A DNA stretch of 64,000 nucleotides from Planctomycetota bacterium (lineage in GTDB: Bacteria; Planctomycetota; UBA8742; UBA2392): the NCBI GenBank assembly GCA_019636215.1, contig JAHBXZ010000014.1, positions 1-64,000 of the forward strand. The letters run 5' to 3'. Every line of letters begins with the position of its first letter. Positions within the stretch are counted from its first letter, which is position 1. This document shows positions 1 through 64,000 of the stretch, piece after piece. The position numbers and the translations under genes were made by a program. The notes beneath the pieces were generated by a model. The model saw only the letters and a list, made by a program, of their open reading frames with translations, was not told the DNA's origin and did no database searches.

Positions 1-28
1 AAGCCAGTGCTGATACGAGCTTGCGCAT
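1..28 (-). CDS. 5' end of a leftward gene, probably an exported protein (truncated by window edge)
   Basis: Reading leftward from an ATG at 26-28 gives MRKLVSALA, a basic start followed by hydrophobic residues as in a signal peptide. The stretch just upstream of the ATG on the minus strand contains CTGAGGAGTT, a good Shine-Dalgarno sequence. Only nine codons lie in the window, so the product cannot be named. Confidence 0.5.
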
Positions 29-342
29 GTTTCTAACTCCTCAGGTTAGGAAAGATTCGTCGGAACTGATCGACTAGAGCAGCGGCCGTGCCAAAGTTCC
101 TGCACCGCGGACGCGCCAGATGGAATGCACCGGCGGCAGCCCCAGTAACGGTCGTAAACATTGCAAAAACAATGCTTTGCAGCGTGTGTTACGCCACGGA
201 AACAGGCCTGAGGAGGGATGGTAACAGGTTGTGCCGATCTGTCTTCCCGACCATGGCACCGAATGGGAACGCGGGAACGTCACTTTGGAACGACAATCGT
301 TACTCTGACGGCCTCAGGCTGTGTCGAAAGTCGTAAAGTAAC
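29..342. other. Intergenic region with no recognisable gene
   Basis: About 310 bases between the start of the leftward gene at the edge and the terminator hairpin of the oxidoreductase gene. The short open frames on both strands have no Shine-Dalgarno sequence and no family resemblance. It should hold the promoter of the edge gene, but no clear -35/-10 pair was recognised. Confidence 0.4.
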
Positions 343-372
343 GCGGGACGGCATCTGAAATTGCCGTCCCGC
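343..372 (-). terminator. Hairpin terminator candidate after the Gfo/Idh gene
   Basis: A perfect 11-bp stem (343-353 with 362-372, loop 354-361) lies about 26 bp past the oxidoreductase stop. Leftward transcription would meet the stem and then only a short T-rich stretch, so intrinsic termination is plausible but not strong. Confidence 0.55.
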
Positions 373-397
373 CAACGCCGATTGAACCCAAACGCCA

Positions 398-1441
398 CTA
401 CCAGCGCCGATGTTCTTCCGGAACATGCTTGGTGTAGTGGTCGCGGGCCTTCTTGAGAATCTCGTGGGCCAGCTGAATGGCCGCCAGGCCTTCCTCGCCA
501 CCAACCTGGGGGCGTTCGCCGGTCTGGACGCTGCGCAGAAAGTGCTTCAATTCTGCTTTAAGGGGTTCTTCTTCACCGATGACCACCTGCTCAACGCGGA
601 TCAGGTCGTTGAACACGAACTGCATCAGGTCGTCGATCTTGCTGATGTCCACGTTGTCGACGTTAAAGTTGGCCTCGTCGAGTTTGGGTGTCTTGCTGTA
701 AATCCAGGCCTGTTTGGCCGCGAAATCAAGGTTCAAGTACCTGTCAGCACAGAAGATGCGCATTTTGCGCACGTACTTGTCGCTGATTCGGCTGGCGGTG
801 ATGTTGGCTACGCAGCCGTTCTTGAAGGTCAGCCGGACACTGCATATGTCCTCAAACTTCTTGCTCAGCACAGGTGTGGCCACAGCCTGAATGTCGACGA
901 CTTCGCTGCGCACGATGCTGAGGATGATGTCCAGGTCATGGATCATCACGTCCATCACTACCCCAACGTCCGTGCTTCGGAATGGATAGGGCGAAAGGCG
1001 GTCGGCCTCGATGAAAGCCGCCGTGTTGATGGCGTTGCGAATGCTGGTAAGGGCCGGGTTGAAACGCTCGATGTGGCCGACCTGCAGGATGCGTTTGTGC
1101 TTCTTGGCGAGTTCGGTCAGCTTGTGGCACTCGTCCACGGTGTAGGCCATCGGCTTTTCAACCAGAACGTGGATGCCATTCTCGATCAGCCAGCTTGCCA
1201 CGTCGTAATGGTAGCGTGTGGGCACTACCACGGTGGCCGCATCAACGCGGCCCTTTAACTTCTTGAAGTCGTCGCAGGGCTCCACGTGGAAGCGCTCGGC
1301 GATGGCACTGCGGGTCTTTTCGTTGTTGTCGCAGACGGCGACGAGTTCTGCGTTGGGCAGCTCTTTGAGGCAGCGGGCGTGGTTCTTTCCCAAGTGGCCA
1401 ACACCGATGACGGCCACCCGGACGCGTTGCGGGTCTGTCAC
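398..1441 (-). CDS. Gfo/Idh/MocA family NAD(P)-dependent oxidoreductase
   Basis: Begins with a Rossmann fold (VRVAVIGVGHLGKNHARCL) and carries the EKPMAYTVDECHKL motif with the catalytic-region Lys of Gfo/Idh dehydrogenases; the rest matches the family's C-terminal substrate domain. A GTG start at 1441 is chosen because TGGAGAAATCA sits directly upstream; a TTG at 1489 in the same frame lacks such a site. It follows fabZ and lpxC on the same strand. Oxidoreductases of this family beside lpx genes include GnnA, which oxidises UDP-GlcNAc at C3 for 3-amino lipid A, but no GnnB aminotransferase is nearby, so the substrate is only inferred. Predicted length 347 residues, cytoplasmic. Confidence 0.85.
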   Translation of the reverse strand: MTDPQRVRVAVIGVGHLGKNHARCLKELPNAELVAVCDNNEKTRSAIAERFHVEPCDDFKKLKGRVDAATVVVPTRYHYDVASWLIENGIHVLVEKPMAYTVDECHKLTELAKKHKRILQVGHIERFNPALTSIRNAINTAAFIEADRLSPYPFRSTDVGVVMDVMIHDLDIILSIVRSEVVDIQAVATPVLSKKFEDICSVRLTFKNGCVANITASRISDKYVRKMRIFCADRYLNLDFAAKQAWIYSKTPKLDEANFNVDNVDISKIDDLMQFVFNDLIRVEQVVIGEEEPLKAELKHFLRSVQTGERPQVGGEEGLAAIQLAHEILKKARDHYTKHVPEEHRRW

Positions 1442-1576
1442 TGATTTCTCCAGTGAGCGGGTACTAGCTTTTACGTGTTCTACGCCCAATCTTCAAGTTA
1501 CTGACACACCGTGCACGACAGGTAAGGGCAAGAGCCGCAAGCGCCAGCGCGAGGTGAGCTGGTCAACTGACAGCCC

Positions 1577-2059
1577 CTACTCCGGCCGCTTTTCGTCCAC
1601 CACCATGAAACTGACCGTGCCTTCGCAGCTCATTTGTCCATCCACACTGGCTTTGGCCTTGACCACGCACAGGCCGCGCTTTTCGCGCACCAGCTCGGCC
1701 TCGAGTTTCAGTTGATCACCGGGAACGACTTGCCGACGGAACTTGACCTCATCCACAGAGGTAAAGAAAGCCAGTTTGCCAAGGTTTTCGGGGCGCGAGA
1801 GGATCAACAGGCCGCCCATCTGGGCCAGGGCTTCGATTTGAAGCACGCCCGGAAACACAGGCCGGCCCGGAAAGTGGCCCATGAAACAGGGCTCGTTGAA
1901 GGTGATGTTCTTGTAGCCCTCGGCCTTGGTTTCGGTGTGCCACAGCACGCGGTCCACCATAAGGAAGGGATAGCGGTGCGGCGCGATTTTCAGGATGCCC
2001 AGGATGTCCAGCGGGCCCTTGTTGCCTTCCAGCGGAAGGGTGGTGGTCGTGTCGTGCAT
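1577..2059 (-). CDS. fabZ: 3-hydroxyacyl-ACP dehydratase FabZ
   Basis: Dehydrates 3-hydroxyacyl-ACP in type II fatty acid synthesis. The hotdog-fold signature GHFPGRPVFPGVLQIEALAQ carries the catalytic His and Glu, and the N-terminal PHRYPFLMVDRV block is typical. The ATG at 2059 (MHDTTTTLP) is preferred because it lies 13 bp after the lpxC stop and has AAGGAA upstream; the frame is open further upstream only as an overlap into lpxC. FabZ and LpxC compete for 3-hydroxymyristoyl-ACP, so co-transcription makes sense for balancing phospholipid and lipid A. In Bacteroidetes the two are often fused; here they are separate. Length 160 residues, normal for the family. Confidence 0.96.
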   Translation of the reverse strand: MHDTTTTLPLEGNKGPLDILGILKIAPHRYPFLMVDRVLWHTETKAEGYKNITFNEPCFMGHFPGRPVFPGVLQIEALAQMGGLLILSRPENLGKLAFFTSVDEVKFRRQVVPGDQLKLEAELVREKRGLCVVKAKASVDGQMSCEGTVSFMVVDEKRPE

Positions 2060-2072
2060 TGGGTTCCTTGGA

Positions 2073-2909
2073 CTATTGGGCTGCTTCGTACTGGGCGCGC
2101 ACGGCCTTGGCAAGTTTCTGGTTCTGGCTGTGGCCGCTGCGTTCGGCCGCGACCATGGCGTTCAGGCGCAGGTTGGTCACGGCCAGGTCGCCGATTACAT
2201 CCAGCAGCTTGTGGCGGGCGTATTCATCGGGATAGCGCAGGGTGTTTTCCATCGGGCCCTTGGGGCCGACCACCAGAGTGTTCTGGGTGTTGGCGCCTTT
2301 GCCGAAGCCGGCGGCCTTGAGCATCAGGGCCTCTTGTTCCAGACAGAAGGTGCGGGCCGGGCCGATCTCGCGCTCGAACGTTTCGGGCGTGACGGTGAAC
2401 CTGACAGTCGTGCGCGGCATGAACGGTACGCCGTAGTCCAGCGTGTATTCCACCTCAAGGCCGCCCTTGCCGGGGCCGATGCGCGCGCCTGCGTTGCCGT
2501 CTTTGACGTCTACGGGTGCGCTGGGCGTGAATTCGGCGCGGTCGGCGGCCAGGGGCGCAATGCCGGCTCGCTTGATCATGTCGCAGAACACCAGCGCGCT
2601 GCCGTCTCCGGCCGGGGGCTCGGGCGCGGTCAGGACCAATTCGGCGTTGTCCACGCCCATGCCGTACAGCGCGGCCAGCACGTGCTCAACGGTGTGGGCT
2701 TCGACGCCATTCTCAAAGAGCAGCGTGCGGCGCTGCTTTTCGACGATGTTGCGCGGGTGTACGGCAATGCGCGCGTTGCTCTTGTCGGCGCGGATCACGG
2801 TGTAGCCCGCACCCGCCGGGGCAGGCCGCAAGGTCAGCGTGACATCATGGCCTTCATGCAGGCTGACGCCGGTCAGCGAGACTTCTTTGGACAGGGTGGT
2901 CTGCTTCAT
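2073..2909 (-). CDS. lpxC: UDP-3-O-acyl-N-acetylglucosamine deacetylase LpxC
   Basis: Catalyses the committed step of lipid A synthesis, a zinc-dependent deacetylation. Visible motifs are HTVEHVLAALYG (first zinc His), DGSA, the NTQNTLVVG block and RHKLLDVIGDLAV, which holds the second His and the Asp zinc ligands and the catalytic-region His. Length is 278 residues, slightly short against about 305 in E. coli. The ATG overlaps the stop of the upstream surface-protein gene as ATGA (2906-2909), so translation is probably coupled. The presence of the pathway indicates a Gram-negative outer membrane with lipopolysaccharide. Confidence 0.96.
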   Translation of the reverse strand: MKQTTLSKEVSLTGVSLHEGHDVTLTLRPAPAGAGYTVIRADKSNARIAVHPRNIVEKQRRTLLFENGVEAHTVEHVLAALYGMGVDNAELVLTAPEPPAGDGSALVFCDMIKRAGIAPLAADRAEFTPSAPVDVKDGNAGARIGPGKGGLEVEYTLDYGVPFMPRTTVRFTVTPETFEREIGPARTFCLEQEALMLKAAGFGKGANTQNTLVVGPKGPMENTLRYPDEYARHKLLDVIGDLAVTNLRLNAMVAAERSGHSQNQKLAKAVRAQYEAAQ

Positions 2910-4600
2910 GCGGTCGCATCATGCCTGCGCCGCACCGCCACGAAAAGCAGCAATGCCAGTGCAAAGGGCACAGCCAACCCAGTGGCCGGGGCGGTGCTGC
3001 AGCCTTCGTCTTCGTCGTCGCCGCCGCCACCGCCACCGCCGCCACCGCCAACGCCACTGGGCGTCGCGGCGTAGCCAATCACATCGTAGGTGAAGCTTCC
3101 GTCCGCGGTGTTGTTCGCCAGGGTGACCGTAAAGCGGAAGAGTCCCTGGGCGGTGGGCGTAACGCTGAAGACGACGATTGACGAAGCTCCAGGAGCAAGG
3201 GTCGCCGCAGGTTGCGTCGTCACGGTCGCCGTGCAGTTGGCTTGGCCTGAGATGCCGATGGGAACAGTCAGTGTCAGGTCAACCACGGCGGACGCGTCGT
3301 TACCGAATACGCAGGTCTCGGACAACGTCGTGCCGACTTCGGCCAGGGTCGCCACCGCCGCGTAGCCGCCATCATTGACGGGCGCGCCGCCGTAGGTGAC
3401 GACAAGGCTCGGGTACTGAAACTCGAATGCGCCAGAGTCAGGGTCGAGACGGACAAACCCGCGCTGGTCGATAGTCAGGGGCGAAGCGGGGTCGCCCGCG
3501 CCGATCGCGGGGCTGGTCGCATCGAGGGCGTGTGTGCGGGTCAGCCCGCCGTTGTCTGCGATCGGCAGAAGCAGCGGGTTGGTGCCTGACTGGTCGCCGA
3601 TACCGTACATCCACGTGGCAACGTCTGCGCAAACGTTGTAACCCGTGGAAAGAAAATTAACCGCAGTGCCGGCCCCGGAGGTTGTCCCCACATGCATGTC
3701 CGGGGCAACCGTGTCAGTGAAGATGCAGCTGTTGAATGTCGCATTGACTGTCACCGTGTTACCGACGCCGCTATTGCCGGCTGAAAGCAGGATGCATTGG
3801 CCCGCGGCCGTGGCCGAGTTATCCGCGAACGTGCTGGACGATACGGTTAACGTCAGGGTTCTATTGACAGAGATAGAGCTGATGCCAGCCCGAATTGCGC
3901 CCCCGCCCGCTGCGCTGCTCGAACTCGTAGCCTGGTTGCCGGAGAACGTCGAGTTTTCGACCACGAATGCCGCGTTCGATAGAGCATCGTAGTAAATAGC
4001 GCCACCATGCCCCGAACTGTTTCCCTCGAACGAGCAGCGCACGATCAGCACTGAGTTGCCAAACAACGACAGGGCTCCGCCTGCGTGGGTAGCTGGGGTC
4101 GAGTTCCCGATGAATGCGCAGTCCGTCAACGTGCCGACCTGGCCATGGATGGCTCCACCCATGGCGCTGGTTGACGACGTACGACAGCTTTCGAATACGC
4201 AGTTCGTACAAGTCAGCACCGACCCGCCGTTGTTTACCGCGCCGCCGCTACTGGCAACTGCATGGCCGTCAAGAAGCCGAAGGTTGTTCAGTGTGAGGTC
4301 CGCGGCCTGGTTGAAAATGCGGCTGGCGTCGTTGCCGCTGATTGTGATGTCAGGCTTGCCGCTGGCAGCTGTCAAACCGGTAATCGTCAGCACCTTGCCG
4401 CCAGGAGAAATCGGCCCGCTGGTCAGGGTAAGCGTGCCGCCCGCCAACGAGGGATCGAACACAATCTCGTCGCCCGTTGCCGCCGCGGTCACGGTGTCCC
4501 GCAGGGAGCCTGTGCCTGTATCATTGAGGTTTGTGACGGTCAAAGTGGCCGCGTACAGCGGCGTGGCGCACAGCAGCGCCAGCAAGGTCAGATAACGCAT
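2906..4600 (-). CDS. Secreted beta-helix (choice-of-anchor Q type) surface protein with C-terminal sorting tail
   Basis: Starts at ATG 4600 with AGGGGATTCC upstream; an earlier in-frame start at 4639 is less likely. Residues 1-17 are a signal peptide (MRYLTLLALLCATPLYA). The following TGTGSLRDTVTAA resembles the CSLRDAI-type opening of choice-of-anchor Q and polymorphic outer-membrane proteins, and the middle has many short Asn/Gly turns (GGAI, NSTF) of a right-handed beta-helix, ending with NGGLTRTHAL and an SPAIGAGD-like segment. The tail is a Gly/Asp-rich linker, one Cys, a hydrophobic helix (LAVPFALALLLFVA) and RRR, a probable CTERM-type sorting signal. About 564 residues. Its stop overlaps the lpxC start by 4 nt, which is odd for a surface protein. 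Confidence 0.85.
   Translation of the reverse strand: MRYLTLLALLCATPLYAATLTVTNLNDTGTGSLRDTVTAAATGDEIVFDPSLAGGTLTLTSGPISPGGKVLTITGLTAASGKPDITISGNDASRIFNQAADLTLNNLRLLDGHAVASSGGAVNNGGSVLTCTNCVFESCRTSSTSAMGGAIHGQVGTLTDCAFIGNSTPATHAGGALSLFGNSVLIVRCSFEGNSSGHGGAIYYDALSNAAFVVENSTFSGNQATSSSSAAGGGAIRAGISSISVNRTLTLTVSSSTFADNSATAAGQCILLSAGNSGVGNTVTVNATFNSCIFTDTVAPDMHVGTTSGAGTAVNFLSTGYNVCADVATWMYGIGDQSGTNPLLLPIADNGGLTRTHALDATSPAIGAGDPASPLTIDQRGFVRLDPDSGAFEFQYPSLVVTYGGAPVNDGGYAAVATLAEVGTTLSETCVFGNDASAVVDLTLTVPIGISGQANCTATVTTQPAATLAPGASSIVVFSVTPTAQGLFRFTVTLANNTADGSFTYDVIGYAATPSGVGGGGGGGGGGDDEDEGCSTAPATGLAVPFALALLLFVAVRRRHDATA
2937..3004. repeat. DNA repeat encoding the sorting-tail core (copy 1)
   Basis: 68 bases at the 3' end of the surface gene ending at 2906. 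They match 4692-4759 at all but one position. The repeat covers the Cys, the hydrophobic helix and the start of the Arg cluster, while the bodies of the two proteins are quite different. Confidence 0.9.
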
Positions 4601-4657
4601 GGAATCCCCTGGTGCGTAGGCCGGCAGGATACTCAGCAAAGGCCGCGACCGAAACTT

Positions 4658-7450
4658 CTAATCCACCGTGATGTTTCGCCTGCGCCGCGCCGCCACGAAA
4701 AGCAGCAATGTCAGTGCAAAGGGCACAGCCAACCCAGTGGCCGGGGCGGTGCTGCAGCCCTCATCGTCGTCATCGTCGCCGCCGCTGACTGGGACTGCGA
4801 CGCTGATGGTGATGGTGTGCGTGTCGGTCTGCGCCCCGCCGGGGCCGGTGTTGCCCTGGTCGTCCACATCAATCTGGATCGTCGCCGCACCGGTAAACGC
4901 GGCGGTGGGTGCGAATGCCAGGCCGTTCAGCGCCGCGTTGATGTCTGTCAGGTTTCCCGTGAATGCCATGGCCGCATCGGCCGTTCCCGTACCGGCACTG
5001 AAGGTAAGGCCGGCGGTCGCGGCCAGAGTGAGCGTGCCGTTTGTGGCCGTCAATGTAACTTCGAGGCTGGCCGTGCCCGCGTCGGCATCGGCGATACTCA
5101 AGCTTGTAAGCACAAGCGGCGTGTCCGGCGGCGTGTTGGCGCTGGCCGGTGCGGAAATCACGGGCGCCTGATTGGGCACCTGCACGTCGAGCGCCACGGT
5201 CTCGGAGTCCGTCAGCGAGCCGCCTGCGCCGGTGTTGCCCTGGTCGTCCACGTCAATCTGCAGGGAGGCTGCACCGAGATAGGCCGTGATAGGCGTGAAC
5301 GTGGCCCCGTTGAGCGCTACGTTGATGGCATCCAGCGTGCCCGTGAAAGTCATGGCCGCGTCGGCCGTGCCATCGCCCGCGGAGAAGCTCAGGCCAGTAA
5401 CCGTCGAGAGCGTGGCTGTGCCTTGGGTGGCGGTAAGCGTGAGTTGTAAAGCCGCGCCCCAGGCCGCGTCGTCGGCGATGCTGACTGTGGCGCTGAACGT
5501 GTGCGCGGAGTTCTGGGCGATGATCAGTGAGGCCGGGGCCGTGATCACGGGGGCTTCGTTCGCGCCGGTTTCAACGGCGCCGACATCGACGGTGCCGCTC
5601 TTGATGCGGGTCACGCCGCGCTGATCGCGCGCGGGGATGTTCGCGGCGGCGTTGTTGCCGGTGTTGATCGCGGGCGAGCCCGTGTTCGGAGCCATGCTTT
5701 GCGTGGGGCCACCGTTGCTCGCAAGCGCGGCCAGCATTGGGTCGGCCGTGACCGGCGTGCCGGTAACGGTCGCGCCGGAGTTATTGATGCCGCCTTCGAT
5801 GATGCTGAAGCTGTCGGTGGTCAGGCTCGAAACGCTGGTGCCTGAGGGCGTGTCGAAGGGATGACCGCCTTGGGCCACGGCCACGTTGGAGTCGCCGGTG
5901 GCGTCGGCCAGAATGCTGTTTTCAATCGTGAGTGTTGCGGTGCCCGGCGCGCTCTGCACGCCTTTGCCATGGAGCGCCAGTGAATAGACGTTGCCGCCGT
6001 GGTTGAGCTGGCCCCCCGACGCGCTGTTGGCCGCCAGCGTGCTGCTGACGATGAGGACAGAGCCATTGAGGTTGAACAACGCGCCGCCCAGACCCTGGCC
6101 GTTCGTGGTGATGTCGGGCGAAGTGCCGCCGATGGCCGAATTTTGCGTGAACGTGCAGTTGATAATCGTCAATGTGCCGGTGTGGTTGAACACGGCGCCA
6201 CCCATGCCTGCACCACCGCCGCTCCAACCGAATGCCGGGCCGCCGGCAGTGCCATCACCGCCGCCAAATCCTCGTACGCCGTTGTTTCCGACCAATGGTC
6301 CGGTCGAGCCATAGCCTCCCGCGCCGCCCCCGCCACCAAAGCCGCCGTGCCCACCACTGCCGCCGCCGACGCTAAGGATGCCATTCTGTCCCCCGCCTCC
6401 GCCGCCAAAGCCGCCGGAACCGGCCGTTCGACCGCCAAATCCGCGGCCGCCACCTCCACCGACTCCACCGCCTCCAGGGCCGTAAGCGCCCCCGGCACCG
6501 AACTCACCACCATCGCCAGAAATATCGTTTGGTGAGCCTGGGGCACCGCCACCATTGGTTCCGCTCACTGCGGTACCGTCGTCGGCGGGTCCGAATCCGC
6601 CTCCACCGTAAGCGAAACTTCCGCCACCATTAGAGTCGCCGCCAAACGGGCTGGTCACCAGTGTACCGGTGAACGTGTGGGTGTAGAAACCGCCTCCCCG
6701 ACCCACCGAGGTGTTTCCGTTTTCACCGGAACCTCCCATTCCGCCGCCCCCGCCGGCACCGGCAGCTGCCACATTGATGCGTGCCGTTCCGCTGCCGCCG
6801 ACGGCGCTATTGGCCGTGATCAGGCACGAATCAAGACTCAGGGTGCCCTGATTGAAAACAGCGCCACCGGCACCAAGGCCGCCGCCTCCACTGCCACCCT
6901 TGGCCGAAGTGCCGTCGGCACCCCGACCGCCGTCGCCGCCGCGCGCTAGGCCATTGCGCAGCGTCAGATTGCGCAGTGTCAGGTTACCGGGGCTGACGGC
7001 CACTTTGCCCGTGCCGCCGGTGTGAAACGGGCCCATCACGAAGAGCAAGCGAAAGTTCGGCGTGCCGCCGGCGCTGCTGCGCTCGATGATCGCGCCGTTG
7101 CCTTCGATCGTGATCTCGCTCGTGATCGGCGGCAGGCCCGTGGGCCCGTACCACCAGTTGCTCGGCGCGGCGATCGTGTACGTGCTTGCGCCAAGCACAA
7201 TCGTGTCCGCGCCGGCCGTGTTGTTGGCCGCGATGATCGCTTCGGGCAGGCTGATCAAACCGTCCGTGCCCGGCAGGCTTGCGATGTTCAGCGTTGCGGA
7301 GTCATAGAGCCCCGTGCGCCCGTTGGGGTCTTGCGTGATGAACGCCGCCCCCGGCACGTCAATCGTCATGCTGGTCGTGGTTACAGTAATCGTGGCCGCG
7401 CACAGCGGCGCGGCGGCGCACAGCGCCGCGAGGATCAGGATGCGTTTCAT
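4658..7450 (-). CDS. Large Gly-rich secreted surface protein with sorting tail
   Basis: Signal peptide MKRILILAALCAAAPLCA with GGAGAACCC just before the ATG at 7450. The N-terminal part has the LPEAIIAANN opening of choice-of-anchor Q/beta-helix proteins. Roughly residues 170-420 are extremely Gly-rich (runs such as GGGGVGGGGGRGFGG), reminiscent of PE_PGRS-type low complexity. After a SPAINTGNN segment come two related modules of about 110 residues beginning APVITAPASL and APVISAPASA and containing a VDDQGNTG motif, resembling cadherin-like/Ig-like repeats. The C-terminus repeats the Gly-Asp, single Cys, hydrophobic helix and RRRR tail of the next gene. 930 residues; probably outer-surface anchored or exported. 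Function unknown; structural or adhesive role is inference. Confidence 0.85.
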   Translation of the reverse strand: MKRILILAALCAAAPLCAATITVTTTSMTIDVPGAAFITQDPNGRTGLYDSATLNIASLPGTDGLISLPEAIIAANNTAGADTIVLGASTYTIAAPSNWWYGPTGLPPITSEITIEGNGAIIERSSAGGTPNFRLLFVMGPFHTGGTGKVAVSPGNLTLRNLTLRNGLARGGDGGRGADGTSAKGGSGGGGLGAGGAVFNQGTLSLDSCLITANSAVGGSGTARINVAAAGAGGGGGMGGSGENGNTSVGRGGGFYTHTFTGTLVTSPFGGDSNGGGSFAYGGGGFGPADDGTAVSGTNGGGAPGSPNDISGDGGEFGAGGAYGPGGGGVGGGGGRGFGGRTAGSGGFGGGGGGQNGILSVGGGSGGHGGFGGGGGAGGYGSTGPLVGNNGVRGFGGGDGTAGGPAFGWSGGGAGMGGAVFNHTGTLTIINCTFTQNSAIGGTSPDITTNGQGLGGALFNLNGSVLIVSSTLAANSASGGQLNHGGNVYSLALHGKGVQSAPGTATLTIENSILADATGDSNVAVAQGGHPFDTPSGTSVSSLTTDSFSIIEGGINNSGATVTGTPVTADPMLAALASNGGPTQSMAPNTGSPAINTGNNAAANIPARDQRGVTRIKSGTVDVGAVETGANEAPVITAPASLIIAQNSAHTFSATVSIADDAAWGAALQLTLTATQGTATLSTVTGLSFSAGDGTADAAMTFTGTLDAINVALNGATFTPITAYLGAASLQIDVDDQGNTGAGGSLTDSETVALDVQVPNQAPVISAPASANTPPDTPLVLTSLSIADADAGTASLEVTLTATNGTLTLAATAGLTFSAGTGTADAAMAFTGNLTDINAALNGLAFAPTAAFTGAATIQIDVDDQGNTGPGGAQTDTHTITISVAVPVSGGDDDDDEGCSTAPATGLAVPFALTLLLFVAARRRRNITVD
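4692..4759. repeat. DNA repeat encoding the sorting-tail core (copy 2)
   Basis: Partner of 2937-3004, differing at one base in 68. The conservation at nucleotide level, including third codon positions, points to recent duplication or gene conversion of the 3' tail between adjacent genes. Confidence 0.9.
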
Positions 7451-7545
7451 GGGTTCTCCGGGCGCACAGCATAGTCACACCGCAGCCCGCGCCAAACAAT
7501 TCCACACCCTTTACCTGCGCGCCAATCACCGGCACCATTGCGGGT

Positions 7546-8211
7546 ATGAAGCGACTTCTGCAGGGCATTGCCCACTTTCACGCCAACGTGCGCCCATCGG
7601 TGCGCGAGACCTTTGCCAAGCTGGCACTGGGCCAGAAGCCGGACTGCCTGTTTGTGGCCTGCTCCGACAGCCGCGTGGTGCCGAACCTGTTTGCTTCCAG
7701 CGACCCCGGCGACCTGTTCGTGATTCGCAACCCGGGCAACATCGTCGCCCCCAGCGACGTTGACGGCAAATCCCAGGCCGACGAAAGCGAGGCCGGGGCC
7801 ATTGAGTTCGCCCTGATGTTCCTGGGTGTGCCCGACATCGTCGTCTGCGGCCACAGCGAGTGTGCGGCCATGCGCGCCCTGTGCGGCGAAGTTCACCTGG
7901 AAGGTGCCGATCATCTTCAGGCCTGGCTGCGCCATGCCGACCAGGCCCTGCAGGCGCGCCCGGACGCGCACCTGGATTCGCAGCAGGCCCGGCACAACAT
8001 GGTGGGGCAGATCAACGTGCTGGTGCAACTGGACAACCTGCGCAGCTACCCGTTTGTGGCCGAGCGCGAGAAACAGGGCAAACTGCGCCTGCACGCATGG
8101 TGGTTTGACATTGCCAACGCCGAGGTTCACGTGTTCGACCGCAAGACCGGCCGCTTCCACGTAATTGACGCGGCCCGGGCGGAACTGCTGATCAGCGAAC
8201 TGGGGCACTAG
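7546..8211 (+). CDS. Beta-class carbonic anhydrase
   Basis: Interconverts CO2 and bicarbonate using a zinc ion. The zinc ligands are visible in ACSDSR (Cys, with the Asp-Arg dyad) and GHSECAAM (His and Cys), and RNPGNIV is a further beta-class signature. 221 residues, no signal peptide, so cytoplasmic, typical for the family. It is transcribed rightward within an otherwise leftward envelope block and has no partner gene; a 95-bp divergent spacer separates it from the large Gly-rich gene. Start at ATG 7546. Confidence 0.94.
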   Translation: MKRLLQGIAHFHANVRPSVRETFAKLALGQKPDCLFVACSDSRVVPNLFASSDPGDLFVIRNPGNIVAPSDVDGKSQADESEAGAIEFALMFLGVPDIVVCGHSECAAMRALCGEVHLEGADHLQAWLRHADQALQARPDAHLDSQQARHNMVGQINVLVQLDNLRSYPFVAEREKQGKLRLHAWWFDIANAEVHVFDRKTGRFHVIDAARAELLISELGH

Positions 8212-8241
8212 CCCTTCCAGCCCGGATGCCTTCCTGGCGGC

Positions 8242-8802
8242 TTACCTGCGGGCGGTTTTCTTGCGCGCTTTCGCGGCCTTTACCGGCGTGGCCTTGCGGG
8301 ACTTGGAGGCCTTGCGCGCCGCGCTGCGTTTGGCCGCGGCCTTGTTGTTGGCCAGCATGGTGCGCTCGTAGAACTCGATGTACTTGTCCACGGGCGTGCG
8401 CTTGAAGGCTTCGGCAATCACGTCCAGCGCCAGGTCTTCCAGCTTCTTGAAGCGTATGCAGGACTTGCCCATGTCGAGTTTTTTGCCGGACTTTGCCCAG
8501 GCTTCGCGGAACCACTTGTCTTCGCCGGTGTGGCCGTACACGCACATCAGGTACAGCGACATGTGACCCTTCTGGCTGGCGTAGCCCGCATAGGGCAACG
8601 GGATCTCCGGTTTGCAGTGGTAGCCGGCCGGGTAAATGCTGTGAGGTACAGACCAGCCGGGCATGCCGTAGTCCATGCGCTCTTCATACTTCGGGTCAAT
8701 GTGCTTGCGGATCACTTCGCGCAGGGCCTGCAGGGCCTCGCGACGATCCGCGGGCAGGCTGGCAAGGTACTCTTTGACCGTCTTGGCTTTGGATTGCATG
8801 GG
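8242..8802 (-). CDS. DUF1801 (YdhG-like) protein with histone-like basic tail
   Basis: The ATG at 8802 has GGAGAACCC upstream and lies 7 bp after the lpxD stop; the frame continues upstream only into lpxD. Residues 1 to about 150 fit the DUF1801 family (SLPADRREALQALREVIR, a DYGMPGW-type motif, CPYAGYASQKGHMSLY-like core), a small fold related to frataxin-type proteins with no settled biochemical role. The last 35 or so residues are almost only Ala, Lys, Arg and Ser (AAAKRSAARKASKSRKA), resembling histone H1-like bacterial tails, which suggests nucleic acid binding. 186 residues. Probably co-transcribed with lpxD. Confidence 0.85.
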   Translation of the reverse strand, partial: PMQSKAKTVKEYLASLPADRREALQALREVIRKHIDPKYEERMDYGMPGWSVPHSIYPAGYHCKPEIPLPYAGYASQKGHMSLYLMCVYGHTGEDKWFREAWAKSGKKLDMGKSCIRFKKLEDLALDVIAEAFKRTPVDKYIEFYERTMLANNKAAAKRSAARKASKSRKATPVKAAKARKKTARR

Positions 8803-8809
8803 TTCTCCA

Positions 8810-9991
8810 TCAGCCCTGTGCGGGCGGTTGTGCAGGTGGCTGGGCCCCCGGCTGGGTTGCGGGTTCGTCGGGCATCGGTGCCGGGCGCGACCGCAGAAAG
8901 CGCGTGACCGCGCCGCTGGTTTCTTCCTGCACGGGCAGATCGTCGTCTTCTTCTTCAGGTGGCAGGCCCACTTGCCCGGCAAGTTTGGACACCAGGGCCT
9001 TGAGCTCTTTGATTTCGGCAATGGTTTCCGGCAGCCGCTTGAGAATCGCCTCGCGCCGCATGAATGACTTGCCTTCTTCGGCGGGCTGGCCGGCCATTTT
9101 CATGCCGGGGGCCACGTCGCGCATCAGGCCTGACCGCGCGGCAATCTTGGCACCCATGCCGATGGTGATGTGGTCGCCCACACCCACATTGCCACCCAGC
9201 ATGACGTAATCCTTCAGCACGGCGCTGCCGGCAATGCCGCACTGGCCGGCGATTACGCAGTGCTGGCCGATGTTGACGTTGTGCCCGATCTGCACCAGGT
9301 TGTCGATCTTGGTTCCGCGCTTGATCAGCGTGACGTCAAAGCGTGCGCGGTCGATGGCCGTGTTGGCGCCGACTTCAACGTCATCTTCAATGACGACAGT
9401 GCCGCGCTGGGGGGCCTTGACGAACTTGCCGGCGACAAAGTGAAAGCCAAAGCCGTCTGCGCCGATGCGCGCGCCGGGGTGAATCAGGCAGTTCTTGCCG
9501 ATGCGGCAGCGCTCCAGGATGGTGACATGCGGGTACAGCACGGTGTTGTCGCCGATTTCTACTTCATCGCCGATGTAACAGTGCGGGTAGACAACCACGT
9601 TGCGGCCAAGCTTCACCCCGTCGCCGATGAATGTGAACGGGCCAATGCTGGAATCCTGCCCCATCTCAAAGCGCGCCGGGACCACGGCATGTGGAGAAAT
9701 GCCCGGCCGCGGGCGCAGGGGCTCCGGTCTCAGGGCTGCCACGGCCTTGGAGAACGCCAGGTCAGGGTCGTCGGCGCGCAGGGCGTTCATGCCCTGCGGC
9801 ACCGCAAAGCCGCCCAGCGTGATGACAGCACCGGCGCGGGATTTCTCCAGCGCCGGCAGATAGGACTTGTCGACGACAAAGCACACGTGGTCGCGGGTGG
9901 CGGTTTCAATCTTCGCCACGTCCTTGATCTCGTGGTCTCCGCTTCCCTCCAGCTTGGCGCCGCAGATCTGCGCCAGGTCCGAAAGTTTCAT
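8810..9991 (-). CDS. lpxD: UDP-3-O-(3-hydroxyacyl)glucosamine N-acyltransferase LpxD
   Basis: Third enzyme of lipid A synthesis; adds the N-linked 3-hydroxyacyl chain from ACP. The N-terminal uridine-binding domain (about 1-100) is followed by a left-handed beta-helix of hexapeptide repeats (IGDNTVLYPHVTILERCRIG and similar), with the catalytic His in IGHNVNIG. 393 residues, longer than the usual 340 because of a C-terminal extension rich in Glu then Pro/Gln. It lies 27 bp downstream of the OmpH-like gene, the classic skp-lpxD order. No lpxA or lpxB is in the window. Confidence 0.95.
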   Translation of the reverse strand: MKLSDLAQICGAKLEGSGDHEIKDVAKIETATRDHVCFVVDKSYLPALEKSRAGAVITLGGFAVPQGMNALRADDPDLAFSKAVAALRPEPLRPRPGISPHAVVPARFEMGQDSSIGPFTFIGDGVKLGRNVVVYPHCYIGDEVEIGDNTVLYPHVTILERCRIGKNCLIHPGARIGADGFGFHFVAGKFVKAPQRGTVVIEDDVEVGANTAIDRARFDVTLIKRGTKIDNLVQIGHNVNIGQHCVIAGQCGIAGSAVLKDYVMLGGNVGVGDHITIGMGAKIAARSGLMRDVAPGMKMAGQPAEEGKSFMRREAILKRLPETIAEIKELKALVSKLAGQVGLPPEEEDDDLPVQEETSGAVTRFLRSRPAPMPDEPATQPGAQPPAQPPAQG

Positions 9992-10018
9992 GCCCCGCCC
10001 CTTTCGGCCATTCGGCCG

Positions 10019-11044
10019 CTACTCCGGCTTTTTGACCGGCTCAATGCGCTTGCCGTCTTTGTCCAGCAGGCGCACGCGAATCTCGCAGATCGATGACGGG
10101 TCCACCTGCGAGCGCGCCCGCAGCGTAACGATGTCGGTGTCGCGCGGCGCTTCTGTCGGTGCGGTGTACTTGCCATCGGAGGTAATCTCGCCCGATCTTG
10201 TGCCAAGGCGCGCCCAGAAGGCACCGGCGTTCTTGCCCTGCGCGGTCTCTCCCTTGTCCTTGACCACCAGCACCAGCCGCAGCGACGAACCCAGGCGAGC
10301 CTCGTAGTCCACGCGGTCCTTGTTGTCGTCGCCTTCTGCCAGGCGCTTGAGCTCCGGTCCGTCCTTGCCTTCGGCATCCAGTGAAAGGGCTTTTTCGACC
10401 GTCAGCTTGATATCCATGCCCCAAAGGCGGTTGATCTCGGCCTTTACGATCTCGGTGATGTCGTGTTCTTTCTCGAAGTAGATCACCGGGCTGATCAGCA
10501 GCTGCTGCTGCAGGACGCGGAAGTCTTCCTGGGCCTCGGCCACTTTTTCGGGGTTCTGCACGATGTTCAGCACCTGGTTGTAGCCGCGGTTGCGGGCCAG
10601 GTCGGCGACCAGCGAGCGCAGGCGCGAAAAACTGGCAATCGCCTGGGTGCGAAGCTCCGCCTGGGCGGCAGAGTCCACGCGCAGGCGTTCGCTGTTGTAT
10701 TCGCGCTGAGCGTCCAGCAGCTTCTTCATGGCGTCCCAGTGCTGCTGCTGCTGGGGTTCCCAGCGCTTGCGCTCGGCCTCAAGCGCGTTGACACGGGGCT
10801 CAAAGCGCACGTCGATTTCGCGCAGCTGTTCTTCGGCTTCGGCGGCCACGCGAAACTGTTCGCGCTTGAGCTGTGGCTCGTCCTTGAACAGGCTCAGAAA
10901 GTCCACGTAGGCAACCTTGGCCGGGTTGGGCGCAGCCGTGGGCTGGGCATCGGCCTTCAGGTTCAGTCCGGCAGCAAATGCACCGGCCAGCAAGGCAATA
11001 CAAAACGCCGTCACACCCAGCGCGGCGATCATTCGGTTCTGCAT
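10019..11044 (-). CDS. OmpH/Skp-like periplasmic chaperone with C-terminal Ig-like extension
   Basis: ATG at 11044 chosen (GGAG about 10 nt upstream; signal peptide MQNRMIAALGVTAFCIALLAG follows). Residues about 40-210 are a long charged coiled coil beginning KVAYVDFLSLF, as in OmpH/Skp chaperones that carry outer-membrane proteins across the periplasm. The protein is 341 residues, twice the usual Skp. The extra C-terminal part contains GEITSDGKYTAPTEAP and VTLRARS, the pattern of bacterial Ig-like (Big-type) modules seen again in the lipoprotein at 25731. Position before lpxD is the conserved Skp context. The Ig-like assignment is my reading of the motif, not a profile hit. Confidence 0.82.
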   Translation of the reverse strand: MQNRMIAALGVTAFCIALLAGAFAAGLNLKADAQPTAAPNPAKVAYVDFLSLFKDEPQLKREQFRVAAEAEEQLREIDVRFEPRVNALEAERKRWEPQQQQHWDAMKKLLDAQREYNSERLRVDSAAQAELRTQAIASFSRLRSLVADLARNRGYNQVLNIVQNPEKVAEAQEDFRVLQQQLLISPVIYFEKEHDITEIVKAEINRLWGMDIKLTVEKALSLDAEGKDGPELKRLAEGDDNKDRVDYEARLGSSLRLVLVVKDKGETAQGKNAGAFWARLGTRSGEITSDGKYTAPTEAPRDTDIVTLRARSQVDPSSICEIRVRLLDKDGKRIEPVKKPE

Positions 11045-11202
11045 GTGTCGTAAACTCCAGTGGCCCCAAAGGTCAAGCCGTGATGTTGCCACGAACCGGC
11101 GCCCGTGTCAGCCAGCAAGCGGCATTGTTGGCAACACCGGGCCTTGACGCGAAACCGGCCACCGTTACCTTTGCCGACGCGCCGCAGGCAGGCGGCGGAT
11201 AC

Positions 11203-11277
11203 TGGCCCTTGGTGTAATTGGTAACACAGCTGACTCTGACTCAGCTGTTCAAGGTTCGAGTCCTTGAGGGCCAGCCA
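11203..11277 (+). tRNA. tRNA-Gln (anticodon CTG)
   Basis: Full cloverleaf: acceptor TGGCCCT with AGGGCCA, D-arm with TAATTGGTAA, anticodon stem GCTGA/TCAGC around loop CTCTGAC (anticodon CTG, position 33 T), T-arm CAAGG-TTCGAGT-CCTTG. Discriminator G and a genomically encoded CCA at 11275-11277. Confidence 0.95.
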
Positions 11278-11401
11278 ACTGACAAGCGCGGGCGCCCGGC
11301 CAACCGGTCGCCCGCGCTGCGTTCACGGGCACGATGTTTGGATTTAGACGGCGGCGGCATTACCCTGCAGCGCCGCCTAACCGAAGGCAACCAGACCGAA
11401 C

Positions 11402-11953
11402 ATGACTGACAACGTCCGCATCGGCATTGTAACCGTCAGCGACCGCGCCTCGCGCGGCGAGTACGAAGACAAGGGCGGCCCGGCCATCGAAGCCGAGCTG
11501 GGCAAGATCCTGCTTACAGAGTGGGAGGCCGTTGCCGTGGTGATCCCGGATGACGTGGCCCAGATCAAGGCAACGCTGATCGACCTGTGCGACAACGAAG
11601 CATGCTGCCTGGTCGTGACCACCGGCGGAACCGGCCCTGCCCCGCGCGATGTGACGCCAGAGGCAACAGAGGCCGTGCTTCACAAGCCGATGCCCGGCTT
11701 TGGCGAGGTGATGCGGGCCGTCAGCCTCAAGAGTGTGCCAACGGCGATTCTCTCGCGGCAGACGGCGGGTATTCGCGGCAAGTCGCTGATTGTGAACCTG
11801 CCCGGCAACCCGCCGGCGATTCACGACTGCCTGATGGCAGTGTTCCCGGCCATTCCGTACTGCATTGACCTGATGGAAGGCCCGTACCTTGAAACAGATC
11901 CCGGGTACTGCGCGGCATTCCGGCCCAAGCACGCCAAAAAGAAACAGTCCTGA
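11402..11953 (+). CDS. mog: Molybdopterin adenylyltransferase (Mog/MoaB family)
   Basis: Adenylates molybdopterin ahead of molybdenum insertion. It opens with RIGIVTVSDRASRGEYEDKG, has the TTGGTGPAPRDVTPEAT signature and ends the fold with the LPGNPPAI loop, all characteristic of the MogA/MoaB family. 183 residues, normal for Mog, with ATG at 11402. No other molybdenum cofactor genes are nearby; the upstream neighbour is tRNA-Gln. Its stop codon abuts a heptamer-repeat hairpin that fills the gap to the convergent TrkA gene. Confidence 0.92.
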   Translation: MTDNVRIGIVTVSDRASRGEYEDKGGPAIEAELGKILLTEWEAVAVVIPDDVAQIKATLIDLCDNEACCLVVTTGGTGPAPRDVTPEATEAVLHKPMPGFGEVMRAVSLKSVPTAILSRQTAGIRGKSLIVNLPGNPPAIHDCLMAVFPAIPYCIDLMEGPYLETDPGYCAAFRPKHAKKKQS

Positions 11954-12047
11954 GTTCGAAGTTCGCGGTCAACGGCGTGATGGCGGCTCGGGTGACTCCG
12001 AACTCAGAACTCGGAACTCGGAACTCGGAACTCGGAACTCGGAACTG
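11952..12047. repeat. Period-7 hairpin element A
   Basis: Left arm at 11952-11965 (GAGTTCGAAGTTCG) pairs with right arm 11999-12012 (CGAACTCAGAACTC), 12 of 14 positions. The right arm runs on into five more heptamers at 12013-12047 (GGAACTC four times, then GGAACTG). The element exactly fills the gap between the convergent mog and TrkA-like stop codons, so it may act as a two-way terminator. Confidence 0.85.
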
Positions 12048-12051
12048 TCCC

Positions 12052-12732
12052 TTACTCCATTTCACGAAGGAAGCGTTCGATGTCTTTGTCTTTGCCCACC
12101 AGCATCAGCACGTCGCCGTCCTGCGGGATGGTGTCCGGGCCGGGGATGCTGATGTTCTCACCACCGCTGCCGGGGCCTGCGCCGACGGCGGCATTGCGGA
12201 TGGCCACCAGGTTCAGGCCGAAGTTCTTGCGCAGCTGAAGCTCCATCAGCGTGCGGCCCTTGACGCCCGGCGGGGCCTTCACCTGCACGAAGCTGTGTTC
12301 ACTGCCGATTTCGACTGCTTCCAGAAGGCTGGGCTTGGCAAGTCGCTGGGACAGTTTCAGCGCGGCCTGTTCTTCCGGCAGAAGCACTTCGTCGGCACCA
12401 AGCCGTCGCAGGATGGTTTCCTTCACGCGGTCGTTGGCGCGGGCAATCACGCGCGGGCCGTCCAGGTCGCGCGCGGCCAGCATGGCCAGTTGGCAGGCCT
12501 CAAAGTTCTCGCCAATCGCGACAACCACGGTATCGACCTTGCCCAGCCCCAGGGAAATCAGGGTCTCCAGGTCGGTGGCGTCGGCCTGGACGGCCAGCGC
12601 CACGCGATCCTTGATGTCGTTGACGACCTCGGCGTGGTTGTCGATGGCAATAACGTCCAAGCCCTCGCGGGCCAGGTTCTCCGCCAGTGCCATGCCGAAG
12701 CGTCCCAGACCAATCACAGCAACTTTTTGCAT
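12052..12732 (-). CDS. TrkA/KtrA-type potassium channel regulatory subunit
   Basis: Cytoplasmic RCK subunit that gates a TrkH/KtrB potassium channel. The N-terminal RCK_N Rossmann domain shows GLGRFGMALAENLAREG with the GxGxxG nucleotide loop and the acidic end of beta-2 (VIAIDN); the second half is a RCK_C domain. 226 residues with a single RCK_N/RCK_C pair matches KtrA rather than the doubled E. coli TrkA. The last section has an Ala/Gly-rich insert (AAVGAGPGSGGEN). It follows the channel gene by 38 bp on the same strand, so they form one operon. Confidence 0.92.
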   Translation of the reverse strand: MQKVAVIGLGRFGMALAENLAREGLDVIAIDNHAEVVNDIKDRVALAVQADATDLETLISLGLGKVDTVVVAIGENFEACQLAMLAARDLDGPRVIARANDRVKETILRRLGADEVLLPEEQAALKLSQRLAKPSLLEAVEIGSEHSFVQVKAPPGVKGRTLMELQLRKNFGLNLVAIRNAAVGAGPGSGGENISIPGPDTIPQDGDVLMLVGKDKDIERFLREME

Positions 12733-12770
12733 TTGCCCTCGGGGGCCTGAACTTCACGGGTGCCAAACCA

Positions 12771-14606
12771 TCAGCCGATCATGACTGGCTCTTCGGGGTA
12801 CTGGAAGCGCTGTCTGCGTCTGGCGCCCAGGGCCAGCACCAGTGTCAGCGGGCCGATACGCCCGAAGTACATGCAGGCGATGATGATCACCCGGCCGGCA
12901 TCGGTCAACTCGGCCGTCAGCCCTGTGGACATGCCCACGGTGCAGAACGCGCTGGCGGCCTCAAACAGGATGTCCAGAAACGAGTGCCTGGGCAGGCCCT
13001 CGCCTGCAGACTCTGTGATGCTGAGCGCAACGGCCGCCGTGCAGATGAACGCAAGGGCAAGCACCAGCATCACCAGCGCCTTGTGGATCAAGGGGTCTGG
13101 AATGCGGCGCTGGAAGATCTCTGCCGGGCGGCCGCGAAAGGTGGCAATCACGGCTAGGATCATCACCACAAAGGTGGTGGTTTTTATGCCGCCCGCGACA
13201 CTGCCCGGGCTGCCGCCGACCAGCATAAGCAGCACGGTCCAGAATTGGGTGCTGGGGTGCATGCTGCCGATATCCACAGAGTTGAAACCCGCCGTGCGGC
13301 TGGCCATTGACTGAAACAATGACGCCAGCAGCTTCTCGGACCAGCCAAGGTCCCTTAGCGTGTAGTCCCATTCCATGGCCGCATAGCCACCGGTCCCGAA
13401 CAACAGCAAAAGGGCCGTGGCCAGCAGCACGATCTTGGTCTGCAGAGAAAAGTGGGGGATGCGCTGATGTTTGACCTTGCGGCGGATGAACGGTACCCGG
13501 CGCAGCCACGGGTGGCTCCAGTACCGGAACGTGCAGACCTCCATGATGACGAGAAAACCCAGCCCGCCCAGCACCACCAGCCATGACAGCGACAGCGACA
13601 CCGGCCAGTTGCCGGCATAGCGCACAATGCTGTCAGCGTGCAGCGAGAACCCCGCGTTGCAGAACGCGCTGATGCTGTGAAAAATGCTGTAGTACAACTG
13701 GTCTTCGCCGGCAAGCCTGACACCCGCGTCATCGACCCAGTGGCCGTACAGCAGCGCCACGCCAATCACTTCGCAGGCCAGTGTAGCGCCCAGGATCCAT
13801 GCCGCCGCGCGGCCCACGCGGCCCAGCGCGTTCAGGTTCATCATTTCGCCTACAGCCGCCGCGTCGCGCACGCCGCCGCCGCCCAGCGTCATGCCGAAGA
13901 ACGCGGCAAACGACATCATGCCCAGCCCGCCAACCTGAATCAAAGTCAGGATCACCAGTTGGCCAAATCGCGTCCAGGCCGTGCCGGTGTCCACGACCAC
14001 CAGGCCCGTCACACAGGTCGCGCTGGTGGCCGTGAACAGTGCGTCCAGAAAGCTGACATCCTGGCCAGGCGGGTGGGCGCCCGGAAGCAGCAGCAGCAGG
14101 GTGCCGATGGCAATCAGTGCCGCAAAGCTGCCCATGAACACCTGCAACGGGCTGCGGCCCAGCCTGGTGATGAAGCTGAACAGCCGCAGCAGCCGCATGG
14201 CCACAAAGGCCAGCAGGCCCGCCTGGGTTAGGTAGGCAAACGCGACCAGCGCTGTGTCTTCGGCCAGAAACCCGCCGATCCAGGGCGAAAGCGCAAACAA
14301 CCCTGCGCCAAGGCCGACGCCGATCACCAGCAGCGCGCTGTCAAATGGAGAGTATCGCCACCCTTCGCGCAGGCCGCGGGCCAGCACATACACTCCCACG
14401 GTTTCGCAGATCAGCGCCAGCAGGCACAGGGCCTGAAACACCGCCACCGCGCCTTCCCATTCTGCGGTCAGCAGCTTGCCATGAAACATCAGAAAGCTGG
14501 CCAGACCCAGGATGGCCACAGCGGCGTTCACCCACAGGTACTTGGCGCGCCAGGCCTCGATGCGGTCGGCGGTGAAGATGCGATGGATGATGGCCGTGTC
14601 AGTCAA
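12771..14606 (-). CDS. TrkH/KtrB family potassium transporter, membrane subunit
   Basis: Polytopic inner-membrane K+ uptake channel. Four pore-loop repeats are recognisable, for example SATCVTGLVVVDTG, SISAFCNAGFSL, SMASRTAGFNSVDIG and SAFCTVGMSTGLT, where the Gly forms the selectivity filter. 611 residues, longer than KtrB (about 450), because the first 170 residues add extra membrane helices before the core. The start codon is TTG at 14606 and the upstream region has only a weak Shine-Dalgarno match, so the true start is uncertain. It pairs with the RCK subunit just downstream. Confidence 0.92.
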   Translation of the reverse strand: MTDTAIIHRIFTADRIEAWRAKYLWVNAAVAILGLASFLMFHGKLLTAEWEGAVAVFQALCLLALICETVGVYVLARGLREGWRYSPFDSALLVIGVGLGAGLFALSPWIGGFLAEDTALVAFAYLTQAGLLAFVAMRLLRLFSFITRLGRSPLQVFMGSFAALIAIGTLLLLLPGAHPPGQDVSFLDALFTATSATCVTGLVVVDTGTAWTRFGQLVILTLIQVGGLGMMSFAAFFGMTLGGGGVRDAAAVGEMMNLNALGRVGRAAAWILGATLACEVIGVALLYGHWVDDAGVRLAGEDQLYYSIFHSISAFCNAGFSLHADSIVRYAGNWPVSLSLSWLVVLGGLGFLVIMEVCTFRYWSHPWLRRVPFIRRKVKHQRIPHFSLQTKIVLLATALLLLFGTGGYAAMEWDYTLRDLGWSEKLLASLFQSMASRTAGFNSVDIGSMHPSTQFWTVLLMLVGGSPGSVAGGIKTTTFVVMILAVIATFRGRPAEIFQRRIPDPLIHKALVMLVLALAFICTAAVALSITESAGEGLPRHSFLDILFEAASAFCTVGMSTGLTAELTDAGRVIIIACMYFGRIGPLTLVLALGARRRQRFQYPEEPVMIG

Positions 14607-14787
14607 GGCGGGAAGGAATCCCTCTGGTTGAGCAACGAATGTTCCTGGCCTGTGTCAGAAAACTCGGTGTGGCGTCGTCCGTGGCCCCGGCAAGCCAAGC
14701 ACAGGCAGGGCAAGAACCGCAATTACAAAACGTAAGCCTTTGGCGCCATGGTGGTTACGCCAACGGCAACGTCCGGTAATGGTTGCC

Positions 14788-16086
14788 CTACTTTCCGCCC
14801 AGCATGCGGCGGGACAACTGCTTGCCAAGTTCCACGGCGGGCTGGTCGTAGGCATTCACTCCCAGCGTCATGCCGGCAATTGTGGTGGCAACCTGCAGGC
14901 CCATGATGAGCTCACCCATACCGGCTGCATCCACGGCGGGCAGCGACAGTGTGGCGTTGGCCCGTCCCTTTTGCGTGCAGGCCTGGGCTGTGCCCACAAG
15001 CTGGCTGTCAATAACTTCGCCCAGACTGCGTCCCTGCACGTAGCCTGCGTCGAAATCGGACCAGTCGAAGGTGCCCAGCCGGAAGTCGCTGTCGTGGCGC
15101 TGGACCCGCACGAAAAGCAGCAATTTGTCGTTGGGCCCATCCAGAAACAGCTGCATCTGCGCGTGCTGGTCTGTGGGGCCGACGGCGGGAATCACCGTCT
15201 GGCCGGCATGAACCTTGCGCCCGTCAACGAATGACTCCTTGCCAAGGCTTTCGTCCCACAGCTGCACAAACCAGTGGGCCAGCTCGCGCAGCCGCGCGCT
15301 GTAGGGCATGAAGACCATGCAGGTCTTGCCCAGCCGGTAAAGATCCATGGCGCACAGTCCAAGCCGCGCCGGCCAGTCAGCACGCGGGTCACTGCCCAGG
15401 CAGACCTGCCGTGCCACGCCCGCGCCGCGCAGCAGGCTGGTGATGTCAATGTTCAGCAGTGCGGCCGGCAGCAGCCCGGCCGCCGTCAGCACCGAGAATC
15501 GGCCGCCGACGGAGGGTGGAATCTCCGCTGTCTCAAGATCATGTGCTTGCGCGAAGCCGCGCAGCGGCCCGTTGTCAGGGTCGGTGACGGCAATCAGGTG
15601 GTCGTGCAAGGCAAGCCCGGCCTTGTTCAATCTCTCGACAAAGAAGCCCAGGGCCGCCACGGTCTCGATGGTGCCGCCGCTTTTGGAAATCACGATGAAC
15701 AGCGACTGTTTCAAGTCAATGCGCGCCAGCACATCGGCAAACAGCCAGGGGTCGGTGCTGTCCACGATATGCAGATTCGCGGCATCACCTGGTTGCGCCA
15801 GCGCGTTGACGACCGCGCGCAGCCCAAGCGCGCTGCCGCCGATGCCCAGCACAACAAGGTCCCGGAACTTCCCCATGCGCGACTGCGCCAGACGCAGAAC
15901 GCGCTCGAGGGCTTCGTCGTCCTGTGGCAGCCCGAGATAGGCGTGGTTGCCCTGCGCGGCCTCAGTGGCCAGCCTCCCGCGCAGGGCCAGCACCCGGGCG
16001 TCCAGCCGCGCCAGTTCTTCGTCGGCAAGGCCGTGGGCGCCTACACGGGCGGCGGCAAGGTTGGAAATGTCAAGGGTGACAGTCAC
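14788..16086 (-). CDS. pgi: Glucose-6-phosphate isomerase
   Basis: Interconverts glucose-6-phosphate and fructose-6-phosphate. The phosphosugar-binding motifs are GIGGSALGLRAV and SKSGGTIETVAAL, followed by GRFSVLTAAGLLP and a C-terminal AYDQPAVELGK, the family signature with the catalytic Lys. 432 residues, the short Bacillus-type form. Starts with GTG overlapping the gpmI stop as GTGA (16083-16086), so the two glycolytic genes are translationally coupled. A weak hairpin (GGCAAC/GTTGCC) lies just after the stop. Confidence 0.95.
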   Translation of the reverse strand: MTVTLDISNLAAARVGAHGLADEELARLDARVLALRGRLATEAAQGNHAYLGLPQDDEALERVLRLAQSRMGKFRDLVVLGIGGSALGLRAVVNALAQPGDAANLHIVDSTDPWLFADVLARIDLKQSLFIVISKSGGTIETVAALGFFVERLNKAGLALHDHLIAVTDPDNGPLRGFAQAHDLETAEIPPSVGGRFSVLTAAGLLPAALLNIDITSLLRGAGVARQVCLGSDPRADWPARLGLCAMDLYRLGKTCMVFMPYSARLRELAHWFVQLWDESLGKESFVDGRKVHAGQTVIPAVGPTDQHAQMQLFLDGPNDKLLLFVRVQRHDSDFRLGTFDWSDFDAGYVQGRSLGEVIDSQLVGTAQACTQKGRANATLSLPAVDAAGMGELIMGLQVATTIAGMTLGVNAYDQPAVELGKQLSRRMLGGK

Positions 16087-17702
16087 GTCAGCAGTGACTC
16101 CCCCGTCATCTCGGCGGGCTTGGGCAGTCCCATCAGGGCCAGCACCGTGGGCGCGACATCGGCCAGCCGTCCCGGCTTCAGGCCGCGCGAAGCCTTGCGC
16201 CCGGTCAGGATCAGCGGTACCGGGTTGTGACTGTGCTGGGTGCTGGCGACCATGCCCGGCGGCGCATCGGCCTGTGCGGGCGCGGCGTAGCTGGCGCCGG
16301 CCTCCGCGTTTGCGGGGTCAGCCGCGGCTTCGGCACTGAGGAACATTTCCTCGGCGTTGCCGTGGTCGGCGGTAATCAGCACGTCAAAGCCCTTGTCTTC
16401 GGCGGCTTTCAGCACGCGGGCCAGTGCCGCGTCCGTAGCCTGCACGCCTTTGACCGCTGCTTGAAGGATGCCCGTGTGGCCCAGCATGTCGGGGTTGGCA
16501 AAGTTGACCAGCACAAAGGAATAGCGCCCATCGTTGATCGCGCCAATCACGCCATCGGCAACCTGCGCACTGCTCATTTCGGGCTGCAGGTCGTAAGTGG
16601 CCACCTTTGGCGAGGCGACCAATTTGCGCTCCTCGCCGGGGTTGGGCTGTTCCTTGCCGCCGTTAAAGAAGTAGGTCACGTGCGCGTACTTTTCAGTCTC
16701 GGCGCTGCGGAACTGCTGCAGGCCCAGCGCGCCCAGGTACTCGCCCAGCGTGTTTTTCAGCGATTGCGGCGCGTAGGCTACTTGCGCGGCAATGTCGTCG
16801 GCGTATTGGGTCAGGGTCACGAGTGTGACCTTGGGTGTGGCCTTGCGGGCAAAGCCGTCAAAGTTGGGTTGGGTCAATGCACGGCAGAACTGGCGGGCGC
16901 GGTCGGCGCGAAAGTTGAACCAGACGACCACATCGCCGTCCCGGATGCGGCCCAGGGGCTCACCGTGGTTGATGACGATCTTGGGCGTGATGAACTCGTC
17001 GGTGACGCCCTGGCTGTAGCTGGTCTCAATGGCTGTTTGCGCGTCGGTGACGTACTCGGCGTTGCTCAGGGTGTAGGCGTCCCAGGCCCTTTCGGTGCGG
17101 TCCCAGCGCTTGTCGCGATCCATGGCGTAAAAACGCCCGCAGATCGTGGCAATGCGGCCGATGTCGGCTTCTTCGAGTTTTTCCTGCACACGCGCGACAT
17201 AACCCAAGCCGCCGTTGGGCGAGGTATCACGCCCGTCGGTGATGGCGTGGACCACAACCCGGTCGCCGGGGAAGTTCTCGCGCTTGAGCAGTTCAATGAT
17301 GGCGAACAAGTGATCCAGGCTGGAATGTACTCCGCCGTCGCTCATTAAACCCATCAGGTGGATCGCGCCGCCGTCGGCGCGGTCGGGGTGCGCGGCCTGG
17401 ATCGCGCCAAGCAGTGCGGGGTTGCGGAAGAACCCGCCTTCGCGGATGTCTTTGTCAATGCGTGAGACGTCCTGCCACACCACGCGGCCCGCGCCCAGGT
17501 TCAGGTGGCCGACTTCACTGTTGCCAAACAAACGCGCCGGCAGACCCACTTCTTCGCCGCAGGCCTTGAGTGTGGTGTGGGGCTCGGTGGCCCACAGGCG
17601 GTTGAAGGTGGCGGGGTTGGCAAGGACAACCGCGTTGCCGGGGCCGGGCGGGGCAATGCCCCAGCCGTCCAGGATGATCATCAAAACGGGTTGCACATTC
17701 AT
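16083..17702 (-). CDS. gpmI: 2,3-bisphosphoglycerate-independent phosphoglycerate mutase
   Basis: Interconverts 3- and 2-phosphoglycerate with two metal ions and a phosphoserine intermediate. The N-terminal metal site is seen in MIILDGWG, the catalytic Ser in GNSEVGHLNLGAGR, substrate-site residues in HAITDGRDTSPNGG, and the second metal site in ITADHGNAEEM and QHSHNPVPLIL. 539 residues against the usual 510; the extra residues are an Ala-rich insert between NAEEM and QHSH. First gene of a two-gene unit with pgi. Confidence 0.96.
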   Translation of the reverse strand: MNVQPVLMIILDGWGIAPPGPGNAVVLANPATFNRLWATEPHTTLKACGEEVGLPARLFGNSEVGHLNLGAGRVVWQDVSRIDKDIREGGFFRNPALLGAIQAAHPDRADGGAIHLMGLMSDGGVHSSLDHLFAIIELLKRENFPGDRVVVHAITDGRDTSPNGGLGYVARVQEKLEEADIGRIATICGRFYAMDRDKRWDRTERAWDAYTLSNAEYVTDAQTAIETSYSQGVTDEFITPKIVINHGEPLGRIRDGDVVVWFNFRADRARQFCRALTQPNFDGFARKATPKVTLVTLTQYADDIAAQVAYAPQSLKNTLGEYLGALGLQQFRSAETEKYAHVTYFFNGGKEQPNPGEERKLVASPKVATYDLQPEMSSAQVADGVIGAINDGRYSFVLVNFANPDMLGHTGILQAAVKGVQATDAALARVLKAAEDKGFDVLITADHGNAEEMFLSAEAAADPANAEAGASYAAPAQADAPPGMVASTQHSHNPVPLILTGRKASRGLKPGRLADVAPTVLALMGLPKPAEMTGESLLT

Positions 17703-17783
17703 GGCGACCCGAGTCTAGCTATTGGCGCGGCAGAAACAAAAGGCGCGGGTTTGGGTCGCAAACAGGCACGGAACGTCAGCAAC

Positions 17784-17813
17784 CACCAATTGGCACCAAT
17801 CGGCACGAATGAA
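17784..17813. repeat. Short period-10 tandem array
   Basis: Three decamers in a row, CACCAATTGG, CACCAATCGG and CACGAATGAA, in the spacer between gpmI and tRNA-Ala. No matching inverted arm was found nearby, so this looks like half of the hairpin type seen at 55836-55955. Confidence 0.6.
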
Positions 17814-17880
17814 GTGCCGGCGCGCCCTGGCGGCACCTGGCTTCGCGCCAGGCACGGCGACACAGGTAGCAGTTGCTCGG

Positions 17881-17919
17881 GAAAAAACACAATCACCCGC
17901 CGTTGGGCGGGTGATTGTG
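17881..17919 (-). terminator. Rho-independent terminator of tRNA-Ala
   Basis: A perfect 14-bp stem (17888-17901 with 17906-17919, GTTG loop on the plus strand) follows the tRNA 3' end on the minus strand. It is followed in that direction by TTTTTTCCC. A textbook intrinsic terminator. Confidence 0.92.
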
Positions 17920-17920
17920 T

Positions 17921-17996
17921 TGGTGGACCAAAGGGGACTTGAACCCCTGACCCCCTGCATGCCATGCAGGTGCTCTACCAGCTGAGCTATTGGCCC
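17921..17996 (-). tRNA. tRNA-Ala (anticodon GGC)
   Basis: On the minus strand: acceptor GGGCCAA with TTGGTCC, D-arm AGCTCAGCTGGTAGAGC, anticodon stem CCTGC/GCAGG around ATGGCAT (anticodon GGC), T-arm AGGGG-TTCAAGT-CCCCT, discriminator A and encoded CCA at 17921-17923. Confidence 0.96.
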
Positions 17997-18052
17997 AACG
18001 GGGCGGAATGGTAATGGCGATGCCGGTTTGCTGCAAGGTGGGGCGAGAAACA

Positions 18053-18148
18053 GGTCGGCAGCCCGCAGTCCGCTGTCGGCAGGAAGTGCCCCCTTGGGCC
18101 TGATTGGCCGTTGCTGCCGACTGCTGACTTCTGACTGCCGACTGCTGT
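18053..18148. repeat. Period-7 hairpin element B
   Basis: Left arm 18053-18083 reads as heptamers GGTCGGC, AGCCCGC, AGTCCGC, TGTCGGC. Right arm 18114-18148 reads CTGCCGA, CTGCTGA, CTTCTGA, CTGCCGA, CTGCTGT. The arms are imperfect reverse complements. It sits between the divergent tRNA-Ala and the receiver-fusion gene, so it is not simply a terminator. Confidence 0.75.
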
Positions 18149-18169
18149 CCTCCTTGCTAAAACGCCCCC

Positions 18170-19825
18170 GTGATCAAGCCCGCCATACTCGTTGTTGACG
18201 ACGAACCCGAGGTGCTGCGCGCCGTCTCGCGCGATCTGCGCCACAAATACGGCGGAACTTACCGTGTGCTGCGCGCCGAATCCGGCGCCATGGCCATGGC
18301 CGCGCTGCGCGAGCTGCGCCAGCGCGATGAACCCGTGGCGCTGCTGTTGTCAGACCAGCGCATGCCTGGCATGGACGGCGTGACGTTTCTGGCTGAGGCG
18401 CGCCTGCTGTTTCCCAATGCCCGCCGCGCACTGCTGACGGCCTATGCCGACACCACGGCGGCGATTGCCAGCATCAACCAGTCGCAGATTGACTATTACC
18501 TCCTCAAGCCCTGGGACCCGCCCCAGGAGCGGCTGTTTCCCGTGATTGACGACCTGCTGGACGGCTGGCGCGCGGACTTCAAGCCCGGCTTTGGCGGCGC
18601 CAAGCTGATCGGCCACCGCTGGTCGCCCCACACCCACGAGCTGCGCAGCTTTCTGGCCCGCAACCAGGTGCCTTACGAGTTTCTTGAGGCCGCCGATTCG
18701 CCCGCCGCACGCGATATCCTGGCGCTGTTGCCGCCAGCCGATCGCGATTTTCCGCTGGTGCTGCTGCCCGGTGGCAAACGCCTTGTGCGACCTCAGCCCG
18801 ACCAGTTGGCCCGCGAACTGGGAATGTCCACACAGGCCAACGCGCCCTTTTATGACGTGGTGTTTGTCGGCGCCGGCCCCGCCGGCCTTGCCAGCGCGGT
18901 GTATGCAGCCAGCGAGGGCCTGAAGTGCCTGATGATTGAGCGCGAGGCCCCCGGCGGACAGGCCGGCACCAGCAATCTGATCGAGAACTACCTGGGCTTC
19001 CCCGCGGGCCTGAGCGGCAGCGAACTCGCGCGCCGTGCCACGGCCCAGGCCAGGAGATTCGGCGTCGAGATCCTCACACCCGCCGAGGCCTTGCGCCTGG
19101 AGATTGACGGCCCCTATCGCCGCGTGCGCCTGGCCAGTGGCGCAAGCGTGGCCTGCCACGTCCTGATGCTGTGCATGGGCGTCAGCTGGCGCACGCTGGG
19201 CGCGCGCGACGCGGGGCGTTTCACGGGCCGGGGCGTCTATTACGGCGCGGCAGGCATGGACGCCGCAAGTTGCGCCAACTGTGATGTGTATGTGGTGGGC
19301 GCGGGAAACTCGGCGGGCCAGGCCGCGATGCACCTGGCTGAAAACGGCGCGCGCGTGAACGTGGTGATGCGCGGAGATTCACTGGCCGAAAAAATGTCGC
19401 AGTACCTGGTGGACCGCATCCGGAATCATCCGCGCATCAGTGTGCATGCGCGGCACGAAGTCGCGGCCTGCAGCGGCGGCGAAAAACTTGAGGCTATCAC
19501 ACTGCGCCATATGGGCACGGGCGCAGAATCTGCAACGTCCACGCAGCACCTGTTTGTATTCATCGGCGCCGCACCCAACACCGGCTGGCTGGGTAATGCA
19601 GTCAAGCGGGACCGGCACGGTTTCATTGTGACCGGCCCTGACCTGGAAAAGTCCGATTTGCGGGATTGGCCGCTGGCCCGGGCGCCGTTTCTGCTGGAAT
19701 CCAGTGTGCCGGGCGTGTTCGCTGCGGGCGACGTGCGGGCAGGGTCGGTCAAGCGCGTGGCCTCGGCCGTGGGCGAGGGCTCGGTGTGCGTGAGCTTCAT
19801 GCACCAGCATCTGGCGGAACTGTGA
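18170..19825 (+). CDS. Response-regulator receiver fused to a thioredoxin-reductase-like flavoprotein
   Basis: Residues 1 to about 130 are a CheY-like receiver (ILVVDDEPEVLR, phospho-acceptor Asp in LLSDQRMPGMDG near residue 61, and the LKPW Lys). About 145-215 resembles a glutaredoxin fold in which the CPYC site is replaced (GHRWSPHTHELRSFL). From about 225 to the end is a two-dinucleotide-domain flavoprotein: FAD motif VFVGAGPAGLASAVYA, NAD(P)H motif VVGAGNSAGQAA and GVFAAGDVRAGS. The redox CxxC of TrxB is absent at its normal place (YGAA near 356); a CANC lies about ten residues later. Start is GTG with no obvious Shine-Dalgarno. The histidine kinase downstream is its likely partner. Such fusions are known in other phyla; output unknown. 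Confidence 0.88.
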   Translation: MIKPAILVVDDEPEVLRAVSRDLRHKYGGTYRVLRAESGAMAMAALRELRQRDEPVALLLSDQRMPGMDGVTFLAEARLLFPNARRALLTAYADTTAAIASINQSQIDYYLLKPWDPPQERLFPVIDDLLDGWRADFKPGFGGAKLIGHRWSPHTHELRSFLARNQVPYEFLEAADSPAARDILALLPPADRDFPLVLLPGGKRLVRPQPDQLARELGMSTQANAPFYDVVFVGAGPAGLASAVYAASEGLKCLMIEREAPGGQAGTSNLIENYLGFPAGLSGSELARRATAQARRFGVEILTPAEALRLEIDGPYRRVRLASGASVACHVLMLCMGVSWRTLGARDAGRFTGRGVYYGAAGMDAASCANCDVYVVGAGNSAGQAAMHLAENGARVNVVMRGDSLAEKMSQYLVDRIRNHPRISVHARHEVAACSGGEKLEAITLRHMGTGAESATSTQHLFVFIGAAPNTGWLGNAVKRDRHGFIVTGPDLEKSDLRDWPLARAPFLLESSVPGVFAAGDVRAGSVKRVASAVGEGSVCVSFMHQHLAEL

Positions 19826-19859
19826 TGACCAGCCGATGCGGAAGCTCGAACCCGACACG

Positions 19860-19942
19860 CGGTTTACGGTCAACGGTTTACGGTCGACGGTCAAAGCCAC
19901 TGCAGTCCTTACCGTTGACCGTCAACCGCAGACTGTCAACCT
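19860..19942. repeat. Period-7 hairpin element C
   Basis: Left arm 19860-19894 is exactly five heptamers: CGGTTTA, CGGTCAA, CGGTTTA, CGGTCGA, CGGTCAA. The right arm 19908-19942 is built of complementary heptamers (TTGACCG, TCAACCG, CAGACTG, TCAACCT). CGGTTTACGGTCAACGG pairs with the right arm with one mismatch in 17. It lies in the leader of the histidine kinase gene, between it and the receiver-fusion gene. Confidence 0.85.
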
Positions 19943-19991
19943 CGTCTGCAGCGCCACGGGCCGCCACGGCAGGCAGAAGGAGCTTCCCGCA

Positions 19992-21428
19992 ATGATCCGT
20001 ATTCTTCCCGGCACGGGCATTTCGCGCGACGAGCTTTCGAAGCTTGATGTCTTTCGCGAACTGACCGACGCGCAACTGGATTGGCTGCGCAACAACGGCG
20101 AACTGCTGGTGGCCGACAAAGATGACGTGATCGTTACTTCGAATGAGCCCGCCAACCACATGCAGGTGCTGCTGTCGGGAGCCATGCACTGGAAGTTCGG
20201 TGTGCCGGGCCAGACGGTGATGTTCACCGAAGCCCGCGTAGGCGCCGTGGGCGGGGCGCTGCCGTTTTCACGGGCAACGACATATCGCGGCCACGGCGTC
20301 GCCAGTGAACCGGTGCGAGGTTTGCGTGTGCCACGCGAACGCTTCACCGAAATGCTGGCGGTGATCCCGGTGCTGGGCGGGCGGCTGGTCGCGATCATGT
20401 CTGATCGCGTCAAGCGCAGCACGCAACTGGCCGACCATCGCGAGAAAATGTCGGCGCTGGGCAAGCTGGCTGCGGGCGTGGCCCACGAACTGAACAATCC
20501 CGCCGCGGCGCTCAAGAGCGCCAGTCTGGAGCTGCGCACACGCCTGGCCAGGATGATGCAGCTGGGCCCGATGCTGATGCTGCTGAAGGTCACGCCTGAT
20601 CACATCATGGCTGCGGCGGCGCTTCGCGACCGCATCACCCAGCGCAACGCCACCCAGTCGCTGACCGCTGTTGAGCGCGCCGAGCGTGAAGACGAGCTGT
20701 CAGACTGGCTGGAAGCCCACGGCGTGCCCGAAGCCTGGAACGCCGCGGCGCAGTTTGCCGACGCCGGTGTGGCCGTGGCAGAGCTTGAGGACTTCGCCGC
20801 CAAGGTGCCGGCCGACGCGCTGCCGCTGGCACTGCAATGGGTCGAGGGCGCGGCCGGTCTGGACATGCTGTCGCGCGATGTGCTGAGCGCCGCCGAGCGC
20901 ATCGGCCACTTGGTGGGCAGCATCAAGGTCTACGCCCACATGGACCGTGCCGCCGAAAAAGAGCCGCATTGTCTTGTCGAGGGCCTGGAAAACACGCTGG
21001 TCATTCTCGGCCACAAGCTGAAGAAGAAGTCGATCCGCGTGCTGCGCGAGTTTGACGCCAAGCTGCCGCCGGTGCCGGCTTATGCGGGCGAATTGAACCA
21101 GGTGTGGACGAACCTGATCGATAACGCGATTGACGCCATGGACGAAGGCGGAACCATCACGTTGCGCACGCGCCAGGAAAGTGATTGTGCCTGCGTGGAA
21201 GTCGCCGACACCGGCGCGGGCATCCCGCCAGAGATCAAAAGCCGCATCTTTGAGCCATTTTTCACCACCAAGCCCATGGGCGAAGGCACTGGCATGGGGC
21301 TGGATATCGTGCACCGCATCATCACCGTGCAGCACGAGGGCGACATTGAGGTAGATTCGCGGCCGGGCTGTACTACCTTCCGCGTGTGGCTGCCCTATCA
21401 TCCGGGCAACCGCATCAAGGAGCTTTAG
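19992..21428 (+). CDS. Sensor histidine kinase with N-terminal cyclic-nucleotide-binding-type domain
   Basis: ATG at 19992 is chosen (AAGGAG 9 nt upstream); an upstream in-frame ATG would translate repeat element C. Residues about 15-130 resemble a cNMP/Crp-type beta-barrel (FRELTDAQLDWLRNN, VLLSGAMHWKFG). The H box is AAGVAHELNNPAAAL (His near 165), followed by an unusually long helical segment of about 200 residues before the ATPase domain, which shows NLIDNAIDAM, DTGAGIP, FEPFFTTK and GTGMGLDIV. No membrane segment, so a soluble kinase. 478 residues. It probably phosphorylates the receiver-flavoprotein encoded just upstream. Confidence 0.88.
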   Translation: MIRILPGTGISRDELSKLDVFRELTDAQLDWLRNNGELLVADKDDVIVTSNEPANHMQVLLSGAMHWKFGVPGQTVMFTEARVGAVGGALPFSRATTYRGHGVASEPVRGLRVPRERFTEMLAVIPVLGGRLVAIMSDRVKRSTQLADHREKMSALGKLAAGVAHELNNPAAALKSASLELRTRLARMMQLGPMLMLLKVTPDHIMAAAALRDRITQRNATQSLTAVERAEREDELSDWLEAHGVPEAWNAAAQFADAGVAVAELEDFAAKVPADALPLALQWVEGAAGLDMLSRDVLSAAERIGHLVGSIKVYAHMDRAAEKEPHCLVEGLENTLVILGHKLKKKSIRVLREFDAKLPPVPAYAGELNQVWTNLIDNAIDAMDEGGTITLRTRQESDCACVEVADTGAGIPPEIKSRIFEPFFTTKPMGEGTGMGLDIVHRIITVQHEGDIEVDSRPGCTTFRVWLPYHPGNRIKEL

Positions 21429-21429
21429 C

Positions 21430-21903
21430 TTGGCCGGGCTGAACATCCGCGATTTTGAGCCCGCGCGCGACTGGCGCGAGTTTGCGGCGCTGAACTTCCG
21501 CACGTTTCGCGACAGCATTCCCGCCGATGAAGCCGTCAACGAAGAAGAGTTCAAGCGCCACCATCACTGGCTGCTGAGCCACTTCGCGCCCCAGGACCCA
21601 GGCCGCAACAAGGTGTTCATCGCCGAGTTCGATGGCAGATATGCGGGCCATTGCTGGCTGGGCACACAGACCGACTTTTTCACGCGGCGCGTAGACCCCT
21701 GGATTTTTGACCTCAGCACCAAGCCCGAATTCCGTCGCAAGGGCATCGCCGCGGCCTTGCACGCCAGGGCCGAGCAATATGTGCGTGACCAGGGTCTGCC
21801 GCTGCTGGGCCTGCAAGTGATGGCCCACAACGAGGCCGCTGCCGCCCTTTACGCCAGGCTGGGCTACAAGGCCCGCGCCATCAGTATGAAAAAGAAGGTG
21901 TAG
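21430..21903 (+). CDS. GNAT family N-acetyltransferase
   Basis: Transfers an acetyl group from acetyl-CoA to an unknown amine. The acetyl-CoA loop is FRRKGIAAALHARAEQY and the C-terminal NEAAAALYARLGYKARAISM is the standard GNAT ending. 157 residues. The start is TTG at 21430, one base after the kinase stop, with AAGGAG inside the last codons of the kinase gene, so it is likely co-transcribed with the two-component genes. Confidence 0.87.
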   Translation: MAGLNIRDFEPARDWREFAALNFRTFRDSIPADEAVNEEEFKRHHHWLLSHFAPQDPGRNKVFIAEFDGRYAGHCWLGTQTDFFTRRVDPWIFDLSTKPEFRRKGIAAALHARAEQYVRDQGLPLLGLQVMAHNEAAAALYARLGYKARAISMKKKV

Positions 21904-21970
21904 TCCGGTTGCCGGGTGGAGCTCGTGCGGCACCTGTTCGCGCGCCTGGAAAAGCGCAAGAATCCGGATA

Positions 21971-22534
21971 TTGCCCGTGAATTCACGCGGGCCCCTGCGT
22001 GATTCCTGTGTGAGTGGCGCCTTGGCTGACGGCAACTGGGCGGATTGGGACTTCGCAAGGCTCGTCGAAGAGCACTTCGCGCGGGCGGTGCGCTTCTGTT
22101 CCCGGCTGCTTGGCAACGTCAACGACGGCGAAGAGGTGGCCCAGCAGGCCTTTGTAAACCTGCTGCAGAAGGGCAGACGGCCGTGGGAGCAGGGTGACCC
22201 GCTGCCTTTTCTCTACACCGTGCTGCGGAATGCCTGCGTCGATCATGTTCGCCGGCGCAGGCATACCGCCACAGAAGGGCTGGACCCCGCGGCACCGATT
22301 GCCGACCTGTCGCGGGCCGAACAACGTGAGGTCAGTGACGCGCTGTTTGCGGCACTGGAGGCTCTCGATGCGCCGCAGCGCGAGGCAGTTCTGCTGCGGT
22401 TCTATGAGGGGCTTGATCTGCCCCAGGTGGCCAAGGTGATGAACCGCAGCATCGGCGCTACCGCCATGCTGCTGACACGAGGCAAGGCAAAGTTGAAGGA
22501 AAGGCTTGGGCGACTGCCCGAGTTCAGACCATGA
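21971..22534 (+). CDS. ECF-type RNA polymerase sigma factor
   Basis: Region 2 is seen in LVEEHFARAVRFCSRLLG and the GEEVAQQAFVNLLQK/FLYTVLRNACVDHVRRRR blocks, and region 4 in LDAPQREAVLLRFYEGLDLP plus a helix-turn-helix ending TRGKAKLKERLG. Up to 187 residues; the TTG at 21971 is only one option, and a GTG at about 22011 (SGALADGN) would also work, as neither has a clear Shine-Dalgarno. The stop overlaps the start of the next gene as ATGA (22531-22534), the usual arrangement of an ECF factor and its membrane anti-sigma factor. Confidence 0.9.
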   Translation: MPVNSRGPLRDSCVSGALADGNWADWDFARLVEEHFARAVRFCSRLLGNVNDGEEVAQQAFVNLLQKGRRPWEQGDPLPFLYTVLRNACVDHVRRRRHTATEGLDPAAPIADLSRAEQREVSDALFAALEALDAPQREAVLLRFYEGLDLPQVAKVMNRSIGATAMLLTRGKAKLKERLGRLPEFRP

Positions 22535-24042
22535 CCGCTGACGAAGCCCGAAAACTTTTCGATCGCGCATTGGCCGACACCCTGGCCGGCGAGGAACTGC
22601 GCGCGTTCGAGGCTGCGCTGGCGGCAGACCCGGCTTTGTGCGCCCAGTTCGAGGCCTGGTCCGACACCCGGGCCGGCGTCGCCGGTATGGATGCATGGCT
22701 GCGCAATGCCGGGGCCGAAGCCGCCCGGCAGATGCCGTTGATCCCGGCTGATGTCGCACTTCGCATCCGGGCCGCAGCAGGCAACCGCGTCCGTGGCCGG
22801 GTGATCCGGCTGGCGGTTGCGGCGGTTGCACTTGCGGCTGCCGCGGCGATTGCGCTGGTGGTGATACTGCCGGGCGACAAGCCGCAGGGCCCGCAACCCG
22901 CGCCCGAGGCCAAGACCGGCTGGCCGGTTGCGGCGCAGGGCCAGGTGGCGATGTTTGATGACGCCCTGTACGCGCAGGCCCAGCTGGATGAAGTGACGCC
23001 GCGCAAGGGCGTCAAGTTGCTGATCGCCAAGGGTTCGCTGTTGCACCCGATTCACCCGGGGTTGGCTTTGCTGGAAGGCGAAGTGACCGTGCGCCTGGAC
23101 GCAGGGGCAAGGTTTGAAGTGCATGTTGGCAACCACCGCGTCATTGCCGCTGGGCCCGCCGAGTTCGGCGTGCGCGCCGAGGCTGACGCATTTCCCGATG
23201 TTCAACCACCCGAGGACACCCGTATGCATCGCCCTGACCTGCTGGCCCGCTTCGGCGCGCTGGCTTTTGCATTCACCGTCACAGCCGTAAGCGGCACCGT
23301 TGATGTTCGCGCCGAAGGCCCGCCCATCCAACTTGGTGCCGGGCAGGTGCAGACCTTCCAGGCTGGCCCGGTCCCCGCGCCCGGCCCCGGCGGGCCCGAT
23401 GCGCCCAAGCCGCCGACGCCCGAGGATGCCTTCAAGCACCTGGATAAGAACGCCGACGGCAAGCTCGACGACAAAGAGGCCGACAAGAAGATGCTTGAGG
23501 ACTTTGACGACAACAAGGACGGCAGCGTTGACCTTGACGAGTTCAAGGCCCACTGGAAGCCGCGCAAGCCCGGCCCCGGCCCGAACCCGCCCAAGCCCGA
23601 GGACCTTTTCAAGAAGCTCGACAAGAACAGCGACGGCAAGCTGGATGACAAGGAAGCCGACAAGAAACTGATTGAAGACTTCGACGACAACAAGGACGGC
23701 ACGGTCGACCTTGACGAGTTCAAGGCCCATCACAAGCCGCCCCAGCCCGGCCCCGGCCCCGGCCCAGGCCCAGGCCCAGGCCCGAACCCGCCCAAGCCTG
23801 AGGACGTGTTCAAGGAAAAGGACAAGAACAACGACGGCAAGCTAGACGACAAAGAGACTGACAAGAAGATGCTTGAGGATTTTGACGACAACGACGATGG
23901 CGTGATCGACCTGGACGAGTTCAAGAAGCACTTCAAGCCGCGTCCGCCCCGCGGCCCTGGCCCTGGCCCTGGCCCCGGCGGTCCTGGCCCCGGTGGTCCT
24001 GGCCCCGGTGGCCCGGGCGGCCCTCCCCGCGGCCCCAAGTAA
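22531..24042 (+). CDS. Membrane anti-sigma-like protein with FecR-like and three EF-hand-pair modules
   Basis: Residues 1-85 form a short cytoplasmic region that opens like anti-sigma N-termini (ADEARKLFDRALADTLAGEE, then LAADPALCAQFEAW). One membrane helix spans about 90-113. The periplasmic part first shows a FecR-like stretch (GSLLHPIHPGLALLEGEVTV, FEVHVGNHRVIAAGPAEFGV), then three copies of an EF-hand pair with loops such as DKNADGKLDDKE and DDNKDGSVDLDE, separated by Pro/Gly linkers (PGPGPGPGPGP). The loops keep Ca2+ ligands at 1, 3, 5 and 12. Overlap with the sigma gene supports an anti-sigma role; calcium control is inference. A terminator follows. Confidence 0.82.
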   Translation: MTADEARKLFDRALADTLAGEELRAFEAALAADPALCAQFEAWSDTRAGVAGMDAWLRNAGAEAARQMPLIPADVALRIRAAAGNRVRGRVIRLAVAAVALAAAAAIALVVILPGDKPQGPQPAPEAKTGWPVAAQGQVAMFDDALYAQAQLDEVTPRKGVKLLIAKGSLLHPIHPGLALLEGEVTVRLDAGARFEVHVGNHRVIAAGPAEFGVRAEADAFPDVQPPEDTRMHRPDLLARFGALAFAFTVTAVSGTVDVRAEGPPIQLGAGQVQTFQAGPVPAPGPGGPDAPKPPTPEDAFKHLDKNADGKLDDKEADKKMLEDFDDNKDGSVDLDEFKAHWKPRKPGPGPNPPKPEDLFKKLDKNSDGKLDDKEADKKLIEDFDDNKDGTVDLDEFKAHHKPPQPGPGPGPGPGPGPNPPKPEDVFKEKDKNNDGKLDDKETDKKMLEDFDDNDDGVIDLDEFKKHFKPRPPRGPGPGPGPGGPGPGGPGPGGPGGPPRGPK

Positions 24043-24051
24043 CCTGCAAAG

Positions 24052-24076
24052 CCCCCTCTGCTGGAGGGGGTTTTTG
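24052..24076 (+). terminator. Rho-independent terminator after the anti-sigma gene
   Basis: Stem CCCCCTC (24052-24058) pairs with GAGGGGG (24064-24070), a 5-nt loop, followed by TTTTTGTTT. It lies 10 bp past the stop codon. Confidence 0.9.
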
Positions 24077-24150
24077 TTTGCAGGCGTTCGCTGGACACGG
24101 CGGGCTGGTCACGCTTGCATAGTTGGTGCTTTGTGTGTCACTACGCCCTC

Positions 24151-24792
24151 ATGAGACGACCAACCAGGCCAGCGTTTCCCGGCATGCAACCCGGCCCCCG
24201 AGTAGCGCGCCGTTCCAGGCGCGGCCGAGCACCTGCGCGGCCCGGTTCCAGGAAGTCCAACTCGGGCTACTTTCCGGCGGCGGTGATCGCCGGTGTTCTG
24301 GTACTCGGGATTGTTGTGGCGACAGTCCTGATGAACTCCACAACGCGAAGCGAGATCAACAACTCACAGGCACCGGCACCCCAGCCAGCTGGCGCGAAGC
24401 AGCCCAGTGCCAGCCTTAGCCAACCGGTACGGCAGGGCGGTCGCATCTGGAACGTCCGCATGGTTCCACAACAGTCGCTGCGCCTGCGCGTTGATCTGGA
24501 TGATCCGGAGCCCGGCATTGCACAAGCGGCAAAGGAAGCTCACAACGCCGACAAGAAGCACTTCAAGGGCCCCAGTGACCCCGAACTCCAGAAGGTCTTG
24601 CGGGAGATAGTCGGCTTCTTGAAAAAGGCCGAATCCAGACTGGAACAGCATGTTGCAAAGAACGCCGCTGACCGCCCGCTGATGCAAAGGGTCCGAGACC
24701 TGATGAGCGAAGAGTCCTGGTACGGCGTGCTGATGACCCTGACCGACGAAAGGGTCGCGGAGTACTTCGAACAGGCCCGCGGCATAGGCTGA
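24151..24792 (+). CDS. Uncharacterised single-pass membrane protein
   Basis: No family recognised. From the ATG at 24151 the first 45 residues are very basic and Pro/Arg-rich (ARRSRRGRAPARPGSRKS), then one membrane helix (AAVIAGVLVLGIVVATVLM), then a Pro/Gln linker and a helical soluble domain of about 120 residues (KVLREIVGFLKKAESRLEQ). The basic N-terminus suggests it stays in the cytoplasm with the C-terminal domain outside. A TTG 36 bp upstream is an alternative start; neither has a good Shine-Dalgarno. The stop is 2 bp before the PhzF gene, so the two are probably one transcript. 213 residues. Confidence 0.7.
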   Translation: MRRPTRPAFPGMQPGPRVARRSRRGRAPARPGSRKSNSGYFPAAVIAGVLVLGIVVATVLMNSTTRSEINNSQAPAPQPAGAKQPSASLSQPVRQGGRIWNVRMVPQQSLRLRVDLDDPEPGIAQAAKEAHNADKKHFKGPSDPELQKVLREIVGFLKKAESRLEQHVAKNAADRPLMQRVRDLMSEESWYGVLMTLTDERVAEYFEQARGIG

Positions 24793-24794
24793 AC

Positions 24795-25568
24795 ATGCGA
24801 TACTTTCAGGTCAACGCGTTCACTCGCACGCCGCAGGGCGGAAACCCCGCCGGCGTTTGCCCCCTTGAGGCCTGGCCTGACACCTCTGTCATGCAGAATC
24901 TCGCCGCGTCGATGACACTGGCCGAGATCGCTTTCTTTGTGCCCCAAGGCGACGCCTTCGGTCTGCGCTGGTTCACGCCACAGGTTGAAATGGACCTGTG
25001 TGGCCACGCCACGCTGGCATCGGCCCATGTGTTGTTTCGTCACTTGGGGTATGCGCGGCCTGAGGTCAGGTTCCAGACACGCAGCGGCGAACTTCGCGTC
25101 TGGAACGATGGCATCGCGCTGGCCATGGATCTGCCGGCGCGGCCTGCGGTGCAGTCGCTGTTTCCGTCGGGCCTGGATGAAGCCTTGGGCGCCATTCCTT
25201 CGCAGGTGTGGCAGGCCCGCGACCTGCTGTGCGTGTTTCACAGCGCCCAGCAGGTGCGGCAGTTGAGGCCGCGCTTTGACGCGATAGCCGCGTTGGATGT
25301 GCACGCGGTGATAGCCACCGCACCCGGCGAAGACTGCGACTTTGTCTCGCGCTTCTTTGCGCCTTCGGTGGGCGTTGACGAAGACCCGGTCACAGGCTCG
25401 GCACACTGCACATTGGTCCCGTATTGGGCCGAACGCCTTGGCAAGAAGCGGTTCGATGCGCGTCAGTTGTCCGCGCGCGGCGGCGAGCTGGACTGTGAAC
25501 TTGTGGGCGACCGGGTGATCCTGCGAGGCCAAAGCGTGACTGTATTGGAAGGGCAAGCAGTGCTGTAA
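24795..25568 (+). CDS. PhzF family isomerase/epimerase-like protein
   Basis: The fold is a duplicated diaminopimelate-epimerase-like barrel. Family marks are QVNAFTRTPQGGNPAGV, the catalytic Glu in MTLAEIAFF, DLCGHATLASAHVL in the first half and DEDPVTGSAHCTLVPYW in the second. 257 residues, a little short for the family (about 280). No phenazine genes are present, so this is the widespread metabolic form with unknown substrate rather than a phenazine enzyme. Confidence 0.92.
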   Translation: MRYFQVNAFTRTPQGGNPAGVCPLEAWPDTSVMQNLAASMTLAEIAFFVPQGDAFGLRWFTPQVEMDLCGHATLASAHVLFRHLGYARPEVRFQTRSGELRVWNDGIALAMDLPARPAVQSLFPSGLDEALGAIPSQVWQARDLLCVFHSAQQVRQLRPRFDAIAALDVHAVIATAPGEDCDFVSRFFAPSVGVDEDPVTGSAHCTLVPYWAERLGKKRFDARQLSARGGELDCELVGDRVILRGQSVTVLEGQAVL

Positions 25569-25730
25569 AAGGAAAAGCAACCCATTCTGTAAGATTTAGC
25601 GCGTTGAACAGCGGCTCATCGAATGTAGCATTTCGTTATAGCGCGTAGTGCCTTGGGGGAATCCGAACGCAGGTTGCAGTCCGTCGCCAATCCGGCGGCG
25701 GAAACTAACCTGTGTCACTGGAGGCAAGCC

Positions 25731-28700
25731 ATGCGTCGTATTGCATTTGCGGCACTCTACACAATCTGCTTTGGCGCGCTGGCGTTCACGGCCGGTTGCG
25801 GCCCCGGCCTGATTGCGCTCGGCGGTGGCGGGTCTGGTGCCTGGTTCGGGTTGGCTGGCGGCGACGACGACAAAAAGAAGTCCACAGAGCCCCCCGTGCA
25901 AGGCCCTAACGTCGCACCGGCAGTCATCGTAACGGCGCTGGTACGCGAAGAATCACCGGCGCGCATCCAGTACACACTGATCGACGCCAACGCCGACGTT
26001 TGCTCGGTGCAGGTCGAGTTTGCCGAAGGCGCGGGGCCCTTCACTTCCTGCCTGCAGGGTGCCGGGGGCGATGGCATAACCGGGCTGACCAGCAGCGCAG
26101 GCGGGACAAACCATGTGTTCCGCTGGGACTTTCAGACCGACCTTGGGCCGCAACGCAGTACGAACATAAGCATTCGCATCCGCGCCAATGACGGCGCGCA
26201 GTTTGGCAGCTGGTTCACGCTGTCCAGCCAGTCGATCGGCAATGACGGGCCTGACATCGACAACGTCAACATCCTTGGCACTTCAGGCGTGGTGCTGGTC
26301 ACCTTTGACCTGCTGGACCAGAACAGTGACCTTGGCAGCTTTGAAATGGAGTGGTCGATTGATTCCGGCCTGAACTTCACGCCGGTGGTCCCATCCAGTG
26401 AGATCGTGGGCAACCCGCCTGTCGGCCTGCTCACCAGCCCCACGGGTTCTCCAGGCCAGATTGTTTGGAACACAAGTGTTGCGCTGGGCAACTATGTGGG
26501 CGAGTTCTACCTGCGATTTTTTCCGTATGACCAGCCGACCGGCTATGGTTCGCCCACACCGGGTGTACCTGTAGTGATCGGGCCGTTTGTGTTGGACAAC
26601 GCTGTGAATCAGCCTCCGGTGTTGGAACTGGCACGACTCTACAGCGGGCAGCAATTCGTGTCGAAGGTGCCGCTGGACTTCACGCTGGCCGACGGCGAAT
26701 CCGACGCAGCGGCCGTGATTGTGGCTTACTCCGTCAGTGGCGGCTCGGCCCAGCTGGCGACACTGACGCAGCAGTTCGGTGCTGGCACGGCGGGCCCGTT
26801 CCCCACAACGCCCAGCCCGACGTTCTACGGCGTGACGTGGGATGCCCTGGCCGACTTGAAGAACGAGCCCGGCATCCTGACGACCGGTGTTCCGGTGAAC
26901 GTCATCCTGATCCCGGCGGACGCACAATCTGGAACGCCCGTGATCACGGCGCAGTTCACGGTGTTCGGCAACTCAGCCCCCGAAGTTGCTTCGATCAGTG
27001 TGCTCAACACGTTTGGAAATGTTCCGGTGGTTGTGCGCTTGGTAGATGCCTCCAGCGACCCGGTAAGCGTTTCCGTGAGCTATTCCACAGATGGCAACAC
27101 TTTTTCGCCGCTGTCGCAGTCAGACTTTCCGTTTGGGAGCCTGTCCAGCTTGGCCGCCAGCCCGTCAGGCGTGGATAACGCGCTGGTCTGGAACTCAGCG
27201 CTGGTGTTCAACGGCGCGGGGGCCAACCAGCCTACGGTTTATCTGCGCGTGACTCCGACGGATCATCCGGTCAGTGGTACGCCAACGGCCGACATGACGG
27301 GCCAGTTCTTCGACAGCAATCCGTTTCCGATCATTAACAATCCTTCGGGCGCCGCGCCTGTCAGCATTTCGCTGTTCACCGTGTCGACACCGGGATCCAC
27401 GACGCCGTCGTCGCCCCAGCACGTCACGGTGGTTCCCGGCGGAACCCCGCCGGCCAACCAGCGGCACTTCAACCGTGTGATCAACCCGTCTTCAGCCGTG
27501 GGCTTTGAGACGTTCTTTGCGGTCTTCGATGGTCCAGGGTACGGCACACTGCTGGATGACCTTGGCAATCCACTGAACTACGCCACAGCAACGCTTACGA
27601 TGGAAGACCCCAGTGCCATCTTCTCGGGCGACACCATCACCATCGGCGACGGATTCAACACGCCGGTTACGTTTGAGTTTTACAACGGTGGGGTGCAGAC
27701 GTTTCCGAACCCCAACACCGTGGTGGACATTGTGGGTGCCGCCAATGCAGACGATGTGGCAGCGTTGTTTTTTGCCGAGCTGGATTCCGCGTTCGGCTCG
27801 AACTTCCTGCTGCTGGCCAGCGTGGCAGGCGACACGGTTACTCTGACGCACTACATTGCGTGCAACTCGGGCAACGCGGCTTCCCACGGGGGTTTTGCGC
27901 CGGACATGGCCTTCAGCAACCCTGGCGTGGTGACTAGCTATACGGATTTGGCGGGCGGGGCCGCGCCAACCAACGGCGTCACTTTTGTGGCACCTTCCAC
28001 GGCCCCCGGCGCGTCCGAGTCCGTCACGATCAAGTGCGAGATCGACCATCCATCGTTCTTCAACGTAAAGAGTTTTCACCAGTTGTACTGGGGCCCGACT
28101 CCTACTTCAGTTTCGATTGCTCCGAACCCTGCAACGGTGATGCTGAACGGCGCCCAGAACTTCGGTGCCACGGTGTTTCCAGGCGGGGCACCCCAGCGAG
28201 TGACCTGGGAAGTCATTGGCTCGGGCAACGGTTCGTTCTCAAGCAACGGGCTGTATCGCGCACCGGCGACAATGCCCGCGTCTTCCAGTGTCACCATCAA
28301 GGCAACATCTGTGCAGTCCGGAATCTTTGGTATCGCGACGGTGAACCTGGTTCCCGAGCCCACCAGCATCGACGTAACCAGCCAGGGTGGTGCGACCACG
28401 CTGGTTCTCAGCGGCGGGACAGCTTCTACGCTGCAGTTCTTCTCGCAGGTGAACCCGACGGGCGCGCCCCAGGGCGTGAACTGGCGCATCATTCACGCCG
28501 GCTTTGACCACGGCGGCGGCGGCGCAACGGTGGGCACTATCAGCCTGGGCGGATTGTACACCGCGCCTAACATGCTGATCAGCCCGCCGCAGGTACAGAT
28601 CCAGGCCGTCAGCCTTGTCAACTCGGCCGTGTACGGCAGCTTCAACCTGACACTGGTGGCACCGGCCCCGACCAGCTTTGCGGTGTCGCCGGCCTCGGTC

Positions 28701-31163
28701 ACTGTCTTTTCTGGCGGAATTGGTCAGCAGTTTGATGCCGTGAACTTTGTCCCGACCAACGCAAACCCGGCCGTCACCTGGGAACTTATCCCGTCGTCCG
28801 GGTTTGGCACCATTTCTTCGTCTGGCTATTACACGCCTCCATTCAACGTCGCCGCGGCCACCAACGTGACGGCCCGCGCGCGCAGCGCCGTGCAATCTAC
28901 GGTGCTGGCCGACGCGATCATTGACCTGCGCCCCAACGCCTCGGCCACACCTACTGGCGTGACCCTGACGCCGGAACAGGCCGTGACATCCGTTGTCGGC
29001 CCGCAGGTGACGTTTGTGGCAACGGTTGCGCCGGGCACGGCTCCGCAGAACATCACCTGGTCTATCGTTGGAGGCGCACCAAAAGGCAGCGTGGACGCGA
29101 GCGGCAAATACACGCCCGGCACATCGACCACCGACTACACGGAAACGATCCGTGCAACAGCCACGGGTTTCCCAACCGTGTTTGACGAATCTGTGGTCTA
29201 TGTCAGCGGCAGCGGCCATTCCGTCACGGATCGCCAGGACGTGGTCGTCGGGCGTGCCGATGCGACGCCCATCTGGGATGGCATCAACCAGCGCCTGTGG
29301 CTGATCGGCGGCCAGAGTGAAGCCACGCGACCCGACCACGAACTCCAGGTGCGCTACTACGATGTTGGTGCCGACATCCTGATGCAGGGGCCGACCATCA
29401 GCGGCGCCGGCGGCGCGTTTTCGGCACAGCCGCGCAGCGTGCAGGCAGCGCTGGATCCTGTCAGCGGCCGTATCTTTGTGGTGTGCGGGATGGGCGCGGC
29501 AGCGGCGCCGCGCATTTTCCAGTTGTCGCTGAGTACGCCCACTGCGTGGTCCGAGTTCGTCTCCCCCGGCGGTGGCGGCAACATCCCATTCATGATTTCA
29601 AACCAGCGGTACCCGCTGTGGTATGACACAACTGACAACCTGCTGTACCTGATGCAGGACAAAGCCGAAGCCTACCGCTTCAATCCGGCGACGAATCAGT
29701 GGATATCCAGGGTCAGCTGGAGCCAGCAGACTTTCGGGCCCAATGCAATTCTGAACAACGCATTTGTATGGCGCCAGGCTAACCGCGAACTGGTGTGCAT
29801 TGGGCCCCAGACAGATTTCTCCGGTGCATCCCATCGCGTACACGTGCTGGAAGTGGCCAACAGTCGCTGGATGGTGCGCACTGCCTTGGGTACGCCGCCC
29901 AGCACCGGAATCGCCGAGGCCGGCCTGTTTTTCTCTGCGACCACGGGAAGTTACTTCATGTATGGCGGCCGCGATGTCGGCACCAGCACTTTCAATGAAG
30001 ACATGCGCGAAGTGGTGATCACCAGCAGTTCCGCCACCTGGACCACGGTTGCCCTGGCGGCGCCGCAGCCGGAGCGCCGGGCACGCATGCTGATGTCCGA
30101 CACCAATGCCGGCACCGGGCCGATCTGTTACGGAGGCAGAAACATGACCGGCGTGTACGGGGATATCTGGAATTTCAATCCGACCACAAAAACATTTCAG
30201 CGCGCGAACCCGGGCGGACTGCTGCCGCAGGGGCGCAAGTTTGCCGTCGGTGGATGGATGAACGGCCAGGGGTATGTGGTCGGCGGCGAATGCGACCACG
30301 GCACCAGCGACGAAATGTGGAATGTCACCATGTCAGGCGGCGTGCCGCAGTGGAGCCTCCGCAACACAACCGGTGCCAAGCCGCCCAAGGTGTGCAGTGC
30401 TTCGGTTGCCATGGATCCGGCCGGCAACCGCTTCTTCCTGTTCGGCGGATCGGATCTGGCTGGCGGATCCAAGGGCTCCAGCGTCAATAACGACCTGTAC
30501 CAGTTTGTTAGCACGACCAACACCTGGTCTGTGATCACACCTTCCGGAACACCGCCATCGGCCCGTTTCGGCGCGGCGATGTGCCCCGTTTTCACAATCG
30601 GTGGTTCCCTGAAGGAATTGTGGATCTTTGGCGGGGAAGGCGTCAGTGGCAAGCTGAACGACCTGCACAAACTGGATCTTTCCTCGGGCCTGCCCGGAAC
30701 CTGGAGCGTTGTCGCCCAGGCATCGCCACCAGACGCGCGCGAAGGCGCAACCATGGGCTGGGATTCCAGGCGGAACTTCCTGCTGCTGGTGGGTGGGGAC
30801 TCCACGATTTCAGGGCCTAACCGCCAGTACTTTGAATTCAGCATTTCCTCAGGCATCTGGCAGGCCCGCACCGTCGGAAACACAGGCAGCGAAGAAAACG
30901 TGCACATCACCGGTGCGGTGTACGACGACCTGCACCGGCGGTTCCTGCATGGGCCTTTTGACAAGACCAAGAATCAGGCGCTGGTCGTTGCGACCGGCAC
31001 CCCGGGCTGGCAGTACATGATCTCCCCGACCACCGAGCACCATTCGGCAAGCGTAGGCTTGTTTGACCCCGCCACCGGCAGATACTGGGTTGTTTCCGGC
31101 GACCGAACCACCTCCGGCAACAAGATCGGCACCAACGCGGTTCGCACTTTCCGATTGAAATAG
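25731..31163 (+). CDS. Giant surface lipoprotein with Ig-like modules and C-terminal kelch propeller
   Basis: ATG at 25731 with CTGGAGGCAAGCC upstream. Residues 1-23 are a lipoprotein-type signal (ALAFTAGC, Cys 23), followed by a Gly/Asp/Lys-rich linker. About 60-780 hold repeated beta-sandwich modules with ANADVCSVQVEF- and SDLGSFEMEWS-type motifs. About 790-1160 hold four Big-like Ig modules, each with a GxYTAP/GLYRAP motif. From about 1165 to the end, kelch-type blades are visible (NDLYQFVSTTNTWSVI, SARFGAAMC, FGGEGVSGKLNDLHKLDL). 1810 residues, probably outer-membrane tethered. It ends 3 bp before the giant kinase gene, so lipoprotein, kinase and caspase-like protein form one unit. Direct repeats TAGCGCGT at 25597 and 25639 lie in its upstream region. 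Ligand unknown. Confidence 0.85.
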   Translation: MRRIAFAALYTICFGALAFTAGCGPGLIALGGGGSGAWFGLAGGDDDKKKSTEPPVQGPNVAPAVIVTALVREESPARIQYTLIDANADVCSVQVEFAEGAGPFTSCLQGAGGDGITGLTSSAGGTNHVFRWDFQTDLGPQRSTNISIRIRANDGAQFGSWFTLSSQSIGNDGPDIDNVNILGTSGVVLVTFDLLDQNSDLGSFEMEWSIDSGLNFTPVVPSSEIVGNPPVGLLTSPTGSPGQIVWNTSVALGNYVGEFYLRFFPYDQPTGYGSPTPGVPVVIGPFVLDNAVNQPPVLELARLYSGQQFVSKVPLDFTLADGESDAAAVIVAYSVSGGSAQLATLTQQFGAGTAGPFPTTPSPTFYGVTWDALADLKNEPGILTTGVPVNVILIPADAQSGTPVITAQFTVFGNSAPEVASISVLNTFGNVPVVVRLVDASSDPVSVSVSYSTDGNTFSPLSQSDFPFGSLSSLAASPSGVDNALVWNSALVFNGAGANQPTVYLRVTPTDHPVSGTPTADMTGQFFDSNPFPIINNPSGAAPVSISLFTVSTPGSTTPSSPQHVTVVPGGTPPANQRHFNRVINPSSAVGFETFFAVFDGPGYGTLLDDLGNPLNYATATLTMEDPSAIFSGDTITIGDGFNTPVTFEFYNGGVQTFPNPNTVVDIVGAANADDVAALFFAELDSAFGSNFLLLASVAGDTVTLTHYIACNSGNAASHGGFAPDMAFSNPGVVTSYTDLAGGAAPTNGVTFVAPSTAPGASESVTIKCEIDHPSFFNVKSFHQLYWGPTPTSVSIAPNPATVMLNGAQNFGATVFPGGAPQRVTWEVIGSGNGSFSSNGLYRAPATMPASSSVTIKATSVQSGIFGIATVNLVPEPTSIDVTSQGGATTLVLSGGTASTLQFFSQVNPTGAPQGVNWRIIHAGFDHGGGGATVGTISLGGLYTAPNMLISPPQVQIQAVSLVNSAVYGSFNLTLVAPAPTSFAVSPASVTVFSGGIGQQFDAVNFVPTNANPAVTWELIPSSGFGTISSSGYYTPPFNVAAATNVTARARSAVQSTVLADAIIDLRPNASATPTGVTLTPEQAVTSVVGPQVTFVATVAPGTAPQNITWSIVGGAPKGSVDASGKYTPGTSTTDYTETIRATATGFPTVFDESVVYVSGSGHSVTDRQDVVVGRADATPIWDGINQRLWLIGGQSEATRPDHELQVRYYDVGADILMQGPTISGAGGAFSAQPRSVQAALDPVSGRIFVVCGMGAAAAPRIFQLSLSTPTAWSEFVSPGGGGNIPFMISNQRYPLWYDTTDNLLYLMQDKAEAYRFNPATNQWISRVSWSQQTFGPNAILNNAFVWRQANRELVCIGPQTDFSGASHRVHVLEVANSRWMVRTALGTPPSTGIAEAGLFFSATTGSYFMYGGRDVGTSTFNEDMREVVITSSSATWTTVALAAPQPERRARMLMSDTNAGTGPICYGGRNMTGVYGDIWNFNPTTKTFQRANPGGLLPQGRKFAVGGWMNGQGYVVGGECDHGTSDEMWNVTMSGGVPQWSLRNTTGAKPPKVCSASVAMDPAGNRFFLFGGSDLAGGSKGSSVNNDLYQFVSTTNTWSVITPSGTPPSARFGAAMCPVFTIGGSLKELWIFGGEGVSGKLNDLHKLDLSSGLPGTWSVVAQASPPDAREGATMGWDSRRNFLLLVGGDSTISGPNRQYFEFSISSGIWQARTVGNTGSEENVHITGAVYDDLHRRFLHGPFDKTKNQALVVATGTPGWQYMISPTTEHHSASVGLFDPATGRYWVVSGDRTTSGNKIGTNAVRTFRLK

Positions 31164-31166
31164 ACC

Positions 31167-34100
31167 ATGGCCGGAAACGAACAACTGGATCGCCTGTTTC
31201 TTGACCGCGCCCGCGCCCGCAAGCTGTTATCGGCCTCGCAGGTGCAGGCTGTGTACATGGATTTACTGCTTCGCCGGCCAGCCGAGCCCGACCTGCAGGC
31301 CTACGAAGTCGTGGTCGAGCGCGGCTGGCTGGGCGTAGAAGACGCCCTTGCGTTGTTGAACGCGTCGCCCAGCGACACCATCGCCGATGTGGAAGCCCGC
31401 GTGAACAGTTCGCCGATGCTGGAGCCCAGCGCCGGCGCAGACACCCTGGACGGCGAGGAGTCCCGCCAGGGCATGGTGCGGCGGTCCTCGGACACAGAGC
31501 GTTTCACCAGCACACTGCGGCCTGACGATGAAAACGCCGAGCTTTCGCCCGACGACGTGGCAGACCTTGCCGACGACGACCCGGTGTATGCCGAAGTGCC
31601 GAAGTTTGTGGAACCGCTTGCACCAAGCTACGCCGTTACCGACGGTGGTTCGGAGGATTCGGTTTTGGAAATGGAACTGCCTCCGCCGGTGCCGGGCAGC
31701 GGAGACAGTTTGTTTGAGGAAGGTGACAGCCGGCCCATGCCTTCGCTGGCCGCCGATATTGATAGTGAGCCGATCCTTTCCGAGCGCACGCCCAGCGCCG
31801 TGTATGCGCCGTTCACGGCCGACCAGCAGCTTGCCCACTTGCCGCCCGTCGACCCGAACCAGACAGCCGACCCGTCCATCACCGCCCAGGAATGGACCGC
31901 GCCCGGCGCCACTGCCAGCGATACTGCCACCGGCGAGGGCGAGCTTGCCCCGGTGCCGGTGTTTCAGCACCGCGGCAGCAAGGGTGCCAACGTTGATTTT
32001 GCGTCGTTTGGCGAAGACGACCGAGCGCCGCAAGTGCCAGATGAATCCGAGACCTTCTCGCAGGAAATGAACGACAGCGCCGTCGGCGAAGTGATGGAAG
32101 ATGCCGACGACGGCTACTTCGGCCCGCCCGCCGACCTCACGCAGACCCCGCGCGAAATGCTGGAAGAAAGCATCGCGCCGGCCAAGCCGCTTTCCGGCAA
32201 CACACTGTTCGACAGCGAATCACTGAAGGAAGCGGCAGGCGTTGCGGCGGTCGCTGCCGATGATGACTCCGATTATGCCGCCACCACACCTCCCGCGGCG
32301 CCGCCTGCTTCACGCCGGCCCAGCGCCCCGATCACCGAAGTCAAGGATGACAGCGATGTTGACTTCGGCGTGACGATTGCCGGGCAGGAAGACTCCGGCC
32401 CGCCCAGCACCATTTACGACGACAGCGATGTCAGCCTGGCCGAGACCGGAAACACCAGCCAGATCACCGACCCCAAGATCACCACCGGCAGCAAGACACA
32501 GTTTGCCACCGGCGAGGTCGCCCGTGCCGGCCTGCAGAAAACCGACCCCAGCAAGCTGGGAGTCGAAAGCAACATCACCGGCCAGGAAATGACCCTGGCA
32601 GACCTGCGCCAGCAGATGGGACTTGGCGACGGTGTCAAGCTGGACGGCGCCGGCACCGGCAGCGCCGTCAACAAGCTGCGCAAAATCGGCGGCATGAAGA
32701 AGCGCTATTCCGTCGTGCGCGAAATCGCCCGCGGCGGCATGGGCAAGGTCATTGAGGTCGAAGACAACGACCTGCGCCGGTCTGTCGCGCTGAAGGTCCT
32801 GCGCAAGGAAATGCTCGATCGCAAGGATCTCGTGGAGCGCTTCCTGGAAGAAGCCCAGATCACCGGCCAGCTGGAGCACCCCAACATCGTGCCCGTGCAC
32901 GAAATCGGTGTAGATGGCCGCGGCAACCTGTACTTCACCATGAAGCTTGTCGAGGGTGAGGACCTGTCCAGCATCCTAAAGCGCATGCGCAAAGGCGACC
33001 CCGGCGCCGACAAGGCCTACCCGGTTGCCCGGCTGGTCGACATCTTCATCAAGATCTGCGAAGGCATCGCCTTTGCCCACAGCAAGGGCGTCATCCATCG
33101 CGACCTGAAGCCCGCCAACGTCATGGTCGGTCGCTTTGGCGAAGTACAGATCATGGACTGGGGCGTGGCCAAAATCGTGGGCCGCAAAGAAGACACCCAC
33201 GACCGCATGGTCGTGTCCGACCGCCAGCAGGACGACGCCAACCGCACCATGGCCGGCTCGATCCTTGGCACGCCAAGCTACATGTCTCCGGAACAGGCCC
33301 GCGGTGAAGTCAACTACATGGGCCCGACCAGCGACATCTTCAGCTTGGGCGTGATCCTGTACGAGCTGCTGGCACTCAAGACGCCGTGGACTGCCCAGAC
33401 TTCTGCGCAGGTTCTGGACCAGGTCAAGAACTTCAACCCGGAACCGCCCAGCAAGATGTCGCCCGATCGCAAGATTCCGCCCGAACTCGAGCAGCTTGCC
33501 CTCAAGTGCATCGAGAAGATGCCGCACAAGCGCATCCAGACGGTGCAGGAACTGGTGGACAACCTGCGTTCGTGGCAGGAAGGGCGCACACTGGCGGCTG
33601 TTGAGTACTCGATGGCCCAGTTGCTGGCCAAGTGGTTCTCGCGCAACAAGGTCGCCGTGCTGACCACCATGGCCGTGCTGGCGGCGCTGGTGATTGGCGT
33701 GGTGGTAACGGCCAATGTCGCGCGCCAGGACCGCCTGAACAAGGGCCGCGAAAGCCTGGCTGCTGCCGACCGCGCCCTTGTGGATGCCCGCGCCGCGCTG
33801 GCTCGCGAGGACTACGACACCGCGTTCAGCCTGGGCAGCGAGGCCCGCACTGCGGCATCGGCCGCCAAAAAGGACCTTGAAGACGACCCCAAGGCCGCCG
33901 AGATCGAAACCGAAGCGGCGATTGTCGCCAACACCGCCCAGCAGCAGAAGAAGTCCCGCGAAGACGAAATCCGCCGCAAGGAGCGCGACGCCGAAAAGCT
34001 CAAGGAACTCGAAGGCGCGCTGGTAGAAGCCCGCCGCATCCTGGGCGTGGCCCGCCAGCAGGATACGACCGCACAGGACCCGGCGGTGTCCAACGAAACA

Positions 34101-35804
34101 TTCAACGACGCCAAGTCCGCCTTCATCAAGGCCCAAAGCATCGACCCGGAGAATGCCGAGGCCAAGCTGGCTCTTGCCGAAATCGCCGACTGGTTGAAGA
34201 ACTACGAAACCCGCCGCCGACAGGAGGCCGACCTGCGCGGCCTGCGCGCACTGGTGGACGATGCTGGCCGCAAACTGTCGGCCGCCAAGGCTATCCGCAC
34301 CGACAGCGACGAAAGCTACCAGCAGGCAGGAAAGTCATTCATGGAAGCCATTGCAGTGTGTGATTCCGCGCTGGCTGTTGCCGTGGCCGGCATCGAGGGC
34401 GACACACTGCGCGCCAAGGCTCGCGGTTTCAAGGCCGATGCGTCACTGGAGTTCGCCCGCCGCGCCATGGCACTGATGCGTTACGAAGTTGCCGACCTGA
34501 TGCTGAACAGCGCCGCCGGCACCGGGTTGCTGGCCAAGGAAGTAGAAGCCACCCGTGTGCAGCTGGCCAAGGTCGTGCAGGAACAAAGCAAGTTCCGCAC
34601 ACTGGTCAAGGATGCCGAAAGGGCTGCCAACGCCCGCGAATGGGTGCTGGCCCAGGCGCACCTGCAGAACGCGATTGCCGAAGCCCGCAACAGCCCCTTT
34701 GCCGACGACATTGAACGCGCGCGGCTGGCCCGCAGCCTCGAACTGGCAAGGCTGGAGGGCCTGCGCGTGGACGACCAGCGCGCCAAGGCCTCCGGCGACA
34801 TGCTGCGCGTGCTGGCGCAGTACGACGACCTCTGTGTGCTGTTGAAGGACCCGGACTATCTGTCGCGCGCCGAGATGCTGCGCGACGAACTGAAGCTGCG
34901 CATCGGAAAAACCCTGATTGCAGAGACCGAGGGCGCAGAAGACGCCGTGGCCGCCGAACTGCTGGAAAAGGCGCTGCTGCACGTCACGGACAAGCAGGAC
35001 CTTGCCACCATCAATACCCGCCTGACGGAAATCAAACTGCGGCTGGCCATGGCGCGGGTCAGTGACCGTTTTGTGCTTCTGCCGCGCGGCTCGTATGTGG
35101 TTGGCAGCAACCGCGACGGCGACAACAACCCGCAGCGCACCATTGATCAGAACGAGTTCCTGTTCATCGACAAGTACCTTGTGACCAACGGCGAGTACCG
35201 CCAGTTCGTGGATGCCGGCGGCTACAACCAGCCCGAGTTGTGGCACGAGCAGGCCCGGCCCCTGCTTTCTCAGTTTGTGGATTCCACCGGGCGCCCCGGC
35301 CCCGCTCTGTGGGCCAAGGGTGGTTATGACCCCAGCCTGGACAAGTACCCCGTAACCGGCCTGTGCTGGTACGAGGCCTGCGCCTATGCCAAGTGGGCGG
35401 GCAAGCGCCTGCCCACGGCCGCCGAGTGGGAAATCGCCGGCGGTGCCGCTGCTGCTGGCCAGCCCGCGGCAGGCGATTACCCGTTCGGCACTCGCGACAG
35501 TGCCCCGGCCGCGGGGGTGCTGGAGCCCCGTGAGGTCGGCACCACAGAATGGGACCAAAGCAGCCTTGGCGTGCGAGACCTGGGCTGTAACGTCTCGGAA
35601 TGGACCGGCGACAGCACCGGCAGCCGCGCCACGATCAAGGGTGCCGAGCCCGGGTTGCGCCCGGAGCTTTACTTCCGGTACGCCCGCCGCGCCAAGAACA
35701 GCCAGGCCAATCTTCTGGACAGGTCCCCCGGCCGCGGCTTCCGATGTGTTCGCGTGTTTACCCTGCAGGACGTGAGTGACCCCAAGGATCCCAAGGATGG
35801 CTAG
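31167..35804 (+). CDS. Membrane Ser/Thr protein kinase with C-terminal FGE/sulfatase-modifying-factor-like domain
   Basis: Residues 1-500 are mostly acidic, Pro/Ser/Asp-rich and probably disordered after a small helical start. The kinase domain covers about 513-800: REIARGGMGKV (P-loop), VALKVLRKE (Lys near 541), HRDLKPANVMVG (near 643), MDWGVAKIV (DWG instead of DFG, common in planctomycetes) and GTPSYMSPEQARGE. One membrane helix follows (about 830-851), then about 430 residues of Ala/Glu/Lys-rich coiled coil, then from about 1300 an FGE-like fold (RFVLLPRGSYVVGS, VTNGEYRQFVDAGG, KRLPTAAEWEIAGG, GRGFRCVRVF). The paired catalytic Cys of true FGE are not seen, so the domain is probably binding rather than enzymatic. 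1545 residues. Its stop overlaps the caspase-like gene by 5 nt. Confidence 0.92.
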   Translation: MAGNEQLDRLFLDRARARKLLSASQVQAVYMDLLLRRPAEPDLQAYEVVVERGWLGVEDALALLNASPSDTIADVEARVNSSPMLEPSAGADTLDGEESRQGMVRRSSDTERFTSTLRPDDENAELSPDDVADLADDDPVYAEVPKFVEPLAPSYAVTDGGSEDSVLEMELPPPVPGSGDSLFEEGDSRPMPSLAADIDSEPILSERTPSAVYAPFTADQQLAHLPPVDPNQTADPSITAQEWTAPGATASDTATGEGELAPVPVFQHRGSKGANVDFASFGEDDRAPQVPDESETFSQEMNDSAVGEVMEDADDGYFGPPADLTQTPREMLEESIAPAKPLSGNTLFDSESLKEAAGVAAVAADDDSDYAATTPPAAPPASRRPSAPITEVKDDSDVDFGVTIAGQEDSGPPSTIYDDSDVSLAETGNTSQITDPKITTGSKTQFATGEVARAGLQKTDPSKLGVESNITGQEMTLADLRQQMGLGDGVKLDGAGTGSAVNKLRKIGGMKKRYSVVREIARGGMGKVIEVEDNDLRRSVALKVLRKEMLDRKDLVERFLEEAQITGQLEHPNIVPVHEIGVDGRGNLYFTMKLVEGEDLSSILKRMRKGDPGADKAYPVARLVDIFIKICEGIAFAHSKGVIHRDLKPANVMVGRFGEVQIMDWGVAKIVGRKEDTHDRMVVSDRQQDDANRTMAGSILGTPSYMSPEQARGEVNYMGPTSDIFSLGVILYELLALKTPWTAQTSAQVLDQVKNFNPEPPSKMSPDRKIPPELEQLALKCIEKMPHKRIQTVQELVDNLRSWQEGRTLAAVEYSMAQLLAKWFSRNKVAVLTTMAVLAALVIGVVVTANVARQDRLNKGRESLAAADRALVDARAALAREDYDTAFSLGSEARTAASAAKKDLEDDPKAAEIETEAAIVANTAQQQKKSREDEIRRKERDAEKLKELEGALVEARRILGVARQQDTTAQDPAVSNETFNDAKSAFIKAQSIDPENAEAKLALAEIADWLKNYETRRRQEADLRGLRALVDDAGRKLSAAKAIRTDSDESYQQAGKSFMEAIAVCDSALAVAVAGIEGDTLRAKARGFKADASLEFARRAMALMRYEVADLMLNSAAGTGLLAKEVEATRVQLAKVVQEQSKFRTLVKDAERAANAREWVLAQAHLQNAIAEARNSPFADDIERARLARSLELARLEGLRVDDQRAKASGDMLRVLAQYDDLCVLLKDPDYLSRAEMLRDELKLRIGKTLIAETEGAEDAVAAELLEKALLHVTDKQDLATINTRLTEIKLRLAMARVSDRFVLLPRGSYVVGSNRDGDNNPQRTIDQNEFLFIDKYLVTNGEYRQFVDAGGYNQPELWHEQARPLLSQFVDSTGRPGPALWAKGGYDPSLDKYPVTGLCWYEACAYAKWAGKRLPTAAEWEIAGGAAAAGQPAAGDYPFGTRDSAPAAGVLEPREVGTTEWDQSSLGVRDLGCNVSEWTGDSTGSRATIKGAEPGLRPELYFRYARRAKNSQANLLDRSPGRGFRCVRVFTLQDVSDPKDPKDG

Positions 35805-37431
35805 CAAGCCCGGGCCTGCCCTGATGATGGTTTCGCTGGTCTGCCTGCTTGCGCTTGCCGCCTGCAGCAACGTCGAGACACCGGACCTCAAGGCCGACGT
35901 CCTGAACGAAAAGCTGATTCCCGCCGACTGGAAGCCTGTCAGCCTGCGTGTGGGCGTAGCCCCGATGCGCGCGGCCATGGAACTGGACGAGCGCCGCTAC
36001 AACGTGGAAAACACCAAGCGCTGGGTGCTGACGCCCGACGAAGTGCGCATGAACGGCCCCGATGGGCTGAACGCGCGATTGATGGCAGTGCTGAAAGAGT
36101 ACCGCATGTTTGAACACGTGGCGCTGCTGGAAGGCGCCACGCCGACAACTTCGCGCGAGGAAATGCAGCGCATGGCGCTGCGCCAGGGCCTGGATGTTGT
36201 GCTGATGCCCACCGTCAAGCGCCAGGACGTGGGCTATGTGGACAGTAACGGCGCCTATGGCTGGAACATGTTTGTGTGGTGGATGGTCAGCCCGATTTTC
36301 TCGTGGTTCATAGCCGACGAGGATTTCGACGCCAACCTGCACATTGACCTGCGCATGTATCCGACCTCAAGCGACGATGAGATTGCCGCCACCCGCCTGC
36401 AGCCGCGCGAAACTGTGGTACGCAGCCTGGACGACTTCGACCACGGCTTCAACCTGTTCAGTATCTTCAGCACGCCCGGCTACATGGACGAAGACAACTG
36501 GCAGAAGGTAGGCAGCCTGCTGTTGCCGATCGCCGAGAACGAAGCCAAGAAGTCGATGATCCGTTACATCACGACCGACCTGGCGCGGCGCGCCGAGGGC
36601 GAGGATTTCCGCTCGGCCGTGCGCCGGCGTGTGGCGCTGGTGATCGGCGTGGATGGAGGCGGAGTGCCGCCGATTCCGCTGACGCGTTACGCCGCAGCAG
36701 ATGCCGAAGGCATTGCCGCGCAGTTCATGGACGCCGAAAACAATCGCGTGCCGGACGTCGCAGTTCGCACTTTGCTGGGTCAGCGCGCCACCCGGCGTAC
36801 CGTGGAAGCCGCGGCCGAGGAACTTTCCACGCTGGCGCGGGGCAACGACGACCTGTTTGTGGTGTTTTGCGGCGTGGGCACACTCGACGACATGCAGCGC
36901 CCGGCGCTGATCCTGGCCCAGGGTGCTGGCAGCAGGGTGGAAACCATCGCCCTGGAAGCCCTGCTTGAGAAACTCACGGTCAACAACCCGCGCACGGTGA
37001 CGCTGGTTCTGGATTGCAGCTTTACTTCCCCGGGCGACCGCCGTTGTGCCACCCCGGCCGCGCAGGTGGAAAAATTGCTGGCTTCGGCTCCCGGCAAGAG
37101 CCTGCTGCTGCCGATCCAGCAGAAGCTTTCCCTGGCAGGCATTGCCTGCGTGATCCTGGCGGCCAGCGACGCAGTGCCTGCCAACCCGCACGGCATGAAG
37201 GCACTCGAGATTGAAGACCTCAACCACGGCCTGTTCAGCGCCTATGCAATGGAAGCGTTGTCAGGGCGCGCCGATGCAAACGGCGATCGCATTGTCTCTT
37301 TCGCGGAGTTCCAGAAGTACGTGGCCGCGCGCGTGACGCGCATTTCGGAGCTTGAGGGCGAAACCCAGTCCGGCTACTTCATTGCGCCACCCGAACGCAG
37401 CGAATACGGACTGCCCTCAGGCCGCCGCTAA
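35800..37431 (+). CDS. Lipoprotein with degenerate caspase-like (C14) domain
   Basis: The ATG at 35800 overlaps the kinase stop by 5 nt. Residues 1-23 are a lipoprotein signal with lipobox LAAC. The region 30-270 is an unrecognised domain with a short hydrophobic stretch (MFVWWMVSPIFSWFI). From about 276 the caspase fold begins (RVALVIGVDGG), with LTRYAAADAEGIAAQFM matching the usual alpha-1. Where active members have FSGHG this one has FCGVG, and LVLDCSFTSPG replaces LDACHSG, so the catalytic His is lost and the Cys is shifted by one. Near the end DANGDRIVSFAEF fits an EF-hand loop, as in many bacterial caspase-like proteins. 543 residues. Probably a non-catalytic partner of the kinase. Confidence 0.85.
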   Translation, partial: ASKPGPALMMVSLVCLLALAACSNVETPDLKADVLNEKLIPADWKPVSLRVGVAPMRAAMELDERRYNVENTKRWVLTPDEVRMNGPDGLNARLMAVLKEYRMFEHVALLEGATPTTSREEMQRMALRQGLDVVLMPTVKRQDVGYVDSNGAYGWNMFVWWMVSPIFSWFIADEDFDANLHIDLRMYPTSSDDEIAATRLQPRETVVRSLDDFDHGFNLFSIFSTPGYMDEDNWQKVGSLLLPIAENEAKKSMIRYITTDLARRAEGEDFRSAVRRRVALVIGVDGGGVPPIPLTRYAAADAEGIAAQFMDAENNRVPDVAVRTLLGQRATRRTVEAAAEELSTLARGNDDLFVVFCGVGTLDDMQRPALILAQGAGSRVETIALEALLEKLTVNNPRTVTLVLDCSFTSPGDRRCATPAAQVEKLLASAPGKSLLLPIQQKLSLAGIACVILAASDAVPANPHGMKALEIEDLNHGLFSAYAMEALSGRADANGDRIVSFAEFQKYVAARVTRISELEGETQSGYFIAPPERSEYGLPSGRR

Positions 37432-38630
37432 CCTACAGCAACGGCCGGTTGGCTTGGCGCCTCAACGCCCGGGAACAGCAGTTCGCGGGGCAGGCGCACG
37501 TAACGGCCGGGCCCGCGGCCCAGGTCTTCAAACGCGACTTCCAGTTCCAGGTGTTCCGGCCGGAAAATCGTGCGCTGGATGTTAATCATCGGGATGCCCG
37601 TGGCCTGCAGAGCTTCCTTGATGGCCGGCACGTCGAACTTGCCTCGCGCCATGCGCCGGTGAATCTTGCCCAGCCGCCACACGCTGCTGAACCAGGTAAA
37701 GGCAAACGCCCTGATGCCGCTGTGCATGTAATGGTTCGTGCAGGCAATCGCGGGGCGCTGCGGGCTGGTGTGCTCTACCACCGGGTTCTGCGGGTGCAAC
37801 TGAAAGCGCGCGCCGTGGCGGCCGGAATCACCCAGAATCAGGTTTGTGGCCGTGCAGTAAGGCTTGGCGGCCAGGTATTGCGCGCCCTGCGCGACATCCG
37901 CGCACTGCTGCATCAGTGCCCGGAACACCAGTGGAAACGGCAGTCCGTCCAGGTGTTCTTTACGCGAGTGCCCGTACACCAGCATCATGGAAAGGGCCAG
38001 CCCGGCATCGTTCAGGCCGGTCAGGCAGCCCAGAAAGCCGGGCCAGGTGACAGACGCAAAGCCGTGGCGGCGTCCGCCGGGTTGGTCGGATCCTTCATGG
38101 ATCACAACGATGTTGGCCTGGTCGGCGATATCCAGGCTTGGAAAGTCCAGGTTGCGGCCCATCAGCAGCTCGCCGTCCACGGTGGCGCCGTCGTGGGCGC
38201 AGATCGTGCTGCACAGGGCAACCTTGTGGATGTCCAGAAACGTCTGTCCCAGCAGGATTTCGTCGTAAGTGAGCTCGCTGGTCTCGGAAAAGCCCTTCAT
38301 TTCATCCAGGAACCACGAGGGCATGCGGGCTTCCATGCCGCGCGCCAGTTTCAGGTCGCCGGCGAAATCGGGGCAGAAGTGGCGCATGTAAAGGTTAAAG
38401 GTCTCTGCGGCCTGCACACCGACAAGCGTACCCAGCGCGCGGCCCTGTTCGCGCGCACTGCCGCGGACGCGCACCACCGGCACCCCGTCAACCAGCCTAA
38501 GGCTGCCGTGCTCCAGGCTCAGTTCACGAAACGGCGTGATCCGCTTGCCATAGTTTGTCAGGCGCCCCCGTGCCATCTTGACCGGGATGGAAAGTTCGCG
38601 AAACGGCAGCTTCTTGCGCCAGCGGGCCAT
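37428..38630 (-). CDS. C45-type Ntn-hydrolase / acyl-CoA:6-APA acyltransferase-like protein
   Basis: ATG at 38630 is chosen because GGAGACCAAC lies right upstream; an ATG 12 bp earlier is possible. After a basic start, the family signature appears: REQGRALGTLVG, the expected nucleophile in ALCSTICAHDGATVDGELL and then GRNLDFPSL, followed by GLNDAGLALSM. Members self-cleave before the nucleophile or act as amide hydrolases/acyltransferases on diverse substrates. 400 residues, no signal peptide. Its stop overlaps that of the caspase-like gene by 3 nt, tail to tail. A 33-bp dyad sits immediately upstream and may control it. Confidence 0.85.
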   Translation of the reverse strand: MARWRKKLPFRELSIPVKMARGRLTNYGKRITPFRELSLEHGSLRLVDGVPVVRVRGSAREQGRALGTLVGVQAAETFNLYMRHFCPDFAGDLKLARGMEARMPSWFLDEMKGFSETSELTYDEILLGQTFLDIHKVALCSTICAHDGATVDGELLMGRNLDFPSLDIADQANIVVIHEGSDQPGGRRHGFASVTWPGFLGCLTGLNDAGLALSMMLVYGHSRKEHLDGLPFPLVFRALMQQCADVAQGAQYLAAKPYCTATNLILGDSGRHGARFQLHPQNPVVEHTSPQRPAIACTNHYMHSGIRAFAFTWFSSVWRLGKIHRRMARGKFDVPAIKEALQATGIPMINIQRTIFRPEHLELEVAFEDLGRGPGRYVRLPRELLFPGVEAPSQPAVAVG

Positions 38631-38640
38631 GTTGGTCTCC

Positions 38641-38673
38641 ATAACGGCAGTATATACTATATTCTGTCGTTAT
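38641..38673. promoter_or_regulatory. 33-bp AT-rich dyad, probable operator
   Basis: Arms ATAACGGCAGTATATA (38641-38656) and TATATTCTGTCGTTAT (38658-38673) around a single C are reverse complements at 14 of 16 positions. The AT-rich centre stands out in GC-rich DNA and contains -10-like hexamers on both strands (TATACT, TATAGT). It lies 10 bp upstream of the C45 hydrolase start and about 110 bp upstream of uppS. Confidence 0.65.
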
Positions 38674-38785
38674 GCAAATGAAATCCCTGCCAGTGTACGG
38701 GGTGCTGCCCCTGCCAAGGTAGAGCCATGCTTGCCTGCCGGCCGAAACCGCCATACCATATTGTCACTTTGCCGCAGAGAGTGTG

Positions 38786-39511
38786 ATGCCGCCAGCCACA
38801 CCCCGACACATCGCCATCATCATGGACGGCAACGGCCGCTGGGCCGAGGCCCGTGGCTTGCGTCGCATCCGCGGCCACGAGGCCGGGGCCGAAAGCGTCC
38901 GCGCGATTGCCGAGGAATGTGCCCGTCTGGGCGTCGAACAGTTGACGCTGTACGCATTCAGCGAGGAAAATTGGCGCCGTCCGCGGCTGGAAACCGAATT
39001 CCTGATGCAGCTGCTGAAGCGGTTCATCGCGGCCGAGCGCGAGACGCTGCTGCGCAACCAGATGCGTTTTTCGGCCATCGGGCGGCTGGATCGGCTGCCG
39101 TCGGGTGTGCGCAAGGAATTGCAGAAGACCATCCGCCTGACCGCCAACAACCCCAAGACCAACCTCTGCCTGGCCTTGAGCTACGGCGGCCGGGCCGAGA
39201 TTGCCGACGCCGCCCGGCGCATTGCTGAAAGAGTTGCCAGCGGCGAGCTCAAGCCTGAACAAGTCACCGAAGCCACGGTGGCCGCGCACCTTTATCAGCC
39301 GGAAATGCCCGAACCCGACCTGGTGATCCGCACGGCGGGCGAGATGCGCCTGAGCAACTTTCTGCTGTGGCAGGTCAGCTATGCCGAGTTCTATGTCACC
39401 GACACCCTGTGGCCGGATTTCCGTGCCGAGCACCTGAAGGCCGCGATTGAAGACTTCGGCCGGCGCGAGCGCCGCTTTGGCGGCCTGGTGACCCGCCCGG
39501 CCGTCGGGTAA
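38786..39511 (+). CDS. uppS: Isoprenyl transferase / undecaprenyl diphosphate synthase
   Basis: Makes the cis-polyprenyl carrier lipid for cell-wall and O-antigen synthesis. Signature blocks are HIAIIMDGNGRWAEARGL (catalytic Asp), GHEAGAESVRAI, LTLYAFSEENWRRP, and DLVIRTAGEMRLSNFLLWQ, where the IRTxGExRLSNF motif binds substrate. 241 residues, usual size. GTG and ATG lie next to each other (38783, 38786), and ATG is preferred with AGAGAG just upstream. Only 40 bp separate it from the cyclase gene on the same strand. Confidence 0.95.
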   Translation: MPPATPRHIAIIMDGNGRWAEARGLRRIRGHEAGAESVRAIAEECARLGVEQLTLYAFSEENWRRPRLETEFLMQLLKRFIAAERETLLRNQMRFSAIGRLDRLPSGVRKELQKTIRLTANNPKTNLCLALSYGGRAEIADAARRIAERVASGELKPEQVTEATVAAHLYQPEMPEPDLVIRTAGEMRLSNFLLWQVSYAEFYVTDTLWPDFRAEHLKAAIEDFGRRERRFGGLVTRPAVG

Positions 39512-39551
39512 GCGAATCGACCATCGACACTGGCGACGCTACAATCCAGCC

Positions 39552-40205
39552 ATGCTCAACCACGTGCTGCTTCCGATGACGCACAGCGTCACCTACCCGG
39601 CCATGCAGCAGCGATTGAACAAGCTGCTGGCCGAGCGCGCGCGCCCCGGCAGCGACAAGAAGGCGATCGACGCGCAGATCTGGGAACTGTTCGGCGAAGA
39701 ATGGGCCGTGATGTTCACGGACCTTGCGGGTTTTTCGCGCAACACGGAGGCGTTCGGGATCACGCACTTTCTGCAGGTCATCTACGAGTCGTTCCGGCTG
39801 TTCATTCCCGTGGTGGAACAGACAGGCGGCTTTCTTCTCAAGGTTGAAGGCGACAGCATGCTGGTGATCTTCCGCAATGCCGAGAGTGCCCTGCGCTGCG
39901 CGATATCCATGCAGCATGCCGCCACGGCATACAACATCAGCCGCGACGACGCCGAAAAAGTTCTGGTCAGCATCGGCATGGGCTTCGGCCGCGTGTTGAA
40001 GTTCGGGGACCAGGACATTTATGGCCAGGAATTGAACGTGGCCTGCAAACTGGGCGAAGACCTGGGCGTGGACGGCACCATCCAGTGTTCAGACAACTTC
40101 CGCAACGCCGTCAAAGGCCTGAACATGGCGCGCTTTCGCAAGTGCAAGTCCACGCCGCGTGGCACCAAACAGGCCTGGATGGTGGATTTCCCGGCGACCA
40201 AGTAG
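39552..40205 (+). CDS. Class III adenylate/guanylate cyclase domain protein
   Basis: The catalytic domain is seen in AVMFTDLAGFSRNTEAFG (first metal Asp), LLKVEGDSMLVIF (Lys and second Asp) and GQELNVACKLGEDLG, where the transition-state Asn is kept but the usual Arg of the NxAxR motif reads Lys. 217 residues with only a short N-terminal helix before the domain and no membrane segment. A cyclic-nucleotide-binding-type kinase lies 20 kb away in this window, which could be a consumer of the product, but no link is shown. Activity is uncertain because of the Arg-to-Lys change. Confidence 0.85.
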   Translation: MLNHVLLPMTHSVTYPAMQQRLNKLLAERARPGSDKKAIDAQIWELFGEEWAVMFTDLAGFSRNTEAFGITHFLQVIYESFRLFIPVVEQTGGFLLKVEGDSMLVIFRNAESALRCAISMQHAATAYNISRDDAEKVLVSIGMGFGRVLKFGDQDIYGQELNVACKLGEDLGVDGTIQCSDNFRNAVKGLNMARFRKCKSTPRGTKQAWMVDFPATK

Positions 40206-40218
40206 CGCTGCACAGTGG

Positions 40219-42795
40219 CTACTGCAAGCCGCGATCCCAGTTGCCTTCGTGTGTGCCAGCCACGGCCGTGGCGTTCATGACCTGTTCGCACACCTGGCGG
40301 ATTTCGGCTGTTGCGTAGGGCCGGTTGACGAAGTCCAGCCGGAAGCGGTTTGCGCCGGCTTGCTCCAGCTCCCGTAACCTGGCGCCAAGGCTGTAGGCCT
40401 GGCTGTTCAGCACAATAGTCTGGCAATGCTTGTCGACGGCCAGGTACTTGTGGCCGTCCGGCCCGGTCATTTCCATCTGCCTGAAGTCGCACTTGGCGCG
40501 GCCGGGGCAATGGCCCAGCATGTTCGCGTGAACGCAGATCTCGGCCGTGAACAGCGGCGTGTCCTGGTAGACCACTACATCGGCCACGCGGCCGTACACC
40601 CGCAGCAGTTTGCGCAGGTTGTCGATGCCGTCCTCGACGGAAAGCGTCACGCGCGAAGCGCCCTGCTCGAGCCAGCTTCTGATTGTCTCGCGCGACATGG
40701 CATAGCACGGCCAGTCGGTGGTGACATCGATGCCCACGCGCGCAAACTCCGGCAGGCGTGGCTCAAAAATCGCAACGCCTGCACGGGTTCCCAGCTTGCC
40801 ACGCCGGAACAGCTGTGTGGTGTCCACCTTGGCGCGGCGTTCGATGCCTGCAGCCTTTGCTACAAACTCAAATCCGCCCAGGTTGGCAACCTGAAAGCGC
40901 CGGGCACCAAGTTCGTACAGTCCGCGCAGCTTGCTGGCCACCATCGGCGCTGTCCAGCCGCGCAGAATCACCGGCACCTGCACGCGCAGCTTGTCGCGAT
41001 GGTTCTCAAAGGCATCCAGCACGCTCTCGCGGGTGCCGTGGCCGATGTCCAGAACGACTTCGTCCAGATGATCCAAAGGCAAAGCGGCAATGTATTCGGG
41101 CCTGTCCACCAGCGCCGAAAAACGTGTGGGCGGGGCCTCGGCCGCCGGTTCGGCGGGCTCGGCGGCAATTTCGGCCAGCGCGGCCTGTTCTGCCTTGGCA
41201 CGGGCCTGGGTCAGGGCCTCTTCAAGTTCGAGGAAGAACTGGCGGCGGGCCTCGTTTACTTCGCCGGCAGGAATGAACACTCCTGCAGGAATCACGGCAC
41301 TGAAGCTCTTGAGCTCGAATCGCGTAGAACCCAGGCGCTCGAAGTACTCGCGCAGCCGTTCTTCGGTCAGGGGCTGGCTGTCGGCAAACAGCAGCTTGCA
41401 TGGATACTCACGGCGCAGCTCAAACCCGAACACGCGACCGGCAATCTCGACGCGGCCGGGCATGCCCAGCTCATCCAGGTTGCCGCCGTTTGGGTCAACC
41501 TTCAGCGAAATGTCGATGCGCACCGCCAGCCGCGCTTTGACGGGCTTGCGCGGCGGCGTGGCCGGGTACATGCGCTTGAGGGCGTTGCTGCTTACCAGGC
41601 GCAGTTCGTCGCCCACCTGAACCTGCGGCGGCACGGCCATGCTGACTTCTTCGCCGGCCTTGACGGTGAACACGCGCTTGCCACCCAGGTTGATGCGGTC
41701 GGCGCCAAAGCGCAGGCCTTCGTCACCTGGCGGGGCTTCGGCCCGGCGCGCCAGGATGCCGTCGTGGCGCTCGAACTCGCGGGCTGCCACAAAGTGGGCG
41801 CGCTCGTTGAACACGCGGGTTACGCGGCCCAAATGGTGCCCCGCAGGCTGCGACTCGCTGGTGTCAGCCGCAGCCTTGGCGTCGCCGTGGCTGCGGTGCA
41901 GGAACAGGGTGGTTGTATCGCGCGAGTAGATCAGCTTCAGGCGGTCCTCAACCTCGTGCACGTCTACGGGCACGCCGTCCAGGACTTTGCGGTACAGGTC
42001 TGTCACCGCCGCGACGTACAGCGGCGCCTTGCGGCGACCCTCAATCTTGATGCTGCTGACCCCGATTTCACCCAGCCTGCCTACTTCGTTGGGCGCAAAC
42101 AGGTCGCGCATGGAAAAGGCCTTGGCCTCGCCGTCGGGACTCTTGAACGTGTCGCGGCAGATGTAGGTGCACTTGCCGCGGTTGCCGCTGCGGCCTTCTT
42201 CCTGGCTGGCAAACAGGCACAGGCCGCTGTAGCTGTAGCAAAGGCTGCCGTGAACAAAGGTCTCCAGCTGGATGCTGACTTCGCGCTTGATGGTTTCGAT
42301 TTCGGCCAGCGTGAGTTCGCGGGCAAGGATCACGCGTTCAAAGCCGTTGCGCTGGGCATAGCGTGCGCCCTCGGCGTTGTGGATCAGCATCTGGGTGCTG
42401 GCATGCCACTTCAGCCGCGGAAACTTTTCCCGGATGGCGCGCATCACGCCCATGTCCTGCAGGATGACGGCGTCCACGCCAAGTTCCTCGCACAGTGCAA
42501 GGTCGTGCACCAGTTCCGGCCACTCGTCTTGCTGGATGATGGTGTTAATGGCCACATACACCTTGCGGCCCAGCGCGTGGGCGTGCCCCACGGCTGCATC
42601 CAGGTCTTCGTGTGAAAAGTTGATGGCGTTGTCACGGGCTGAAAACTTGCGCAGGCCAAGGTACACGGCATCGGCACCGTACTGCATGGCCGCATGAAAT
42701 GACTCAAGGCAGCCCGCCGGCGCAAGCAGTTCAGGCTTGGTGGAAACTTTCGCGGGTGATTCGGCGGGAGACCGCCGGGTGGTTGTTTCGCTCAT
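40219..42795 (-). CDS. U32 family peptidase-like protein (RlhA-like) with DUF3656 region
   Basis: Begins with PELLAPAGCLESFHAAMQYG, a U32 signature, followed by ADAVYLG and the Cys-rich block THE family uses (FVHGSLCYSYSGLCLFASQ, then GNRGKCTYICR). A second, shorter TIM-barrel-like half follows from about 580 with C-terminal Cys (CVHANMLGHCPGRAKCDF). U32 proteins such as RlhA and TrhP act in RNA hydroxylation with an iron-sulfur cluster, and the Cys residues here fit such a role. 858 residues, at the long end of the family; the DUF3656 assignment of the middle is tentative. Lies 13 bp tail-to-tail from the cyclase gene. Confidence 0.88.
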   Translation of the reverse strand: MSETTTRRSPAESPAKVSTKPELLAPAGCLESFHAAMQYGADAVYLGLRKFSARDNAINFSHEDLDAAVGHAHALGRKVYVAINTIIQQDEWPELVHDLALCEELGVDAVILQDMGVMRAIREKFPRLKWHASTQMLIHNAEGARYAQRNGFERVILARELTLAEIETIKREVSIQLETFVHGSLCYSYSGLCLFASQEEGRSGNRGKCTYICRDTFKSPDGEAKAFSMRDLFAPNEVGRLGEIGVSSIKIEGRRKAPLYVAAVTDLYRKVLDGVPVDVHEVEDRLKLIYSRDTTTLFLHRSHGDAKAAADTSESQPAGHHLGRVTRVFNERAHFVAAREFERHDGILARRAEAPPGDEGLRFGADRINLGGKRVFTVKAGEEVSMAVPPQVQVGDELRLVSSNALKRMYPATPPRKPVKARLAVRIDISLKVDPNGGNLDELGMPGRVEIAGRVFGFELRREYPCKLLFADSQPLTEERLREYFERLGSTRFELKSFSAVIPAGVFIPAGEVNEARRQFFLELEEALTQARAKAEQAALAEIAAEPAEPAAEAPPTRFSALVDRPEYIAALPLDHLDEVVLDIGHGTRESVLDAFENHRDKLRVQVPVILRGWTAPMVASKLRGLYELGARRFQVANLGGFEFVAKAAGIERRAKVDTTQLFRRGKLGTRAGVAIFEPRLPEFARVGIDVTTDWPCYAMSRETIRSWLEQGASRVTLSVEDGIDNLRKLLRVYGRVADVVVYQDTPLFTAEICVHANMLGHCPGRAKCDFRQMEMTGPDGHKYLAVDKHCQTIVLNSQAYSLGARLRELEQAGANRFRLDFVNRPYATAEIRQVCEQVMNATAVAGTHEGNWDRGLQ

Positions 42796-42936
42796 CTTCG
42801 TGCTCGGTGGCGTGATCGCCAGCTTGCGCTACTTCGTTATGCGAATCAGGCAGGCAAAGGTAGCAAGTGGCGGCATACGCGAAAGAGGAATTGCACATTT
42901 CGCGGCCTATCGAAATCAAGAAATCAACCGGGTGGT

Positions 42937-43581
42937 CTACGCCTTAACGCTTTCCCAGTCCTTCAGGAACTGGGCCAGGCCCTTATCAGTCAGCGGGTGG
43001 TGTACCAGCTGCTTGAACACGCTGAATGGAATCGTGGAAACGTCGGCCCCGGCCAGGGCTGCATCCAGAACGTGGATCGGGTTGCGGATGCTGGCCACCA
43101 GGATCTGGGTCTCGAAACCATAGTTGTCGTAGATCTGTCGGATCTGCGGGATGATTTCCATGCCGTCCTGGCCAAGATCGTCCAGTCTTCCCACAAACGG
43201 GCTGATGTACGTGGCCCCGGCCTTTGCGGCCAGCAGGGCCTGCACCGGCTGAAAGCACAGCGTCACGTTGGTCTTGATGCCCTTGCTGGAAAGAACCTTG
43301 CAGGCCTTGAGGCCCTCGGGAATCAGCGGCAGCTTGATGACGACGTTGTCGCCGAATTTGGCCAGTTGTTCGGCCTCCTTCAGCATGCCTGTGCATTCGA
43401 CGGACGTGACCTCAAGGCTGACAGGGCCTTGTACGAGCGTGCAGATTTCGCGGGCGACATCGGCAAAGGGCCGGCCGCTTTTCTTGATCAGCGACGGGTT
43501 GGTGGTCACACCATCAAGGATGCCAAGCGCATGGGCTTCTTTGATTTCGTTGACGTCGGCGGTGTCGATGAAAAATTTCAT
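42937..43581 (-). CDS. tal: Transaldolase (short, fructose-6-phosphate aldolase-like subfamily)
   Basis: Transfers a dihydroxyacetone unit in the pentose phosphate pathway through a Schiff-base Lys, visible in [12 protein letters not shown]. Other marks are [27 protein letters not shown] and [13 protein letters not shown]. In the E. coli aldolase FSA the position after SP is Tyr; here it is Phe, as in transaldolases, so transaldolase activity is more likely. 214 residues. ATG at 43581 is used; upstream in-frame codons add no family sequence. Confidence 0.93.
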
Positions 43582-44031
43582 GGCGCGTTCCCGAGTGAAT
43601 TGAGGGCACCCTAGCACGGCCTGACGACCGGACAATGACGGCAGTGAACTGTGGAAACCCCGGCGGGTAAGTTGACTAAATGGTCAGTTGTTTTTGTGCG
43701 TCTGCGCGCATCCCAGCACAGAGATATTTCATAATGCATTATTAGTGCGCCAGTGGCGTGAAGTCGATCGCGGAGCCTCAATTTGGTGCCACAACATGTA
43801 GGGGTAAAGAACAGAAAAACGTCACAATTTGCCCAGCATCTGCAACATCAGCTCTCATTGTGTGCATATTTTACAAATTCTGAGACTACGCAGCATTATG
43901 CATGATTATTGTTGCCAGCCCTGATGCTTCAGGCATACTGACCTGCCAGTCAGGTTTGCGCCCCAAGACTTCAGGCCTGCAACGGTGTTGCTACCACCGG
44001 CGCGAGTGGTACCAACCAGGAAAGTCTAAAC
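43582..44031. promoter_or_regulatory. Long AT-richer leader region upstream of the giant surface protein
   Basis: About 450 bp without a gene. It holds two related 12-bp palindromic sites, ATAATGCATTAT at 43731-43742 and ATTATGCATGAT at 43895-43906. It also has three small hairpins in the probable 5' leader: CCTGA/TCAGG (43920-43933), ACCTG/CAGGT (43941-43955) and TACCAC/GTGGTA (43992-44011). The Shine-Dalgarno AGGAAAG lies 8 bp before the ATG at 44032. No definite promoter hexamers were assigned. Confidence 0.5.
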
Positions 44032-45969
44032 ATGAATCGTGGATTCTTGATTGCCCTGCTGGCGATGGTTTCTGCGTGCGGCCTTGCCGCGCAAACCACC
44101 TGGACTGGCGCCACCAGTACTTCCTGGGGCACCGCCAGCAACTGGTCAACCAACGCAATTCCGACCGCGTCGGATAACGTAGTGATTGCCACGGCGTCCA
44201 ACGTGCCAACGCTGATATCCGGCGCGCTATGCAACAACATCACGATCAATTCAGGCGCGACACTTAACGGCGGCACGGGCACGTTGACCGTTAGCGGAAG
44301 CTGGACAAACAACGGCACTTTCACGCCGGGCACGTCGACTGTCTCATTCGCAAGCGCGGTGGCCGCGACAATCGGCGGCGCCAACCCCACCAGTTTCTGG
44401 ATCCTTCGCCTTGCCAAGTCGGCCAAGGCCAACACCGTTACACTGGCAGCGAACGTCAGTGTGAACAGCACTTCCACATCGAACACCGCGCCTGCGCTGG
44501 ACATCAACATCGGCACGCTGGTCACGGCAGGCAACAACTTGACCGTGGTCGGGACGACCAGCTGCTCAACCGGCAACGCAAGTGAGCTTCAGGTGACCGT
44601 CGGCGGAACCGTCAACCTTGCGGCGGTCTACCAGAACAATGCCGGCCTTGCCAACTTCACGATCTCAGCGGGAACGGTGAACATCAGCGGGCTTCACACC
44701 ATTTGGAACAGCGGTGCACGCTGCGACATATCCGGCGGCAACGTTAACTACACCAACACAGGCCAGACAGTTTACCTGGCGTCGAACAACACGACATTCG
44801 GCTGGAGGGCGACCGGCGGCAACATCAGCATGGCCGGCTTCATCAATTCGTTCACGTCGGGCAACTGCTTTGCAGCAACCGGCACGGCCATTGTGCGGTT
44901 TGTGGGCAGCAACAGCGTAACCCACACTCTGCTGAACACGTCAACCAGCGCCACGGGCAACTTCCAGTTCAACGACTGCCGCATTGAGAAAACTGGCGGG
45001 GCGACCGTAACCTTCAACACCGGCGGCACAGGCGTGCTGGGCTCGAACGTGACAATGAATCTGGGTTTGACAGTCAATGCCGGGGCTGTGGCGACACTGA
45101 CAGGCAACTTCGGCTCGGGCCTCGGATATCAGATCGCTTCGATCACCAACAACGGCACAACCAACCTGAACGCGCCAGCGACAGCGGTAGTGTACACCGT
45201 GCCCGGCAGCATCATCTCCGGCACAGGTGCATCCCTGAACTCCAGCGCCAACTCCCGCGTGAACTTGACCACTGCAGTTGCCAGCACGATCTCCGGCACC
45301 AACAGCTTCAATGAGTTGTTCTGTACCGTCGCGGGCCGGACTGTGGCCTTCGGTGCCGGCAGCACGACGACCATCACCGGCCTGTTGAACTTTGTGGGCG
45401 CGTCGGGCAACCCGATCCTGATTCGCAGCACTTCTTCGGGCACCCAGTCGAACCTTCAGGTCAACGGCTCGATTGTTGCCCAGTACTGCGACATTCAGGA
45501 CAACGCAGCTTCCTCTACCGTTTACGCAACCCCCGGCGGTGTGGATTCCGGCAACAACACCAATTGGGACTTCGGCGGTGCCGTGGTGGCGGTGGCGACA
45601 GCGGGCTCGATGCAGGCTGCCTGGTCCAACACGGCCACGCAGTCGGTCAGCGGCACGTTCACTTTGCAGAACACAACCGGCAGCGCGGCTACGTTGAACT
45701 CGATTACCGTGCAGGCTTCGGGTACCGGCAATGACTCAACAGCCTACACCGAAGTTGCCCTGTACATGGACAACCCGGGTTCGGGTACGGTTGGCTCGTT
45801 TGACGGCGCTGACACGCTGTACGGTGCAGCCGTCGCCGCGTTTCCCGCCGACAACGGCCAGCTTACCTTCACGGCCGGCCAGGCCCTGGCCGCTGGTTCC
45901 ACCACACGCTTTTTGCCGTGGTTCGTTTCAACGGCACACCGCTGGCCTCGCCCGGCCACACGTTCCTGA
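44032..45969 (+). CDS. Giant secreted surface protein, 5' part before an apparent frameshift
   Basis: Signal peptide MNRGFLIALLAMVSACGLAA, then the TWTGATSTSWGTASNWSTNA opening typical of planctomycete/bacteroidete beta-helix surface proteins with a following NAIPTASDNVVI. Long Asn/Thr/Gly beta-helix repeats follow. Near the end starts a module of about 120 residues (SGTFTLQNTTGSAATLNSIT, GADTLYGAAVAAFPADNG) that recurs in the next frame. The reading frame breaks at a run of five T at 45910-45914: one extra T would give TTRFFAVVRFNGTP and continue directly in the frame of the next feature. 645 residues as read. Sequencing error, mutation or slippage cannot be told apart here. Confidence 0.85.
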   Translation: MNRGFLIALLAMVSACGLAAQTTWTGATSTSWGTASNWSTNAIPTASDNVVIATASNVPTLISGALCNNITINSGATLNGGTGTLTVSGSWTNNGTFTPGTSTVSFASAVAATIGGANPTSFWILRLAKSAKANTVTLAANVSVNSTSTSNTAPALDINIGTLVTAGNNLTVVGTTSCSTGNASELQVTVGGTVNLAAVYQNNAGLANFTISAGTVNISGLHTIWNSGARCDISGGNVNYTNTGQTVYLASNNTTFGWRATGGNISMAGFINSFTSGNCFAATGTAIVRFVGSNSVTHTLLNTSTSATGNFQFNDCRIEKTGGATVTFNTGGTGVLGSNVTMNLGLTVNAGAVATLTGNFGSGLGYQIASITNNGTTNLNAPATAVVYTVPGSIISGTGASLNSSANSRVNLTTAVASTISGTNSFNELFCTVAGRTVAFGAGSTTTITGLLNFVGASGNPILIRSTSSGTQSNLQVNGSIVAQYCDIQDNAASSTVYATPGGVDSGNNTNWDFGGAVVAVATAGSMQAAWSNTATQSVSGTFTLQNTTGSAATLNSITVQASGTGNDSTAYTEVALYMDNPGSGTVGSFDGADTLYGAAVAAFPADNGQLTFTAGQALAAGSTTRFLPWFVSTAHRWPRPATRS

Positions 45970-48900
45970 TTGCCGTGACCAACTTGAACTTGACAGGCGC
46001 CCCGGCTGCAGGCCTGCCGACACAGTCTATGCTGGGCTTTACCATGTCGCAGCCCAGCTTGGTCGTGGCGATCCCCTCAGTAACGGCCCGCCCGGTCACT
46101 TCGTACTACACGGGCCCGGGCAGTGACGGCTTTGAGTACGTGCGCTTCACGATCACGAACAACAGCCCGGTGCCGGTGACGCTGAACAACATCCGGCTGT
46201 ACGGTTACTCAGCGACGTCGTCGTACCTGGGCAACATCACTTCCGTGGAGCTGTTTGAAGACACCAACCAGAGTGGTGCCTGGGAGCGCACCGGCGACAC
46301 AAAGGTAGGCAACACCTATGCCACCTGGACCAGCTTCCAGGACTTCACCTACATCGGCGGCGCAGGGGCTTATGCCGGCAATGAGTCGCGCCAATACCTG
46401 GTGGTGGTCAAGCTGAACGGCAGCACAGTTCCGCCGAATGGCTCGCAGCTGGGCTTCTATGTTTCGTCATCCAGCACCGCGACCGGGGCCACAATCTCGG
46501 GCAGCACGCAGGTGATCTACTACGGCGTGCAGATCCAGAATGCCAGCCTGCACACGCTTGCCACGCAGGGTGCCGCCGTCAGCCTGCCGGGCACCTACGC
46601 CACGGGCAAGGAAGTCGGCACCTTCACCATCCGCAACACCAGCACCGGTACCTCCGTCAACCTGAACAGCATCACGCTGCAGGCTTCCGGCACGGGCAAC
46701 GACCTGACGGGCTACTCTCTGCTGGCACTGTACCGCGATACCAACAGCAGCGGCGTGTATGACACCGGCGACACCCTGTACGGCGCGTCGTCGGCCGGCT
46801 TTGCCTCGGACAACGGCACGCGCGTGTTCACGCAGACGCTGGCGATTGCCGGCAACGCCATTGAGACATTCTTTGTGGTAGCGGCCCTGAACGGCACGAC
46901 CACGCCGACCGCGGGCCAGACCTTCAAGACTCGTGTCAGCGCCATCACCAGCAGCGTGGCCTCGGACAGCCTCGGCCTGGCCAGCGCGATCATGGAAGGC
47001 ATTGTCTGCACCGGCACCAACCCGACGCTGGTGGCCACTCCGATGAGCCTGAACCTGGGTTCCACGCTGGTGGGGGTGGCGGGCACGGCCGCCAGCTATC
47101 AGTTGCAGGGCTTCAACACCACCAATGCCACGGACATCACCGCGCCGACGGGCGTGGAGGTTTCGTTCACGGCAGGTTCTGGTTACGCAGCCTCGTTGAA
47201 CATTGCCTCGACGGGTAACTGGGGCCCGACCACCATTTTTGCGCGCATTGCTTCTACCGCATCAGTGGGGGCGATCACCGGCAACATCACCAATGTAAGC
47301 ACAGGCGCCAACAGCCCCAATGTCGCGGTGAACGGATCTGTGACACCGGCCGGACTCAACACAACGCCGACCAGCCTGAACCTTGGCACGACGCCTGTGG
47401 GTGTTGCCGGCACGGCCTTCAGCTATACGGTTTCGGGCACCGGCACTATCAACCCCACGGACATCACGGCGCCGTCGGGCGTGCAGGTGAGCTTCAGCCA
47501 GACCACGGGATTTGCTGGCTCAATCCAGATCACGACCACCGGCACCTGGGGCCCCACCACAGTGTGGGCCCGCCTGACCGGCGCGTCGGTTGGCGGAGTA
47601 TCGGGCAACATCACGCACGTCAGCACGGGGGCGTCGTCGGCCAACGTGTCGGTAACCGGCACGGTTGTGCAGCCGGCAGTGACGGCATCCACGGCCAGCA
47701 TCAACCTTGGCACCACGCCGCTGGGCACGCCGGGCACGGCCATCAACTACACCGTGTCGGGCAGCAATACCACCAACGTGACTGACCTGACCCCGCCGAC
47801 CGGCGTTGAGATCAGCTTCAGCCAGACCACCGGCTTTGCCGGTTCATTGCAGATCACCAGCACCGGCACCTGGGGCCCGACGACAATCTGGGCAAGGTTG
47901 ATTGGTTCCACGGCTGGCGCAGTTTCCGGCAACATCACCCACATCAGCACGGGTGCAACAAGCGCCAACGTGGCCGTCAGCGGCACAGTCACGCCGCCGA
48001 CCATCGGCACTTCCACCTCGACGCTGAACCTGGGCAGCACTCCGCTGGGCACACCAGGCACGGCCATAAACTACACGGTGTCTGGCAGCGGCATGACCAA
48101 CGGCACCGACCTGACCGCACCCGCCGGCGTGGAGATCAGCTTCAGCCAGACCACCGGCTTTGCGGCCACCCTGAACATCGCCACCACGGGCACCTGGGGC
48201 CCGACAACCATCTGGGCGCGCCTGACCGGCACGACGGCTGGTGTGTTCTCGGGCAACATCACCCACGTTTCCACTGGCGCAACCACGGTCAACGTATCGA
48301 TCTCGGGCAACACTTACTCGCTTGTTGCCAACCCCACAACGCTGAACCTCGGCACAACCGTAGTTGGCACGCCGGGCACACCGCAAAGCTACACGCTTAC
48401 GGGCGAAGGCCTGACCAGCGCAACCACCGTGACCGCACCATCCGGCATTGAACTGTGCCTGACGGTGGCCGGCACCTACACCCCGACACTCAACATCAAC
48501 CAGACCCCGTCACTCAGCGCCACGGTGTTCGCGCGGTTGATCGGCACGACGCTGGGCAGCTACGGTGGCAACATCACCAACGTTGCCGGGCCGGCCTCGG
48601 AAAACGTGGCCGTCAGTGGCGACGTGGTCACGCCCGACAACCTGGATGCCTCGCGCAACGGCCCCGGCTCAAGCACCACGGTCAACAACAACGCTCAGGG
48701 CGCGGGCGGCAACGGCCTGGTGATACTGGACGTTACGGTGGCCACCACCAACACCGCCTGGACTGTTACGAGCTTTGTGTTCTCGGCCAGTGGTTCCGCC
48801 GACGAACAGACGGCCCTGGACTTCCTGGCGCTGTATGAAGACAGCACCACCGGCGGGACGCAGGGCAGCTTTGACGGGCCCGCCACCGACGTGCTGGCCA

Positions 48901-50528
48901 CGGCCGCCGCGGGCGTCAGCTTCAATGCCGCCAACGGCACGTACACGGCCACACTGGTGAACGGCGCATGGGCGGCATCGACCTCTCGCCGGTTCTTCTT
49001 GGTGGCCAAGCTTGCAGGCACTGCACAGGCTGGCGAGACCATTCATGCCGAACTTACCACCATCAATGCCACCACTGGTGGCACCGGCGTGGTCACGGGT
49101 GTCCCGACTAGCTCTGCCACCCCGGCACTGACCATCGATGCCGCCGTCATGACCGCTACGCTGAACGGCCCGATGGCCTTCACCACGGTTGACAACAACA
49201 GCCAGGGCGCCGGCGGCAACGGCCATGTGGTGGCCGACGTCACTCTCAGTACCATCAATGATTCCTGGACCGTCAGCAGCCTGACGTTCACGGAAAGCGG
49301 CACCATGGACGGGCAGACAGACCTGAACTTCCTGGCCCTGTACCTGGACAACGGCAACGGCGTGTGGGACGGCCCAACCATTGACACGCTGGCCACGGCC
49401 ACTGCGGGCACCGCCTTCAGTGCGCCCAATGGTACCTACACGGCCACTCTGACGGCCGGGCCCAGCGCGTTTGCTGTCAACCAGTCCAAGCGCTTCTTTC
49501 TGGTGGCGCGCCTGTCAGGCCAGGCCAGCCCCGGCGAGACCCTGCGCGTGGAGCTGACCTCGATCAACGAGTCTTCGCCCACGGGCGGCACGGTGGCAGG
49601 CGCACCGACCGCCGCGACTTCTGCCCTGGTAATCGATGTGGCAACCCTGACCGTCAACGCCGGCCCGGCCAACCCGACCACGATCACGGTCGAGCAGACC
49701 GCGGCCGCCTTCCAGCGCATGATCGGGCAGTTCCGGTTTACGGCAAGCAATGATGACTTCGTGGTCACCGGCCTCACACTTACGCTCGGTGGCAACGGCG
49801 ATTGGGTGAATAACCTGAACGCCACCAGCGGCGTGGAACTGTACCGCGATAACGGCAATGGCACCTTTGATGGCACCGACACCCTGGTGTTCAGCGGTGC
49901 CGGCGGAGTGGGTACTGTGGTAGCGGCCTTCAGTGCCAGCCAGACAGTCAACATGGGAACCAGCATGGACCTCTGGCTGGTGTTGAACGTCCTGGCAACA
50001 GCCGGCGGCAGCCCCGCCGAGGTGTTCAACGCGCAGATTGCCAGCGGCGCGGCCGTAAGCACGACCACTTCCGGCAACGTGCTGATCGGCACCGTGGCGC
50101 CGGTCAGCGCTGACCTGCGCGTGGTGACATTCAGTGTCACGAACTTCACCCCGCTGCTGGCCCTGCCGGCCGGCGGCACAGCAATCACCATCACGGGCAC
50201 CGGCTTTGCCCTGCCGGTGACACTGACCATCAACGGTGTGATCTGCCCCGGTACGCCATCCGTGAACGCCGGCGGTACGCAGATCACGGGCTTGCTGGTG
50301 CCGGTCGGATCGGGCACGAACCTGCCGATCGTGCTGAACACCAACAACCTGGGTCCCAAGACCCTGACCCAGACGTTCTCGTACAGCACAGTTACCACCG
50401 GTGGCAGCGGCGGTGGTGGCGGTGGCGGTGGCGGCGGTTGCAGCGCCGGTATGCCGGTTGCGCCGCTGGCACTGCTGGCCCCGACGCTGATCGCCCTGTT
50501 CGGCCTGCGTCGTCGTCGCAAGAACTAG
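45918..50528 (+). CDS. Giant secreted surface protein, 3' part with tandem repeats and sorting tail
   Basis: Continues the preceding frame after the T-run; the first residues (RFNGTPLASPGHTFLIAV) complete the interrupted module, and there is no start site of its own that fits. Contents: two more anchor-type modules (for example GDTLYGASSAGFASDNG), five tandem modules of about 107 residues (LNLGTTPLGTPGTAINYTVS, ISFSQTTGFAGSLQI, GTWGPTTIWARL, GNITHVSTGA), then modules with VDNNSQGAGGNGHVV and FFLVARLSG, and an IPT-like segment (GTAITITGTGFALPV). The C-terminus is a Gly10 linker, one Cys (CSAGMPVAPLA), a hydrophobic helix and RRRRK. Joined product would be about 2160 residues. Adhesive or structural role is inference. 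Confidence 0.85.
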   Translation: MVRFNGTPLASPGHTFLIAVTNLNLTGAPAAGLPTQSMLGFTMSQPSLVVAIPSVTARPVTSYYTGPGSDGFEYVRFTITNNSPVPVTLNNIRLYGYSATSSYLGNITSVELFEDTNQSGAWERTGDTKVGNTYATWTSFQDFTYIGGAGAYAGNESRQYLVVVKLNGSTVPPNGSQLGFYVSSSSTATGATISGSTQVIYYGVQIQNASLHTLATQGAAVSLPGTYATGKEVGTFTIRNTSTGTSVNLNSITLQASGTGNDLTGYSLLALYRDTNSSGVYDTGDTLYGASSAGFASDNGTRVFTQTLAIAGNAIETFFVVAALNGTTTPTAGQTFKTRVSAITSSVASDSLGLASAIMEGIVCTGTNPTLVATPMSLNLGSTLVGVAGTAASYQLQGFNTTNATDITAPTGVEVSFTAGSGYAASLNIASTGNWGPTTIFARIASTASVGAITGNITNVSTGANSPNVAVNGSVTPAGLNTTPTSLNLGTTPVGVAGTAFSYTVSGTGTINPTDITAPSGVQVSFSQTTGFAGSIQITTTGTWGPTTVWARLTGASVGGVSGNITHVSTGASSANVSVTGTVVQPAVTASTASINLGTTPLGTPGTAINYTVSGSNTTNVTDLTPPTGVEISFSQTTGFAGSLQITSTGTWGPTTIWARLIGSTAGAVSGNITHISTGATSANVAVSGTVTPPTIGTSTSTLNLGSTPLGTPGTAINYTVSGSGMTNGTDLTAPAGVEISFSQTTGFAATLNIATTGTWGPTTIWARLTGTTAGVFSGNITHVSTGATTVNVSISGNTYSLVANPTTLNLGTTVVGTPGTPQSYTLTGEGLTSATTVTAPSGIELCLTVAGTYTPTLNINQTPSLSATVFARLIGTTLGSYGGNITNVAGPASENVAVSGDVVTPDNLDASRNGPGSSTTVNNNAQGAGGNGLVILDVTVATTNTAWTVTSFVFSASGSADEQTALDFLALYEDSTTGGTQGSFDGPATDVLATAAAGVSFNAANGTYTATLVNGAWAASTSRRFFLVAKLAGTAQAGETIHAELTTINATTGGTGVVTGVPTSSATPALTIDAAVMTATLNGPMAFTTVDNNSQGAGGNGHVVADVTLSTINDSWTVSSLTFTESGTMDGQTDLNFLALYLDNGNGVWDGPTIDTLATATAGTAFSAPNGTYTATLTAGPSAFAVNQSKRFFLVARLSGQASPGETLRVELTSINESSPTGGTVAGAPTAATSALVIDVATLTVNAGPANPTTITVEQTAAAFQRMIGQFRFTASNDDFVVTGLTLTLGGNGDWVNNLNATSGVELYRDNGNGTFDGTDTLVFSGAGGVGTVVAAFSASQTVNMGTSMDLWLVLNVLATAGGSPAEVFNAQIASGAAVSTTTSGNVLIGTVAPVSADLRVVTFSVTNFTPLLALPAGGTAITITGTGFALPVTLTINGVICPGTPSVNAGGTQITGLLVPVGSGTNLPIVLNTNNLGPKTLTQTFSYSTVTTGGSGGGGGGGGGGCSAGMPVAPLALLAPTLIALFGLRRRRKN
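47029..48630 (+). repeat. Five tandem repeats of about 320 bp within the giant surface gene
   Basis: Each unit encodes about 107 residues beginning near SLNLG and ending near a GNITxxSTGA block and VSGTV linker. Units two to four are most alike even at DNA level; the first and fifth are more diverged, as expected when an array grows by unequal crossing over from the middle. Confidence 0.85.
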
Positions 50529-50546
50529 CGGGCAAAAGACCCGGAC

Positions 50547-50574
50547 AAAGGGCCTGCCTTGCGGCAGGCCCTTT
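50547..50574 (+). terminator. Hairpin terminator after the giant surface gene
   Basis: Perfect 12-bp stem AAAGGGCCTGCC (50547-50558) with GGCAGGCCCTTT (50563-50574), TTGC loop, 18 bp past the stop. The following CCAATTTT is only weakly T-rich. Confidence 0.8.
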
Positions 50575-50619
50575 CCAATTTTGCGGCAGCCTGTCACCGG
50601 CAATGCCTACAATCCTGAA

Positions 50620-52179
50620 GTGAACCCTGAAACTGCCGAGACGGCATACCTGTTTCGCCACGCGTTGCTGCGCGATGCGGCCTATGAACTGCAGCTTCCT
50701 GCCGTTCGCGCGCAGCTGCACGGCTTTGCGCTCTACCTGCTTGAGGGTATCCTCGGCGGCAGACCTCCGGCGCAGCATCCACTCGACCAGAGTTACGGCA
50801 TGGCGTCGTGTGGGCATGACAGTGATCCTTATGCGCTTGAGCTTGCCCGCCACGCGCAGCAGGCGCGGGGGCCGGAGGGCGACAACGCAACCCAATCGGA
50901 CTTCGCCCGGCTTTTCGTTCTGTACTTGCGTCGCGCCGCCGAGTACGCCGAACGCAACTACCGTTTTGTGGATGCCGCCGCGCTCTGGCGTGAAGTTGCG
51001 GAGAATCAGTCAGGCGCAGCTCGCGCCGAGGCGATCCGTCGGCAGGCAAGCGCCGCCCAATCAGGCGGACTCGCGGCCCAGGCGGAAGAAGCGTATCTGC
51101 AGGCAACTCTCTTGCTGGAGGGTTCCGACAACGACCTGTTGCTTGCCGCTACCCTGGCGGGTTTTTCGGGGCTCTATCACGAAACTGGGCGTGTGAATGA
51201 AGCCGAACGGAACTACCAACGCACACTGGAACTCTACAGGCGGCTTGGCAACCGCCGCAACGAGGGCATCGTGCTGTCCAACCTGGCGTCACTGCAAAAG
51301 GAGACCGGCCGTGCCGCACTTGCCGAGGGCCAGTTTCAGCAGGCGCTGGCGATCCACCGCGAAGTCGGCAACCGTCGCAGCGAGGGCATGGCACTTGGCG
51401 CGCTTGCCCTTCTGTATCAGCAGACCGGGCGTCTGGACGATGCGGGCAGGCATTACGATTTTGCCCTTGCCATCCTGAACGAGGTCGGCGATCGACGCGC
51501 CCTGGGCATAACTCTGGGCAATCTGGCGGGACTGGATCACGAGCGCGGCCGAGCTACCCAAGCAGAGGCCCAATATCGCCATGCTCTGGCGCTGCACCGG
51601 GAAACGGGAAACCGGCGATATGAGGGGATCACGCTTTCCAATCTTGCAGCCCTGTGTTTCGAGGCCGGCCGCACGGACGAGGCCGAAGGCTTCTTTGCGC
51701 GGGCGCTTGGCATTCATCGCGAAGTAGACAACCGTCGCTCTGAGGCCATGGTGCTTGCCAACTTGGCGCACATGTACGCCAACCTGAACCGGTTGGAGGA
51801 CGCTGAGACATGCTTTGTCCAAGGCTTGCGGCTTGACCGCGCCGTGGGCAACAGGCGTGGCGAGGGCATAACCCTGGGCAACATGGGCGCCTTTCACTTC
51901 CGGATGGGACAGTATGAACAGAGTCTTGCGGAACTGGAGGCTGCCCTGTCCTTACACCGCCAGTCGGGCAACCGCCGCTTTGAGGGCATCCATGGTTGTG
52001 ATTACGCCCTGTGCCTGCTGGTCGTTGGCAGGAGAGGCCCCGCCCTGCAGGCCTGGCAGGATGCAGCACAGGCCTTGCGGGCCGTTGGTGACGCGATCTG
52101 GATGGATCGTAAGTTGGCGGAGATGCGCAAGACCTGCGCAGATTGGGGCCTGCCCTCTCTGGACGAGGCCGCGCCATGA
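50620..52179 (+). CDS. TPR protein with STAND-type C-terminal motif but no ATPase domain (paralogue 1)
   Basis: GTG at 50620 (VNPETAETAYLFRH) is chosen by likeness to its neighbour; no Shine-Dalgarno is clear and a TTG at 50581 is in frame. The first 40 residues (YLFRHALLRDAAYELQLP) match the helical segment that follows the ATPase in STAND and cyclase-linked AAA proteins (FRHALxxDAAY). From about 190 there are eight or so tetratricopeptide repeats of 40 residues with a very regular GNRRxEGIxLxNLA core. No P-loop, no helix-turn-helix. 519 residues. Stop overlaps the next paralogue as ATGA. Probably a scaffold for protein contacts; partner unknown. Confidence 0.82.
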   Translation: MNPETAETAYLFRHALLRDAAYELQLPAVRAQLHGFALYLLEGILGGRPPAQHPLDQSYGMASCGHDSDPYALELARHAQQARGPEGDNATQSDFARLFVLYLRRAAEYAERNYRFVDAAALWREVAENQSGAARAEAIRRQASAAQSGGLAAQAEEAYLQATLLLEGSDNDLLLAATLAGFSGLYHETGRVNEAERNYQRTLELYRRLGNRRNEGIVLSNLASLQKETGRAALAEGQFQQALAIHREVGNRRSEGMALGALALLYQQTGRLDDAGRHYDFALAILNEVGDRRALGITLGNLAGLDHERGRATQAEAQYRHALALHRETGNRRYEGITLSNLAALCFEAGRTDEAEGFFARALGIHREVDNRRSEAMVLANLAHMYANLNRLEDAETCFVQGLRLDRAVGNRRGEGITLGNMGAFHFRMGQYEQSLAELEAALSLHRQSGNRRFEGIHGCDYALCLLVVGRRGPALQAWQDAAQALRAVGDAIWMDRKLAEMRKTCADWGLPSLDEAAP

Positions 52180-53606
52180 CAAGCACCGACCGGCCCGACG
52201 GACTTTTCGCCGAGACAGCCTATCTCTTTCGCCACGCGCTGCTGCGCGACGCGGCCTACGGGTTGCAGTTGCCTGGCGACCGCGCCCCACTGCATGCCAT
52301 CGCCCTCGAGCTCCTTGAACAGTTGTGCGGTGGCAGGCCCCCGATGCCCGAACTGGGTCAAGTGGACTCATATGCCGCACATGCCAGCGACACGATCGCG
52401 CCGGAGCTTGCGGCGCATTGTGCCGGAGCCAGTGGCGGGGTCGAACTGGACCCAGTTCGAAGGCTGTACTTGTATCGTGCCGCCAGGCACTCCGACGCGA
52501 ACTACCTGCACGAAGAAGCAGCGAAGCGATACCAGGCGTTTGCCGATGCCGCCAGCGCGACTGAGCGTCCTTTCGGGCTGCTGGCTGCCGGTCTTTCCGC
52601 ACGGAACCTGTTTCACAATGACCTTGCCGCGCGGATGTTCGCCGGCGCACTAGAGGGGTTCCAGGCCGCGGGAAACGCCCGGGGCACCGCCCTGGCCAAG
52701 GCAGCGATGGCCGACATGCTTCGCGACGTCGGCCACAGTGATCGCGCAGAGCAGTTGCTTAACGAAGCGGCAGCTTCATTTGCGGAGTTGGGTGATGCGG
52801 TTTCCACAAATCGCATGAGATCCAGCCTTGCCATCGTGTTCTGGCGCACAGACCGGCAGGCGAAGGCCGAGCAGGAGTTTCTGGCATGCATTGAGACCGC
52901 CCGCGCGCAGGGCAATCAGCGTGCGGATAGGGTGGCCACGATGAACCTGGCAGGGCTTTACATGTCACAGGGCAAGCGTGATGCAGCCGAAAGGCTGTGG
53001 AACGAGGCTTTGAAGATGCACCGTGAAGCTGGAGATCAGGTTTACTCGGGCATCGCGCTGGGCAACCTGGCCAACCTTTACAGTGAAACGGGCAGGGTAG
53101 ACTTGGCCGAGTCCGTGTTTGCGCAGGCGCTGGAACTGCAGCGCGCCACAGGAAATCGCCGCAGCCAGGGCCTGACGCTGGGCAACCTCTCACGCCACTA
53201 TCAGCGCCTGAAACAGCCCGACCGCGCCACTGGCGCCATGCTGGAAGCAATTGCCATTTTGCGTGAGATTGGCGACAGGCACGCGTTGGCCATCAGCCAG
53301 GGCAGCCTGGCCACGCTGGCACACCAGGCAGGAAGGCTGAAGGAAGCCGCAAGCCTGTTCGAGGAATGCCTGGCGGTGCTGGAGGAGTTCAAGGACTCTC
53401 GTTACGCGGGTATCAATCTGTGTGACTATGCTCTGCTGAAGGCAACGATGGGCGATGTCGCGGCGGCCGGGGCCATGTGGCGAAAGGGCCATTCGCAGCT
53501 CCTGGATGCAGGCGACAGCGTCTGGGCCGAACATTATGTCGCGACGATGCGCCGGGCATGCAGCGATCACGGCCTGCCGCCATTTGATCAGGAACACTCC
53601 CTCTGA
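52176..53606 (+). CDS. TPR protein with STAND-type N-terminal motif (paralogue 2)
   Basis: ATG at 52176 overlaps the stop of paralogue 1. The N-terminal AETAYLFRHALLRDAAYGLQ is nearly identical to the neighbour's, and the C-terminal end (CDYALLKATMGDVAAAGAMW, MRRACSDHGLPPFDQE) also corresponds to it (CDYALCLLVVGRR, MRKTCADWGLPSLDE). The TPR region is shorter and more diverged, with units such as GIALGNLANLYSETGRVDLA. 476 residues, soluble. A tandem duplication, expressed as one coupled unit. Confidence 0.82.
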   Translation: MTSTDRPDGLFAETAYLFRHALLRDAAYGLQLPGDRAPLHAIALELLEQLCGGRPPMPELGQVDSYAAHASDTIAPELAAHCAGASGGVELDPVRRLYLYRAARHSDANYLHEEAAKRYQAFADAASATERPFGLLAAGLSARNLFHNDLAARMFAGALEGFQAAGNARGTALAKAAMADMLRDVGHSDRAEQLLNEAAASFAELGDAVSTNRMRSSLAIVFWRTDRQAKAEQEFLACIETARAQGNQRADRVATMNLAGLYMSQGKRDAAERLWNEALKMHREAGDQVYSGIALGNLANLYSETGRVDLAESVFAQALELQRATGNRRSQGLTLGNLSRHYQRLKQPDRATGAMLEAIAILREIGDRHALAISQGSLATLAHQAGRLKEAASLFEECLAVLEEFKDSRYAGINLCDYALLKATMGDVAAAGAMWRKGHSQLLDAGDSVWAEHYVATMRRACSDHGLPPFDQEHSL

Positions 53607-53622
53607 CGCATGACGGCTGGTG

Positions 53623-53642
53623 GTGCCGCGGGCCGGCGGCAC
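53623..53642. terminator. Hairpin between convergent TPR and katG genes
   Basis: Stem GTGCCGC (53623-53629) with GCGGCAC (53636-53642) in the 53-bp gap between stop codons. No T-tract on either side, so termination is only suggested by position. Confidence 0.4.
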
Positions 53643-53659
53643 GGCCGCGAAACTCAGGC

Positions 53660-55834
<2,175 letters not shown>

Positions 55835-55835
55835 C

Positions 55836-55955
55836 TAACCACAGATGGACACAGATAAACACAGATTATGGCATCGAGAAGCCTGAAAAATTTCGAGACA
55901 GGGGTTTCAAGACATCACGAGGCAATCTGTGTGCATCCGTGTTCATCTGTGGTTT
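55836..55955. repeat. Long hairpin element with period-10 arms (element D)
   Basis: The 32-nt arms at 55836-55867 and 55924-55955 are reverse complements with few mismatches. The left arm is built of decamers (CACAGATGGA, CACAGATAAA, CACAGATT). The element lies upstream of katG, between it and the M14 peptidase stop, and is more AT-rich than the flanks. The 56-bp middle has no clear feature. Confidence 0.85.
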
Positions 55956-56014
55956 CAAATTGCAGTGCGCGGCGAAACGTTTGGACCAATAAGTGTCAAT
56001 CTGCGTTCTCGCCG

Positions 56015-56923
56015 TTACGTTTGGTCCAGTGCGTAGTTGATCGCGGCACACACCGCAGCGGCCTGGGCAGCATTGCATTCTTCGGGGTTGGTGCGAGGGC
56101 TGTCGGGATAAACTTCTGTGGTGGTGCGGTACTTCGCGCCAGTCATCCCTGCGCACAGGCCCAGTTCTTCGAACGCATACCGGATCACGCCGGCATCCAC
56201 GGTGGGGGAGTCGATCACTTTGCCCTGCGGGTCGGGTGGTGCAATGTGCGTGACCTTCTCGACGGCGGCGATGATCGCGGCGTGGAACTCCGGCTGCGGG
56301 TTTTTGGAATCATCCACCAGGTAGAAGCCGTCCGGGATACTGGAGGGCTTGTGCGGCTTGCCATCGCGCGCCGCCAAGGCGGGGCCGAACTCGGTTTCGT
56401 CGGTGTCTGTGGTCTCGTGCAGATCGAGATGCACCAACACGCGCAGCGGCGCAACCAGCCGCATCAGCGCCGCGCACTCTTTCACCTGCGTGTCAGCCTT
56501 AAAGGAACGATTGGGGTCGATCGCGTGGGGCGTCCAGCGGTGGATGCGCTCGTAGCCCCAGGGGCAGACACAGGGTGCGATCAGGATGTTACAGCGGCCG
56601 TCGTAGTCCGCCGCGTGCATATCGGCGAACCGCAGCGCGCCGTGCACACCGCTGGTCTCGTAGCCGTGCACGCCGCCCGTAACCAGCACCACGGGCAGGC
56701 TCTCCAGCCAGTTGCGGCTGCGCAGGGCTAACAGTGGATACTGTTCAGGTGGGTATTCGATGCGGCCGTACTCGACGACATCAAAGCGTGGCCGCAAACG
56801 CTCGATAACGCTCAGCACGTCCGTGGCGTAGCTGCGGTGCCGCTTCTGCATCGACAACCAGGCGGCCTTCTCAGCATCGCCCCACGGCTGGCCGGGGGTG
56901 CCGATCGGATAGGGCGTGGTCAT
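56015..56923 (-). CDS. M14-type (succinylglutamate desuccinylase/aspartoacylase-like) zinc hydrolase
   Basis: ATG at 56923 (MTTPYPIGTPG) is preferred; the frame runs on upstream over the terminator of the next gene without family sequence. Zinc ligands are visible in VTGGVHGYETSG (His, Glu) and VLVHLDLHETTD (His), and a catalytic Glu is expected in the TTTEVYPDSP segment. Typical of carboxypeptidases of the M14 clan that act on small peptides or N-acyl amino acids. 302 residues, no signal peptide, so cytoplasmic. Follows the BoxB-like gene on the same strand but is separated by a hairpin. Confidence 0.82.
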   Translation of the reverse strand: MTTPYPIGTPGQPWGDAEKAAWLSMQKRHRSYATDVLSVIERLRPRFDVVEYGRIEYPPEQYPLLALRSRNWLESLPVVLVTGGVHGYETSGVHGALRFADMHAADYDGRCNILIAPCVCPWGYERIHRWTPHAIDPNRSFKADTQVKECAALMRLVAPLRVLVHLDLHETTDTDETEFGPALAARDGKPHKPSSIPDGFYLVDDSKNPQPEFHAAIIAAVEKVTHIAPPDPQGKVIDSPTVDAGVIRYAFEELGLCAGMTGAKYRTTTEVYPDSPRTNPEECNAAQAAAVCAAINYALDQT

Positions 56924-56968
56924 GCCGGCTGCCTCCACTTCAAGGGTGTCCTCTGACACCCAAAACAC

Positions 56969-56991
56969 GGCGCGGGCCGGGGGCCCGCGCC
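56969..56991 (-). terminator. Hairpin terminator candidate after the BoxB-like gene
   Basis: Perfect 10-bp GC stem (56969-56978 with 56982-56991, 3-nt loop). Leftward it is followed by GTGTTTTGGG, a modest T-tract. Confidence 0.65.
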
Positions 56992-57018
56992 AGGTGCAGG
57001 CGAGACGCCTGCGCTTCC

Positions 57019-58212
57019 TTACTTGCCCAGCGTGGCCTTGCGGATGTTTTCCTGGTAGCCCCACAGGTCTTTAGGCAGGGGCTTGTCGGCGATCCAGTTG
57101 GGGTCCTTGAAGATGCCGGCCAGCAGCTTGTAGTCGGCCTCGCTGGGCAGGTTTTCCTTCAGGTGCTGTTGCCCCTGCTCCTCGGTCAGCTTCTCGCCCT
57201 TGACGCTCCAGGGCTGGTTGGCATAGCGGCCGATGGCGCGGTGGAACTTCTCGTCCGGCATGGAAAGCTTCTGCTCGCCGGGGATGAAGCTGTTCAGGCG
57301 GTTGACGATGTCGGCCACCTCCACGTGGTACAGCATGCGGTTGTGGTGGTTGAGTTCCTTGCGGTCGGGGTCAAGGTTGCCGGCGGCGCGCTGTTTGTCT
57401 TCGTCAAAGCGCGCCTTGAATCCCCACACGTAGCCCCACTCGGCGGTGCTGGATTCATCCTTGCCGAACAGGTCCATCGCGCAGGAGATCCACTTGTTGA
57501 AGAAGCGTTGCAGCACCGGCACAGGAACCTGGCCGGCCTTGACAATGCGCGTCAGACCGTCGTTGCCGCTGCCCAGGTGGAACGCCTCTTCGCGCAGCAT
57601 GGGGCCAGCGCTGCGGGCAAGCGGGCTGAATCCGCAGGGCTTGAGCATGCCAAGCTGGAACTTGCCGTCGCGGTCGACAAAGCAGGTGTAGGCATAGAAG
57701 TCGAGCCAGTTGTCCACGGCCTCGTTGAACGCGCCCAGCAGGCGAGGGTTCTTGGTTTCGGGAAAGGCCTCGCGGGCGCGGCGCTCCAGCAACTTGCGGG
57801 CTTCCACTTTGCCTGACGTCCCGAAGTGCTCAACCAGGATGTGGCACATCTGCAGGCCGTGGCGGATTTCTTCCAGCATGATGCGCACGGCGGCGTAGCG
57901 GTCGTAGTCGTGGGGCACGGATTCAAGCAGGCGGCGCTGCTGCTCGACGCTGGCGAACTCGGTGTCGCCCTGCACGTAGGTCAGCGCCAGCAGGCTGTCG
58001 CGCATGTTCTGGGTGGGAATCTGGGTTACGCGGTCCCACTTGGCCTGGCCTTTGAAGTCGCCGAACTCGATTTCGGGCGCGATCTTGTCGTCGTAGATCG
58101 GCGTCATGATGAAGTTCTCGGCGTCTTCAATCTTTACGCCGATGTCCGACTGCCACTCCTTCAGGTAATCCATCCAGTCACTGAAGGTGCCGATGTTCTT
58201 GATGACTTGCAT
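57019..58212 (-). CDS. BoxB/PaaA-like ferritin-fold diiron protein
   Basis: Resembles the oxygenase component of benzoyl-CoA 2,3-epoxidase (BoxB) and phenylacetyl-CoA epoxidase. The diiron ligands are suggested by two ExxH motifs, EEIRHGLQMCH and LREEAFHLGSG, and the start FSDWMDYLKEWQSDIG is helical as expected. 397 residues against about 470 for BoxB. No BoxA-type reductase, BoxC lyase or CoA ligase is in the window, so the substrate is unknown. The TetR gene 62 bp upstream on the same strand is its probable regulator. Confidence 0.82.
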   Translation of the reverse strand: MQVIKNIGTFSDWMDYLKEWQSDIGVKIEDAENFIMTPIYDDKIAPEIEFGDFKGQAKWDRVTQIPTQNMRDSLLALTYVQGDTEFASVEQQRRLLESVPHDYDRYAAVRIMLEEIRHGLQMCHILVEHFGTSGKVEARKLLERRAREAFPETKNPRLLGAFNEAVDNWLDFYAYTCFVDRDGKFQLGMLKPCGFSPLARSAGPMLREEAFHLGSGNDGLTRIVKAGQVPVPVLQRFFNKWISCAMDLFGKDESSTAEWGYVWGFKARFDEDKQRAAGNLDPDRKELNHHNRMLYHVEVADIVNRLNSFIPGEQKLSMPDEKFHRAIGRYANQPWSVKGEKLTEEQGQQHLKENLPSEADYKLLAGIFKDPNWIADKPLPKDLWGYQENIRKATLGK

Positions 58213-58274
58213 GATCGTTCCTCGAAGGGCGGTTTCGGGTTTTCATGAGGGCCTTGTGGGCCCAGGGTGCTGGC

Positions 58275-58904
58275 TTACGCTTCGCGTTCAGACTTCTTGA
58301 GACCTTCCACAAACAGGTCCGCGTACATGCGCGCGATGTCGCTGGCGGTAAACGCGCCGTCTGGCCGGTACCACTTGCTGATCCAGTTGATCGCGCCAAG
58401 GATGGCAAAGCTGGCCAGTTTCGGGTCTGTCTTGCGGAACTGGCCGGTCTTGACTCCTTCCTGCACTACTGCGCGCATGGCGCGTTCAAACTGGTCGCGA
58501 CGGGCGATGATCTTCTGCAGAGGTTCGTCGCCCAGCACGCTGAAATCCAGCGCCAGCGCCGAGCCCTGCAGGTCGTCGATCATCACGTGCACCAGCGCGT
58601 CAATCAGCGCCGAAAGTTTCTCGGCCGCGGGCGCGCCCTTCTGTTCGTCCATTACCCGCTTGGTGGTTTCCAGCACGCGGTCGAGACTGAAGTCGTGGCA
58701 GGCGTAGAGAATCTCTTCCTTGTCCTTGAAGTAGTAGTACAGGCTGCCCTTGGTCATCAGCAGGGCTTCGCTGATTTCTTCCATGCTCGTGCCATGGAAG
58801 CCCTTGCGCCGGAAGGCCGCGGCGGCCGAACGCAGAATCGCTTCGCGCTTCATGCGCGTCTTGCGTTCACGGCGTTCGGCAGATGGCATGGCAGATCGGG
58901 CCAT
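58275..58904 (-). CDS. TetR/AcrR family transcriptional regulator
   Basis: N-terminal helix-turn-helix: ILRSAAAAFRRKGFHGTSME, then ISEALLMTKGSLYYYFKDKE, the standard TetR recognition helix with YYYF. The C-terminal ligand domain ends WISKWYRPDG, as in TetR regulators of acyl-CoA metabolism. ATG at 58904 (MARSAMPSAE) with AAGG 6 bp upstream is chosen; an earlier start at 58934 is possible. 209 residues. A candidate operator is at 58928-58949. It lies directly upstream of the BoxB-like gene, which it probably represses until an acyl-CoA binds. Confidence 0.9.
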   Translation of the reverse strand: MARSAMPSAERRERKTRMKREAILRSAAAAFRRKGFHGTSMEEISEALLMTKGSLYYYFKDKEEILYACHDFSLDRVLETTKRVMDEQKGAPAAEKLSALIDALVHVMIDDLQGSALALDFSVLGDEPLQKIIARRDQFERAMRAVVQEGVKTGQFRKTDPKLASFAILGAINWISKWYRPDGAFTASDIARMYADLFVEGLKKSEREA

Positions 58905-58927
58905 TTTGACCTTGTGTTCAAAAACCT

Positions 58928-58949
58928 GACCCAAGCGTATGTATTGGTC
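58928..58949. promoter_or_regulatory. Candidate TetR operator
   Basis: Imperfect dyad GACCCA-N10-TTGGTC, 5 of 6 arm positions matching, 24 bp upstream of the TetR start. Its spacing is typical of TetR self-regulation, but the arms are short and it could be chance. Confidence 0.3.
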
Positions 58950-58970
58950 GCACCCCGGTCAAGGGCAAGT

Positions 58971-59660
58971 TCAGGCCACAATCGCCGGCCCGCCGGGCAG
59001 CATGGCCCCGAACACCTGCAGGCTCATGGAGCCTTCGGCCGTCTCCTTGCGGACCAGCGGGCTACCGTCGCGCCGGGAAACGGAAAACACCCGGTCTTCG
59101 CACCAGGGCATGGACAGCAGGTCGGCGGGCTCAAAGTCCAGGTCAGAACCAAAGAACTCGGAAAGACCCCGGGCAATGTCGTCTTCCATGTTCTGGCGTG
59201 GCGCGCCAAAGGCCTCGGCGTAGCAGGCCAGCTTCGGTTCCAGAAGGCGCATCAGGCCGGGGGTGTCGCGCCTGCGCAGCAGGTCCCGCACCGCGATGGC
59301 AAGTGGCAGCAGTTCGGCCGGTGCGGCTTTGCGGGCGGCAATCAGGGTGGGGGCAAAGGCAGCGGTTTCGGAATCAAACCGGTGCACAAGTTCGTTGCCC
59401 GCGGGCATGCTGAATTCGCCGGCGGCCTGGGTGCTGACGACTTCGCCCTGGCGCACGCATTGCAGCGCGCCGACGAACACGGCTGCGGGGCCGCGGCGGC
59501 CGAACTCGATCTTCAGCTGGTTGCCCGCCCCGACCAGAAACGGGTTCAGCACAGTGCCCATGGATCCATCCAGCGGGCCGGTGTGCAGCGGAAAGCCGTT
59601 GATTGTAGTGGTTACCTCAAGGTCGTCGCCGGCGAGACTGAGTTGATAGAACAGGGTCAT
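58971..59660 (-). CDS. Uncharacterised protein
   Basis: No family recognised. 229 residues, soluble, no signal peptide. The N-terminal half is beta-rich (YQLSLAGDDLEVTTTINGFP, GPAAVFVGALQCVRQGEVVS), followed by an Ala-rich helical region (FAPTLIAARKAAPAELLPLA, RDTPGLMRLLEPKLACYAEA). It starts 9 bp after the stop of the large Ig-like membrane protein on the same strand, so the two are probably co-expressed. Possibly a carbohydrate-module or accessory protein of that partner; this is speculation. Confidence 0.7.
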   Translation of the reverse strand: MTLFYQLSLAGDDLEVTTTINGFPLHTGPLDGSMGTVLNPFLVGAGNQLKIEFGRRGPAAVFVGALQCVRQGEVVSTQAAGEFSMPAGNELVHRFDSETAAFAPTLIAARKAAPAELLPLAIAVRDLLRRRDTPGLMRLLEPKLACYAEAFGAPRQNMEDDIARGLSEFFGSDLDFEPADLLSMPWCEDRVFSVSRRDGSPLVRKETAEGSMSLQVFGAMLPGGPAIVA

Positions 59661-59669
59661 GGCCGGAGC

Positions 59670-62615
59670 CTATCCGCCCTTGAGCACGATGGTAGTGGTC
59701 TGGCCGGGCTTGATTTCGAACTCGCGGGCCAGCGCGCCAGGCGCGCCAAACCACGGCAGCAGGCGATAGCGGCCAGGCGCCAGCAGAAGCGGGTTGTAGA
59801 CCAGCAAGGCCGAGGCCGGTTCCACATTCGCGGTATCCGGGCGGCCTAACCCGGTGAAGGGTGCCTGTCCGGCCATGCGTCCGTCCAGGTGCTCGAGTAT
59901 CGGCTCGCGAAAGCTGGTGTGGTCGCCGATTTCCCACCAGGGGTCTAATCCGGCCGAAGTGGTGCCGCGCCCCTTCAATTGCAGAACAAGCTTGCCGGAA
60001 GGCTGATAGTTCAGTTGGGCCAGGTCAATCGAGGCCGCGCTGGCGCCGACGTGGATGTCCACCACGGCGTGGTCGAATGTATCGCGATCGGCGCTGTCCG
60101 GCCAGTGGCTGCGCCGGATCAGCACGCGCCAATTGCCTTGTTGAAGCCGGTTGAGGCCGCTGCTGAGTTCCTGGTGTATGTAGTCGGCGCTTAGGGCCGA
60201 TACTGCGTATCCGTAATCGCTTCCCTCGGGTTCATGGATGTCCAGTTCGCCCCAGGTTGTCGGGTCCTCGCGCTTGAAGTGCAGGCTGCCGGGCACCGTA
60301 ACGCCCCGTGTCACTTGTGTGCCGAACTCGCCCTCGGCCCAGCCACACGACACACTCAGTTGTCGCCCACGGCCGGTGATCAGCCACTGTGTGTGCCGGT
60401 CGCGGCGCAATGTGACGACGTCGTGAAACCACTGCGGGCCCGGGCCGTCACGGGGCAGGATGATGCGGGGGCCGCTGAACGAAGGGTAATCGCCGTGGCA
60501 CCATGGGCCGTCGGGCGAAACAGCGTCTTCGGCCGTGACGGTGGGGTCGTCTTCGTCGCTGAAGCCGGTCAGGTCCACCCGCACAACGCCCAGCCCGGGC
60601 AGGTTGCCCAAGGAAAAGCGTACAGAGTTGTGGCCGGCGCTGATGTTGAGCGGCCCAACCAGCGACGGTCCCCCGTGTGACCAAAGCTCCCACAGGTACT
60701 CGCCCGGAGGCAGTTTCCAGGTGCGGGTTCTGCCGAGCTCAAGGATGTCATAACGCTCGTCGTCTTCGGCCAGCCATTCATCCATCTGCTCCAGGTGCCG
60801 GGCGTCGCGCCATTCCTCGATCGCATCCATGTTCAACCCGACGGATTGTTCATCTGCCAGCAGGTCGTAAAGCTCAGGGTCGATGGAGAACTCGACGACG
60901 GCCACAGGCAGGTCTACTCGCAGCTTGGTGATCTGCTGCTGTTCGATTGCGCACGGGATCGGGGCAAGCCCCGGGAAGTAGAGCTGGTAGCTGCCCGCAC
61001 CAAGCGTCAGCAGGTCGCTGTGAGATTCCTGTTCGTAGGCGGTGCAGCGCAGAATCTCGCCGGTTTGCTCGTCCAGCGTCATGTACGATGCCCCATCCAC
61101 GCGTCGGCCGTCAAAGTAGACCTCGGGCTGAAGCCATCCGTATTGCTTCTCGGAAAGGTGAAACTCGACGCGAGTTGTCTGGCCGGCGACGACGTTGACA
61201 ACACGCGCGGCCTCAGGGTCTTCATGACTCGACGTGCTGAGTTCCGCATGCACGGCAAGTTTGCCGGCAGGCACCCGCGCGATGCGAAACACCGCAGGCG
61301 GGCCTGCCAGCAGGGCTTTGTCGAACTTCCACAAGTTGTCCTGGTCCAGCGGCAGCCAGGCCCCGGTCGGACCCGCACGGCGAATGCGGAGGTCGACCGC
61401 GATCCAGTTGGAATCCTCGGGCTGTTCAAAGTGCACCACGACTTCAAGCCCGCCGAAGTTTTCGAGTTGCAGCGAAAAGTCCCGCGAAGCATCGCCGGCA
61501 AGCTCCAGCCGGGCTTCGGTGTAGGAGCTGTCGTTGCGATAGGCGCCTACAAGCCAGCGGCCCCGGCACAAAGTCGGCAGAGTGTAAGTGCCATCGGCCC
61601 CTGAAAGCGTGTCACAGGTTCCGTCGCGGCCACCATCGCCGGAGTGTGGCGCGTGATACAGGTGGTGGGCCGGCCACTGGGCGTCAAGGAAGGCGCGGCT
61701 GGCACCGCCGACGTTCAATGGCAACTCGGCCAGAAACTGGCCCTCCGTCATGCCGCGTTGCGTGGCCGCTAACTGAAGGGCCCCAAGCATGCCGTTTTGG
61801 AACCCTGCCCAGGACTCCAGGTGGGGGGCCACACTCAAAGGAAAGGCAAACACGGTGACATCGGCCAGCGGCTTGCCGGCAGTGTCAGTGACCCGACCCG
61901 TGATCACCGGCGCGCGGCGGACACGAACATCCAGGGGTTCCAGTGACGGCTCGCGCCGCAGTCGGGCAATCAGCAGTCCAAGTTCGTGGGGCCGCGTCAC
62001 CGGTTCCGCGTGTCGGGGCACGGGCATCAGAAAGCCGACTTCGTTGTCAGGGAAATCCACGTCAAAGCCCGAAAGCTGCTTGCGGGTACCCTCGCGTCGC
62101 AGGTCTTCCGTCGCCGGGTCAACCAGGCGGGCCGGGTCGATGCCCGCAGGCGTTGCACTGAGCTTCAACAGACCATGGTCGTCGGTGGTCTGCAGCCGCA
62201 GGGGCACCACCTGGCGTGATGTCGGGTCCAGGTCGTCGCTGAGCACCCTTCCCTCAAAGTCACACACGGAATCTCTGCCGGCCAGCGATGCGTACACGCC
62301 CCACATCTCGCATGACGTACGTACCAGCGGGCGGCCGGTTTCGTCATCTATCACCCGCAGCCAGACCTCGTAATGGCGAGGGTCGTTGTTGACCGGCGAG
62401 ACCTTGCCAGCCTCGCCGAGTGTCCAATCCGGGGCTGGTTCAACGGGTGGCCGGGACGTCATGGTCGGGGTGAGCTGTGTGCTTGCGGCGTCAGGAAGGA
62501 CCGCCGCCAGCCTGGCGGGGGCACGCCCAGGTTCCGGCGCCAGAAAATGCCACAGGCCAAGCGCAGCAACCGCCAGCAGGACCCACAACGACAGCAGCAG
62601 AAGTCGCGACTTCAT
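59670..62615 (-). CDS. Large membrane-anchored protein with carboxypeptidase-regulatory-like domains
   Basis: Starts with a basic residue and one hydrophobic helix (RLLLLSLWVLLAVAALGLWHFL), then a Pro/Ala-rich linker; the lack of a cleavage motif suggests a signal anchor. The exported part contains at least two carboxypeptidase-regulatory-like beta-sandwiches, marked by VIDDETGRPLVRTS and VTDTAGKPLADVTVFAFP, and later segments such as GQTTRVEFHLSE and LPPGEYLWELWSHGG of the same general type. It ends FEIKPGQTTTIVLKGG. 981 residues, no catalytic motif seen. Likely an extracytoplasmic scaffold. Followed 9 bp later by an unknown gene. Confidence 0.78.
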   Translation of the reverse strand: MKSRLLLLSLWVLLAVAALGLWHFLAPEPGRAPARLAAVLPDAASTQLTPTMTSRPPVEPAPDWTLGEAGKVSPVNNDPRHYEVWLRVIDDETGRPLVRTSCEMWGVYASLAGRDSVCDFEGRVLSDDLDPTSRQVVPLRLQTTDDHGLLKLSATPAGIDPARLVDPATEDLRREGTRKQLSGFDVDFPDNEVGFLMPVPRHAEPVTRPHELGLLIARLRREPSLEPLDVRVRRAPVITGRVTDTAGKPLADVTVFAFPLSVAPHLESWAGFQNGMLGALQLAATQRGMTEGQFLAELPLNVGGASRAFLDAQWPAHHLYHAPHSGDGGRDGTCDTLSGADGTYTLPTLCRGRWLVGAYRNDSSYTEARLELAGDASRDFSLQLENFGGLEVVVHFEQPEDSNWIAVDLRIRRAGPTGAWLPLDQDNLWKFDKALLAGPPAVFRIARVPAGKLAVHAELSTSSHEDPEAARVVNVVAGQTTRVEFHLSEKQYGWLQPEVYFDGRRVDGASYMTLDEQTGEILRCTAYEQESHSDLLTLGAGSYQLYFPGLAPIPCAIEQQQITKLRVDLPVAVVEFSIDPELYDLLADEQSVGLNMDAIEEWRDARHLEQMDEWLAEDDERYDILELGRTRTWKLPPGEYLWELWSHGGPSLVGPLNISAGHNSVRFSLGNLPGLGVVRVDLTGFSDEDDPTVTAEDAVSPDGPWCHGDYPSFSGPRIILPRDGPGPQWFHDVVTLRRDRHTQWLITGRGRQLSVSCGWAEGEFGTQVTRGVTVPGSLHFKREDPTTWGELDIHEPEGSDYGYAVSALSADYIHQELSSGLNRLQQGNWRVLIRRSHWPDSADRDTFDHAVVDIHVGASAASIDLAQLNYQPSGKLVLQLKGRGTTSAGLDPWWEIGDHTSFREPILEHLDGRMAGQAPFTGLGRPDTANVEPASALLVYNPLLLAPGRYRLLPWFGAPGALAREFEIKPGQTTTIVLKGG

Positions 62616-62690
62616 GGTGCCATCCGGTCGGGGCGGGTTGGGGCAACCATGATAACGGCGACAGGGTGTGACGGTTCAGCGGAATCCGGG

Positions 62691-64000
62691 CTAGACAGAG
62701 AACCTGGTCGGGTCAATCCAGCCCAGCCGGATTGCCGCCAGCATGACCATGCCCGCGCCGATCAGCGTAATCACCAGCGCGCCGAACACGGGCAGCCTGG
62801 TTTCCAGTACCCGGTAGAGTTTTGACTTTGTTGTGCGGCGCTTTTCATTCAGGTAATCCTTGGTCTGCACCAGTACCAGCCCGATTGCCGAAAGCACCAT
62901 GGCCAAACCAAGGCTGAACACCACCACCATCACCAGCCCCGCGAAGTACCACTGCTGCTGAAACGCAACCATCGCAATCACAAACGCGCTGGGGCAGGGC
63001 ACAATCCCGCCAAGTATGCCAAGCCGCAGCACTTCCCAGCGCGAAAGCCCTGCCGGCTCGTGGCTGTGTTGATGATGGTCATGCCCGTGGTCATGCGAAT
63101 GGCCGTGGTCATGCGAGTGATCGTGGTCGTGCCCATGGTCGTGGTGATGGGCATGATCGTGAACATGGTCGTGGTCGTGGTCATGGTCATGCGAATGGCC
63201 ATGCCCGTGCCCCGCGTCAAGCACCTCGCCTGTGCGTGGGTCTATGTGCCTGCCCAGCGCGTCGTGTGCGTGCGGCACACCTCCGGCGCGCTTCATCACC
63301 AGGCCGATGCCCATCAGCAGGATGGTCGCACCCACCGCAAACGTGATCCACTCGGCGATCGTCTGCGTCGGGTCGCGAAACAGGTCAGGCCAGATTTCAC
63401 TGACAACCCAGGCCGAGCCCATCAGGAACAGCACACCGCTGGTGTGCGCGGCCGTTACAACCACGCCCAAAAACAGCGCGTCGCTGCGCTTTCCCTGTGT
63501 GCCGATCAGGTAGCCCGCCACCAGGGTCTTGCCGTGCCCGGGCTGCACGGCGTGATACCCGCCCAGAAGAAACATGCCGCCCAGCACCACCAGCCACACC
63601 CAGGGGTCGGCCGCGCCCTCGCGCAGTTGTTTGAACGCGGCATCAATGCGCGAATCCACGCTGCCTTCGTCGCGGCGCTCTTTGTCAGTTTCCAGCAGCC
63701 TGCGGGCGCCCTCCGAGCGCGGGTCTACAGGCGGCGCGGCGCGGTTCTCCGGCCCGGGCAACGGCACCGGCGTAAGTTCCAGCGGGAGTCCGCCTGCCCG
63801 GCCGGTGGTGCCCGTGCGTACGTCCCAGATGAAATTCAGCCTGTGGTGCCGGCCCTCGGGCGTGCGGTCGTAACGCACGGTGGCGACGGCCTTGCGGCGG
63901 GGCTGACGGTCGTCAAAGGCGCGCAACTGGTCGGTGGGGTCCAGCATGGTGATGCGGGCGGTGCTGAAGTACAGCTCTACGGGGTGTTCGCCCTTGCCCC
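62691..64000 (-). CDS. NicO/RcnA-type nickel/cobalt exporter (N-terminus beyond window)
   Basis: Polytopic inner-membrane metal efflux protein. Family marks are GGYHAVQPGHGKTLVAGYL, TAAHTSGVLFLMG and GGIVPCPSAFVIAM. Between helices there is a loop of about 60 residues made almost only of His, Asp and Gly (for example HGHSHDHDHDHDHVHDH), a likely metal buffer. The frame stays open past the ATG at 63947 to the window edge with sensible sequence (GEHPVELYFSTARITML), so the true start lies outside; the N-terminal part resembles the soluble domain often fused to such exporters. At least 436 residues. No metal-sensing regulator is in view. Confidence 0.88.
   Translation of the reverse strand, partial: GKGEHPVELYFSTARITMLDPTDQLRAFDDRQPRRKAVATVRYDRTPEGRHHRLNFIWDVRTGTTGRAGGLPLELTPVPLPGPENRAAPPVDPRSEGARRLLETDKERRDEGSVDSRIDAAFKQLREGAADPWVWLVVLGGMFLLGGYHAVQPGHGKTLVAGYLIGTQGKRSDALFLGVVVTAAHTSGVLFLMGSAWVVSEIWPDLFRDPTQTIAEWITFAVGATILLMGIGLVMKRAGGVPHAHDALGRHIDPRTGEVLDAGHGHGHSHDHDHDHDHVHDHAHHHDHGHDHDHSHDHGHSHDHGHDHHQHSHEPAGLSRWEVLRLGILGGIVPCPSAFVIAMVAFQQQWYFAGLVMVVVFSLGLAMVLSAIGLVLVQTKDYLNEKRRTTKSKLYRVLETRLPVFGALVITLIGAGMVMLAAIRLGWIDPTRFSV

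Follow-up and report, generated by a model that had tools for sequence, protein, structure and literature searches.

Three adjoining planctomycete genes probably encode an undescribed machine that spans the cell envelope, since the same gene set recurs across the phylum Planctomycetota. We recovered it from a 64,000-nucleotide stretch of DNA (hereafter the window) on contig JAHBXZ010000014.1, part of a 4.0-Mb assembly of 34 contigs, and the relatives that we located belong to metagenome-assembled Planctomycetota. The gene coordinates, confirmed on this contig, are:

25731..31163, plus strand: g1, giant lipoprotein of 1810 aa (ATG at 25731, stop codon ending at 31163)
31167..35804, plus strand: g2, kinase with a single transmembrane (TM) helix, periplasmic stalk and FGE-fold domain, 1545 aa
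35797..37431, plus strand: g3, lipoprotein of 544 aa that joins a CsgG/PelC-like domain to a pseudo-caspase domain (ATG at 35797)

A sequence-only reading of the window had placed a 3-bp gap between the first two genes, and 3 nt indeed separate the end of g1 from the start of g2. Its figure of 5 nt for the overlap between g2 and g3 was wrong: from the ATG of g3 to the g2 stop codon (TAG, 35802-35804) the overlap is 8 nt, and it would grow to 29 nt with an alternative upstream start for g3 (GTG, 35776). The further proposal that the three genes form one transcript appears very likely, because tight same-strand spacing is maintained in nearly every genome and the flanking genes vary; a promoter and terminator scan at the locus returned nothing exceeding chance. 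Elsewhere in the window a gene for a pyridine-nucleotide-disulphide oxidoreductase with a fused receiver domain (18170-19825) is followed by a cNMP-binding/HATPase histidine-kinase-like gene (19836-21428), and a further gene (22531-24042) encodes a 503-aa protein with several EF-hand matches, partial relatives of which are found near the trio in a few genomes of the family.

Conservation and phyletic spread of the gene set

All three genes are present in each of the 16 searched genomes of the same family, which cover 6 genera, and chance is thereby excluded. They are contiguous in 14 of these genomes, as a rule with gaps of a few nt, and in the other two a contig end falls inside the trio. The 14 contiguous genomes contribute 17 copies. 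In one of these a contig end truncates g1, and another (in G237) has a split g1 ORF, where a 1436-aa frame (L038:2024-6334) is accompanied by a 433-aa frame of its own for the kelch end, reflecting either a sequencing error or a frameshift. Within the family the genes flanking the trio differ from genome to genome, and the orthologous kinase never occurs without its neighbours. Three genomes of one genus (labelled g5) carry two divergent whole copies of the trio; the three proteins are 70-76% identical within a copy class and 39-45% between copies, and as all three diverge alike, the trio seems to have been duplicated as a whole unit.

Beyond the family, a protein search recovered g3-type proteins in 63 of 294 genomes, and a profile search for the CsgG-like domain gave 53 positive genomes out of 392. 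When 61 loci outside the family were picked by g3 similarity alone, a kinase-FGE gene immediately adjoined the g3-type gene at 33 of them, in about 20 GTDB families, a count that includes the bare FGE part at contig ends (14/21 in the first set of distant loci and 19/40 in a second, lower-scoring set). Under an assumed adjacency rate of 1% the binomial P is about 1e-49. No kinase-FGE gene immediately adjoins the g3-type gene at the other 28 loci, some of which lie on short contigs. The conserved neighbourhood that the sequence-only reading proposed to look for is thus borne out both in the family and at these distant loci. Its opposite, kinase homologues routinely found without either neighbour, is not seen inside the family and holds loosely outside it, as other planctomycetes possess stand-alone kinase-FGE genes with no g3-type neighbour (L095, L099, L100, L104-L107, L109 and L110). 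The module kinases cluster in the kinase tree, requiring 5 changes versus 15.1 with shuffled labels, and the stand-alone proteins fall outside the main module group, save for one long-branch row. Plasmid-borne spread was considered and rejected, as a tblastn search of 72,556 plasmids with g3 gave no match.

Many of the loci at which kinase-FGE and g3-type genes adjoin also encode an Ig-repeat lipoprotein, often terminating in a kelch or NHL propeller. The usual order outside the family is kinase, g3, Ig lipoprotein, as against Ig-kelch, kinase, g3 in the present family. Of the third-component proteins examined elsewhere, those of five other families carry a propeller, of kelch type in L053 and of NHL type in L060, L064, L072 and, weakly, L069; none was found in that of L055. 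The kelch end is a lineage version of a component that carries NHL propellers in other members.

Domain architecture of the three proteins

The anatomy of the module is well supported, and its principal features are as follows:

25797..25799, plus strand: g1 lipobox cysteine (TAGC); C23, invariant in an alignment of 17 homologues
25878..27470, plus strand: g1 N-terminal Ig-like repeats, residues 50-580, for which our own HMM (G1NT) matches distant loci
29208..31160, plus strand: g1 kelch propeller region (Pfam Kelch_KLHDC2, 2.3e-39)
32694..33596, plus strand: g2 protein kinase domain (Pfam, 1.9e-46)
33651..33707, plus strand: g2 transmembrane helix, residues 829-847 (hydropathy scan; a helix lies at the same place in homologues)
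35049..35768, plus strand: g2 FGE-sulfatase (C-type-lectin-like) domain (Pfam, 2.5e-29)
35863..35865, plus strand: g3 lipobox cysteine (LAAC); C23, invariant in the alignment, most distant homologues also having a lipobox
35866..36612, plus strand: g3 CsgG/PelC/DUF330-like domain (AlphaFold2 pLDDT 90.2, 41-sequence alignment)
36247..36330, plus strand: g3 aromatic motif N-G-x-Y-x-x-N...W...SW(F/W)(I/V)ADE (alignment; between strands, low model confidence)
36418..36501, plus strand: g3 second conserved motif RSLDDFD-x-G...IF..P....NW (alignment; other loop of the CsgG-like domain)
36874..36876, plus strand: g3 catalytic His column, occupied by Val360, GVG instead of GHG (alignment)
37018..37020, plus strand: g3 catalytic Cys column, occupied by Ser408, LD-C-S-F instead of D-x-C (alignment with the intact L070 pair)
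37273..37308, plus strand: EF-hand-like loop DANGDRIVSFAE in the g3 pseudo-caspase domain (weak Pfam EF-hand matches in several homologues)

In g1 the lipobox is followed by the N-terminal Ig-like repeats, a Big_2-type region and the C-terminal kelch beta-propeller. The sequence-only reading had described an Ig/kelch lipoprotein, and its kelch and lipid-anchor assignments hold; as for the Ig modules, the Pfam Big_2 domain is detected in 10 of 17 homologues but not in the window copy. The portion common to module lipoproteins across the phylum is the Ig-repeat part at residues 50-580 (G1NT). The notion that such repeats are a commonplace genomic feature was rejected for this genome, in which the HMM has a single match; some other genomes (G020) contain many of them.

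The description of g2 as a transmembrane kinase with an FGE-like end agrees with our findings. Its kinase domain possesses the residues typical of Hanks-type Ser/Thr kinases, with K543, HRD (644-646), K648, N651 and D664 invariant in 20 homologues, the last of these in a DWG motif where DFG is usual. The N-terminal region is acidic, and the one clear TM lies between the kinase and FGE domains, with a long periplasmic stalk. In sequence searches of the PDB the FGE domain matches EgtB, OvsA, FGE and PorK, which assigns it to the FGE fold. The formylglycine-generating enzyme itself binds copper through a C-terminal cysteine pair. The C-terminal regions of the 19 copies of g2 in the family lack such a pair, and the order-level copy (L053) has two C-terminal cysteines, but with a different spacing; judging from these residues, the domain is FGE-like and probably non-catalytic. 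Across the trio the kinase domain is the most conserved part and the g1 propeller and g2 stalk are the least, which is what one would expect if an outer part faces ligands and the intracellular output is conserved.

The reading of g3 as a lipid-anchored caspase fold alone overlooked its N-terminal domain, and this alters the mechanism that can be proposed. An AlphaFold2 model of the entire protein has a pLDDT of 86.6, and the best Foldseek matches of the N-terminal half, remodelled from the 41-sequence alignment, are CsgG (4uv2, 5.6e-6), the LPHT ring, DUF330, PelC and FlgT, such that both the fold and the lipid anchor of this group are found in g3. Pfam CsgG (PF03783) has no match in g3 or its homologues, nor anywhere else in the same genome, and aligning the domain's sequence directly to those of CsgG and LpoB from E. 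coli gave no useful information. The modelled domain is accordingly best described as kin to CsgG/PelC by fold only; given the modest TM-scores of the Foldseek matches (about 0.3-0.55) and the missing Pfam match, formation of a ring or pore by g3 is only an analogy. CsgG-like lipoprotein domains with no detectable caspase half are encoded at L124, L135, L137, L138, L148 and L155, some of them cut by contig ends; those of L148 and L155 still adjoin a kinase-FGE gene.

A Pfam search of the window copy of g3 yielded no family match, and 3 of 19 g3 homologues give weak Pfam caspase matches. Together with a weak profile hit on yeast metacaspase (E 0.0018) and Foldseek matches of the C-terminal half to metacaspases and MALT1 (E 2e-9 to 1e-5), these support the caspase fold. 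The sequence-only reading had noted this fold and the loss of the catalytic His, both of which stand, but it was incomplete, as the Cys is gone too. Among the 18 copies of the family, together with the one at order level, V, I, L, M or T stands in the His column and S, A or G in the Cys column, both residues being lost in 19/19; in distant copies the His column is mostly Y and the Cys column mostly S or G. Despite the lost dyad, the copies retain the AG-x-G and LD-x-(S/G)-F scaffold. We also considered the cysteine of the LDCS motif as the catalytic residue and rejected it, as alignment with L070 puts the catalytic Cys at D+2, the position of Ser in the family. Wherever both columns of a kinase-linked copy align, the dyad is absent, and it is intact (GHG, DAC) only in the unlinked L070 pair; L118 keeps the aligned His alone. 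The L070 pair (L070:6806-10124) consists of two tandem caspase-type genes, one with a CsgG-like domain, with no kinase-FGE gene nearby; their motifs make them candidate active relatives of the pseudo-caspase.

A proposed mechanism and its alternatives

We propose, with what we regard as an even chance of being right, that the trio forms a trans-envelope receptor-kinase module of the Planctomycetota, in which the pseudo-caspase lipoprotein serves as ring or adaptor. The envelope-spanning layout already suggested in the sequence-only reading fits the lipoboxes on g1 and g3 and the position of the single TM of g2. As a lipid-anchored, putative outer-membrane or surface protein, g1 would use its Ig repeats to hold the propeller outward, where it might bind a polymer, a neighbouring cell or a surface. 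The CsgG/PelC-like domain of g3, a putative outer-membrane lipoprotein, probably forms a ring or platform by analogy with its structural relatives, and the dead caspase domain could act as a peptide- or protein-binding adaptor, perhaps Ca-tuned, with no protease role. Finally, g2 is predicted from its residues to be an active cytoplasmic Ser/Thr kinase, the TM helix and stalk of which would present the non-catalytic FGE-fold domain for docking on g3 and/or g1, thereby relaying their state to the cytoplasm. The direct contacts, ring formation, ligand binding and direction of signalling in this scheme are those that we infer. It is conceivable, if somewhat short of an even chance, that this is an undescribed, phylum-specific machine in which a dead caspase, carried on a ring-forming lipoprotein of the outer membrane, couples an inner-membrane Ser/Thr kinase to an Ig-propeller receptor at the surface; if true, it would represent outside-in phosphorylation signalling in bacteria via a pseudo-caspase adaptor.

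The main rival is an export or assembly role of the CsgG-like part, with g3 as an outer-membrane channel or escort ring that moves g1 or positions it at the cell surface, and the kinase sensing or licensing assembly via its FGE domain. Among the best matches of the g3 N-terminal domain there are indeed ring lipoproteins from export systems (CsgG, PelC/PelBC and flagellar parts), two of its inter-strand loops are aromatic, kept phylum-wide and least confident in the model, a cargo-like giant lipoprotein is co-encoded, and the g2 FGE domain also matches PorK/GldK of the T9SS. However, that presumed cargo is already lipid-anchored, g3 lacks a Pfam CsgG match and no CsgE/F-like partners were noticed, leaving this explanation on the unlikely side. 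More doubtful still is an envelope-stress or cell-wall sensor resembling the Rcs or LpoB-type relays, in which g3 would inform the kinase of the condition of the outer membrane or peptidoglycan, with g1 serving as an accessory adhesin. The PknB/PknD type of the g2 kinase is consistent with it, as is the fold group matched by the g3 N-terminal half in Foldseek, which also takes in the TolB N-domain and the HpaA, DUF330 and GNA1162 lipoproteins; but the Pfam search found no peptidoglycan-binding domain, and the recurrence of the Ig-propeller protein across families suggests more than an accessory role.

An immune or programmed-cell-death system, in which a kinase and a lectin-fold sensor control a caspase-type effector, is highly improbable. 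Kinases, FGE domains and caspases occur together in such systems (PMC7159879, PMC10907252), and PADLOC kinase and caspase models match g2 and g3, but these are a generic kinase-domain and a weak caspase match only, and a link to conflict systems, as raised in the sequence-only reading, or to cell-death systems found no support beyond them. Against it, too, are the dyad loss in the kinase-linked copies with both columns aligned, which leaves no competent effector among them, the export of the caspase part as a lipoprotein, and a universal vertical presence in the family unlike that of a mobile defence island. Diversification of the FGE domain by a DGR was likewise considered and rejected: the single reverse-transcriptase (RVT_1) gene of the genome (G000:C1:504874-505542, L156) sits on a contig other than that of the trio.

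Relationship to known systems

Planctomycetes have many Ser/Thr kinases and giant surface proteins, the partners of which are largely unknown. The proposed trans-envelope receptor-kinase module supplies one kinase class, in about 20 families, with its probable partners in the envelope and points to an ancient, consistently inactivated caspase retained as a structural part of the envelope; with it, what planctomycete kinases sense becomes directly testable in one operon.

Almost all planctomycete species examined in one study are reported to have Ser/Thr kinases whose periplasmic part bears a sulfatase-modifying-factor (FGE) domain (PMC11032199). Like them, g2 spans the membrane once and has its FGE domain on the far side. 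The text of that study mentions no caspase, lipoprotein or operon, whereas g2 is genetically linked to two specific lipoproteins. With CsgG, PelC, DUF330 and FlgT lipoproteins g3 shares the fold and lipid anchor, but it differs in its C-terminal pseudo-caspase and in having no Pfam CsgG match. As in pseudo-orthocaspases (PMC6426788) and prokaryotic metacaspases (PMC3501461), a caspase p20-type fold is combined in g3 with replacement of His and Cys, and Tyr, the commonest replacement at the His site of pseudo-orthocaspases, is also the commonest in distant module members. In contrast to these proteins, the g3 caspase is exported, shares its chain with a CsgG/PelC-like lipoprotein domain and is kinase-linked, and planctomycetes are absent from the text of the 2019 pseudo-orthocaspase paper. 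The FGE-containing conflict systems and DGR targets (PMC7159879, PMC10907252) have the vocabulary of kinase, FGE/CLec fold and caspase in common with the trio, the locus of which differs in carrying no RT, in yielding no STAND, MoxR or EAD parts and in its dead caspase. FGE-bearing kinases, pseudo-orthocaspases and FGE/caspase conflict systems have thus each been known separately, and the set that links a kinase to a CsgG/PelC-like pseudo-caspase lipoprotein does not appear in the open-access literature that we searched.
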